Source: Desulfovibrio sp. (lineage in GTDB: Bacteria > Desulfobacterota > Desulfovibrionia > Desulfovibrionales > Desulfovibrionaceae). From it: DNA of 37,947 bases. The notes below the pieces were generated by a model that was not told the origin of the DNA, did no database searches, and saw nothing but the letters and a program-made list of their open reading frames with translations. The position numbers and the translations under genes were made by a program. This document shows positions 1 to 37,947 of this stretch, one piece after another. The stretch's first letter is position 1; every line of letters starts with the position of its first letter. The stretch lies in the NCBI GenBank assembly GCA_024692205.1, contig JAILMX010000033.1, forward strand, positions 1 through 37,947. The letters are read 5' to 3'.

Positions 1-1
1 G

Positions 2-1033
2 ATGGAGAACACCTTGGCCATCATTCGAGTCGAGGGAGACCTCAAGGGCGCACAGCCGAATTTCCCCCAGGATTTGAACCTCTGGGCGGCAACCATCGTC
101 GGTCATAAGCCGGAGGAGAGGATACTCGATCGTGCCCGCCAGATCATACAGGATCAGGAAAACGTGCGTCAGACGCGTCTGCATCAATTCGAGAGCGAGG
201 TGAAGGTGTTGCGGGCCCAGCACGAGCAGCGCATTCGTGATATGGAGGAGCAGTCTTCGCGCAAGGTGCAACTCGACAAGAGCCTCGAGCTTGCCATACA
301 GCAGCGTGATGCCGCCCATGCGCTCCTGCAGCGCAAGAATTTCTCCCGCATGGAGTATTTGGGCCTTGAGCAGAAGGTAGTGGAATTGCAGGGGCAGATC
401 GCCATGCTCGCAGCGTCCATCCCCAAGGCCCAGGCTGCGGCCGAGGAGGCGATTCAGCGCATCACTTCGCGCCAGGCGGAGCAGCGGTCAGCCATCACAG
501 AAGAGATTAACAAGCGTCGGCTAGAGCTTTCCACTTTGGGGGAGACACTTGCGGCGGGCGGCGATCGCGTGACGCGAACGGAACTTCGAAGCCCCGTGCG
601 CGGCACAGTCAAGCAGATATATATCAATTCCGTGGGCGGTGTGGTCAAACCGGGGGAATCCATCATGGACATAGTGCCTCTTGACGACACTCTGCTTGTG
701 GAGGCGCGTGTCAGCCCCAAGGACGTGGCATTCCTTCGTCCGGGACAGGAGGCCATTGTCAAGATCTCGGCCTATGACTTCAATATCTACGGCGGTCTTG
801 AAGGCAAGCTTGAATCCATCAGCGCGGATACGATAGAGGACAGGAAGGGGGAGTACCATTATCTTGTGAAGGTGCGCACCCTCAAGACGAACATCGTATA
901 CCATAACGAGGTGCTGCCCATCATCCCCGGCATGCTAGTTACGGCGGACATCCTCATCGGCAAGAAAACCGTGCTCGACTATCTTCTCAAACCCATTCTG
1001 CGGGCCCGGCAAAACGCCTTGCGTGAACGTTGA
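2..1033 (+). CDS. Type I secretion periplasmic adaptor, HlyD family (5' partial)
   Basis: This is the membrane-fusion subunit that links an inner-membrane ABC exporter to a TolC-like outer-membrane channel in type I secretion. The 343 visible residues hold a long alpha-helical hairpin rich in Glu, Gln and Arg (about 40-185). A lipoyl/beta-barrel region follows, with the family-typical RSPVRGTVKQIYINSVGG and a YDFNIYGGLEGK segment, and the protein ends in a GKKTVLDYLLKPI tail. The usual N-terminal cytoplasmic stretch, membrane anchor and first beta half are missing because the frame is already open at the window edge, so the ATG at base 2 is probably internal. Family members are normally about 430-470 residues. 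The next gene is a PAS signalling protein starting 16 bases after the stop, which suggests one transcript. The substrate and ABC partner lie outside the window. Confidence 0.9.
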   Translation: MENTLAIIRVEGDLKGAQPNFPQDLNLWAATIVGHKPEERILDRARQIIQDQENVRQTRLHQFESEVKVLRAQHEQRIRDMEEQSSRKVQLDKSLELAIQQRDAAHALLQRKNFSRMEYLGLEQKVVELQGQIAMLAASIPKAQAAAEEAIQRITSRQAEQRSAITEEINKRRLELSTLGETLAAGGDRVTRTELRSPVRGTVKQIYINSVGGVVKPGESIMDIVPLDDTLLVEARVSPKDVAFLRPGQEAIVKISAYDFNIYGGLEGKLESISADTIEDRKGEYHYLVKVRTLKTNIVYHNEVLPIIPGMLVTADILIGKKTVLDYLLKPILRARQNALRER

Positions 1034-1049
1034 TACAGGAGATCGCGAC

Positions 1050-3185
1050 ATGATGAACGATAAAACGCGGGTCCCCTACGTCATGTTCCTTTTGCTGGCG
1101 GCCATCGGCGTACTCGTTTTCTGCATCGCGAACTGGATGCTGGAGACGAACCGGCAGGAGCAACTTAGGTCGATCGGCCATGATATGTCGGCGGACGCTT
1201 CGCGTCAGGTTGCTCTTATCACCGTATGGAAGGGCGCCGTCGCAAGCGGCTTGGAGGCCTTCACGCGGATGGACATGCTTCAACTGCTCGCCGCTGAGGT
1301 GGAATCGGCCGCCATTCCTGCGAAAAAACTCCTTGAACTGGGGGGTAATGCTGCAACAGGCAATGGGCCCGGGGGCGACGGCGCTGATTCAGGCGGCCTT
1401 GAAAATTCTCGTCAGACGACGGAGGAATCTACGAAACTCAGGCAGCTCGCCACGAAACTGCCGCTCATGCTCCGGCAGATGCTTGAACTGATCGAAAAGA
1501 ACAATCTTTCCTCGGCTTGCCTGCTCGATGTCCACGGCGAGCCTTGGCTTGCGCCCACATCCGTGCCGGATGTGGGCGACGAAGCCATGAAGAAACGCCT
1601 TAAGCAGGTCATTGACGAAGGCGTGCCCGTCGTGCTCCCGCTCAGAAAGGAACACTCGACTCTTGTGGTCGATCTGGCTTTTCCCGTCTTCGCCCCCCGC
1701 TATCTCGACAGGTCGGGCAAACGTGTCGTCGCCATTCTGCTCAGTACCTGCAGCGTACTGCCTGTCGTGAAAGCGACCACCATGCTCAATGCTAAGGGCA
1801 GTTATACCTCGGCCCTGCTTGAAGATCGGGGCGGAGTTCTCCATTTGCTCGATGAGGTCGGCTCAAGAATGGATGCGCTCACGGAGGGCTATTCCCTGAA
1901 GGACGGGATCCTGCCGCTCGCATTGCGTGAGATGCCCATACGGGCGGGGGGAAAAGTACCTGCGTACACCTTGACCGTCTCCGTGCCGGACATGCCGTGG
2001 CATGTGCTGCATGCTACGGATGCCGCTGATGTTGATGCCGCCTACGCGCAGTTCCGCCGCAATGTCTTCATCGGCGCGTGCCTCGTGATGGCGCTAGCGG
2101 CCATAATCATGATCGCTCTGTGGTGGTGGCTCGCAGGTCGCCGGGAACGCGTCATCGCTGATGAGATGCGCGGGCTGTATTTGATGGTTAACGAGCAGAA
2201 GCAGATCATCGACGGCGTAAACACGGCGCTCTCTGCGGGCATCGTGCTGAACGACCTTTCGGGAGTCATCTACTATGCGAACCAGAGCTACGCCGATATG
2301 GCGGGCATGACGATAGAAGCCATATCGGGCATCACCTACGATAAACTGCCTGATGAGCTTGCGCGCAGTCTTGTCGAGCACACCATTGCCGTCAACGACA
2401 CCGTGGAGAAGGCCGATTTCGCAGAAAACCTGTCGCTCGCTGGTGGAATGCGGCATTTCATAACGTCCTGTAGCCCCTTCATAGACCACGAAGGTCAGTT
2501 CGTCGGCATGGTTTCGGTTTACAGCGACGTAACTGAGATGGTTGCCTCTCAAGAACGCACCCAGCGCATGGTCAACCAGACAGTGCAGGCTCTTGTGCGC
2601 GCCATCGAGGCTGTCGATCCGTATCTGTGCGGTCAATCCTTCTTCACTGCCAATCTGTCCGTCAGCTTGGCGGAGCAGATGCGCATAGCCGACGCTTCGA
2701 CGCAGTCCACCTTGCGCACTGCGGCAAGCCTTTCGCAGATAGGCATGATCCGGCTGCCGCGTGAGATAATCCGCAAGACTGGCGTACTCACCGAGGAAGA
2801 ACGCGCACAGATGCACCGCCACGTTGAATACGCCCGCAACATCCTGGCCGAAATAGATTTCGGCCTGCCCATCCTGCCGGCAATAACGCAGATGTTCGAG
2901 AGGCTGGACGGCTCAGGTTATCCTGCGGGGATCACGGGGGAGTCCATTTGCCAAAATGCTCGCATCCTCGCTGTCGCCAATACCTTCTGCGCTCTCATGC
3001 GTCCGCGTTCGTACCGTATGGCCCATGATATTGCGGAGGCTTTAGAGATTCTGGGAACGCAGCCCCCGCGCTATGACCCGGAAGTCGTGAGCGCACTGCA
3101 TGATTTTCTGGAGACGGATGACGGTCATGCTTTCCTGCATGATCTCGTGTCGGCCGACATCGGAGAAGAAGACACCGTCGACTGA
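1050..3185 (+). CDS. Membrane PAS protein with degenerate HD-GYP domain
   Basis: A two-span sensor protein of about 711 residues. TM1 is near residues 9-30, an extracytoplasmic sensing region follows, and TM2 is near 338-362. A PAS domain lies at about 385-495, and the C-terminal region (about 510-690) follows the HD-GYP fold. Active HD-GYP enzymes hydrolyse c-di-GMP using HD, HDxGK and HHExxDGxGYP motifs. Here HDIGK is replaced by SQIGM and the HHE before DGSGYP by MFE. VADVYDAL has become VANTFCAL. One later His (MHRH) and the GYP remain. Catalysis is therefore unlikely; a binding or scaffolding role is inferred. The ORF track starts at GTG 1023, but ATG 1050 has AGGAG at 1036-1040, so I use 1050 (ATG 1053 is also possible). 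It follows the secretion adaptor closely. Confidence 0.85.
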   Translation: MMNDKTRVPYVMFLLLAAIGVLVFCIANWMLETNRQEQLRSIGHDMSADASRQVALITVWKGAVASGLEAFTRMDMLQLLAAEVESAAIPAKKLLELGGNAATGNGPGGDGADSGGLENSRQTTEESTKLRQLATKLPLMLRQMLELIEKNNLSSACLLDVHGEPWLAPTSVPDVGDEAMKKRLKQVIDEGVPVVLPLRKEHSTLVVDLAFPVFAPRYLDRSGKRVVAILLSTCSVLPVVKATTMLNAKGSYTSALLEDRGGVLHLLDEVGSRMDALTEGYSLKDGILPLALREMPIRAGGKVPAYTLTVSVPDMPWHVLHATDAADVDAAYAQFRRNVFIGACLVMALAAIIMIALWWWLAGRRERVIADEMRGLYLMVNEQKQIIDGVNTALSAGIVLNDLSGVIYYANQSYADMAGMTIEAISGITYDKLPDELARSLVEHTIAVNDTVEKADFAENLSLAGGMRHFITSCSPFIDHEGQFVGMVSVYSDVTEMVASQERTQRMVNQTVQALVRAIEAVDPYLCGQSFFTANLSVSLAEQMRIADASTQSTLRTAASLSQIGMIRLPREIIRKTGVLTEEERAQMHRHVEYARNILAEIDFGLPILPAITQMFERLDGSGYPAGITGESICQNARILAVANTFCALMRPRSYRMAHDIAEALEILGTQPPRYDPEVVSALHDFLETDDGHAFLHDLVSADIGEEDTVD

Positions 3186-3252
3186 GTGCCGGTGGCGAAG
3201 GGCATTTGCGGAAGGTATTGTTACCATTGCGCCATGCGGTTGGCTCAATCAT

Positions 3253-3274
3253 CGCCCCATTGTCAGCCGGGGCG
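3253..3274. other. Stem-loop between convergent genes
   Basis: CGCCCC and GGGGCG can pair across a 10-base loop in the 127-base gap between the PAS/HD-GYP-like gene and the convergent radical SAM gene. No T-run follows on either strand, so it is only a possible transcription end signal. Confidence 0.3.
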
Positions 3275-3312
3275 CCTTCACGACGTATAGCATGCAGGAA
3301 GGGAGGGATCGT

Positions 3313-4743
3313 TCACTCGGCGAAAGGCCCCTCCTCTGGAGGAATATCTTCTTCGTGAGATTCTCCGGTGAGGTGCCCCTTGGAGGTCTTGTCTGTTACC
3401 GTAGGATCCGGCATCTGCCACATGCCCGGCAACGGCGCTGAAAGATCAGCCTTCTCCCCCAGAAACGGGTTGAAATAGCCGTATCTGAGCCAAGGGCAAA
3501 GCTTTTTCAGGCGTTTCATGAAGGCGCGCAGGCCTATGCTCGGTGGGACAGCGGCAGGGGCTTCCCCGGCGGTCGTTTCGGTCATGAGGCGGTAGTACCA
3601 CTCGGGGTCGATGTTGAGGTTGCGCCACTGAATCATACTGACGCCGCATTCTCCAATGAGTCTAGCGAGCGCCTCAAGTTCCTCCTCGGTATCAGTTATG
3701 CCCGGAAAATAGAGGAGGTTCAGAGAGACGAAGATACCTTCGCTTCGAGCCGTTTTAATGGAGGTTTTGACGTCTTCGAATGTATAGCCCTGTGGGCGGT
3801 AGTAGCGGACGTACAGTTCGGGCCTGGCGCTGTTCATGCTGACGCGAATGCTTGTGAGTCCGCTTTTCGACAAGGCCGCCACAGCATCGGGCCGTGAGGC
3901 GTTCGTATTGCAGTTGACTGTTCCTAGGCCTCCTCCTCTACGGTAAAGACGCACGCTTTCTTCAAGAAGAGAGGCGTTCATGAGCGGGTCGCCTTCGCAG
4001 CCTTGTCCGAAGGAGAAGACGGGATGGTCGGTTTCCCGCGCCGCATGTATCTGCATGACCTCGCAGATCTCCTCCGGAGTGGGGACGAATTCCAACCGGC
4101 ACTGCGGCGTCACCACCACGGGGGAATCCGCCTCTTGGGATGATATGCAGCCCACGCAGCGCGCGTTGCAGGTGCGTGAAGTCGGTAGCGGAGCCTCATG
4201 CCTGCCGAGAGCAAAGTTACGGGCCGCCGGGCAGTCATACTTTGCGACGCAGTTATCAAGAATGTGGCGCACGAGCCGGTTTTTCGGGTAGTCGCGCAGT
4301 AGGCGTCTCGCCTCGCGTGCTATGCGTTCGTGAGGAATATTTGAGAACTGCTGCCGTGTGTCCGCATCCACCTTGCGCAGGCAGGCATAGAATCGGCCTT
4401 CGGCAAAACCTACGGCGGCATAGGCGAAGAGAGGCAGCAGGGGAGCGTCCTTATCAGTGATGTAGACCGGATGCGCCGAAAGCGTGTGCGCAGGTGCGGC
4501 GAATGCCGCCACGGCAAGACCGTCGACGGTTTCCGTCTGGCCCGATTCAGGGTTGAGGCCGGCGGCATGGCGGCCGGGAAGGAGGAAAAGTTCGCTCTCC
4601 TTCGGCAGGGGGAAGACCTCGTCCGGGCGCGGTAGGCCCCATTGGCCCCCCCTGCGGCAGAGCATGAGCAGATCGGGGGCGTCATATATATTCCCATCTC
4701 GGTCAGCCATGAGCATGTGTATGGTCAGTTGTTTTCCGCGCAT
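3313..4743 (-). CDS. Radical SAM protein of unknown substrate
   Basis: A radical SAM enzyme of about 476 residues. The 4Fe-4S ligands are seen as CNARCVGC (CX3CX2C), unusually far in, after a leader domain of about 190 residues that contains no cluster motif. After the cluster come FSFGQGCEGDP (a GGEP-like SAM-binding stretch), NCNTNAS and RVSMNSARPE, all consistent with the radical SAM barrel. The last 100 residues are hydrophilic and poorly defined. The ORF track begins at 5130, but that start would run through the divergent small membrane gene. ATG 4743 has an AAGGGGAG Shine-Dalgarno sequence six bases upstream and begins MRGKQLTIHML, so I use it. The substrate cannot be read from sequence. 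The gene is convergent with the PAS/HD-GYP-like gene and divergent from the membrane protein at 4843. Confidence 0.85.
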   Translation of the reverse strand: MRGKQLTIHMLMADRDGNIYDAPDLLMLCRRGGQWGLPRPDEVFPLPKESELFLLPGRHAAGLNPESGQTETVDGLAVAAFAAPAHTLSAHPVYITDKDAPLLPLFAYAAVGFAEGRFYACLRKVDADTRQQFSNIPHERIAREARRLLRDYPKNRLVRHILDNCVAKYDCPAARNFALGRHEAPLPTSRTCNARCVGCISSQEADSPVVVTPQCRLEFVPTPEEICEVMQIHAARETDHPVFSFGQGCEGDPLMNASLLEESVRLYRRGGGLGTVNCNTNASRPDAVAALSKSGLTSIRVSMNSARPELYVRYYRPQGYTFEDVKTSIKTARSEGIFVSLNLLYFPGITDTEEELEALARLIGECGVSMIQWRNLNIDPEWYYRLMTETTAGEAPAAVPPSIGLRAFMKRLKKLCPWLRYGYFNPFLGEKADLSAPLPGMWQMPDPTVTDKTSKGHLTGESHEEDIPPEEGPFAE

Positions 4744-4842
4744 GGAAATCTCCCCTTGCCCACAGGGCATCAAGTGTATATAGTAGCCGCCGCGAGCGGT
4801 TCGCATTGTTTTCTCTTGCGTGCCCGGCAGTGAGAGGCCACT

Positions 4843-5169
4843 ATGTATTTTCCTTTTATGCTGTTCATCTTTTTCGGAATCACGGCGATTCTGGCCGCCA
4901 TGTTCTATCTGCTCCACAAGCAGGAAAGGCTTTTCCGCATACTGCGTGATGAAAACGCCGAACTGCGCGTCCTTTTGCGTGCCGTCGGATCCCGCAGTGA
5001 CCTGTCGGCCCCCACGGCGGACAGACATGCCTTTTCGTCGCCAGTTGAGGATCCTCTGCTGAATTTGTGCTTTGAGGATCCCCTGAAACAGAAGAAGACC
5101 CCGGAAAGAGATCCCGCCCTTGAATTGCATTTCGACACGCCGCTGGAAACCATGCAGTCCAGAAACTGA
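4843..5169 (+). CDS. Small membrane-anchored protein, unknown function
   Basis: A 108-residue protein with one N-terminal membrane span (about residues 4-23, MLFIFFGITAILAAMFYLL). A charged heptad-like stretch follows (about 24-50, HKQERLFRILRDENAELRVL) that could form a short coiled coil. The tail is hydrophilic and ends with three similar motifs, LNLCFEDPL, LELHFDTPL and the linking KKTPERDP. A GAGAGG stretch lies upstream of the ATG. I recognise no family. It is divergent from the radical SAM gene, with only 99 bases between their starts, so they may share a control region. The overlapping minus-strand ORF is the false N-terminal extension of the radical SAM frame. Confidence 0.65.
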   Translation: MYFPFMLFIFFGITAILAAMFYLLHKQERLFRILRDENAELRVLLRAVGSRSDLSAPTADRHAFSSPVEDPLLNLCFEDPLKQKKTPERDPALELHFDTPLETMQSRN

Positions 5170-5197
5170 TTTCGTCGAAAGACGTCTTTTCTTTCGA

Positions 5198-5231
5198 GAG
5201 GAACGAACCAGAACCCGACGGTCTGTTCCTC
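5198..5231. other. Interrupted inverted repeat at gene end
   Basis: GAGGAA pairs with TTCCTC and CAGA pairs with TCTG inside it, between the end of the small membrane gene and the end of the convergent glycosyltransferase gene. A shorter CGTC-GAAA-GACG hairpin followed by TCTTTTC lies just before it, at 5173-5190. Together they may end transcription of the membrane gene. Confidence 0.3.
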
Positions 5232-5233
5232 GT

Positions 5234-6403
5234 TCAGGCGCTACCGTTCTTCCTCGTCTCTGTCACTCCTTTGGCGGCATTAAGCCATGCTTCCTTAAGA
5301 ACTGGTGCGTCTGTCTGATATGCCCAGAGCAGATAGGGCAGCTTGAGACATGTCTCGCGTATCGCGGCGGCTTTTGACCTGCGGGCGGCGACTATGGCCG
5401 CACGATCCTTCCAAAGGGAATTGAGGACGCTTGTGAATGCGCTGGCCCTGTGGTGGGCCCTGTGCTCCGCGTCAATCACGGCCAGGCCCGCTCGCGCCAT
5501 ACTCGCCCGTATTTCAGGCGAGCGCAGAAGATCCTGTATCTGGCGAAAGGCATCGTCGACATCGTTCGGTTCGTAGAGAGCGAGATGCACGCCCTCGGTG
5601 AAGATGTCGGTGAGGCCGTGCCCGATACGCGGCGTGACAAGGCAGCCGCCCATGCCCAAGGCCTCAAACACCCTGAAATTAAGATCCCCGTGCTCGCACT
5701 GATTCAGCAGTACCCGGCCTTTGGGGAAAAGTTCAAAGAAGCTGCCGGACTGTGCATGCAAGCCGGGCATCTTACCGCTGAGCGCTTTCAGAAAGGCCGT
5801 GCGTTTGGGGAGGTTTTCGTTCACCGTTCCGACGAAAAGGCAGTCCCATGTCTTGCCGTCCTCGGCGTGGCCGTCAGCCTGATTTCCGCCAGACACGCCG
5901 GAATCCTCCCCTGCGGCCTTCGGCCGAGCCGTATCAGGGGCGTACGGGGGGGACCAGATAACCCGTTCTTCTGTGAGAAAGGGGCCGTGGAAATGGGATA
6001 CGTGATCCTTGAGGGATACGAGGCAGAGGTCGAAACCTTGGGCGTAGAGCGGAAACCAGCTGTGGATGTGCGAATCGACGCTGTAGAAGACCGTCAGGCA
6101 CGGAAAATCCTCCATGCCGAGAACGAAGGGCGGCATGCTTTTGTCGGCGACGACCACGACGTCCGGCTCGAAGCCTGCCAAGGCTGTGAGATCACTCCAG
6201 CCGAAGGTCTGCATTTCAGTGAAGTTGTAAAAGGCCGTTTGCCAGCCGCAGGAATCAAGGCAGCGAGAGAAGAAAGGATTGCCTATCCAGAGCAGTTTGC
6301 GTGTCAACATGCCGCAAGGCCCCATTGCAGTGAAGGGAAAAAAGGGCATGCGGGAAAGGTTGCCAAACGTACAGATATGAAATAGGTTTTCACGGTTACT
6401 CAT
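5234..6403 (-). CDS. CgeB-like glycosyltransferase
   Basis: A protein of about 389 residues that looks like a GT-B glycosyltransferase of the CgeB type. The N-terminal half has FEPDVVVVADKSMPPF and FYSVDSHIHSWFPLYA. The C-terminal half has the nucleotide-sugar-binding region, CEHGDLNFRVFEALGMGGC then VTPRIGHGLTDIFTEG, followed by a LYEPNDVDDAFRQIQDLL helix. This conserved block, in which a vulnerable or shameful default position is read out, is typical of the family. Donor and acceptor cannot be told. The ORF track starts at 6730, overlapping the divergent AsmA-like gene. ATG 6403 (MSNREN) has GAGGA a few bases upstream and leaves a 75-base divergent promoter gap, so I use it. A Gly/Asp-rich insert at about 185-205 is unusual. 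A role in surface polysaccharide or flagellin glycosylation is possible but unproven. Confidence 0.8.
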   Translation of the reverse strand: MSNRENLFHICTFGNLSRMPFFPFTAMGPCGMLTRKLLWIGNPFFSRCLDSCGWQTAFYNFTEMQTFGWSDLTALAGFEPDVVVVADKSMPPFVLGMEDFPCLTVFYSVDSHIHSWFPLYAQGFDLCLVSLKDHVSHFHGPFLTEERVIWSPPYAPDTARPKAAGEDSGVSGGNQADGHAEDGKTWDCLFVGTVNENLPKRTAFLKALSGKMPGLHAQSGSFFELFPKGRVLLNQCEHGDLNFRVFEALGMGGCLVTPRIGHGLTDIFTEGVHLALYEPNDVDDAFRQIQDLLRSPEIRASMARAGLAVIDAEHRAHHRASAFTSVLNSLWKDRAAIVAARRSKAAAIRETCLKLPYLLWAYQTDAPVLKEAWLNAAKGVTETRKNGSA

Positions 6404-6478
6404 GCTATCCTCGGCGCGTGGCCTCGTCAAGACAGACGAGTGCCGCGACTCGGGAGATCTCCGTACCGGATTGTGTTG

Positions 6479-9400
6479 ATGCCTCTGACAAAACGTCATC
6501 TGCGTCGTTTCCTGCAAATCTTCCTTATCGTCATCCTCGGGGGAAGCCTTCTTCTTGGGGGAGCTTTCCTTTGGCTGCGCCAGAATGCTGACAGCCTTCT
6601 GCGTGGCTGGCTGGACGGACTGTCCGCTGAAACCGGCCTCTCTTTTTCCGTCGGCTACATCGAGGTCGGCATGCAGCCCATGCCCGTGCTCGCCGCGGAT
6701 TATCTCACCGTCTCCGGACGCAACGTGCATTTCGCCGTGACAAAGGCCGTACTTTCTCCTGATTATGCGGCTCTTCTCAAAGGCAGTTTTAAAGTCTCGA
6801 CGTTATTTTTGCACAGGCCAGAGCTGGTTCTTGAGCTTGAGGGGGCGATTGCTGGAGACGGTGCCACCGCGATGCAGCCCATCGCCATCCCCCCGGAACT
6901 CACCGATGCCAGCCTCGCCGTCACTGACGGACACGCCGTCCTTTCCGCACCGGATGCCTCCCTGTATCTCAAAGGGCTTTCCTGCCGTATCGGCGCCCTA
7001 GACGGCAACAGCCTGCGCGGGCGCGTGCAGCTGGATTACGGTCGCGCGACGTTGAAGAACTGGCCCGTTCTTGAGGCAGAGGCTCTGAAGGTGGAGGGAA
7101 CAAGTTCACTGCTTTCTTTCTTCAAAGCAGATGGCCCCAGGCTCTCGCTTTCGGCGGTTGTTCGATGCCGGCCGTGGCTGGAAATGGTGGGCGTGGAGGC
7201 TGAGCTGAAAGGGACATCGTCCGGCTGGAATGCCTTGGCCGACCTGTCGGGGAAATTCAGCGAAAAAGGAGTGATGATTCCCTTCAGCGTGAAAGGGATC
7301 GTCTCTGGCAGCGACCCTGCTTCGCCCCTTGCGTTATCCGGGGTGAGCTTGCGGCTCGGGCGTGACAGCGGTGTCCTGAACGGGAAGCTTTCATTGAGTG
7401 AAGGTTCTCTTGAGGGGCGATTGGACGTCAGGCGCGTCAGCCTGACGGAGTGGTTCGGCTTCGCCCGGGGGTTGCCGCCCGGCCTGCAGAAATCCCTTGA
7501 TTCGGTTACGGACGGGCACATCGCTTTCCGTCTTGACGGCAAAGGACTTTCCGCGAACCATGTGGAGGCTCGGTGTGCCGGGGCATTTTTTTCGGGGACG
7601 GGCGGCGTTGCTGACTGGAAGAATCCCGTCATAGCCCTTGACATGAAATCGCCGCATGTGGTGCTCGATGACGCCATACCCGAGGCAGTCGGCGTGCTGC
7701 CCGCCGAGCCCGTCTATCTCCATTCCCCGCTGACGCCGCAGGAAAGCTCCCCTTATGTTCAGGGCGAGACCTATCTCGGCTACGACATCCGCCTCCGCGC
7801 CGATGCCGTGGACTACGGCCCCCTGCTCGTGGAGGATGCGCGCGTTGCCATCACTCCCGGAAAGATGGACGAGAAAGGGATGGAGGATGTGCTTTTGAAG
7901 GGTGAGGCCCGTTTCTATGGGGGCTCTTTCAAGGGGAACCTGATATTGGGCAGTGCCCCTGAACTGCCCTATGCCATCTCAGCCGAGTTCAAGAATGTGG
8001 ACGGCAAGGGGGTCGGTAACGCACTCACCGTGCTGCCCCTGAGAAGCGGCCGTTGGGCGGCCCAGGCCTCTGTAATGAGCGTCGGCCGCGAACTGAAACC
8101 CTTTCTTGACAATCTGCGCGGCACAGCGTGGGTGCAAGGAAGTGGCGGGGCGATTGTTTTTCCCGGCAATTCCTTCAGCTTGCCTTTTACCTCATTACGC
8201 GCAGACCTCGGCCTGCGCTCAGGAGCATGGAAAAAAGCCTGCCTCGGCCTTGATGGACAATGGAAGGCGAAGCTTGAGGACAAGGACGTGTCATTGAAAG
8301 CAGGCCTTTCCGGGATGCTGTGGTTCGGGGATGGCGGCACCGGCGCGGGCGGACTGGATTTCAGCAACGCACCGGGCACATTTGCCGCAATGCTTGGCGC
8401 GAAGCTCTGCGGCCTGTCCACGCCCTTGCAGGCGGAAGGCAAGGGGCGTTTTAGCTGCAACGGCAGAAATCGCACCGTGTCATTCACCCAAAGCGATATC
8501 CGTGTTCTCGGAGGGGCATTCTCAGGGCAGGGGAGCGTGCGCTTCGCCAAAGGTGGCCCTTCCTTTCAGGGAGAAGGCGATTTCGCCTTCGGCGACGTTA
8601 AGAAGACAGCGCAACTCATCACGGGGCGTAAGGCCGAGCTACCGTCGTGGCTTTCAAAACTCGCCTTGCACGCCCGCTTCAAGGGCTCGAAGGATTCCGT
8701 CACCTTGAGCGGAATACGTATGATGATCGACAAAAGCACTGTGACGGGTTCGCTTTCCGTCGTGATACGCAAGGCCCCCCGGCTTGAGGCCGATCTTGCC
8801 GTTGATAGCTGCAACCTTGACCGATGGCTTGGAGACGCCGGCAGAGAAGGAAAAAAACACGATTCGGGACGCAGGCTGGATTTCAGCGCCTTGAAGGGAG
8901 TGACCGCTGGAGGCGCACTCTCTCTCGCTAACGTCGTCTTCAAGCGACTGCGCTTCACGAATGTCAAGATTCCGTTTTCCCTGCGGGGGGAAACGCTGGA
9001 ATGCCGACATGTAACAGGCCAGTTCTATGGCGGCCCCTTGCAGGCCAAGGCCGTCGTGGGCTTATCCTCCGGTGTTGATCTCAAGGCGGAATTTTCGGCG
9101 GGCAACGTCTCTCTTGCCGGGCTTTCCCGCGACAGGATGCGCACGACGCACCTTGAAGGCACAGCGGACGCCTCCGGACGCATCAGCGCCGTTATGTCCA
9201 CGACCTCCCAGTGGCCGCATGCCTTGAACGGCAGCTGGAAGTGTCGCCTGCGCGCCGGTTCCTTTCAGCGGATGAAGGAGAACGGCGAGAAGAAGGGCAA
9301 ACCGACGGAAATCTCTCGCCTTGAGGCATCCGGCGTTTTTGAAAAAGGCGTCATGCGTAGTCGCAACATTCTCATGACGGGCAAGGGGCTGCAGGTCGAC

Positions 9401-9616
9401 GGTGGCGGCTGGCTCGATATGGACAAGGAGACGCTTGATTGTAATTTCAACGTCAACCTGAAGGGGCTCCCCAATTTTCCTCTGCGCATATACGGTAGCC
9501 TAGACAAGCCGAAGACCTCCATTGGCGCCGGAACGCTCATACTGAACGCCATCGGAAGCCTAGGACAGGGCATCATCGACCTTTTCGGCGGCATACTAAG
9601 CCTCTTCATCCCTTAG
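6479..9616 (+). CDS. AsmA-like envelope protein
   Basis: A large protein of about 1045 residues with a single N-terminal membrane anchor (about residues 12-35, IFLIVILGGSLLLGGAFLWL) and a very long periplasmic region rich in beta-strand repeats. The C-terminus, NFNVNLKGLPNFPLRIYGSLDKPKTS then a hydrophobic tail, is typical of AsmA/YhdP-type proteins, which form long grooves thought to move phospholipids between membranes or influence outer-membrane assembly. The ORF track begins with GTG 6440. I prefer ATG 6479 (MPLTKRHLRRF), which gives a normal positively charged leader, although neither start has a strong Shine-Dalgarno sequence. It is divergent from the glycosyltransferase gene. The specific lipid cargo is unknown. 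Confidence 0.8.
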   Translation: MPLTKRHLRRFLQIFLIVILGGSLLLGGAFLWLRQNADSLLRGWLDGLSAETGLSFSVGYIEVGMQPMPVLAADYLTVSGRNVHFAVTKAVLSPDYAALLKGSFKVSTLFLHRPELVLELEGAIAGDGATAMQPIAIPPELTDASLAVTDGHAVLSAPDASLYLKGLSCRIGALDGNSLRGRVQLDYGRATLKNWPVLEAEALKVEGTSSLLSFFKADGPRLSLSAVVRCRPWLEMVGVEAELKGTSSGWNALADLSGKFSEKGVMIPFSVKGIVSGSDPASPLALSGVSLRLGRDSGVLNGKLSLSEGSLEGRLDVRRVSLTEWFGFARGLPPGLQKSLDSVTDGHIAFRLDGKGLSANHVEARCAGAFFSGTGGVADWKNPVIALDMKSPHVVLDDAIPEAVGVLPAEPVYLHSPLTPQESSPYVQGETYLGYDIRLRADAVDYGPLLVEDARVAITPGKMDEKGMEDVLLKGEARFYGGSFKGNLILGSAPELPYAISAEFKNVDGKGVGNALTVLPLRSGRWAAQASVMSVGRELKPFLDNLRGTAWVQGSGGAIVFPGNSFSLPFTSLRADLGLRSGAWKKACLGLDGQWKAKLEDKDVSLKAGLSGMLWFGDGGTGAGGLDFSNAPGTFAAMLGAKLCGLSTPLQAEGKGRFSCNGRNRTVSFTQSDIRVLGGAFSGQGSVRFAKGGPSFQGEGDFAFGDVKKTAQLITGRKAELPSWLSKLALHARFKGSKDSVTLSGIRMMIDKSTVTGSLSVVIRKAPRLEADLAVDSCNLDRWLGDAGREGKKHDSGRRLDFSALKGVTAGGALSLANVVFKRLRFTNVKIPFSLRGETLECRHVTGQFYGGPLQAKAVVGLSSGVDLKAEFSAGNVSLAGLSRDRMRTTHLEGTADASGRISAVMSTTSQWPHALNGSWKCRLRAGSFQRMKENGEKKGKPTEISRLEASGVFEKGVMRSRNILMTGKGLQVDGGGWLDMDKETLDCNFNVNLKGLPNFPLRIYGSLDKPKTSIGAGTLILNAIGSLGQGIIDLFGGILSLFIP

Positions 9617-9636
9617 TGTGTTCATTCCCAGTTCTC

Positions 9637-9666
9637 TTGACAAAAGACTGTCCATCTTTATTTTAT
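9637..9666 (+). promoter_or_regulatory. Candidate sigma-70 promoter before the copA remnant
   Basis: TTGACA at 9637-9642 is a perfect -35 box. TATTTT (9659, 16-base spacer) or TTTTAT (9661, 18-base spacer) could act as -10. It sits 37-40 bases before the ATG of the copper ATPase remnant, suggesting the locus is still transcribed. Confidence 0.45.
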
Positions 9667-9702
9667 GAAAAAGATATCCTATTTCTACAGTAGGGAACCT
9701 TC

Positions 9703-10015
9703 ATGGATAAATATGTCGTCACCGGCATGAACTGTGCGGCGTGTAGCGCCCGGGTGGAAAAGGCTGTCAGCGCCGTTTCCGCCGTCATAGATTGTTCCGT
9801 CAGCCTTCTCACGAACACCATGGGAGTGCAGGGCACCGCATCACCCGAAGCCATCCTGGCTACCGTCAGGCCGGCCGGTTATGGTGTTTCTTGCCGCAGG
9901 GCTTTTCTGGCCAGTCTTCGGATGGGAGCTCAGCCCCGTGTTCGCGGCGGCGGCCATGAGCCTTTCCAGTTTCTGCGTTGTCACTAATGCGCTCAGGCTC
10001 AATTTCATTCGGCTG
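9703..10015 (+). pseudogene. copA: Copper P-type ATPase remnant with internal deletion
   Basis: Frame 1 from ATG 9703 encodes a complete heavy-metal-associated domain (DKYVVTGMNCAACSARVEKA to VRPAGYGV, about 63 residues) with the GMNCAAC copper site. An AGGGAA Shine-Dalgarno sequence precedes it. Immediately afterwards, in frame 2, the DNA encodes VFLAAGLFWPVFGWELSPV followed by AAAAMSLSSFCVVTNALRL, which is the last membrane hairpin of a CopA-type ATPase. The actuator, phosphorylation (DKTGT) and nucleotide-binding domains and most membrane helices, about 600 residues in a normal CopA, are absent. The simplest reading is one internal deletion that also shifted the frame. The 94-residue frame 1 ORF could still make a lone metal-binding domain with a nonsense tail. 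Frame 2 stays open into the CopZ-like domain at 10121. Confidence 0.85.
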
Positions 10016-10120
10016 CAGACTCGGGCCGGCGCAAGGGGCACCAAGCCTTCCCTCGAAGGCAAGCCGTCACTGTCCGGCGGTCCGGACGGAGATTTACACA
10101 AACAGGAAAAGGAGCGAGAG

Positions 10121-10330
10121 ATGAAGAAAGTGCTGAAGATCAAAGGGATGATGTGCGGACATTGTGAAGCGCACATGAAGGACGCCCTGCTCAAGGTGGA
10201 CGGCGTCGTTGCCGCGACGGCCGATCATGAAGCCGGCGAAGCTGTCATCGATCTGTCGCATGACGTGTCCGAGGAGACCCTGAAGCAGGCCGTGATTGGC
10301 GCCGGTTATGAATACGAGGGGCTGAAGTAG
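10121..10330 (+). CDS. CopZ-like metal-binding domain protein
   Basis: A 69-residue heavy-metal-associated domain, MKKVLKIKGMMCGHCEAH at the start and GAGYEYEGLK at the end. The MMCGHC motif carries the two Cys that bind Cu(I), and the length equals a complete ferredoxin-like HMA fold. AAAAGGAG lies 7 bases before ATG 10121, so it can be translated alone as a copper chaperone. The same frame is open upstream to the CopA C-terminal fragment with no stop. Copper ATPases with a C-terminal HMA domain joined by a charged linker are known in anaerobes, so this may be the tail domain of a former HMA-ATPase-HMA protein that now survives as a separate chaperone. It ends 9 bases before the convergent truA stop. 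Confidence 0.75.
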   Translation: MKKVLKIKGMMCGHCEAHMKDALLKVDGVVAATADHEAGEAVIDLSHDVSEETLKQAVIGAGYEYEGLK

Positions 10331-10339
10331 CTCTTTTTT

Positions 10340-11113
10340 TCATGGATAGGTAACGTTGACGAGAGTGAGCCCTGCCGCAGGGGCCGTCACGGCGGGATTG
10401 TCCCGCCGGGCGGCCTTGCTGAGTATTGAGGGGACGTCATCGGGCGAGATCCTGCCGCGGCCGACAGCGGCCAAAAGGCCCGCCATGTTTCGGACCATCT
10501 GCTTCAAGAAACCGTCTGCCGTCACCAGAAACAGCAGTTCCGGCGTATGCGGGGGATAGAATTCGCGCTGCGGCATTTCATCAAGAATACAGCTCGTTAC
10601 GGTGCGCATCGTGCTTTTGACATCTGTCCCCGCGTTCTGCAGGCTTGAGAAATCGTGCCGTCCCAAAAGATGCGGCAGGGCTTTCCGCATGGGTATTTCA
10701 TCAAGAGGGCCGCAGGCCCAGACGAAGGAGATCGCTTCTGGCGGGAGGAAGCGGTTGTCCCGCCAGAAGCGGTAGGCGTAGGTTTTGCTGAGGGCATCCT
10801 TGCGGGCGTGAAAATCGGGGGCGCAAGGGGCGGCCTCAAGAACGCGCACGTCTTTTGGCAGAAGGGCGTTCAGGCTGTTGCGCCAGTCGTGAATGATTCG
10901 ACCGTCGGGCACGTCGCAGTGGACGATTTGCGCTACAGCATGAACGCCCGTATCCGTCCGTCCAGAGCCGAAGGCCCGGACAGGGACGCGACAGAGTACG
11001 GCGAGGGCTTTTTCAAGCTCCCCTTGTACGGTGCGTGGGGGTGGGGCTTTCTCCTGTATCTGCCAGCCACAGAATCGGGTCCCCACGTAGGAGAGGCGTA
11101 ACTTTAAGCGCAT
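10340..11113 (-). CDS. truA: tRNA pseudouridine(38-40) synthase TruA
   Basis: TruA converts uridines 38-40 of the tRNA anticodon arm to pseudouridine. The catalytic Asp is in FGSGRTDTGVHAVAQ. Other family blocks are SYVGTRFCGWQ near the N-terminus, FHARKDALSKTYAYRF in the middle and FLKQMVRNMAGLL near the C-terminus. From ATG 11113 (MRLKLRLSYVG) the protein is 257 residues, a usual length. The ORF track start at 11158 is a TTG that adds 15 unconserved residues; neither start has a clear Shine-Dalgarno sequence. It is last in a minus-strand run after motE, with a gap of 91 bases. Confidence 0.93.
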   Translation of the reverse strand: MRLKLRLSYVGTRFCGWQIQEKAPPPRTVQGELEKALAVLCRVPVRAFGSGRTDTGVHAVAQIVHCDVPDGRIIHDWRNSLNALLPKDVRVLEAAPCAPDFHARKDALSKTYAYRFWRDNRFLPPEAISFVWACGPLDEIPMRKALPHLLGRHDFSSLQNAGTDVKSTMRTVTSCILDEMPQREFYPPHTPELLFLVTADGFLKQMVRNMAGLLAAVGRGRISPDDVPSILSKAARRDNPAVTAPAAGLTLVNVTYP

Positions 11114-11204
11114 CAGGCATGCCGCCGATTCCGTCGTGGGTGAAGGCTGATTTTGCAATCAATATGCGGGCGGTACGGCATGCGCATAGGGGTGGAGTTC
11201 GTTC

Positions 11205-12425
11205 TCATTCGGGCAGCCGCATGCGCGTCAGAAGTTCTGTGAGCTTGGCCGTGACGGTGGGGTTCGTATAGCTCAGGATCTCGCCGGATTGTTTGGGGGT
11301 CATGCCCTGCAGTATGCGCACCGCGACCCGTTCATCGAGATTCTCAAGGGCCTTTGCGGCCGTCTTTGGCTTCATGTTGCCGTACATGAGGATGAGCGAG
11401 TGCATCTTTTTGTCCTCTAGGGCCTTTGCTTCCTTCAACATCTGCTTGACACGTGCCTCGCTCGTCTTGAGGTCCTCAAGGCGGTCATCCATCTGCTTTT
11501 TCAGCATGAGCACATCCTGCTGCTGGCGAGCAAGATCCTGTGCGTCGCTGTTGATATCGTTCCTGGGGGCGGATTGAGGCGTATCCAGTTTTGGAGTGGG
11601 CATGTCCGTGCGCCGCGCGGCAGAGGTCGCAGGCGTGCGCGGCGGCAGGGGAGCGCCGTTTGTTTGGCCTCTCGGAATGTTTGAGGGTATGTCGGGTGCG
11701 CCGGGCATGGTTATGGGAGCGTTCTGTTCGGGCACCGCGAAGGGGGATGCCTGCCGCGTCCCTCCGCTCGGCATCTGCGGCACGGGCATGGACTGAGCAG
11801 CGGCGTGGGCGGCCTTGAGGCTGCCGATTGATGGGATGGGCAGCCCCTTGAGGCCCAGGATGTCCCAGAAGCTCTTTTCTTTTTCAGGAGTGTCGTTGCT
11901 GACAAGAGGAGCTGGCGTGCCCGGTTCGGCCACGGGCGCCGCAAGGGGGGCGGGCAGGGGCAGCCCCGGCACGGGGCGTTCCGTCGTCTGCCTGTGTTCA
12001 TTGATTACTACGGGGGCGGGTAGGCCAGGGTGACGGTTGCGCCTGACATCCGGTTTGAGAGATGCGGCAAGACGCGTCGCTTCCGAGCCTTGCGGCATGT
12101 GGGCTGGGTCAAGGGCGGGCAGAGCAGGAGCGTCGCCATGCGTCGTTTGAGCAGGGCGGGCTTCGCAGTCTGTCGGTGCATTTTTCTGCGTGGTGCGGTC
12201 GGCCATCATTACCGTGCCGTTAGCGTTATTCGGGAAATTTTCCGCGACGGGCACTGTCTGTCGCTGCTTTGTGGCCTCATTTCCGGAGTCTTCGGATGTG
12301 AACGGCATGGGGATGTCGAGTAGAAGAAGGGCGAGTATGGAGAGCTTTATGAAGCAAAGCACCATCAGCCAGCGGAAAAGACTAGAAAGCCGAAGCCTTG
12401 TACCGGATTGTTGCGATTTCGTCAT
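11205..12425 (-). CDS. MotE-like flagellar protein with MgtE N-type domain
   Basis: A protein of about 406 residues with one N-terminal membrane span (LFRWLMVLCFIKLSILALLLL). A long Pro/Ala-rich low-complexity linker fills about residues 60-290. A coiled coil follows (LMLKKQMDDRLEDLKTSEARV), and the C-terminal helical domain (MYGNMKPKTAAKALENLDERV to LTRMRLPE) resembles the MgtE N domain. This layout matches MotE-type proteins, which chaperone the flagellar stator MotC/MotB in other bacteria. The start is ATG 12425, with AAGGAG 9 bases upstream; the track's 12455 start has no such site. It overlaps the end of fliJ by 44 bases, so the two are probably co-translated. The stator link is inferred from family and neighbour. 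Confidence 0.75.
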   Translation of the reverse strand: MTKSQQSGTRLRLSSLFRWLMVLCFIKLSILALLLLDIPMPFTSEDSGNEATKQRQTVPVAENFPNNANGTVMMADRTTQKNAPTDCEARPAQTTHGDAPALPALDPAHMPQGSEATRLAASLKPDVRRNRHPGLPAPVVINEHRQTTERPVPGLPLPAPLAAPVAEPGTPAPLVSNDTPEKEKSFWDILGLKGLPIPSIGSLKAAHAAAQSMPVPQMPSGGTRQASPFAVPEQNAPITMPGAPDIPSNIPRGQTNGAPLPPRTPATSAARRTDMPTPKLDTPQSAPRNDINSDAQDLARQQQDVLMLKKQMDDRLEDLKTSEARVKQMLKEAKALEDKKMHSLILMYGNMKPKTAAKALENLDERVAVRILQGMTPKQSGEILSYTNPTVTAKLTELLTRMRLPE

Positions 12426-12819
12426 TGAAGTGCTGCTCCTTGAGCATCTCGTCATGGGTCCACGCCTTTTTCTGTCGTTCCCTGAGCCTTGCCAGCATCT
12501 TTTTGTCTACGGCGCGTTCAGCTAGAATGCGGCGAGCCTCCTCCCGAATCTCTTTTGTCATCTGAAGCTGCAGGACAGCATTGTCCAAGTCTTTCTGAAG
12601 GCCCTTCATATAGTGTTCACTAATCCAGAATTCAGCCGCGTTCTTGGCGGGCTCACGCTGAGCTTCTTCCCTTGCCTGCGTGAGCTTGGCAAGCACCCCT
12701 TCATGATGTCTTCGGGCGGCCTCATGGCGCTGCTCAGCATCGGCAAGGCGCACTTTAGCCTCTTCCTCAAGTTGTTCACGATAATCTAGAATTTTCTGCA
12801 TTCTGAAACGAAAGGCCAT
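12382..12819 (-). CDS. fliJ: Flagellar export protein FliJ
   Basis: A 145-residue, almost entirely alpha-helical, charged protein beginning MAFRFRMQKILDYREQLEEE, the usual FliJ opening. It continues as a long coiled coil of Glu, Arg, Gln and Ala with no membrane segment. FliJ sits in the flagellar type III export gate, couples the FliI ATPase to FlhA and escorts late chaperones. FliJ sequences are weakly conserved, so the call rests on length, N-terminal pattern and the overlapping MotE-like gene. Start ATG 12819 has only a weak GGCGGA ahead of it. No other flagellar genes are in the window. Confidence 0.8.
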   Translation of the reverse strand: MAFRFRMQKILDYREQLEEEAKVRLADAEQRHEAARRHHEGVLAKLTQAREEAQREPAKNAAEFWISEHYMKGLQKDLDNAVLQLQMTKEIREEARRILAERAVDKKMLARLRERQKKAWTHDEMLKEQHFNDEIATIRYKASAF

Positions 12820-12873
12820 GACATCCGCCCGTTTTTTGACGCCCAGAGATCCGGGCGAAGCGTTTGGGAGAGA

Positions 12874-13680
12874 TTATGCAAACAGCGGGCCAGAAGCGGC
12901 ATGGTTGACGGGGCCGCAGCCCTTGCCCGGTGCGTAGCTTTTGCGAAGGGCAAGATTGAGGAATTTTTGAGCCCGTGCGACGGAGACTCGCAGAGGCAAC
13001 CCCTGGCCCAAGCCTGTGGCGATTGCCGCCGAAAGCGTGCAGCCTGTGCCGTGGTTGTTCGTCGTGTCCACCTTTGCCTGCGGCAGGGCCTTTGGCTCGG
13101 TGCCCGGTTCAAAAAGCCAGTCTGTCACCATGACGGCACCGGGCATGTGTCCCCCCTTGATGAGCACCGCTCTGGGGCCCATGGTGAGTATCTTCGCCCC
13201 TGCTGCGTGGATGTCCTCGGTCGAGGAGATAATCATGCCGGTCAGCATTTCGGCTTCTGGCGTGTTGGGGGTGAGCAGGTCGCTGATGGGGAGAAGGTCC
13301 TCTTTCATGACCTGCACGGCATCGTCGCACAGAAGGCGGCTGCCACTCTGGCTGACGGATACCGGGTCGACGACGAGCGGAAAAGCGCGGCCTGCGAGCA
13401 GGGGCACGATGGCCTGGATGATCTCGGCCGAGAAGAGCATGCCCGTCTTGGCCGCTGCCACGGGAAAGCCCTCAAGCACGGTCTTGAGCTGGAGGACGAC
13501 GAAATCCGGTTCGGGCGCGTGTATGCCGGAGACTCCCATTCCGTTCTGGGCCGTGAGCGCCGTTATGACGGACATGCCGTAGCCGCCCATCGCCATGATG
13601 GTCTTTAGGTCGGCCTGTACGCCAGCACCCCCGCCGGAATCGGAGCCTGCGATTGTGAGTATGTTCGGAGTGTTCGGCAT
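12874..13680 (-). CDS. thiD: Hydroxymethylpyrimidine/phosphomethylpyrimidine kinase
   Basis: ThiD phosphorylates hydroxymethylpyrimidine and then its monophosphate, supplying the pyrimidine half of thiamine pyrophosphate. The 268-residue ribokinase-fold protein has [20 protein letters not shown] at the N-terminus, [29 protein letters not shown] in the centre and [16 protein letters not shown], the anion-hole/catalytic Asp-region equivalent. AAGGAGAG stands just before the ATG at 13680. It lies between a small Cys-rich gene and fliJ on the minus strand, an arrangement with no obvious functional link to flagella. No other thiamine gene or TPP riboswitch is seen here. Confidence 0.93.
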
Positions 13681-13706
13681 GGTGTTCTCTCTCCTTGTCG
13701 TGGGGC

Positions 13707-13979
13707 TCAGCGACGCTCAGCGTGCAGAAGCTTGAAGGGGTAGAGGGGACAGTCGATTATTTCGCAGGCCGCGACCTCGTGCAGATATCCTCCCGAGCAC
13801 TCGAGGCATTTTCCGCGTATGGCCCTCAAAAGAACCGCTGCGTTCACTTCGTGCGGGGCGCAGCAATGCGGTGCTTCGTTTGCGCGTGCCCTACCCTTCG
13901 CCAGGTCAGGGCGCGCCGCTGCCGGCAAAAGGGCGAAGAGATTTCCCTGCGCCGTTTGTTCTGCTTTCGTTTTCGGCAT
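13707..13979 (-). CDS. Small Cys-rich protein, possible zinc finger
   Basis: A 90-residue protein with six Cys: CC at 39-40, then KCLECSGG (58, 61), [11 protein letters not shown] (72, 77). The pattern CxxC-x10-C-x4-CPLYPF is one I have seen in small, mostly unnamed proteins of Desulfovibrio-type and phage-related genomes, and it would suit a single zinc site. It has no signal peptide or membrane span. It begins 27 bases after the MBL/GAF/HD-GYP gene and ends 26 bases before thiD, so it is probably in the same transcript. The Shine-Dalgarno sequence is weak. No function can be assigned. Confidence 0.7.
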
Positions 13980-14006
13980 ACGTAATGTGTTCCCGTGCCA
14001 TCTGTA

Positions 14007-16109
14007 TCAGACGAGATAGCGCGCGGATTCGTCTTCGGCGACGACTTTCCCGTTGTCGTCCTGATAGCAGTCATAGATGGCGGCAACGATGTCCTGAATG
14101 TCCTCTAAGCAGTCCACGAGTTCCGGGTCGAAATGGGTCCCCGCTTCTTCCTTGAGGATGCTGAGGGCTTTCTCCGGTCCCCAAGCATCTTTGTAACTGC
14201 GCTTCGAGACGAGGGCGTCGTACACGTCGGCCACCGCCGTTATTCGGGCGCAGAGGGGGATGTTTTCGCCGGCCGGCGAGGGAATATCGGGATCGCCCGT
14301 ATAGCCTTTGCCATCCCATCGGGCGTGGTGGTGCAGGGATATGTCATGCACCATGCGGTCGATTTCGTGATGCCCCCCATCGAAAAGACTCGCTCCGAGC
14401 GCCGTATGGCGCTGCATGATATGGTACTCGTCGTCTGTGAGGCGTCCCGGTTTTTTCAGAACAGAGTCTGGTATGCCGAGTTTGCCAACGTCGTGCAGCA
14501 TCGCGGCGAGGCGCAGCTGGCCTTTGGCCACGAGCATGTCCTCGGGGTCCACCCCGTGCTTTTCGGCCCACTTGTGGTAGAGCTCCGCGGCCACGCTGCC
14601 GACGCGGAGCACGTGCATGCCGGTTTCCTTGGGGTCATGCATGTTGCCTGCGAGCAGAATGCGCTCGATCGTGTCGTAGATGGTGGCGGCGCGCTGCAGC
14701 GATATGTTCGTTATTATGCCGAGCTTTGCGATGAGCGATTCCATGGCCGGAGCGAAGGGGACAGTGCGTCCGTCGCGGGTGCTGTTAATAAGCTGGATGA
14801 CGCCGATGACCTTGCTTGCCGCGTCGCCCTCGCGAAGCGGCATTGCGAGCACCGACCGGGTGCGGTAGCCCGTTTTCTTGTCATAGGAAGGGTTGAAGCT
14901 GAACGGTATGTGCGCCGGCATGCAGTAGACGTCGGCTATGTTGAGCGTCTTGCCCGTGCAGGCCACGTAGCCCGCGATGGAGTTCTGGTTGAGCGGGATC
15001 CGCGAATTGAGGTAGACGGCCTTGCTTGCCTGCGAATAGGGAAAGAGCGTGTCGTTCTGGCTTGCGGCGAAGAGGAGCTCGTTGCCTGAGCGCAGATAGA
15101 TGGTGCCCGCGTCAGCCCCCGTGAAGTCCCGCGCCTTGCGCAGTATGGTCGTCAGCATGGTGTGCGATTCTGCATGGCCCGAGAGATAGGGCAGAAAATC
15201 ACAGATTTCGCAGTGTTCCGCCTCATTGCCGCCTGCGTCGACAAGGCCTTCGCGGTCGATGGCCGCGCTCTGCTGCCCGGCTTGTATGGTCATGGGCAGG
15301 CCGTCGTAGCGGGCATGGAGCTCGGCAAGGGAGCGGTCGATATCCCTGTCTGTGTAGTCGGGGCTGTAGTGCGTGTAGATGAGATGGCGTACGCCGCGCT
15401 CCGCAAGGGGCTTTGGCCATTGGCAAAAATGGCTGTGGCCCCAGCCGGGGTGCGCCTGATGATCGTGCTCTGTGAAGTGGGCGTCCGCGAGGACGACGTC
15501 CGCCCCGGCCAGAAAGGTGAAGAGTCGGTCGGTGACCGCCGTGCGGGAGATGTCGTCATTGTCGTTGAGGGGGATCTCGTGGTCGCCGGTGAAGGCGAAA
15601 CTCCAGCCGTCTGCCGTTATGCGGAAAGCCGTGCAGCCACCGGGGTGGCAGGTGGGGCAGGTCGTTACGCAGGCAGAACCGAGTCGCAGCTCATCTCCCG
15701 CCGTGAAATCGCGCAGCCCGTGACGCGGCACGTCCTTCCACTTCAGGGGGAACTGCACGCCGTCGAAAAGGCGCCCTAGGGCCATATTCAGGTCAAGGAT
15801 CTCTCCTGCAAGCGCACCGTGGATGACGAGCCCGCTATCAGCGTTGTAGACTGGGGCAAAGAAGGGCAGCCCCTGTATATGATCGAGATGCCAGTGCGAC
15901 AGCAGAAGATGCAGGCTGCGTATGGAGCCACTCTCGATTTCCGGCATGAGGCTCTTGCCCAGATCCCGAATGCCTGTGCCGGCATCAAGGATGAGCACGT
16001 CGTTTGCATCAGTGCGGATTTCGATGCAGCTCGTCATCCCGCCGTAGCGCGAGAAACGGACACCGTTTGCGGGGAGGGATCCGCGTGTTCCCCAAAGACG
16101 TATCAACAT
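14007..16109 (-). CDS. Metallo-beta-lactamase / GAF / HD-GYP fusion phosphodiesterase
   Basis: A 700-residue cytoplasmic fusion of three modules. Residues 1-270 are a metallo-beta-lactamase fold with LLLSHWHLDHIQG (H72, H74, D76, H77), a FTGDHE strand, ADAHFTEHD and YTHYSPD, close to the RNase Z/phosphodiesterase branch. Residues about 320-470 are a GAF domain (IAGYVACTGKTLNIADV). Residues about 490-690 are an HD-GYP domain with intact MLHDVGKLGIPD (H539, D540), MQRH, HHHARWDGKGY and VADVYDAL. The GYP signature reads GYT. HD-GYP enzymes degrade c-di-GMP to pGpG or GMP; the metal ligands here look complete. The first domain could act on another phosphodiester. There is a Cys-containing linker, HCEICDFLPY, before the GAF domain. 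The promoter side faces the tRNA-Val region. The Shine-Dalgarno sequence is weak. Confidence 0.88.
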   Translation of the reverse strand: MLIRLWGTRGSLPANGVRFSRYGGMTSCIEIRTDANDVLILDAGTGIRDLGKSLMPEIESGSIRSLHLLLSHWHLDHIQGLPFFAPVYNADSGLVIHGALAGEILDLNMALGRLFDGVQFPLKWKDVPRHGLRDFTAGDELRLGSACVTTCPTCHPGGCTAFRITADGWSFAFTGDHEIPLNDNDDISRTAVTDRLFTFLAGADVVLADAHFTEHDHQAHPGWGHSHFCQWPKPLAERGVRHLIYTHYSPDYTDRDIDRSLAELHARYDGLPMTIQAGQQSAAIDREGLVDAGGNEAEHCEICDFLPYLSGHAESHTMLTTILRKARDFTGADAGTIYLRSGNELLFAASQNDTLFPYSQASKAVYLNSRIPLNQNSIAGYVACTGKTLNIADVYCMPAHIPFSFNPSYDKKTGYRTRSVLAMPLREGDAASKVIGVIQLINSTRDGRTVPFAPAMESLIAKLGIITNISLQRAATIYDTIERILLAGNMHDPKETGMHVLRVGSVAAELYHKWAEKHGVDPEDMLVAKGQLRLAAMLHDVGKLGIPDSVLKKPGRLTDDEYHIMQRHTALGASLFDGGHHEIDRMVHDISLHHHARWDGKGYTGDPDIPSPAGENIPLCARITAVADVYDALVSKRSYKDAWGPEKALSILKEEAGTHFDPELVDCLEDIQDIVAAIYDCYQDDNGKVVAEDESARYLV

Positions 16110-16267
16110 AGAGTGAGTTTCTCTTATTTTGTCTGATATGTCCAGATGCCATTTCCGTTCTTTGGTGACCTGGCAAAGCGCAGTGTTCCTCGCACATCGT
16201 GGCGGCGACGTGAAGTCTTTCGGAGGCCTTGAACATACGGCAAAATTTGCGAAATCTGAAAAAGTAC

Positions 16268-16296
16268 TTGACTCTCCCCTTGTATCGTCCTATATA
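16268..16296 (+). promoter_or_regulatory. Sigma-70 promoter of tRNA-Val
   Basis: TTGACT at 16268-16273, a 17-base spacer and TATATA at 16291-16296 form a strong promoter 17 bases before the tRNA. It may also drive thrS and the genes after it by read-through. Confidence 0.75.
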
Positions 16297-16313
16297 TCCG
16301 CTTGCCTCGTTGT

Positions 16314-16390
16314 AGGAGCGTAGCTCAGGTGGCTAGAGCGCTTCCTTGACACGGAAGAGGTCAGCAGTTCAAGTCTGCTCGTTCCTACCA
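16314..16390 (+). tRNA. tRNA-Val (anticodon GAC)
   Basis: A 77-base cloverleaf. The acceptor AGGAGCG pairs with CGTTCCT, with discriminator A and an encoded CCA. The D arm is GCTC/GAGC, the anticodon stem CTTCC/GGAAG closes the loop TTGACAC (anticodon GAC), and the T arm is AGCAG-TTCAAGT-CTGCT. It reads valine codons GUC and GUU. A strong promoter precedes it. Confidence 0.96.
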
Positions 16391-16429
16391 CAGCGATCTC
16401 TTGGGGATATTCCCCTCACTATATAAATT

Positions 16430-16506
16430 GCGCGCGCAAAGCGCGGGTGTTTTCGGCTGAAGCCGGTACGCTGGCAGTTAGGGGGAGGTTATGCCTCCCT
16501 TTTTTT
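16430..16506 (+). promoter_or_regulatory. Structured thrS leader with terminator-like hairpin
   Basis: Between tRNA-Val and thrS there are three hairpins. The first is CGCGC-gcaaa-GCGCG and the second is CGGCT-ga-AGCCG. The third is GGGAGG-ttatg-CCTCCC at 16483-16499, followed by seven T, a typical intrinsic terminator. It may end the tRNA transcript or attenuate thrS. No T-box consensus is visible. Confidence 0.6.
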
Positions 16507-16536
16507 ATTCGCGGGCCGAGCGTAAGGAGTCTCTTG

Positions 16537-18483
16537 ATGGCAATCCGTGTGGACGATCAGATTGTGGAAGCTGCCGCCGGCAGCAGTGTTGCCGAGGTGC
16601 TGCAAAAAGCGCTGAGCGGCAAGAAATTCAAGTCCGTGGTGGCATGCGCCGCCCTCTGCGGCGATGAGCGCCGCGTGATCGACCTTTCCGCAGCCGTGCC
16701 GGACGATGCGGCCGGGCTTGAGCCCGTGTACGCGGACAGCCCCGAAGGCCTGCAGATCATACGCCACTCGACAGCCCATGTGATGGCCTGCGCGGTGAAG
16801 CGCCTCTTCCCCGCGGCGAAGGTGACCATCGGCCCCTCCATAGACAACGGCTTCTACTACGACTTCGACGTGAAGCACCCGTTCTCGAGCGACGACTTCG
16901 CCGCCATCGAAGCCGAGATGAAGAAGATCGTTGAAAACCGCGTGCCTTTCATCAGAGAGGATGTGAAGAAGAATACGGCCCTCGCACGTTTCAGGGAGAT
17001 GGGCGAGCCCTATAAGGTCGAGCTCATCGAGAACCTGCCCGGCGATACGGTCTCTCTGTACACCTGCGGCGAATTCACCGACCTGTGCCGCGGGCCCCAC
17101 GTGCCGCACACGGGTTTTTCCGGGGCGTCGAAGCTGCTCTCCGTGGCCGGTGCATACTGGCACGGCGACGAGCACAACCCGATGCTCTCGCGCATCTACG
17201 GCACCGCCTTCGCGGATGACAAGGCCCTTTCCGCGTACCTGAAGCAACTTGAGGAGGCCAAGCGTCGCGACCATCGTAAGCTCGGTCGCGAGCTCTCGCT
17301 CTTTATGTTCCAGGAAGAGGTCGCTCCCGGCATGGTTTTCTGGCTTCCGCGCGGCATGATGGTGCGCACCATTTTGGAGGACTTCTGGCGCCGGGAGCAC
17401 CTTAAGCGAGGCTATGACATTGTGCAGGGTCCGCAGCTTTTGCGCGCCGAGACGTGGCAGCGCTCAGGCCATTACGACCATTACCGTCAGAACATGTATT
17501 TCACGCAGATTGACGAGGACCAGTACGGCATCAAGCCCATGAACTGCGTCGGCCATATGCTTATCTTCAACAATGCCCTGCACAGCTACCGTGATTTGCC
17601 TCAGCGCTATTTCGAACTGGGCGTCGTGCACCGCCACGAGAAAAGCGGTGTCCTGCACGGCCTTTTGCGGGTGCGTCAGTTCACACAGGACGACGCGCAC
17701 ATCCTCTGCGCGCCAGAACAGCTTGAAGACGAGATCGTGGGCGTCATACGTCTCATCCATGACCTGATGCAGCTCTTCGGTTTCAAGTATAAGGTGCTCA
17801 TTTCGACACGTCCCGAAGACAGCATAGGTACGGACGAGGCGTGGGAGCTTGCGACGAACGCCCTCATTTCCGCCGTCAAGGCAGTCGATTTGCCGTACAC
17901 CATCAACGAGGGCGACGGCGCTTTCTACGGTCCCAAGATCGACGTCGTGCTGCTTGACTGCATCGGCCGTGAATGGCAGTGCTCCACCATTCAGGTAGAC
18001 TTCACCTTGCCGGAGCGTTTCGACCTGACCTATGTGGGGCAGGACGGAGAGCGCCACAGGCCCGTCATGGTGCACCGCGCCATCATGGGCTCGCTTGAGC
18101 GTTTCATCGGCGTTGTCATCGAGCAGTACGCTGGTGCTCTCCCAACGTGGCTCGCGCCCGAGCAGGCGCGCATCTTGACCGTGACCGAAGCGGGGAACGA
18201 TGCGGCGCTCGCCATGCGCGACGAGTTGCGCGCCCTCGGCATCCGCGTCGAGGTGGACACACGAAACGAGAAGCTCGGTTTCAAGGTGCGCGAGGCCCAG
18301 GTGGCCAAGATTCCTTTCATGTTGGTTGTGGGTGAGAAGGAAGTGCAGGCGCACGCCATGAACGTTCGTCTGCGCAATGGTGATAACGCGGGGCTCAAAT
18401 CCGTGGGCGAGGTCGCGTCGCTTATACGCGCCGATGCGGAGGAGCCCTTCAAGCAAGGAGGGATGCGCTATAGCTTCTCCTAA
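16537..18483 (+). CDS. thrS: Threonyl-tRNA synthetase
   Basis: Charges tRNA-Thr with threonine in the cytoplasm. The 648-residue protein has the TGS domain (MAIRVDDQIVEAAAGSS), the editing domain with HSTAHVMACAVK and YTCGEFTDLCRGPHV, then the class II core with MNCVGHM, HRHEKSGVLHGLLRVR (motif 2) and VMVHRAIMGSLERFIG (motif 3). The zinc ligands are the Cys and His of these blocks. The anticodon-binding domain ends the protein. The track start at 16447 is a GTG inside the leader; ATG 16537 has TAAGGAG seven bases upstream and begins at the normal family N-terminus. It overlaps infC by 14 bases if infC starts at 18470. The order thrS-infC-rpmI-rplT-pheST is widely conserved. Confidence 0.98.
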   Translation: MAIRVDDQIVEAAAGSSVAEVLQKALSGKKFKSVVACAALCGDERRVIDLSAAVPDDAAGLEPVYADSPEGLQIIRHSTAHVMACAVKRLFPAAKVTIGPSIDNGFYYDFDVKHPFSSDDFAAIEAEMKKIVENRVPFIREDVKKNTALARFREMGEPYKVELIENLPGDTVSLYTCGEFTDLCRGPHVPHTGFSGASKLLSVAGAYWHGDEHNPMLSRIYGTAFADDKALSAYLKQLEEAKRRDHRKLGRELSLFMFQEEVAPGMVFWLPRGMMVRTILEDFWRREHLKRGYDIVQGPQLLRAETWQRSGHYDHYRQNMYFTQIDEDQYGIKPMNCVGHMLIFNNALHSYRDLPQRYFELGVVHRHEKSGVLHGLLRVRQFTQDDAHILCAPEQLEDEIVGVIRLIHDLMQLFGFKYKVLISTRPEDSIGTDEAWELATNALISAVKAVDLPYTINEGDGAFYGPKIDVVLLDCIGREWQCSTIQVDFTLPERFDLTYVGQDGERHRPVMVHRAIMGSLERFIGVVIEQYAGALPTWLAPEQARILTVTEAGNDAALAMRDELRALGIRVEVDTRNEKLGFKVREAQVAKIPFMLVVGEKEVQAHAMNVRLRNGDNAGLKSVGEVASLIRADAEEPFKQGGMRYSFS

Positions 18484-19015
18484 TGTAAAGCCGCGGCATG
18501 ACATGTCGCAGGATTCGATCCGGCGCAACGAGATGATCCGGGCACGTGAGGTGCGTGTCATTGGCGCCGATGGCGAACAGCTGGGTATCCTGAACCGCAA
18601 CGAGGCCATCGAACGCGCCAAGGAAGCGGGGATGGATCTTGTCGAAGTGGCCGCCACTTCCGATCCGCCGGTCTGCCGCATAATGGACTTCGGCAAGTTC
18701 CGCTACGAGCAGCAGAAGAAGAAGCAGGAGGCCAAGAAGCGTCAGGCAGTGGTACAGATCAAGGAGATCAAGGTCCGTCCGAAGACGGATGACCACGACT
18801 ACGAGACGAAGCTGCGTCACATACGCCGTTTTCTGGAAGACGGCGACCGCTGCAAGATCACGGTCTTTTTCCGCGGGCGCGAGATAGTCCACAAGGACCG
18901 CGGACAGGACATCCTGAGCCGCGTCGTCCAGGATCTCGCCGATATCGCCAAGGTGGAACAGGAAGCGAAGGCGGAAGGCCGCACCCTGCAGATGCTGCTT
19001 GTGCCCAAGAAATAA
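18470..19015 (+). CDS. infC: Translation initiation factor IF-3, probable AUA start
   Basis: IF-3 binds the 30S subunit, keeps it free of 50S and checks the start codon. The protein has the N-domain NEMIRAREVRVIGADGEQLG, the PPVCRIMDFGKFRYEQQKK linker and the C-domain (VRPKTDDHDYETKLRHIRRF). The track's 18377 start lies inside thrS. The first ATG in a sensible place, 18503, has no Shine-Dalgarno sequence. In contrast, AAGGAGG at 18455-18461 sits 8 bases before an in-frame ATA at 18470, which gives 181 residues, close to the 180 of E. coli IF-3. E. coli infC starts at AUU and is autoregulated through it, so AUA here is likely but inferred. If wrong, the protein starts at 18503 with 170 residues. 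Confidence 0.9.
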   Translation: MASPNVKPRHDMSQDSIRRNEMIRAREVRVIGADGEQLGILNRNEAIERAKEAGMDLVEVAATSDPPVCRIMDFGKFRYEQQKKKQEAKKRQAVVQIKEIKVRPKTDDHDYETKLRHIRRFLEDGDRCKITVFFRGREIVHKDRGQDILSRVVQDLADIAKVEQEAKAEGRTLQMLLVPKK

Positions 19016-19061
19016 CTTCTTGCGGTAAACGGCTTTTTAAGGCATTATCTTTTTTTCAAAG

Positions 19062-19087
19062 CCCATTTGATGGGAAGAGCTTTTTTT
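19062..19087 (+). promoter_or_regulatory. Candidate attenuator between infC and rpmI
   Basis: CCCAT-ttg-ATGGG is followed closely by CTTTTTTT, and the flanking AAAG can pair with CTTT across a small bulge. This resembles a weak intrinsic terminator in the 95-base infC-rpmI gap. It could set the ratio of IF-3 to ribosomal protein message. Confidence 0.4.
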
Positions 19088-19110
19088 GTCTGTTTTGAGA
19101 GGAGTCAGTC

Positions 19111-19308
19111 ATGCCCAAGATAAAAACCCGCCGTTCCGCCGCAAAGCGTTTTGAGCAGACCGGCAGCGGAAAGTATCGTCGTCGTCGTCAAAACATGCGG
19201 CACATCCTGACCAAGAAGGCCCCCGGACGCAAGATGCGTCTGGGCCAGTCCACCTTGGTCGACAACGCCAATCTGAAGGCCGTGCGTCGTCTTCTGCCAA
19301 ACGGTTAG
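19111..19308 (+). CDS. rpmI: Ribosomal protein bL35
   Basis: A 65-residue basic protein of the 50S subunit. The opening MPKIKTRRSAAKRF, the RRRRQNMRHILTKK core and the RRLLPNG end are all standard for bL35. GAGAGGAG precedes the ATG. It lies between infC and rplT in the conserved order. The 135 bases that follow are a structured leader for rplT. Confidence 0.98.
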   Translation: MPKIKTRRSAAKRFEQTGSGKYRRRRQNMRHILTKKAPGRKMRLGQSTLVDNANLKAVRRLLPNG

Positions 19309-19410
19309 TACTTCGATCAGAAAGCGGCGAGATGCGCCGGCGGCGGTACGGAGCCGTTCGTAATCCGTGCGGAACAGTAAGCATCATTCAGCTCATCGTC
19401 AGGCACACTT

Positions 19411-19436
19411 TCCTCCGCCTGCCGGTGAAAGGAGGG
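19411..19436 (+). promoter_or_regulatory. Hairpin that can hide the rplT Shine-Dalgarno
   Basis: CCTCC at 19412-19416 is the exact complement of GGAGG at 19431-19435, the ribosome-binding site of rplT, with a flanking T-G pair and a 14-base loop. It ends the 135-base rpmI-rplT gap. Such a fold would block translation until opened, as expected of L20-type autoregulation, but the L20 site itself is not identified. Confidence 0.45.
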
Positions 19437-19443
19437 TACACCC

Positions 19444-19800
19444 ATGCGTGTGAAGAGAGGATTTGCCACCCATCGCCGTCACAAGAAATATCTGAACGCA
19501 GCCAAGGGCTTCCGCGGCGGCCGCAGCCGCCTGTACCGCACCGCCCGTGAAGCCGTCGAGCGCGCACTGCAGAATTCCTTCGTGGGCCGCAAGGCCCGCA
19601 AACGTGATTTTCGCTCTCTCTGGATCCTGCGCATCAACGCCGCCGCGCGGATCAACGGGCTTTCCTACAGCCGTTTCATGCACGGCCTGAAACTCGCCGA
19701 TATCGCTCTTGACCGCAAGGTCCTTGCCGACCTTGCCGTCTTCCAGAAAGACGATTTCGCAAAAGTGGTCGAGCAGGCTAAGGCTGCCCTCAACAAGTAG
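19444..19800 (+). CDS. rplT: Ribosomal protein bL20
   Basis: A 118-residue 50S assembly protein that binds 23S rRNA early. The sequence shows [20 protein letters not shown], the [21 protein letters not shown] stretch and [20 protein letters not shown], all typical of bL20. GGAGG lies 8 bases before the ATG and can be masked by an upstream CCTCC. In Escherichia coli and Bacillus, L20 represses its own operon by binding the leader; the leader hairpin here suggests similar control. Confidence 0.98.
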
Positions 19801-19814
19801 CTTCCGGTCTTCAT

Positions 19815-19840
19815 GGCGGGCAGGGACCACCCTGCCCGCC
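19815..19840 (+). other. Perfect 11-bp stem-loop between rplT and pheS
   Basis: GGCGGGCAGGG and CCCTGCCCGCC pair perfectly around the loop ACCA. No T-run follows, so it is not a standard terminator. It could protect the 3' end of the ribosomal protein message, pause polymerase or be a processing site. Confidence 0.55.
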
Positions 19841-19883
19841 CGTCATACTGCCTTGAACGCCGCGATGCGGCACGGGGATCTTG

Positions 19884-20924
19884 ATGGATCTTATCAATGC
19901 TCTGGAAGGCCTGGCTAGCGAGCTCCGCAAGGAGCTGGACCAGGCCTCTCTTTTTTCTCAGGAAAAGCTTGAGGAACTTCGCGTCGATTTTCTCGGCCGC
20001 AAAGGCAGGCTCGCGCAGATCATGAGCAAGCTTTCCTCCCTGTCGCCAGAGGAACGTCCCGCTGTGGGCCAGAAAGCGAACACCGTCAAACAGGAATGCA
20101 GCCGCCTTTTCGACGCCTGCAAGCAGGCGATCGAGGCCAGGCGTGAAGCGGCCGCCGTCGCAGGCTTCGATCCGTCCCTGCCGGGCCGCACTCCCTGGCA
20201 GGGCTCGCTCCATCCCGACACGCTTGTCATGGAGGAGGTGTGCGGCATTTTCCGCGGGCTCGGCTTCGACATAGCGCAGGGACCGGAGGTCGAGATCGAC
20301 CATTACAATTTCGAAGCGCTGAACATGCCGCCGGAGCACCCGGCGCGCGATATGCAGGACACTCTCTACGTCACCGATACCGTGCTCATGCGTACGCATA
20401 CCTCTCCGGTTCAGGTGCGGACCATGCTCGCGCGCAGACCTCCCGTCGCAGTCGTCGTGCCTGGCAAGGTGTATCGTCGCGATTCCGATCTGACGCACAC
20501 CCCCATGTTCCATCAGATCGAGGGGCTCATGGTCGACCGCGGCATCAGCATGGCGCATCTGTGCGGCATGCTTACCGCCTTCGTGCGCGCCGTCTTCGGG
20601 CCCGCGACCGAGGTACGCTTCAGGCAGAGTTTCTTCCCCTTCACGGAACCCTCGGCCGAGGTCGACATCTCCTGTTTCCTTTGCGGAGGCAAGGGGCATG
20701 GGCACGGCGAACCGTGCCGCGTCTGCAAGGGCACGGGCTGGGTCGAAATACTCGGCTGCGGGATGGTCGATCCGGCAGTCTTCGCCGCCGTGGACTATCC
20801 TTCCGACGTGACGGGCTTCGCCTTCGGCATGGGCGTTGAACGCATCGCGATGCTCAAGTACGGCATAGGGGATCTGCGCATGTTCTTTGAGAATGACGTC
20901 CGTTTCCTTTCGCAGTTCGCCTGA
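19884..20924 (+). CDS. pheS: Phenylalanyl-tRNA synthetase alpha subunit
   Basis: Catalytic subunit of the alpha2beta2 enzyme that charges tRNA-Phe. The N-terminal coiled coil ([16 protein letters not shown]) binds tRNA. The class II core has [29 protein letters not shown] split over two blocks, [29 protein letters not shown] (motif 2) and [15 protein letters not shown] (motif 3). An insert [19 protein letters not shown] forms a CxxC-CxxC pair, as in a subset of bacterial PheS proteins, and likely binds zinc. The track begins at TTG 19881; ATG 19884 is the better start, after GGGGA, giving 346 residues. Its stop overlaps the next gene as TGATG. Confidence 0.97.
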
Positions 20925-21328
20925 TGCCTAAGGCCGGCTTGTATACGGGGCGGGGGCCTCTTGGGTCATGGGGCAAGGCGGGGCTGTTCTGCGCTTTCGC
21001 CCTGACCGCGGCACTTGCCTTGCCGCCGGATGTCATCGCCCGTCGCTCTTCCGGTCCTCCGTCATCAGGCCTCTCCCCGTCGGATTCAACGCGGGAGCTT
21101 GACGGGGTGATCCCCGGCGGGAGACCCATGTCGCGCACTGCTGAAGGGGGCATGGGTTTCACCGATGCCTACGGCAACACGATACGCGACAGGCCCCCGG
21201 AGGAGCCCGCGCCCCGCAGACGGCTTCCGGCAGGGGCCTATGGCCGTTACGGAAAAGACAAAAACTACGACAGGCCATTGCCGGAACCCGCCGCCGACCC
21301 TGCTCGCCCGGCCTGGTCATTTCAGTAA
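20924..21328 (+). CDS. Exported protein of unknown function between pheS and pheT
   Basis: A 134-residue protein whose ATG shares its A with the pheS stop (TGATG), so it is probably translated by coupling to pheS. The N-terminus has a basic stretch and a hydrophobic core (AGLFCAFALTAALALPPDVIA), a likely signal peptide of about 39 residues. The rest is Pro/Gly/Arg-rich, with GGMGFTDAYGNTIRD and RRRLPAGAYGRYGKDKNYDRPLP quoted only in part. It looks disordered and has no Cys. I recognise no family. pheS and pheT are normally adjacent, so an exported gene here is unusual. It is followed by 27 bases and pheT. Confidence 0.7.
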   Translation: MPKAGLYTGRGPLGSWGKAGLFCAFALTAALALPPDVIARRSSGPPSSGLSPSDSTRELDGVIPGGRPMSRTAEGGMGFTDAYGNTIRDRPPEEPAPRRRLPAGAYGRYGKDKNYDRPLPEPAADPARPAWSFQ

Positions 21329-21355
21329 CGCACGGCAAAATAACAGGATTTTCTT

Positions 21356-23749
21356 ATGCTTCTTTCTCTTTCATGGCTGCGTGAGTTCACCCCCTACGAA
21401 GGAACCGCCGAAGCCCTCGGCGACGAGCTGACAAAACTGGGGCTTGAGCTTGAGGAACTGAAAAATCCCTTTGCGGGATTGGAAGGCATCCTGACCGCCC
21501 AGGTCGTGGAGTGCGAAATGCATCCCGACTCCGACCATCTGCACTGCTGCCGCGTGGACGCGGGGCGGGGTGAGCTGCTCGACATTGTCTGCGGCGCGCC
21601 GAACGTGGCTGCTGGGCAGAAGGTGGCCGTGGCCCCTGTGGGCTCATGTCTGCCCGACGGCACGCTCATGAAGAAGGCGAAGCTGCGCGGAAAGCCATCG
21701 TTCGGCATGATCTGCTCAGAACGGGAGCTCGGGCTTTCCGAAGACCATTCCGGCATCATGGTGCTGCCAGAGGACACGCCCGTGGGCAAGCGCCTCGTCG
21801 ACGTCCTGAAGCTCGACACCGAGATCCTCGACCTTTCCATAACCCCGAACCGGGCGGATTGCCTCTCGGTGCTCGGCATAGCCCGGGAGACGGCCATGGC
21901 CTTTGGTCTGCCGCTCACCATCCCCGACCTGCCCCTCGCCGAGGACGAGGATCTGCCGCCTGTCGAGGTGCCGGTTGACATAACTGATCCGGAGCTGTGC
22001 TGGCTGTATGCGGGGCGTGTGGTCAGCGACATCTGCGTCAAGCCTTCGCCCATGCGCATCCGACACCGTCTGCATGCCGTGGGCGTGCGCGCCATATCGA
22101 ACATCGTCGATGTGACGAACTACATTCTTTTTGAATGCGGGCAACCCCTGCATTCCTTTGATCTCGACAAGCTCTCGGGCGGCCGCATCGTGGTCAGACC
22201 AGCCACCGACAGGGAGAAAATTGTCACACTGGACGGGCAGGAGCGCATTCTGAACCCGCGCGACCTGTGCATCTGCGACACCGAAAAGCCTGTGGCTCTT
22301 GCCGGCGTCATGGGCGGCCAGAACAGCGAGATTTCGGGCGAGACCCGCAACGTCTTTATCGAGAGCGCGGTTTTCCGCCCCGGCACCATACGCAAGACCT
22401 CGCGCCGGCTGGGCCTTTCCTCCGAGGCGTCCTTCCGTTTTGAGCGCGGCATTGATCAGGCGCGCAGCCGCTGGTCACTCGACCGGGCATGCGCAATGAT
22501 GGCAAACCTCGGCGGGGGGCGCGTGCGACGGGGCATGATAGCTGTGGAGCCCAAACCCTTCGTCGCCGTGAAGATGGATTTTCATCCCGAAAAGGCAGCT
22601 GCTCTGCTTGGCATCCATCTCGATGCCGCCTTCGATGAGAAGGTGCTTTCGGCGATGGGCTGCGCGATCGAGAAGGGCAAGGATGTCTGGACTGTCGATC
22701 AGCCCTCGTGGCGTCCAGACCTCACTCGCGAGGCTGATCTGATCGAAGAGGTGGGTCGCGTCTATGGGCTGGACAACATACCGCCGGTGCTGCCGCCTGT
22801 GCGGCATGCGCTCGACCATGCCGCCGAGCCGGAATCGGCGTTCTCGTTCTGGCTCAGGTTGCGCCGCTGGGGCGCGGGCGTCGGCCTGAACGAGGCCATC
22901 AACTACAGTTTCGTCGGCCATAAGGATCTCGACCTGCTCGGACTGCCTGCCGAAGGCCGCATCTCCATCATGAATCCGCTCTCGGCGGAGCAGGACGCAT
23001 TGCGCACGGCTCTCGCCCCAGGCCTTTTGTGCGCCCTGCGCAACAACCTGGCGCAGGGCGCCCAGACCGTGAAGCTCTTCGAACTGGCGAACATCTTCGT
23101 CGCGGATGCCTCAAGCGAGACGACGGCGAGAGAGACCGGCATACTCGGCATCCTGCTGTACGGCAGCCGCAACGAGGCAGCATGGCCCCAGGTGCCGGGC
23201 GATATGGAATACGCTGATCTCAAGGGGCTCGTCGAGCACCTCATGCGTTTCCTGCATCTGCCCGCCCTCCGCTGCGAACGCTGCGAGACCGTGCCGTATC
23301 TTCTGCCCGGTGTCGAAGTTTTCTGCGGCGGGCGCACAATCGGCACGATGGGTCGCGTGAAGCCGCAGATGGCGGTGGAATACCTGGCCCGACGCGACGT
23401 GTGGCTCGCCGAGCTCGATCTGGGCGTTCTGCGCGAACTGCACGATGCGGCGCACCTCAACTTCGCTCCGCTCGCCGCTTTCCCGCCGGTCAGGCGCGAT
23501 ATCACCATCATGGCCGGCCGCGACGTGAGCGTCGCGAACATGCTCGACAGCATCGCCGCGATGAAGCTGCCCCTGCTTGAAAGCACGGTCCTCGTGGATC
23601 TCTTCGAGCCCGATGACAGCGAGGAGCGCAACCTGACCTTCCGCCTGACCTTCCGCCATGCCGCCCGAACCCTCAAGGACGCAGAGGTGGATAAGGAAAG
23701 AGAGAAGATCGCGAAGACCCTTGTCCAGAAACTGGGCGTGCGCGTATAG
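21356..23749 (+). CDS. pheT: Phenylalanyl-tRNA synthetase beta subunit
   Basis: Structural and editing subunit of the tRNA-Phe ligase; 797 residues, the usual length. The order is an N-terminal MLLSLSWLREFTPYEG segment, an EMAP-like tRNA-binding domain (HPDSDHLHCCRVDAG), the B3/B4 editing domain (NIVDVTNYILFECGQPLHSF and GVMGGQNSEIS), the B5 domain, a catalytic-like core, and a ferredoxin-like anticodon-binding domain at the C-terminus (FPPVRRDITIMAGRDVSV to LTFRLTFRHAARTLKD). CAGGA precedes the ATG. It is separated from pheS by an exported protein gene and is followed 12 bases later by a MerR-type regulator. Confidence 0.97.
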   Translation: MLLSLSWLREFTPYEGTAEALGDELTKLGLELEELKNPFAGLEGILTAQVVECEMHPDSDHLHCCRVDAGRGELLDIVCGAPNVAAGQKVAVAPVGSCLPDGTLMKKAKLRGKPSFGMICSERELGLSEDHSGIMVLPEDTPVGKRLVDVLKLDTEILDLSITPNRADCLSVLGIARETAMAFGLPLTIPDLPLAEDEDLPPVEVPVDITDPELCWLYAGRVVSDICVKPSPMRIRHRLHAVGVRAISNIVDVTNYILFECGQPLHSFDLDKLSGGRIVVRPATDREKIVTLDGQERILNPRDLCICDTEKPVALAGVMGGQNSEISGETRNVFIESAVFRPGTIRKTSRRLGLSSEASFRFERGIDQARSRWSLDRACAMMANLGGGRVRRGMIAVEPKPFVAVKMDFHPEKAAALLGIHLDAAFDEKVLSAMGCAIEKGKDVWTVDQPSWRPDLTREADLIEEVGRVYGLDNIPPVLPPVRHALDHAAEPESAFSFWLRLRRWGAGVGLNEAINYSFVGHKDLDLLGLPAEGRISIMNPLSAEQDALRTALAPGLLCALRNNLAQGAQTVKLFELANIFVADASSETTARETGILGILLYGSRNEAAWPQVPGDMEYADLKGLVEHLMRFLHLPALRCERCETVPYLLPGVEVFCGGRTIGTMGRVKPQMAVEYLARRDVWLAELDLGVLRELHDAAHLNFAPLAAFPPVRRDITIMAGRDVSVANMLDSIAAMKLPLLESTVLVDLFEPDDSEERNLTFRLTFRHAARTLKDAEVDKEREKIAKTLVQKLGVRV

Positions 23750-23761
23750 GGAAGGGCAGTC

Positions 23762-24100
23762 ATGGCCGACAAGACTTACCGCATCGGCGAAGCCGCAGAG
23801 ATCATCGGCCTTAAGTCCTATGTGCTTCGCTTTTGGGAGACAGAGTTCCCCCAGCTTGCTCCCCTGCGTACCGAAAGCGGACACCGCCTCTATACCGAAG
23901 AGCACCTGAATCTCTTGCGACGCATAAAGCAGCTTTTGCATGAGCAGGGCATGACCATAGAAGGTGCCCGGCGCGTCCTTTCCGGAAGCGCCGTTGTCGA
24001 CGAGGATGCACCTGAAAAGCTCAGTGCCGTGCCCGACCGTGATTTCCTGCGCATGCTCAAGCAGGAACTGACGGCCTTGAAGCGGGTTCTTTCCCGCTAG
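23762..24100 (+). CDS. MerR-family transcriptional regulator
   Basis: A 112-residue regulator with an N-terminal winged helix-turn-helix: YRIGEAAEIIGLKSYVLRFW, then RTESGHRLYTEEHLNLLRRI, a clear MerR signature. A short helical C-terminus (FLRMLKQELTALKRVL) probably dimerises. There are no Cys for metal sensing, so it is the small metal-free type often found after pheT in deltaproteobacteria. The ligand and targets are unknown. AAGGG precedes the ATG. In many relatives ihfA lies between pheT and merR; here it does not. Confidence 0.9.
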   Translation: MADKTYRIGEAAEIIGLKSYVLRFWETEFPQLAPLRTESGHRLYTEEHLNLLRRIKQLLHEQGMTIEGARRVLSGSAVVDEDAPEKLSAVPDRDFLRMLKQELTALKRVLSR

Positions 24101-24125
24101 GGGCGAACCATATCGGAGAATGGCC

Positions 24126-24842
24126 ATGATACTGTCCCCGTCCTTGCTCAGCGCCGATTTCTCGCGGCTTGCCGAAGAGACCACAAACTTGCGCCGTGCG
24201 GGGCTTTCCTGGCTGCACTTGGACATCATGGACGGGGCGTTCGTGCCCAACATTACCTTCGGCCCGCCCGTCATAAAGAAACTCAGGGGAGTGACAGATC
24301 TCTTCTTCGACGTGCATCTCATGATCGAAGATCCCGCCCGCTACCTAGAGGCATTCAAGGCCGCCGGCTCGGATATGCTCGTGGTGCATGCCGAGGCAGA
24401 CCGCCATCTACAGCGTACGCTCACGCAGATACGCGCCATGGGCCTCAAGGCCGGGATAGCCTTCAATCCGGGGACGGATATTGCGTGCCTGAACTGGCTC
24501 GCAGACGATATCGACATGGTGGTCATCATGAGCGTCAACCCCGGCTTTTCCGGGCAGGGCTTCATCCCAGCCTCCTTCAGGAAAATTCGCGAAGCCCGGG
24601 CGCTCCTCGACTCCTTGGGCGCCGCTGACGTGCCCATCGAGGTGGACGGCGGCGTGTGCCCCGAAAACACGGGCGCGCTTGTCGATGCCGGGGCCGATAT
24701 CCTTGTTTCCGGGTCCTCATTTTTCGGCGGCAGACACTACGACAAGCGCCTTGCGGCTTTCGCCGCTGCGGCCGAGGGGCGTGGCAATCCCCGCAGGGGA
24801 AGCGAATGGCGGCATCTGCCCGCCGCGGATTCGAAACACTAA
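24126..24842 (+). CDS. rpe: Ribulose-phosphate 3-epimerase
   Basis: Interconverts ribulose 5-phosphate and xylulose 5-phosphate in the pentose phosphate pathway. It is a TIM-barrel protein of about 238 residues with LSPSLLSADFSRL, WLHLDIMDGAFVPNITFGP (metal His and Asp), DVHLMIEDPARY, MSVNPGFSGQGFIP and EVDGGVCPENTGALVDAGAD, all canonical. The C-terminal tail beyond about 222 is a charged extension. The track starts at 24120, where GGAGA touches the ATG; ATG 24126 has the same GGAGA at a normal 6-base distance, so I use it. It is followed 12 bases later by tkt, a partner enzyme. Confidence 0.96.
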   Translation: MILSPSLLSADFSRLAEETTNLRRAGLSWLHLDIMDGAFVPNITFGPPVIKKLRGVTDLFFDVHLMIEDPARYLEAFKAAGSDMLVVHAEADRHLQRTLTQIRAMGLKAGIAFNPGTDIACLNWLADDIDMVVIMSVNPGFSGQGFIPASFRKIREARALLDSLGAADVPIEVDGGVCPENTGALVDAGADILVSGSSFFGGRHYDKRLAAFAAAAEGRGNPRRGSEWRHLPAADSKH

Positions 24843-24854
24843 TCAGGAGACGTC

Positions 24855-26849
24855 ATGCCTACACGACGACAGCTGGCCGATGCGATTCGCGTTCTTTCCA
24901 TGGATGCCATTGAAAAAGCCCACTCGGGCCATCCCGGAGCTCCGCTCGGCATGGCCGACATGGCGGAGGCCCTCTGGCGGCATGCCTTCAGACACAATCC
25001 CGCCAATCCTGCATGGGCTGACCGCGACCGTTTTGTGCTGTCGAACGGCCATGCCTCCATGCTTCTGTATTCCCTTCTGCATCTGACGGGCTACGACCTG
25101 CCGATGGAAGAGATACGTAACTTCCGCCAGCTGGCTTCGCGTACGCCGGGGCATCCCGAGTACGGCGTGACGCCCGGCGTCGACATCTCGACGGGTCCCC
25201 TCGGGCAGGGCATATCCTCCGCAGTGGGCATGGCACTTGCCGAACGCCTTCTGGCCAGCGCGTTCAACCGTCCCGGGCACATCATAGTCGACCACCGCAC
25301 ATGGTGCTTCTGCGGTGACGGCTGCCTTATGGAAGGCGTTTCTTCCGAGGCATGCTCCCTTGCCGGTACGTGGGGCCTTGGCCGTCTGATTGTGCTCTAT
25401 GATTCCAACGGGATCTCGATTGACGGTGATGTGTCCGGATGGTTCGGTGAAGACGTGGCCGCACGTTACCGCGCTTACGGCTGGCAGGTCATCGGTCCTG
25501 TTGACGGACATGACTGCGATAGTCTCGACCGGGCCATCGCCGAGGCGAAAGCGGACGAGAAACATCCCACCCTCATCATCTGCCGCACGCACATCGGCTA
25601 CGGATCGCCGAAGACTGACAGCGCCAGCTGCCACGGTTCTCCGCTAGGCGAGGACGCTTGCGCCGCCGCCCGTGCCGCCTACGGCTGGAAGGAACCGCCT
25701 TTCGTCGTGCCCGAAGACATACGCAAGGAATGGGACGCCCGAGAAAAAGGAGCGGAAGCCGAGGCCGCATGGAACAATGCTTTTGCAGAATATGAGAAGG
25801 CCTATCCCGATCTCGCTGCGGAATTCCGCCGCCGCATGGCCGGTCGTCTGCCCGATGGCTGGGCGAAGACTGTGGAGGACATGGTGCAGAGCGCGATTGC
25901 CGCAGGCGAAAAACTCGCCACGCGCAAGGCATCGCAGAAAGCTCTCGATTATCTGGTCGCCGCCTTGCCGGAGCTTCTGGGCGGTTCGGCGGACCTCACC
26001 GGTTCCGTATGCACGCTGACCTCGCATTCCGAGCGCTTCAACGCCGCGGAGATGACGGGTAACCATATCTCTTACGGCGTGCGCGAGTTCGGCATGAGCT
26101 GTATCCTGAACGGCATTGCCCTGCACGGGGGGTTCATCCCCTATGCCGGAACGTTTATGTCGTTTTCCGATCAGGCAAAGAACGCCCTGCGCTTAGCCGC
26201 GATCATGCAGGTGCGTGCTGTTTGGGTCTTCACGCATGATTCCATCGGTGTCGGCGAAGACGGTCCCACACATCAGCCCGTGGAGCAGTTCGTGGCCCTG
26301 CGCACGATGCCCGGCATGAAGCTCTGGAGACCCTGCGACACGGTTGAGACGGCCGTTGCGTGGAAGCGTGCCATCTCCGACGGCGGCCCAGCCTGCCTAG
26401 CCCTTTCGCGGCAGACGTTGCCTTACTACAGCCGCGCTGCTGCGCAGGTGGCCGACATTGAGAAGGGGGGGTATGTTTTGCGTGATTGTGAGGCCGTTCC
26501 AGAGATAATCCTGATAGCAACCGGTTCCGAAGTGGCACTGGCTGAAGCAGCATGGGCGAAACTGTCGGGTGAAGGCTATCGCGTACGCGTCGTCTCCATG
26601 CCGTGCGCAGAGATTTTCGACGCCCAGAGCGATGTGTGGAAGGAACATGTCCTTCCGCACGGGGTGCGCCGACGCATCGCCATTGAAGCAGCCTCCCCTG
26701 ATTACTGGTGGAAGTATGTGGGCCTAGACGGCCGAGTGATTGGCATGTCGATGTTCGGCGCATCAGCACCCGCCGGCGAGGTCGCGGAAAAGTTTGGCTT
26801 CACAGCCTCCCATGTCATCGAAGAAGCGCACAGGCTTCTCGCACAATAG
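24855..26849 (+). CDS. tkt: Transketolase
   Basis: Moves two-carbon units between sugar phosphates using thiamine pyrophosphate. The 664-residue protein has [20 protein letters not shown] at the N-terminus and the cofactor-binding [32 protein letters not shown] follows. The pyrimidine domain holds [19 protein letters not shown]. The C-terminal domain follows, with [18 protein letters not shown] stands 4 bases before the ATG. It lies between rpe and pgk, and together these genes serve pentose phosphate and glycolytic or gluconeogenic flux. Confidence 0.98.
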
Positions 26850-26864
26850 ACTAAGGAGATCTTC

Positions 26865-28028
26865 ATGAAACGATTCATTGATCTGGATGTGGAAGGGAAG
26901 ACTGTCGTCATCCGGCAGGATCTCAACGTGCCCATGAAGAACGGGCGCATAACCAATGACAAGCGCATTCGTGCAGCTTTGCCGACGGTACGCATGGCCT
27001 TGGAGAAAGGCGCGGGCGTCATTCTGATTTCTCACCTCGGTCGCCCCGTCGAAGGCGAGTATGATGAACAGTTCTCGCTCAAACCCGTTGCCGCACGCAT
27101 CGGCGAGGCCCTCGGTATGAACGTGCCTGTCGCGCGCGACCTCGTTGCCGCCACGGTGCAGCCGGGGCACGTCGTCGTCCTGGAGAACATACGTTTCTTC
27201 AAAGGCGAGAAGAAGAACGATCCTGAACTGGCCGCGAAGATCGCTGCCCTTGGCGACGTGTACGTCATGGACGCCTTCGGTACCGCACACAGGGCTCAGG
27301 GGTCGACAGAAGGCGCCGTGCGCAAGGCACCCGTGGCGTGCGCGGGACCGCTGCTTGTCAGCGAGCTTGATGCCTTCGCCAAGGTGCTTGACGCCCCCAA
27401 GCGCCCGCTTGTGGCACTCATCGGAGGCTCAAAGGTCTCCACAAAGCTCGGTGTTCTTCAGAACCTCATTGCGCGCGTGGACAAGCTCGTTGTGGGCGGT
27501 GGCATCGCCAACACCTTCCTTGCGGCGCAGGGCATCAACGTGGGGGCATCGCTCTATGAGCCAGATCTGCTCGACGAAGCGAAGAAGATAATGGAACTCG
27601 CGAAAAGCAAAGGGTGCGCTTTGCCTCTGCCCGTCGATGTCGTGACTGCGAAAGAACTTGCCTCCGGCCAGAAGGCGAGTGTCCATAATGTGAACGAGGT
27701 GCCCGCTGATGAGATGATTCTCGACATCGGCCCCCAGACCGTAGAACTGTACCGCCGCGAATTGGCGGATGCGGCGACCGTCGTCTGGAACGGCCCGGTC
27801 GGCGCCTTCGAGACGGAGCCCTTCGGTGCAGGCACGAAGGCTCTTGCTGAGATCCTTGCGGCTTCGTCCGCCTTCGTCGTCGTAGGGGGCGGCGATTCCG
27901 TCTCTGCGGTCGAAGGCTACGGCCTGGCGGACAAGATGGGCTACATCTCGACAGGCGGCGGCGCTTCCCTGGAACTGCTTGAAGGCAAGGTGTTGCCAGC
28001 GGTTGCGGCCCTTAATGACCGCGACTAG
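26865..28028 (+). CDS. pgk: Phosphoglycerate kinase
   Basis: Transfers phosphate between 1,3-bisphosphoglycerate and ADP in central carbon metabolism. The 387-residue two-domain protein has VVIRQDLNVPMKNGRITND, SHLGRPVEGEYDE, ENIRFFKGEKKNDPELA, DAFGTAHRAQGS, the hinge VALIGGSKVSTKLGVLQNL, VVWNGPVGAFE and the nucleotide-binding GGGDSVSAVEGYGLADK. TAAGGAG precedes the ATG. The gene ends the long plus-strand run and is followed by an intrinsic terminator 37 bases later. Confidence 0.98.
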   Translation: MKRFIDLDVEGKTVVIRQDLNVPMKNGRITNDKRIRAALPTVRMALEKGAGVILISHLGRPVEGEYDEQFSLKPVAARIGEALGMNVPVARDLVAATVQPGHVVVLENIRFFKGEKKNDPELAAKIAALGDVYVMDAFGTAHRAQGSTEGAVRKAPVACAGPLLVSELDAFAKVLDAPKRPLVALIGGSKVSTKLGVLQNLIARVDKLVVGGGIANTFLAAQGINVGASLYEPDLLDEAKKIMELAKSKGCALPLPVDVVTAKELASGQKASVHNVNEVPADEMILDIGPQTVELYRRELADAATVVWNGPVGAFETEPFGAGTKALAEILAASSAFVVVGGGDSVSAVEGYGLADKMGYISTGGGASLELLEGKVLPAVAALNDRD

Positions 28029-28064
28029 GATTTGATACCATTACGGTCGTTTGAGAATAATGAG

Positions 28065-28096
28065 GGCCCCGATTCTGCTAAGAATTGGGGCCTTTT
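28065..28096 (+). terminator. Intrinsic terminator after pgk
   Basis: GGCCCCGATTC pairs with GAATTGGGGCC (one G-T pair) around a 6-base loop and is followed by TTTT. It closes the thrS-pgk run. Confidence 0.85.
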
Positions 28097-28132
28097 GTAT
28101 GGACTTGAGGCCGCTTTTCCGGTGGGGCACTA

Positions 28133-28161
28133 TTGCGCCATCCGTCTGCTTGCTGTATAGT
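28133..28161 (+). promoter_or_regulatory. Candidate sigma-70 promoter of the methyltransferase gene
   Basis: TTGCGC at 28133-28138, a 17-base spacer and TATAGT at 28156-28161, 32 bases before the GTG start. It sits just after the pgk terminator, which supports separate transcription. Confidence 0.55.
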
Positions 28162-28193
28162 TCTAAGAAGGATTTTTACGGGGAGGGCATCGC

Positions 28194-28961
28194 GTGCGGC
28201 GGTTTTACCAAGAGAGCTGGCAGGGGATTCCATTTACCCGTTTTTCCCATCTTTCCTTTTTTCATCTTGCCGGCTCAAAATTTTATTCAACGTTTTACGA
28301 GGAGCTTTTCAGGCGTTACCCAGATTGGGATGCCTTGCCCGCGACGTGGCGTGAGAACAAGCGTAAGGATGCCCTCTGGCTCGTTTCGCGCCTGCGCGAA
28401 CGACTTGCCCTACGCGGTGCGAGCGAGGAACCTCTGCGGGTGCTTTCCATTGGCAGCGGTGTTGGCTACATGGAGAAGATCCTGATTGACGAGATGCCTG
28501 ACATCGAAATGCATGTCAACGAGCCGAGCACCGTGGGAATGAAGTGGTTGCGTTCGCGTCTAGCTGCGGAACGCATCTACATCGGCATGCCCCCGGCCTG
28601 TCTTCCCTCGGATGTGCATTACGACATGATTTATCTTTCAGCTGTAGATTACGGCATCCCCTCGCGTGAACTCGCCCGTCTTTTGCGCGAGCTTCGCGCA
28701 CAGCTCGTCTCCGGCGGGGAGATCGTCTGCCTTTCCGCGTCCCTTCTTGAGGAGGATTCCTTCATAGGTGGCTTCGTGAACGCCGCAAAAATTGTCATCC
28801 GCGGAATCCTTCATTACCTCGGTGTGCGGCCTCAGCAGTTTTGGGGATGGCGGAGGACCCGCCGGGAGTACCATCGTCTTTTTAAGCAGGCCGGCTTTAT
28901 CTCCGTGACGGACGGATTTTTGAACGATGGCTTTGATACCTACTGGATTGTCGGTAAATAG
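28194..28961 (+). CDS. SAM-dependent methyltransferase
   Basis: A 255-residue protein with a class I methyltransferase core. Motif I is VLSIGSGVGYMEK (about residues 82-94), with an acidic stretch MHVNEPS as the SAM ribose site. Then comes YDMIYLSAVDYGIP (motif IV position), followed by a helix and SGGEIVCLSASLLEED. The N-terminus is hydrophobic and aromatic (FTRFSHLSFFHLAGSKFYSTFY), and the C-terminal part has a predicted amphipathic region (KIVIRGILHYLGVRP). It starts at GTG 28194 after GGGGAGGG, seven bases upstream. It is convergent with the small gene at 29050. The substrate is not known; small molecules or envelope components are possible. Confidence 0.8.
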   Translation: MRRFYQESWQGIPFTRFSHLSFFHLAGSKFYSTFYEELFRRYPDWDALPATWRENKRKDALWLVSRLRERLALRGASEEPLRVLSIGSGVGYMEKILIDEMPDIEMHVNEPSTVGMKWLRSRLAAERIYIGMPPACLPSDVHYDMIYLSAVDYGIPSRELARLLRELRAQLVSGGEIVCLSASLLEEDSFIGGFVNAAKIVIRGILHYLGVRPQQFWGWRRTRREYHRLFKQAGFISVTDGFLNDGFDTYWIVGK

Positions 28962-29011
28962 AAACCTCTCTCATTCTCACTTCTACCGAGGATGGTTCAT
29001 GTATGGTTTTT

Positions 29012-29053
29012 GTAAAGGCGCCCGTCCTTTTTAGAAGTGGGCGTTGCCTTTAC
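29012..29053. other. Large stem-loop at a convergent gene end
   Basis: GTAAAGGC-GCCC pairs with GGGC-GTT-GCCTTTAC, overlapping the TAA stop of the minus-strand gene at 29050. It has no T-run on either side. It probably ends or stabilises both convergent transcripts. Confidence 0.5.
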
Positions 29054-29403
29054 TGAGCCGCGTACAGCAGTTTCTTTGCCATCTTCGCCTTGTCCCGATG
29101 TCGCTCGGGTATGGGAAAAACCTTCCCGACGACGAAGTCAGACAACAGGTTCTCAAGACCTGAGATGCTGCATGTGGCCCTGCCGATTGTTATGGCTGAG
29201 CAGTCCTCAGCGATTGCTATGTCCCCGACCGTGACTGTGACGCTTTCACCGCCCAACAGCGCGCCCGACAGTGCGAATTCCTTGCCATTGTAGGTGATGT
29301 CATCAAGAACCAGATACCGCGCGCATGCCTTCTCAACGGCAGGGCGGGCAGCTGCAATGGCCGCATTCACTGCGGTGTTCTTGGCAATATCCATGAGCCC
29401 CAT
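29050..29403 (-). CDS. Hypothetical protein, 117 residues
   Basis: A small protein with a helical N-terminus (IAKNTAVNAAIAAARPAVEKAC), a beta-rich middle (LVLDDITYNGKEFALSG and ESVTVTVGDIAIAEDCSAITI) and a basic helical C-terminus (ERHRDKAKMAKKLL). There is no signal peptide or clear membrane span. AAGGGG lies six bases before the ATG, which supports a real gene. I recognise no family. A beta-sandwich or lipid-binding fold is possible from the alternating hydrophobic strands, but I cannot support it. It is convergent with the methyltransferase and is upstream of nothing obvious. Confidence 0.6.
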   Translation of the reverse strand: MGLMDIAKNTAVNAAIAAARPAVEKACARYLVLDDITYNGKEFALSGALLGGESVTVTVGDIAIAEDCSAITIGRATCSISGLENLLSDFVVGKVFPIPERHRDKAKMAKKLLYAAQ

Positions 29404-29522
29404 TGTATTCCCCTTCGTTTCATAACGAATTCAGATCATCATTCCAAGCACGAGGTTCTGAGTGGAGAAGACTGAAATTTGAGAGTTCGCTTTGTACGTG
29501 AATCGACAAAGCCACGCGGACC

Positions 29523-30653
29523 TCATAGTTTTGCAGTCTTCAGGATGAAGCGCGTGATCTCAGCGGGCACCCCGATGCGGCAGGAGAAGCCGTTCCACAG
29601 GCCAGTGCCCGGGCTGACGTAGAGCATTTTCCCGTTGCGTTCGTAGAGACCTGCGATGAAACCATGATTGAAGGCAGCGACGATGGGTTTCAGAAAGAAC
29701 ATGACGCCGCCGTGCGTGTGCCCGGAAAGTTGCAGGGTCACGCCTTCTGCCTGCGAACCTTCCGTCGGCCTGTGCGCAAGGAGTATGCGAACCCCGTCAG
29801 GCGCACCCTTCAGGGCGGCTTCCGCGTCTGGGAGCGTGGCGTTGAACCGTTTCGCCACGGCATCAGGCACACCGGCCATCACGAGTGTGGATTCCCCGAC
29901 GGTCACGATGCGATGCTCGTTCTTGAGCATCACGACGCCCAATTCGCTGAATGCGGCGGACCAGCCGTCGGCGCCGTAGTAGAATTCATGATTGCCCGTC
30001 ACCCCGTAGACGCCATGACGGGCGGAAAGGTCTTTCAGCGGCAGCACTTCGCCTTTCAGCTTCTCCGGGCTCCCGTCAATCAGGTCGCCGGTGAGGGCAA
30101 TGATATCCGGGTGCAGGGCGTTCGTCTTTGCAACGACAGCTTGCAGCCAGTCCTTTTTGAGCAGCGGGCCGATATGCAAGTCTGTCAGCTGGATGATGGT
30201 GAAGCCCGCGAATTGTTCCGGCAGGTTCGGCACCGCGATTTCGACGGTGCGGACATCCGGCACGCGTATCGATTGCCACACGCCGAAGCCGCTCAGGAGC
30301 ATTGCTGCAAGGACAATCACTGCCCGTTGTCGGTTGGTTGTCTCAGGCATGCGCCAGCGCAGGCCTGCGCGGCGGCCGAGCCAGAAGAGCACAAGCAGAA
30401 TGTCGCGGGCCAAAAGCATCAGCACGAGGAAGAAGAGTGCGGCGTAAGCCCACTCCAGGCAGAGGACCGCCCGGCGCGGCAGGTCGGGGGCGAAGAAGAA
30501 TCCGCCGAACCAGTTGTAGATTTGAAATTTGAGGCTCGCCGCGATGAGTGCCGCTGCCGTGATGAGCTTTGCAAAAAGGCCACGGTTCATGGGCAGGACG
30601 AAACGCAACAGAGCATAGCCCGCCAGAAAAAGCGAAAGATACGAGAGGATCAT
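29523..30653 (-). CDS. Membrane metallophosphoesterase
   Basis: A 376-residue protein with about four N-terminal membrane segments (residues 1-140: LSLFLAGYALLRFVLP, LITAAALIAASL, WAYAALFFLVLMLLA, AVIVLAAMLLSGF). A calcineurin-like phosphoesterase domain follows. Its metal ligands are in IQLTDLHIGPLL (D, H), LTGDLIDG (D), GVTGNHEFYYG (N, H), LLAHRPTEG and LSGHTHGGVMFF. The domain order resembles YaeI-type phosphodiesterases, some of which remove pyrophosphate from lipids, but the substrate here is unknown. The ATG at 30653 has no strong Shine-Dalgarno sequence. It follows the ahbA-like gene by 47 bases on the same strand. Confidence 0.85.
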   Translation of the reverse strand: MILSYLSLFLAGYALLRFVLPMNRGLFAKLITAAALIAASLKFQIYNWFGGFFFAPDLPRRAVLCLEWAYAALFFLVLMLLARDILLVLFWLGRRAGLRWRMPETTNRQRAVIVLAAMLLSGFGVWQSIRVPDVRTVEIAVPNLPEQFAGFTIIQLTDLHIGPLLKKDWLQAVVAKTNALHPDIIALTGDLIDGSPEKLKGEVLPLKDLSARHGVYGVTGNHEFYYGADGWSAAFSELGVVMLKNEHRIVTVGESTLVMAGVPDAVAKRFNATLPDAEAALKGAPDGVRILLAHRPTEGSQAEGVTLQLSGHTHGGVMFFLKPIVAAFNHGFIAGLYERNGKMLYVSPGTGLWNGFSCRIGVPAEITRFILKTAKL

Positions 30654-30700
30654 GGTGCGGGAATCGGGGTTCAGTTTTGAAAGGTAAATACTCTCTTGAG

Positions 30701-31159
30701 TTACTCCTCATTCATCTTGAAATCGACCCTGATCTTGAAGAATTTGGTCGCAGGCAGGTTCAGTACGTCAATCCCCGTGCGTCGTTCTATGCCTTCAAGC
30801 GTTTCCCTTTCGGCTTCGCGCGATGGGCTGATGAGCGTGAACCAGACGTTGTAGGCGTGGTCCCGCAAGTAATTGTGCGTCACTCCGGGCTGGGCGTTTA
30901 CATCCGTCACGAAGGCATCCAGTCTGTCCTCGGGCACCTTTGCGGCACACAGGGTCGACACGAACCCCAGTTTTGTTGATTGGAAGTTCGCGCCGAGCCT
31001 CCGCACGAGGCCGCTCTGGCGCATCCTTTGGACCCTCTCGAAGATTTCGTCTTCCGTGCCTCCGAGCCGCTCGGCCATCTTCGCATAGGGGCGCGACACG
31101 AGCGGAAAATCAGTCTGTAGGATGTCGAGCAGACGGAGGTCCAGTTCGTCCAGTTCCAT
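30701..31159 (-). CDS. ahbA: Siroheme decarboxylase subunit, AhbA-like
   Basis: A 152-residue Lrp/AsnC-type fold protein. In the siroheme-dependent heme pathway, AhbA and AhbB together decarboxylate siroheme to 12,18-didecarboxysiroheme. The N-terminal winged helix (LDLRLLDILQTDFPLVSRPY) and the ligand-type domain with PGVTHNYLRDHAYNVWFTL fit the alpha subunit; the beta subunit usually has a CYxR...WPYN version. Alpha over beta is my recollection of the families, so the symbol is less certain than the pathway. The track starts at 31213; ATG 31159 has GAGAGGA six bases upstream. It follows ahbD by 23 bases and belongs with hemB-ahbD. The partner subunit and AhbC are not in the window. Confidence 0.75.
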   Translation of the reverse strand: MELDELDLRLLDILQTDFPLVSRPYAKMAERLGGTEDEIFERVQRMRQSGLVRRLGANFQSTKLGFVSTLCAAKVPEDRLDAFVTDVNAQPGVTHNYLRDHAYNVWFTLISPSREAERETLEGIERRTGIDVLNLPATKFFKIRVDFKMNEE

Positions 31160-31182
31160 ACAATCCTCTCTCAACACGGTTG

Positions 31183-32388
31183 TCAGCGTAGACGCACGGG
31201 CGTGTAGGTGCACAGGGGCTCAGGGCCCAAGTGGTCACCCGATATACTCATGGCGCGGGCACGGCAACCCCCGCAGACTCTGTGGTATTCGCACACGCCG
31301 CACTTTCCCTTGTAAGCCGACTGATCGCGGAAATCGCGGAAATGGCGGCTTTCGCGCCATATTTTCGGAAAAGGCGTTTCGCGTACATTACCGCAGTCGA
31401 GCTCCAGATAGCCGCAGGGCTGCACCTGACCCGTATGGCTGATGAAGCAGAAGCCTGTTCCTCCGAGGCAGCCACGCGTCAAGGCGTCCATGCCGAAATT
31501 CTCCATTGAGACAGGGATACCTTCCTCATGAGCGCATTGGCGCATAATGCGGTAATAGTGCGGCGCGCAGGTCGCCTTCAGATGCATCGCCGTACTTTTG
31601 CGAAACTCGTAGAGCCAGTGCAGAACATCCTCGTATTCCTCGGCCGTTATGACCTGGTCAGCCAAACCAGCCCCCCTGCCCATGGGCACGAGTAGGAAGA
31701 TATGCCACGCTGCGGCGCCGAGGTTTTCGCAGAGCGCGAAGATTTTCTTGAAACTCGACAGATTGTTCTTCGTCACCGTGGTGTTTATCTGAAAGGGCAG
31801 GCCAGCAGCCTTCAGGTATTCGATGCCCTTCATGCTGGCGGCGAAGGCCCCCTCCACACCTCGGAAGGCGTCGTGGCTCACGGCGTCCGCCCCGTCGATG
31901 GAGATGGAACAGCGTTCCACACCGCTTTCCTTGAGACGGCGGGCGTTCTCCGCCGTCAAGAGGGTGCCGTTCGGCGCGCAGGCGCAGGTGAGTCCTCGTT
32001 CGTGCGCCGCCGAAATTAACTCGAAGAGGTCGGGCCTCATGAGCGGCTCACCGCCCGTGAATATGATGATGGGACTGCCCACCTGCGGAAAGGTTTCGAT
32101 GAGGGCGAGGGCCTCGCCCGTCGAGAGTTCGCCCTCATAGGGCTCCGGGTGCGCCTCGGCTCGGCAGTGACGGCAGGCTAGGTTGCATGATCGGGTGACT
32201 TCCCACGCTATCAGGCGGCAGGCGGGGCTGCCGTCCTCAAGCGAGCGCGGCCCCCCGCCGAGGTGTCCTTTCGGGACCCCTGCGGGATGCGCGCCATCCG
32301 GATGCCTCACTGAGTGTCCGGTAGGATGCCCATCGGTCTCGACGCCCTGAGACAGGGTGGGAATACGGTTTTCCGAATCCGTGTCCAT
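31183..32388 (-). CDS. ahbD: Radical SAM heme synthase, AhbD-like
   Basis: AhbD removes two carboxyl groups from iron-coproporphyrin III to give heme b in the alternative heme pathway. The 401-residue protein has RLIAWEVTRSCNLACRHCRA, with the CX3CX2C cluster, FTGGEPLMRPDLF and CSISIDGAD. A C-terminal SPASM-like set of Cys for a second cluster follows (TRGCLGGTGFC, QPCGYLELDCGN, CGVCEYHRVCGGC). AhbC typically opens VWNCTxRCNLKCxHC, so AhbD is preferred. The first 57 residues are a low-complexity, His/Gly/Pro-rich extension. The start overlaps the hemB stop as TGATG, which supports it being real. hemB lies upstream and ahbA-like downstream. Confidence 0.8.
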   Translation of the reverse strand: MDTDSENRIPTLSQGVETDGHPTGHSVRHPDGAHPAGVPKGHLGGGPRSLEDGSPACRLIAWEVTRSCNLACRHCRAEAHPEPYEGELSTGEALALIETFPQVGSPIIIFTGGEPLMRPDLFELISAAHERGLTCACAPNGTLLTAENARRLKESGVERCSISIDGADAVSHDAFRGVEGAFAASMKGIEYLKAAGLPFQINTTVTKNNLSSFKKIFALCENLGAAAWHIFLLVPMGRGAGLADQVITAEEYEDVLHWLYEFRKSTAMHLKATCAPHYYRIMRQCAHEEGIPVSMENFGMDALTRGCLGGTGFCFISHTGQVQPCGYLELDCGNVRETPFPKIWRESRHFRDFRDQSAYKGKCGVCEYHRVCGGCRARAMSISGDHLGPEPLCTYTPVRLR

Positions 32389-33377
32389 CAGCGTACCAGA
32401 TCCTTCTTAAGCAGAGCTTCGGCGAAATATGTGATGATGCCGCCTGCGCCGGCCCGCTTGAGGCCGAGCAGGCTTTCCATCATCACGGCATCCTCGTTAA
32501 TCCAGCCGTTCAGGCCCGCAGCGCGGATCATCGTGTATTCGCCGCTCACCTGATATGCGAAGACAGGCACGTCCACCGTGTCGCGCACGGTGCGGAGTAT
32601 GTCACCGTATGGGCCGGCCGGCTTGACGATGATGGCATCGGCCCCTTCCTCTATGTCGGCAACAGCCTCGATCAGCGCCTCACGGGCATTGCCGGGATCC
32701 ATCTGGTACGATTTGCGGTCACCCTTCGCGGGCGCGGATTCGGCCGCGTCGCGGAACGGCCCGTAGAAAGACGAGGCGTACTTGACGGCGTAGGAGAGGA
32801 CTGGCGTCTGCCGAAAACCCTTTTCATCAAGTGCTTCGCGAATGGCTGCCACGCGGCCGTCCATCATGTCGGATGGGGCTACCATGTCCGCCCCAGCCTG
32901 CGCATGGCTCACGGCCGTCATCGCAAGCAGCGGCAGAGTTTCGTCGTTCTTCACCTGGCCGTCAGGTGAAAGGATGCCGCAGTGGCCGTGGCTCATGTAT
33001 TCGCACAGACACACGTCGGTAATGACCACGAGATTAGGACAACGTTTCTTGAGGCACCTTACGGCCTGCTGTACGATGCCGTTTTCGGCGTAGGCGGCGC
33101 GGGCCATGGGATCTTTCGTAGCGGGCAGGCCGAAAAGCAGAACGCTTGTGAGGCCTGTGTCAACGGCGCGAGCGACCTGCTCTTCAAGCTGTGCAAGCGA
33201 AAGCTGGAACTGCCCGGGCATGGAAGGGATGGGTTTGCGAAAGGAAACGTCATCGGTTTCAACGACGAAATAGGGCATGATGAGGTCTTCGCGAAGCAGC
33301 GGCGGCGTCTCGCGAACAAGGGCGCGCAATTCTGGGGTGCGGCGCAGACGGCGGCCGCGGTGAAATAGCTGTGTCAT
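32388..33377 (-). CDS. hemB: Porphobilinogen synthase (delta-aminolevulinate dehydratase)
   Basis: Joins two 5-aminolevulinate molecules into porphobilinogen, the second step of tetrapyrrole synthesis. The 329-residue TIM barrel has the zinc-ligand block DVCLCEYMSHGHCG, so it is the Cys (zinc) type. The two active-site Lys are in LSYAVKYASSFYGPF and ADAIIVKPAGPYGD. Other blocks are LFGLPATKD and EYTMIRAAGLNGWI. CGGAG lies 8 bases before the ATG, over the end of the argD gap. It feeds uroporphyrinogen III to siroheme and then heme through the ahb genes next to it. Confidence 0.97.
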   Translation of the reverse strand: MTQLFHRGRRLRRTPELRALVRETPPLLREDLIMPYFVVETDDVSFRKPIPSMPGQFQLSLAQLEEQVARAVDTGLTSVLLFGLPATKDPMARAAYAENGIVQQAVRCLKKRCPNLVVITDVCLCEYMSHGHCGILSPDGQVKNDETLPLLAMTAVSHAQAGADMVAPSDMMDGRVAAIREALDEKGFRQTPVLSYAVKYASSFYGPFRDAAESAPAKGDRKSYQMDPGNAREALIEAVADIEEGADAIIVKPAGPYGDILRTVRDTVDVPVFAYQVSGEYTMIRAAGLNGWINEDAVMMESLLGLKRAGAGGIITYFAEALLKKDLVR

Positions 33378-33393
33378 TTGTGTACTCCGGTGA

Positions 33394-34590
33394 TTACTTT
33401 TTCAATATGCCTTCAAGCGTCGCCGCAAAGGCATTCAGATCGGCTTCGTCGATGTTGAGCGGGGGGAGAAGCCGCAGAGTCGTGTTGTGGCTCAGGCTGC
33501 AGATGAAACCTTGGTCAATCAGCTCCTTCCACACTGCGGGACAGCTTTCGCCGATCTCAATGCCGATCATCAGGCCGACGCCACGCACCTCTTGGATTTT
33601 TCCGGGCAGTCGTTTCTGCATGGCGATGAGCTTTTCTTTGAAGTCGGTTCCAAGTTTCGCGGCCCTCTCGGCCAGCTTGTCGCGCAGAAGTATCTCGATG
33701 GTCTTTGCCGCCACGGCCGAGGCGAGCGCGTTACCGCCGAAAGTCGTCGCGTGGCTTCCGGTCTCGAAGCCGCGCGCGACTTCATCTGTTGCGAGCATGG
33801 CGCCCATAGGCAGGCCGTTCGCAAGCGACTTTGCCATGCTGATGATGTCGGGTTTGAGATCGTGAAGCTGGAAGGCCCAGAATTTACCCGTGCGGCAGAT
33901 CCCGGCCTGCACTTCATCGCAGATGAAAAGGATATCCTTTTCTCGGCAAAGCTTCTGAACGCCCGCGAGATAGTCGGCGGCCAAGGGTTTGATGCCGCCT
34001 TCGCCCTGCACGACCTCGAGCATCACGGCCGCCGTGGCAGGGGTGATGGCATTCTCAAGGGCACCCAGATCCTCGAAGGGCACCTGGCTGAAACCCTCGG
34101 GAAGGGGAGTGAAACCGCGACTCAGATTCTCCCGTCCTGTGGCGGCGAGCGTGCCTAAGGTCCGCCCATGGAAACAGCCTTCAAGAGTGATGATCTCGGC
34201 GGCGTTGCGCTTTTTAACTACGGACATATAGCGTCGGGCGAGCTTGATGCAGGCCTCGTTCGCCTCCGCACCGGAGTTGCAGAAGAAGACCTTGCCGAAA
34301 TGCGCGGTGGAGAGCAGAAGCTCGGCCAAATGCAACTGTTCTTCCTGATAGAAGAGGTTGCTCACGTGCCATAACTTGCGGCACTGCTTTTCCAATGCCT
34401 CGCATACCTCGTCGTTGCAATGGCCGAGGCCAGTGACCGCTATGCCGGCCAGAAGGTCGACGTATTCCTTGCCGTCGACATCCCACAAATGGGCCCCCTT
34501 GCCGCGGACAATGGCGAGAGGATAGCGCCCGTAGGTGCGACACAGCAGGGCTTCTTCCTTTTTCTTTATGGCGTCGAAAGGTTGGGACAT
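33394..34590 (-). CDS. argD: Acetylornithine aminotransferase
   Basis: A class III PLP aminotransferase of 398 residues in arginine biosynthesis, interconverting N-acetylglutamate semialdehyde and N-acetylornithine; many ArgD enzymes also serve lysine (succinyl-DAP) synthesis. Blocks include NLFYQEEQLHLAELLL, FFCNSGAEANEACIKLAR, GCFHGRTLGTLAATG, LFICDEVQAGICRTG and the PLP Lys in ISMAKSLANGLPMGAM. TAAGGAG precedes the ATG by 8 bases. hemB follows after 16 bases on the same strand, which suggests a shared transcript without a known pathway link. Confidence 0.93.
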   Translation of the reverse strand: MSQPFDAIKKKEEALLCRTYGRYPLAIVRGKGAHLWDVDGKEYVDLLAGIAVTGLGHCNDEVCEALEKQCRKLWHVSNLFYQEEQLHLAELLLSTAHFGKVFFCNSGAEANEACIKLARRYMSVVKKRNAAEIITLEGCFHGRTLGTLAATGRENLSRGFTPLPEGFSQVPFEDLGALENAITPATAAVMLEVVQGEGGIKPLAADYLAGVQKLCREKDILFICDEVQAGICRTGKFWAFQLHDLKPDIISMAKSLANGLPMGAMLATDEVARGFETGSHATTFGGNALASAVAAKTIEILLRDKLAERAAKLGTDFKEKLIAMQKRLPGKIQEVRGVGLMIGIEIGESCPAVWKELIDQGFICSLSHNTTLRLLPPLNIDEADLNAFAATLEGILKK

Positions 34591-34609
34591 ATCAACTCTC
34601 CTTATAGAA

Positions 34610-34663
34610 GATCAGAAAATGATCCGCGTATCATCGTAGTTCGGTAAAAAAACGACGTTTTTT
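34610..34663 (-). promoter_or_regulatory. Palindromes in the argD upstream region
   Basis: GATCA-gaaaa-TGATC at 34610-34624 and a 17-base palindrome AAAAAACG-a-CGTTTTTT at 34647-34663 lie between dut and argD. The second may also act as a weak terminator for dut. The match to an ArgR box is poor, so the operator role is only a guess. Confidence 0.35.
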
Positions 34664-34695
34664 CCTGGGCATCAGTGGCAGATGCTTGACAATCG

Positions 34696-35181
34696 TCATC
34701 GTCGTCCGGTATGGCCGAAACCTCCAGCACCGCGGCCCGTTGCGGAAAGGGCTTCGCATTCCGTCCAGACAGGACGCCGCACCGGTTGAAAGACGAGCTG
34801 GGCTATGCGATCGCCGCGGTGGACGATTTGCGTTTTCTTCGAGGTGTTGAGCAGATAGACGAGTATCTCGCCTGTGTAGTCAGGGTCTATGACTCCCACG
34901 CCCTGTGCCACGGCCAAGCCGTCGCGAGCACCCAAGCCGCTACGGGAATAGACGAAACCCGCGACGTCGGCGCTCTCCGGCTGGACGGCGATGCCGGTCG
35001 GCAAGCAGAGGCGTTCCCCCGCTTCGATTTCCACGGCGTCCACATCAATGCAGGCGCGCAGGTCGAAACCTACGGAAAAGAATGTCGCAGGGGCCAAGAA
35101 ACCCGACTCACCGGCCCTGTAGAGGTTGCGGGCTTCAGGCCGGGTAAAGACGATATGGACGGAAAAGGGTTCTGTGCGCAT
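34696..35181 (-). CDS. dut: dUTP diphosphatase
   Basis: Hydrolyses dUTP to dUMP and pyrophosphate, keeping uracil out of DNA and supplying dTMP synthesis. The 161-residue trimeric-type enzyme shows motif 1 VGFDLRA, motif 2 SRSGLGARDGLAV, motif 3 GVGVIDPDYTGEI with the catalytic Asp region and the adjacent Tyr, motif 4 GDRIAQLVF and motif 5 GRGAGGFGHTG. The track starts at 35277 with GTG, but MRTEPFSVHIVF at 35181 gives the normal family N-terminus. A promoter with TATAAT lies so close that the message may begin only 2-3 bases before this ATG. It is divergent from trmFO. Confidence 0.93.
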   Translation of the reverse strand: MRTEPFSVHIVFTRPEARNLYRAGESGFLAPATFFSVGFDLRACIDVDAVEIEAGERLCLPTGIAVQPESADVAGFVYSRSGLGARDGLAVAQGVGVIDPDYTGEILVYLLNTSKKTQIVHRGDRIAQLVFQPVRRPVWTECEALSATGRGAGGFGHTGRR

Positions 35182-35190
35182 AATCAGATT

Positions 35191-35219
35191 ATTATAGACG
35201 TCCAGCCCATGCTGGGCAA
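35191..35219 (-). promoter_or_regulatory. Promoter of dut, giving a near-leaderless message
   Basis: On the minus strand TTGCCC (35219-35214), a 17-base spacer and a perfect TATAAT (35196-35191) precede ATG 35181 by 9 bases. Transcription would start about 2-3 bases before the ATG, and no Shine-Dalgarno sequence is present there. Confidence 0.5.
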
Positions 35220-35290
35220 GCCTTCTTTTTGGCTCGAGGCCGCTTGCCATCACGGGGCTTATCCTGCACAGTGGCACTCAAGGAGAAATC

Positions 35291-36667
35291 ATGAACGAAC
35301 CTTCAATCGCTGTCATCGGGGGCGGCCTCGCCGGGTGCGAATGTGCCCTCGCGCTTGCCCGTCAGGGCCAGAACGTGACTCTTTTTGAACAGAAACCCCT
35401 GTACCGTTCGCCCGCGCACGTCAATGACGGCCTTGCCGAACTCGTTTGCTCGAACTCCTTGCGCTCTGATGAGCTCACCTCGGGCGTGGGCCTGCTCAAG
35501 CAGGAAATGCGCGAGCTTGGCAGCGCCTTCATGGAGGCCGCAGACGCTTGCCGCGTGCCCGCCGGCAAGGCCCTGGCAGTCGACAGGGAGCGTTTCTCTC
35601 AGATGCTGACAATGCGCATCGCCAATGAACCGCGCATCCGCCGCGTGGAACGGCGTGTAGATTCCCTTGACGACAAAGATATCGCGCGATGCGGCGGGCC
35701 AATTGTCATCGCCGCCGGCCCTCTCGCCTCGGAGGGGCTTTCTGCATCCCTTGCAGAATCCCTCGGCAGCGAGCAGTGCTATTTTTACGACGCCATCGCC
35801 CCCATCGTTTGGACAAGCTCGCTGGACAAGAATGTCGTCTTTCGCGCATCGCGCTACGATTGTGAGGAAGGTCTGCAAGATGGCGAGACAGGCGATTACC
35901 TCAACTGTCCCATGACGCGGGACGAATACGATGTCTTTTTCGCCGCCCTCTGTGAGGCTAAGGTCATACCCTCGCGCAACTTTGAGAAACTCAGGCATTT
36001 CGAGGGCTGCATGCCTATAGAGGCTCTTGCCGAACGCGGTCCTCGCACGCTGACGTTCGGCCCGCTGAAACCCGTGGGTTTCATAGACCCGCGCACCGGC
36101 AGACGGCCGTGGGCTATTCTGCAGTTGCGCGCCGAAAATGCCAACGTCGAGACCTGCAATCTGGTCGGTTGCCAGACACGCATGCTCCAATCTGATCAAG
36201 AGCGCGTCTTCCGCCTCGTTCCGGGCCTTGAGCATGCCGAGTTCGCGCGATTCGGCAGCATGCACCGCAACACCTATGTCAACGCTCCTGAAGTACTCGC
36301 CGCCGACCTTTCGCTACGCGGCAGGCCGAACATCTTTTTGGCCGGGCAGATTACGGGGGTCGAGGGCTATGTGGAATCAGCCGCCTGCGGTCTGTGGCTC
36401 GGCATGTTGCTCAGTGCACGCGCACATGGCCAAGAATTGCCCTTACCGCCTACGGAATGTGCTTTGGGCGCGCTCTTGGGACATTTGCGCATCCCAAACA
36501 AACGATTCCAGCCCTCCAATGTGCATTTCGGCCTCATGCCGGCATTCACCGACCGCATGCATAAAAAGGATCGTAAGACTCTCTATTCGTCACGCGCTCG
36601 TGAGTTCTTCGCCGACTGGAAGGCACAAATAGCAGAAATTTTGCCCTTCGAGGCGGGGACTCATTGA
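35291..36667 (+). CDS. trmFO: Methylenetetrahydrofolate--tRNA-(uracil-5-)-methyltransferase
   Basis: TrmFO makes ribothymidine at position 54 of tRNA with FAD and methylenetetrahydrofolate. The 458-residue protein opens with the FAD fold VIGGGLAGCECALALARQG and has EQKPLYRSPAH, AELVCSNSLRSDEL and GLLKQEMRELGSAF. Later blocks are YDAIAPIVWTSSLDK, EGCMPIEALAERGPRTL and AGQITGVEGYVESAACGLWLG. AAGGAG lies 5 bases before the ATG. Its stop codon overlaps the -35 box of the tRNA-Glu gene, its downstream neighbour. The product modifies tRNAs generally. Confidence 0.96.
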   Translation: MNEPSIAVIGGGLAGCECALALARQGQNVTLFEQKPLYRSPAHVNDGLAELVCSNSLRSDELTSGVGLLKQEMRELGSAFMEAADACRVPAGKALAVDRERFSQMLTMRIANEPRIRRVERRVDSLDDKDIARCGGPIVIAAGPLASEGLSASLAESLGSEQCYFYDAIAPIVWTSSLDKNVVFRASRYDCEEGLQDGETGDYLNCPMTRDEYDVFFAALCEAKVIPSRNFEKLRHFEGCMPIEALAERGPRTLTFGPLKPVGFIDPRTGRRPWAILQLRAENANVETCNLVGCQTRMLQSDQERVFRLVPGLEHAEFARFGSMHRNTYVNAPEVLAADLSLRGRPNIFLAGQITGVEGYVESAACGLWLGMLLSARAHGQELPLPPTECALGALLGHLRIPNKRFQPSNVHFGLMPAFTDRMHKKDRKTLYSSRAREFFADWKAQIAEILPFEAGTH

Positions 36668-36692
36668 CATAGTGATGCTTTTTTCGTAAATT
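36664..36692 (+). promoter_or_regulatory. Sigma-70 promoter of tRNA-Glu
   Basis: TTGACA at 36664-36669, a 17-base spacer and TAAATT at 36687-36692, 16 bases before the tRNA. The -35 box contains the TGA stop of trmFO. Confidence 0.65.
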
Positions 36693-36708
36693 ACCGATTA
36701 CTGAATGC

Positions 36709-36784
36709 GTCACCATCGTCTATCCGGTTAGGACGGCGGCCTCTCAAGCCGCTAAGACGAGTTCAAATCTCGTTGGTGACGCCA
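36709..36784 (+). tRNA. tRNA-Glu (anticodon CTC), integration target
   Basis: A 76-base cloverleaf. The acceptor GTCACCA pairs with TGGTGAC, discriminator G, CCA encoded. The anticodon stem GCGGC/GCCGC closes the loop CTCTCAA (anticodon CTC), and the T arm is ACGAG-TTCAAAT-CTCGT. It reads GAG. A tyrosine integrase gene begins 49 bases after it in the convergent orientation, typical of a tRNA 3' end used as an attachment site. Confidence 0.96.
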
Positions 36785-36794
36785 AGTTTACAAC

Positions 36795-36840
36795 CGCTTG
36801 CAATCTAGGATGTGTAAATCGTGTGTAGATTGCTCAAGCG
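36795..36840. repeat. Inverted and tandem repeats between tRNA-Glu and integrase
   Basis: CGCTTGCAATCTA (36795-36807) pairs with TAGATTGC-tc-AAGCG (36826-36840), an imperfect 13-bp inverted repeat with a two-base bulge. Between the arms lie two tandem 11-mers, TGTGTAAATCG and TGTGTAGATTG, matching at 9 of 11. The right arm covers the integrase stop. Either a terminator-like fold or integrase/excisionase arm sites. Confidence 0.6.
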
Positions 36841-37874
36841 ATTTGTTTTGAAGGGGTAAAGGGTACGACCTTTGCCCCTTCTCTTTTGGCGTATGCCTCT
36901 TCGATTTTCACCCGGTCGATTCCGAGGGAATGGATGTACCGGGCGGTTGTGGTAGGGGACTGATGCCGAAGCATCGCCTGAACGGTAGGAAGATCGAGGC
37001 CGCTATGGGCCAGGATGGTGGCTGCCAGATGACGGATGGCATGGAACCCGAAGGCCTGGACACCAGCCTTTCGGCAGAGCTGCGGCATGAAGTGCTGCCG
37101 CACGGTATATTGTTCGCCGGTGTTCCTGTTGACGAAAACAAGCCCAGATCGGCTCCTCACGCGTAGTTGCGCCATAGCCTGATGCAGTTCCTCCGTCATC
37201 GGCAACCATGCGTAAGAGAGGCCGCCAGTGCGTGTTTTGCGTGTGCCCAGTCTGACGCGATGACCGACAAAGTCCACGTCATCCCATGTCAGACGGAATG
37301 CCTCGCCGACTCTGGCTCCCGTATAAAACAGGAACAGCAGGAATGTTTTGTCCCTGCTGTCCTCGGCTGCGTCAACGACCTTCCAGAAGTCTGCCTCTGG
37401 TGGGACGTATCGCGGATGCTTATCCTCCGCGAATCTTTCAACCCTCAGGAACGGATTGTTCTGGGGGAACCCGTAGTATCTGATGCCGTATTGCCATGCC
37501 GCGGCGAGGTTCTTGCGCACCTTGTTGGCCGCATTCCCAGACACGGCCTTATCCACCTGACGGAGGATGTCGAGCGCGTGCCTGGGGGTGACCTTGTCAG
37601 CGTCAGTCTTCGGCGGGATGATTTTCATGGAGTGTTTGAAGGCGAGGACTTTTTCGCGTAGAGTCTTCGCTGAGTGGCGCTCTTTGCTCCAATCAAGGTA
37701 GGCCGTGCAGAACTCAAGCCAGCAGATTGTATGGGTCTGCTGTACCCACAGGTCTGCGCTCTGCGCGCTTTCCCATTTGCGGGCGTCGGTTTTGAGAGCG
37801 AACACACGGGTCTTGCGTTTCCCGTCGATCATCCGCTCCGCCCGCCATTTGCCATTGCTCATTTTGTAGGGCAT
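36834..37874 (-). CDS. Tyrosine-type integrase
   Basis: A 346-residue site-specific recombinase of the phage integrase type. The N-terminal arm-binding region (MPYKMSNGKWRAERMIDGK) and a SAM-like core-binding domain (WLEFCTAYLDWSKERHSAKT) precede the catalytic domain. The active-site residues are seen as ARVGEAFRLTW (Arg), FHAIRHLAATIL (His, Arg), LRHQSPTTTARYIH (His and the Tyr nucleophile). The track starts at TTG 37880; ATG 37874 has AGAGGAG seven bases upstream. It points at tRNA-Glu and would move an integrative element lying to the right, outside the window. The catalytic set looks intact, so it may be active. Confidence 0.93.
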   Translation of the reverse strand: MPYKMSNGKWRAERMIDGKRKTRVFALKTDARKWESAQSADLWVQQTHTICWLEFCTAYLDWSKERHSAKTLREKVLAFKHSMKIIPPKTDADKVTPRHALDILRQVDKAVSGNAANKVRKNLAAAWQYGIRYYGFPQNNPFLRVERFAEDKHPRYVPPEADFWKVVDAAEDSRDKTFLLFLFYTGARVGEAFRLTWDDVDFVGHRVRLGTRKTRTGGLSYAWLPMTEELHQAMAQLRVRSRSGLVFVNRNTGEQYTVRQHFMPQLCRKAGVQAFGFHAIRHLAATILAHSGLDLPTVQAMLRHQSPTTTARYIHSLGIDRVKIEEAYAKREGAKVVPFTPSKQIA

Positions 37875-37947
37875 GTCCAATCTCCTCTATGCGATTTTCA
37901 AAGAACCTGATGCAACCAGCGCGACGAGCTTGGACGCACCCTAGAGC

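Follow-up and report, generated by a model that had tools for sequence, protein, structure and literature searches.

The gene at positions 1050 to 3185 (forward strand) of the window, by which we mean the whole 37,947-nucleotide stretch of Desulfovibrio sp. DNA analysed here, encodes a 711-residue protein, DvhDa, which is a member of the DvhD family of c-di-GMP receptors. DvhDa is probably a non-catalytic receptor that restrains a LapG-type protease and so keeps adhesins exported by a type I secretion system (T1SS) on the cell surface, a reading in which we have considerable, though not full, confidence. As judged from sequence, it draws on the architecture of the protein, the loss of its metal site, the conservation of its c-di-GMP contacts, its linkage to secretion genes and its co-occurrence with LapG and adhesins; the binding of c-di-GMP by DvhDa, the direction of the switch and the control of LapG would follow the precedent of the D. 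vulgaris work. The initial annotation had suggested a non-catalytic, LapD-like HD-GYP receptor tied to adhesin export, and this is supported both by the T1SS upstream and by the homologue DvhD, in which such a receptor has already been demonstrated (PMC13090378); the HD-GYP-based analogue of LapD is thus a published system.

DvhDa has the architecture of DvhD

Read directly, the open reading frame runs from an ATG at position 1050 to a stop at 3183-3185, with a probable ribosome-binding site, AGGAG, at 1037-1041 (+), 8 bases 5' of the ATG. The stop of the preceding hlyD gene lies at 1031-1033, which leaves exactly the 16 bases between adaptor and receptor that had been reported initially. The protein consists of a transmembrane helix, a periplasmic dCache domain (approximately residues 57-324, positions 1218-2021, assigned by profile and fold matches to 9rc2), a second transmembrane helix, a PAS domain (residues 394-497, positions 2229-2540; PF08448, PAS_4, 1.7e-10) and an HD-GYP domain without metal site (residues 514-679, positions 2589-3086; PF13487, HD_5, 3.9e-40), all on the forward strand.

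This is the arrangement of DvhD (DVU1020, BfsD), the c-di-GMP receptor of D. vulgaris Hildenborough, for which crystal structures of the PAS/HD-GYP part (9rc0), the HD-GYP domain with c-di-GMP (9rbz) and the dCache domain (9rc2) have been solved (PMC13090378), and which is also described in PMC11784015; the genetics and nomenclature of the system are given in PMC11784015 and PMC5646257. In DvhD the HD pair is replaced by SQ and the double histidine is absent; the protein does not hydrolyse c-di-GMP and binds it at about 0.1 uM (effective Kd 99 nM). It controls the LapG-type protease DvhG in a reconstituted system, and this control is proposed to depend on c-di-GMP, so that DvhD would resemble LapD in function while being made of different domains (PMC13090378). 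These structures are the best PDB matches of DvhDa, both by single sequence (9rc0 1.8e-57, 9rbz 1.6e-46, 9rc2 2e-9) and by profile (9rc0 1.8e-108, 9rbz 5e-83 and, with the A1 profile, 9rc2 8.9e-41). An AF2 model, built with an alignment (A4) thinner than the deep alignment of relatives, reached a mean pLDDT of 83.6, and its top six Foldseek matches are all DvhD, the HD-GYP domain aligning to c-di-GMP-bound 9rbz with a TM-score of up to 0.93 on the target and the dCache domain to 9rc2 with an E-value of 8.7e-12 and a TM-score of 0.80 on the target.

A scan of named genomes for relatives of DvhDa with the single sequence gave no match, and the corresponding profile scan found matches in named Desulfovibrionaceae. 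Gene trees resolve three well-supported groups, namely DvhDa together with one further receptor (L073), the DVU1020 group, and, on a long branch, a second receptor of the genus, here called DvhDb. Since the root of these trees is not known, DvhDa and DvhDb may be co-orthologues, and for the same reason we dropped the proposal that DvhDa, rather than DvhDb, is the strict orthologue of DVU1020.

The metal site is lost and the c-di-GMP contacts are retained

In DvhDa, the HDxGK motif is replaced by SQIGM (S562 to M566, positions 2733-2747, +), with S562-Q563 for the HD pair and M566 for the lysine; HHExxDGxGYP has become MFERLDGSGYP (2892-2924, +), with M615-F616 for the two histidines; and VADxxDAL has become VANTFCAL (2973-2996, +), in which N644 takes the place of the later metal-binding Asp. 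The initial claim that the HD, HDxGK and HHE ligands are all replaced while GYP is kept is thus borne out, GSGYP being still present. The catalytic HD pair is missing from all 76 sequences of the family that were compared, among them DVU1020, and the homologues with intact catalytic motifs that would have contradicted a receptor role were thus absent from this set. A second HD-GYP gene in the window (14007-16109, reverse strand) serves as an internal control and retains HDVGK and HHARWDGKG. Because the pair is missing from every family sequence compared while this second domain is intact, the degeneration of DvhDa is not a matter of chance. The control gene, which joins a metallo-beta-lactamase fold and a GAF domain to its HD-GYP domain with intact HD motifs, looked unusual in this combination.

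DvhDa accordingly lacks the HD, HDxGK and HH ligands expected of an HD-GYP phosphodiesterase. One could speculate that it still degrades c-di-GMP through a non-canonical site, as some HD-GYP variants tolerate substitutions, but we regard this as extremely improbable, the iron-ligand motifs being replaced as in DvhD, which was inactive on c-di-GMP with any ion added (PMC13090378).

By alignment, DvhDa retains the c-di-GMP contacts Y523, P567, L577, Y621, R650, Y652 and R653 of DVU1020, and the changes K582R and M646L are conservative. Of these, Y621, a c-di-GMP contact in DVU1020 (PMC13090378), corresponds to Y624 within MFERLDGSGYP, and R650, Y652 and R653 correspond to R653, Y655 and R656 in a contact loop, RSYR (3006-3017, +), that is invariant across the close family. 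The bridging-site K520 is Val in DvhDa; in D. vulgaris, mutating K520 alone had little effect (PMC13090378). In a 14-sequence alignment of DvhDa and its close relatives, 8 of the 9 contact positions are invariant (hypergeometric p 1.7e-4 against the domain background). Separately, we observed that the T1SS-linked receptors of four genomes (G211, G220, G238 and G260) are highly divergent, the DvhDa of G211 being without most of the contact residues.

The exporter locus and the protease locus are separate

Directly upstream of DvhDa lies the gene for an hlyD-type membrane fusion protein of a T1SS (2-1033, +; PF13437, 6.2e-18), which TIGR01843 identifies as a type I secretion adaptor (272.8 bits, cut-off 208.65). 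The window opens inside this gene at the contig end, which cuts its 5' end, and the rest of the T1SS is known from a second contig of the same bin, C40, and from relatives. Positions 1-1702 of C40 overlap positions 1-1702 of the window without gaps at 90.6% identity, and C40 is probably a strain variant or a near relative of the same locus; judging by this overlap of two contig ends, the bin appears to contain the DvhDa locus in two strain variants. Upstream of its receptor, C40 carries TolC, a LapB/LssB-type ABC exporter (TIGR03375, 898 bits) and a complete HlyD of 580 residues to which the HlyD of the window is 97% identical. The ABC exporter that the initial annotation proposed to look for upstream is present on C40, and the adaptor-receptor pair is conserved in relatives, the order TolC-ABC-HlyD-receptor recurring in congeners and the secretion genes lying upstream of nearly all DvhDa loci.

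The expectation of LapG and an adhesin in the immediate neighbourhood did not hold. Compared with the canonical Dvh operon, the adjacent LapB-type T1SS is there and dvhG next to dvhD is not: the only LapG found in this genome, which has the motif GDCED, is encoded on contig C178 beside DvhDb, and the giant adhesins are elsewhere. The typical order in the family is ABC-HlyD-LapG-DvhD with a single receptor, as in nine of the loci compared. In the GTDB genus Desulfovibrio, lapG is missing from the secretion operon and sits elsewhere with the divergent DvhDb. The same split occurs in two other genera (G001 and G089), and in two genomes (G196 and G203) the secretion and lapG halves stand back to back. 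LapG and ABC exporter trees both separate the genus, together with G001, G089 and G138, from the rest. Judged by gene order, two receptors with one unlinked protease would constitute a variant of the published DvhD system; in the main text of PMC13090378 we found no such split, and the word paralog is not used there, although the supplement may list it.

Given that DvhDa is strictly linked to TolC-ABC-HlyD and directly follows hlyD while lapG lies elsewhere, it could instead gate the secretion apparatus, either export itself or the engagement of TolC, in response to c-di-GMP, leaving the control of LapG to DvhDb. We consider this unlikely. Most members of the family have LapG-DvhD at this position, which suggests that the T1SS linkage was inherited from an adhesin-retention operon, and gating of export is unknown for any receptor of the DvhD family.

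The system co-occurs with giant adhesins

In the genus, 55 genomes reach a completeness of 90% or more. A comparison of the sets by hand showed that 41 of them carry the ABC exporter together with a LapG and a DvhD, and that the remaining 14 lack every one of these genes. By reading two profile scores, we found DvhDa in 36 and DvhDb in all of these 41 genomes, and in near-complete genomes DvhDa never occurs without DvhDb. Conversely, in five near-complete genomes DvhDb is the only receptor that accompanies an exporter, LapG and adhesins, one of these genomes (G253) having a different exporter that is 56% identical; DvhDa is therefore not always needed.

Well-assembled congeners contain giant RTX open reading frames of 2,856 to 7,681 codons with a shared N-terminal module, which we recognised by reading the starts of these frames. 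This retention-like module of about 100 residues ends in D-x-x-PAAG, and PAAG is the LapG motif class described for the D. vulgaris system (PMC13090378). The retention module model NF033682 gave no match above its cut-off in the window's own genome or in related genomes. The module with its invariant D-x-x-PAAG is present in 35 of the 41 genomes that have the system and in none of the 14 others (Fisher p 8.9e-9), although the genomes are related and p values therefore overstate their independence. Up to ten retention-like modules were seen per genome (G190 and G234). The window's own bin, an assembly of 263 contigs, gave no match to the adhesin N-terminus and contains a fragment of RTX repeats at a contig edge.

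The second receptor has lost the GYP tyrosine

The GYP tyrosine that corresponds to DVU1020 Y621 is present in 23 of 24 DvhDa against none of 39 DvhDb of the genus, one DvhDb being unreadable at that position. Most DvhDb of the genus are also without Y523, and those of the window's subclade lack the PAS domain and Y652 as well. Judging from repeated matches in the PAS region, the number of PAS domains in DvhDb ranges from none to several. Three DvhDb (L102, L114 and L115) have a length of 952-1092 residues, and the latter two appear to have repeated PAS domains. R650 and usually a Tyr or Trp at 652 remain, and from these residues DvhDb may still bind a nucleotide.

One possible, though doubtful, explanation is a division of labour in which DvhDb docks LapG with its c-di-GMP site lost or changed, and DvhDa senses c-di-GMP, acting for example through a heterodimer or by competing for LapG. 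The contrast at Y621, the further losses of PAS and Y652 in the window's subclade and the absence of DvhDa without DvhDb from near-complete genomes would all fit such a division, as would the fact that HD-GYP receptors act as dimers (PMC13090378). Against it, the receptors of genomes with DvhDb alone have lost Y523 and Y621 too, most having Trp at 652, so the loss is independent of a DvhDa partner, and the residues that DvhDb keeps may still allow it to bind a nucleotide. The same genomes weaken the simple proposal of a takeover by DvhDa that freed DvhDb to lose its c-di-GMP site. At a similarly tentative level, one could picture in the genus Desulfovibrio a two-receptor circuit in which a c-di-GMP-competent DvhDa with the exporter and a nucleotide-site-altered DvhDb with the protease jointly, perhaps as a heterodimer, set a single LapG that acts on up to ten adhesins.

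Discussion

In the mechanism we propose for DvhDa as a receptor restraining LapG, a periplasmic dCache domain would be coupled to a cytoplasmic PAS/HD-GYP module that can bind but not cut c-di-GMP. At high c-di-GMP the HD-GYP dimer would change shape, and this change would be relayed through the stalk and the membrane helices to the periplasmic part, which would then restrain the LapG-type cysteine protease, so that giant adhesins leaving through the LapB-type T1SS encoded next to DvhDa would stay anchored by their N-terminal retention module. Once c-di-GMP falls, cleavage by LapG at PAAG would set the adhesin free. A genome of the genus would thus operate DvhDa with the secretion genes and the divergent DvhDb next to lapG.

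Several observations weigh against this reading. LapG is not beside DvhDa and has its own adjacent receptor, and direct action of DvhDa on LapG is for that reason only inferred. To this we add the genomes with DvhDb alone, the change of K520 to Val, the bin without a match to the adhesin N-terminus and the contact losses in the DvhDa of G211.

The split provides a natural experiment on how DvhD receptors restrain LapG, as a comparison of genomes separates the receptor with the preserved c-di-GMP site from the one that has remained beside the protease. With DvhDa, the DvhD family is extended to a genus whose members include gut Desulfovibrio, and a prediction follows as to which proteins govern surface attachment in sulfate reducers of the gut.

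With the catalytic HD-GYP phosphodiesterases (PmGH, the 4mcw family), DvhDa shares the HD-GYP fold (Foldseek to 4mcw, E-value 8.7e-12), but its iron-ligand motifs are replaced. With LapD of Pseudomonas fluorescens it would share the logic of an inactive c-di-GMP enzyme module used as a receptor that controls LapG and adhesin retention, whereas the domains are unrelated: LapD is built from LapD/MoxY, HAMP, GGDEF and EAL, and DvhDa from dCache, PAS and HD-GYP, a Pfam search of DvhDa giving PAS and HD domains only and neither LapD/MoxY nor GGDEF-EAL. From DVU1020, to which it is approximately 43% identical over the HD-GYP domain, DvhDa differs at K520, K582 and M646, in the missing dvhG between hlyD and the receptor, and in the second receptor, DvhDb, of its genome; the two are alike in the order dCache-TM-PAS-HD-GYP, in SQ for HD and the absent double histidine, in their c-di-GMP contact residues and in their linkage to a T1SS.
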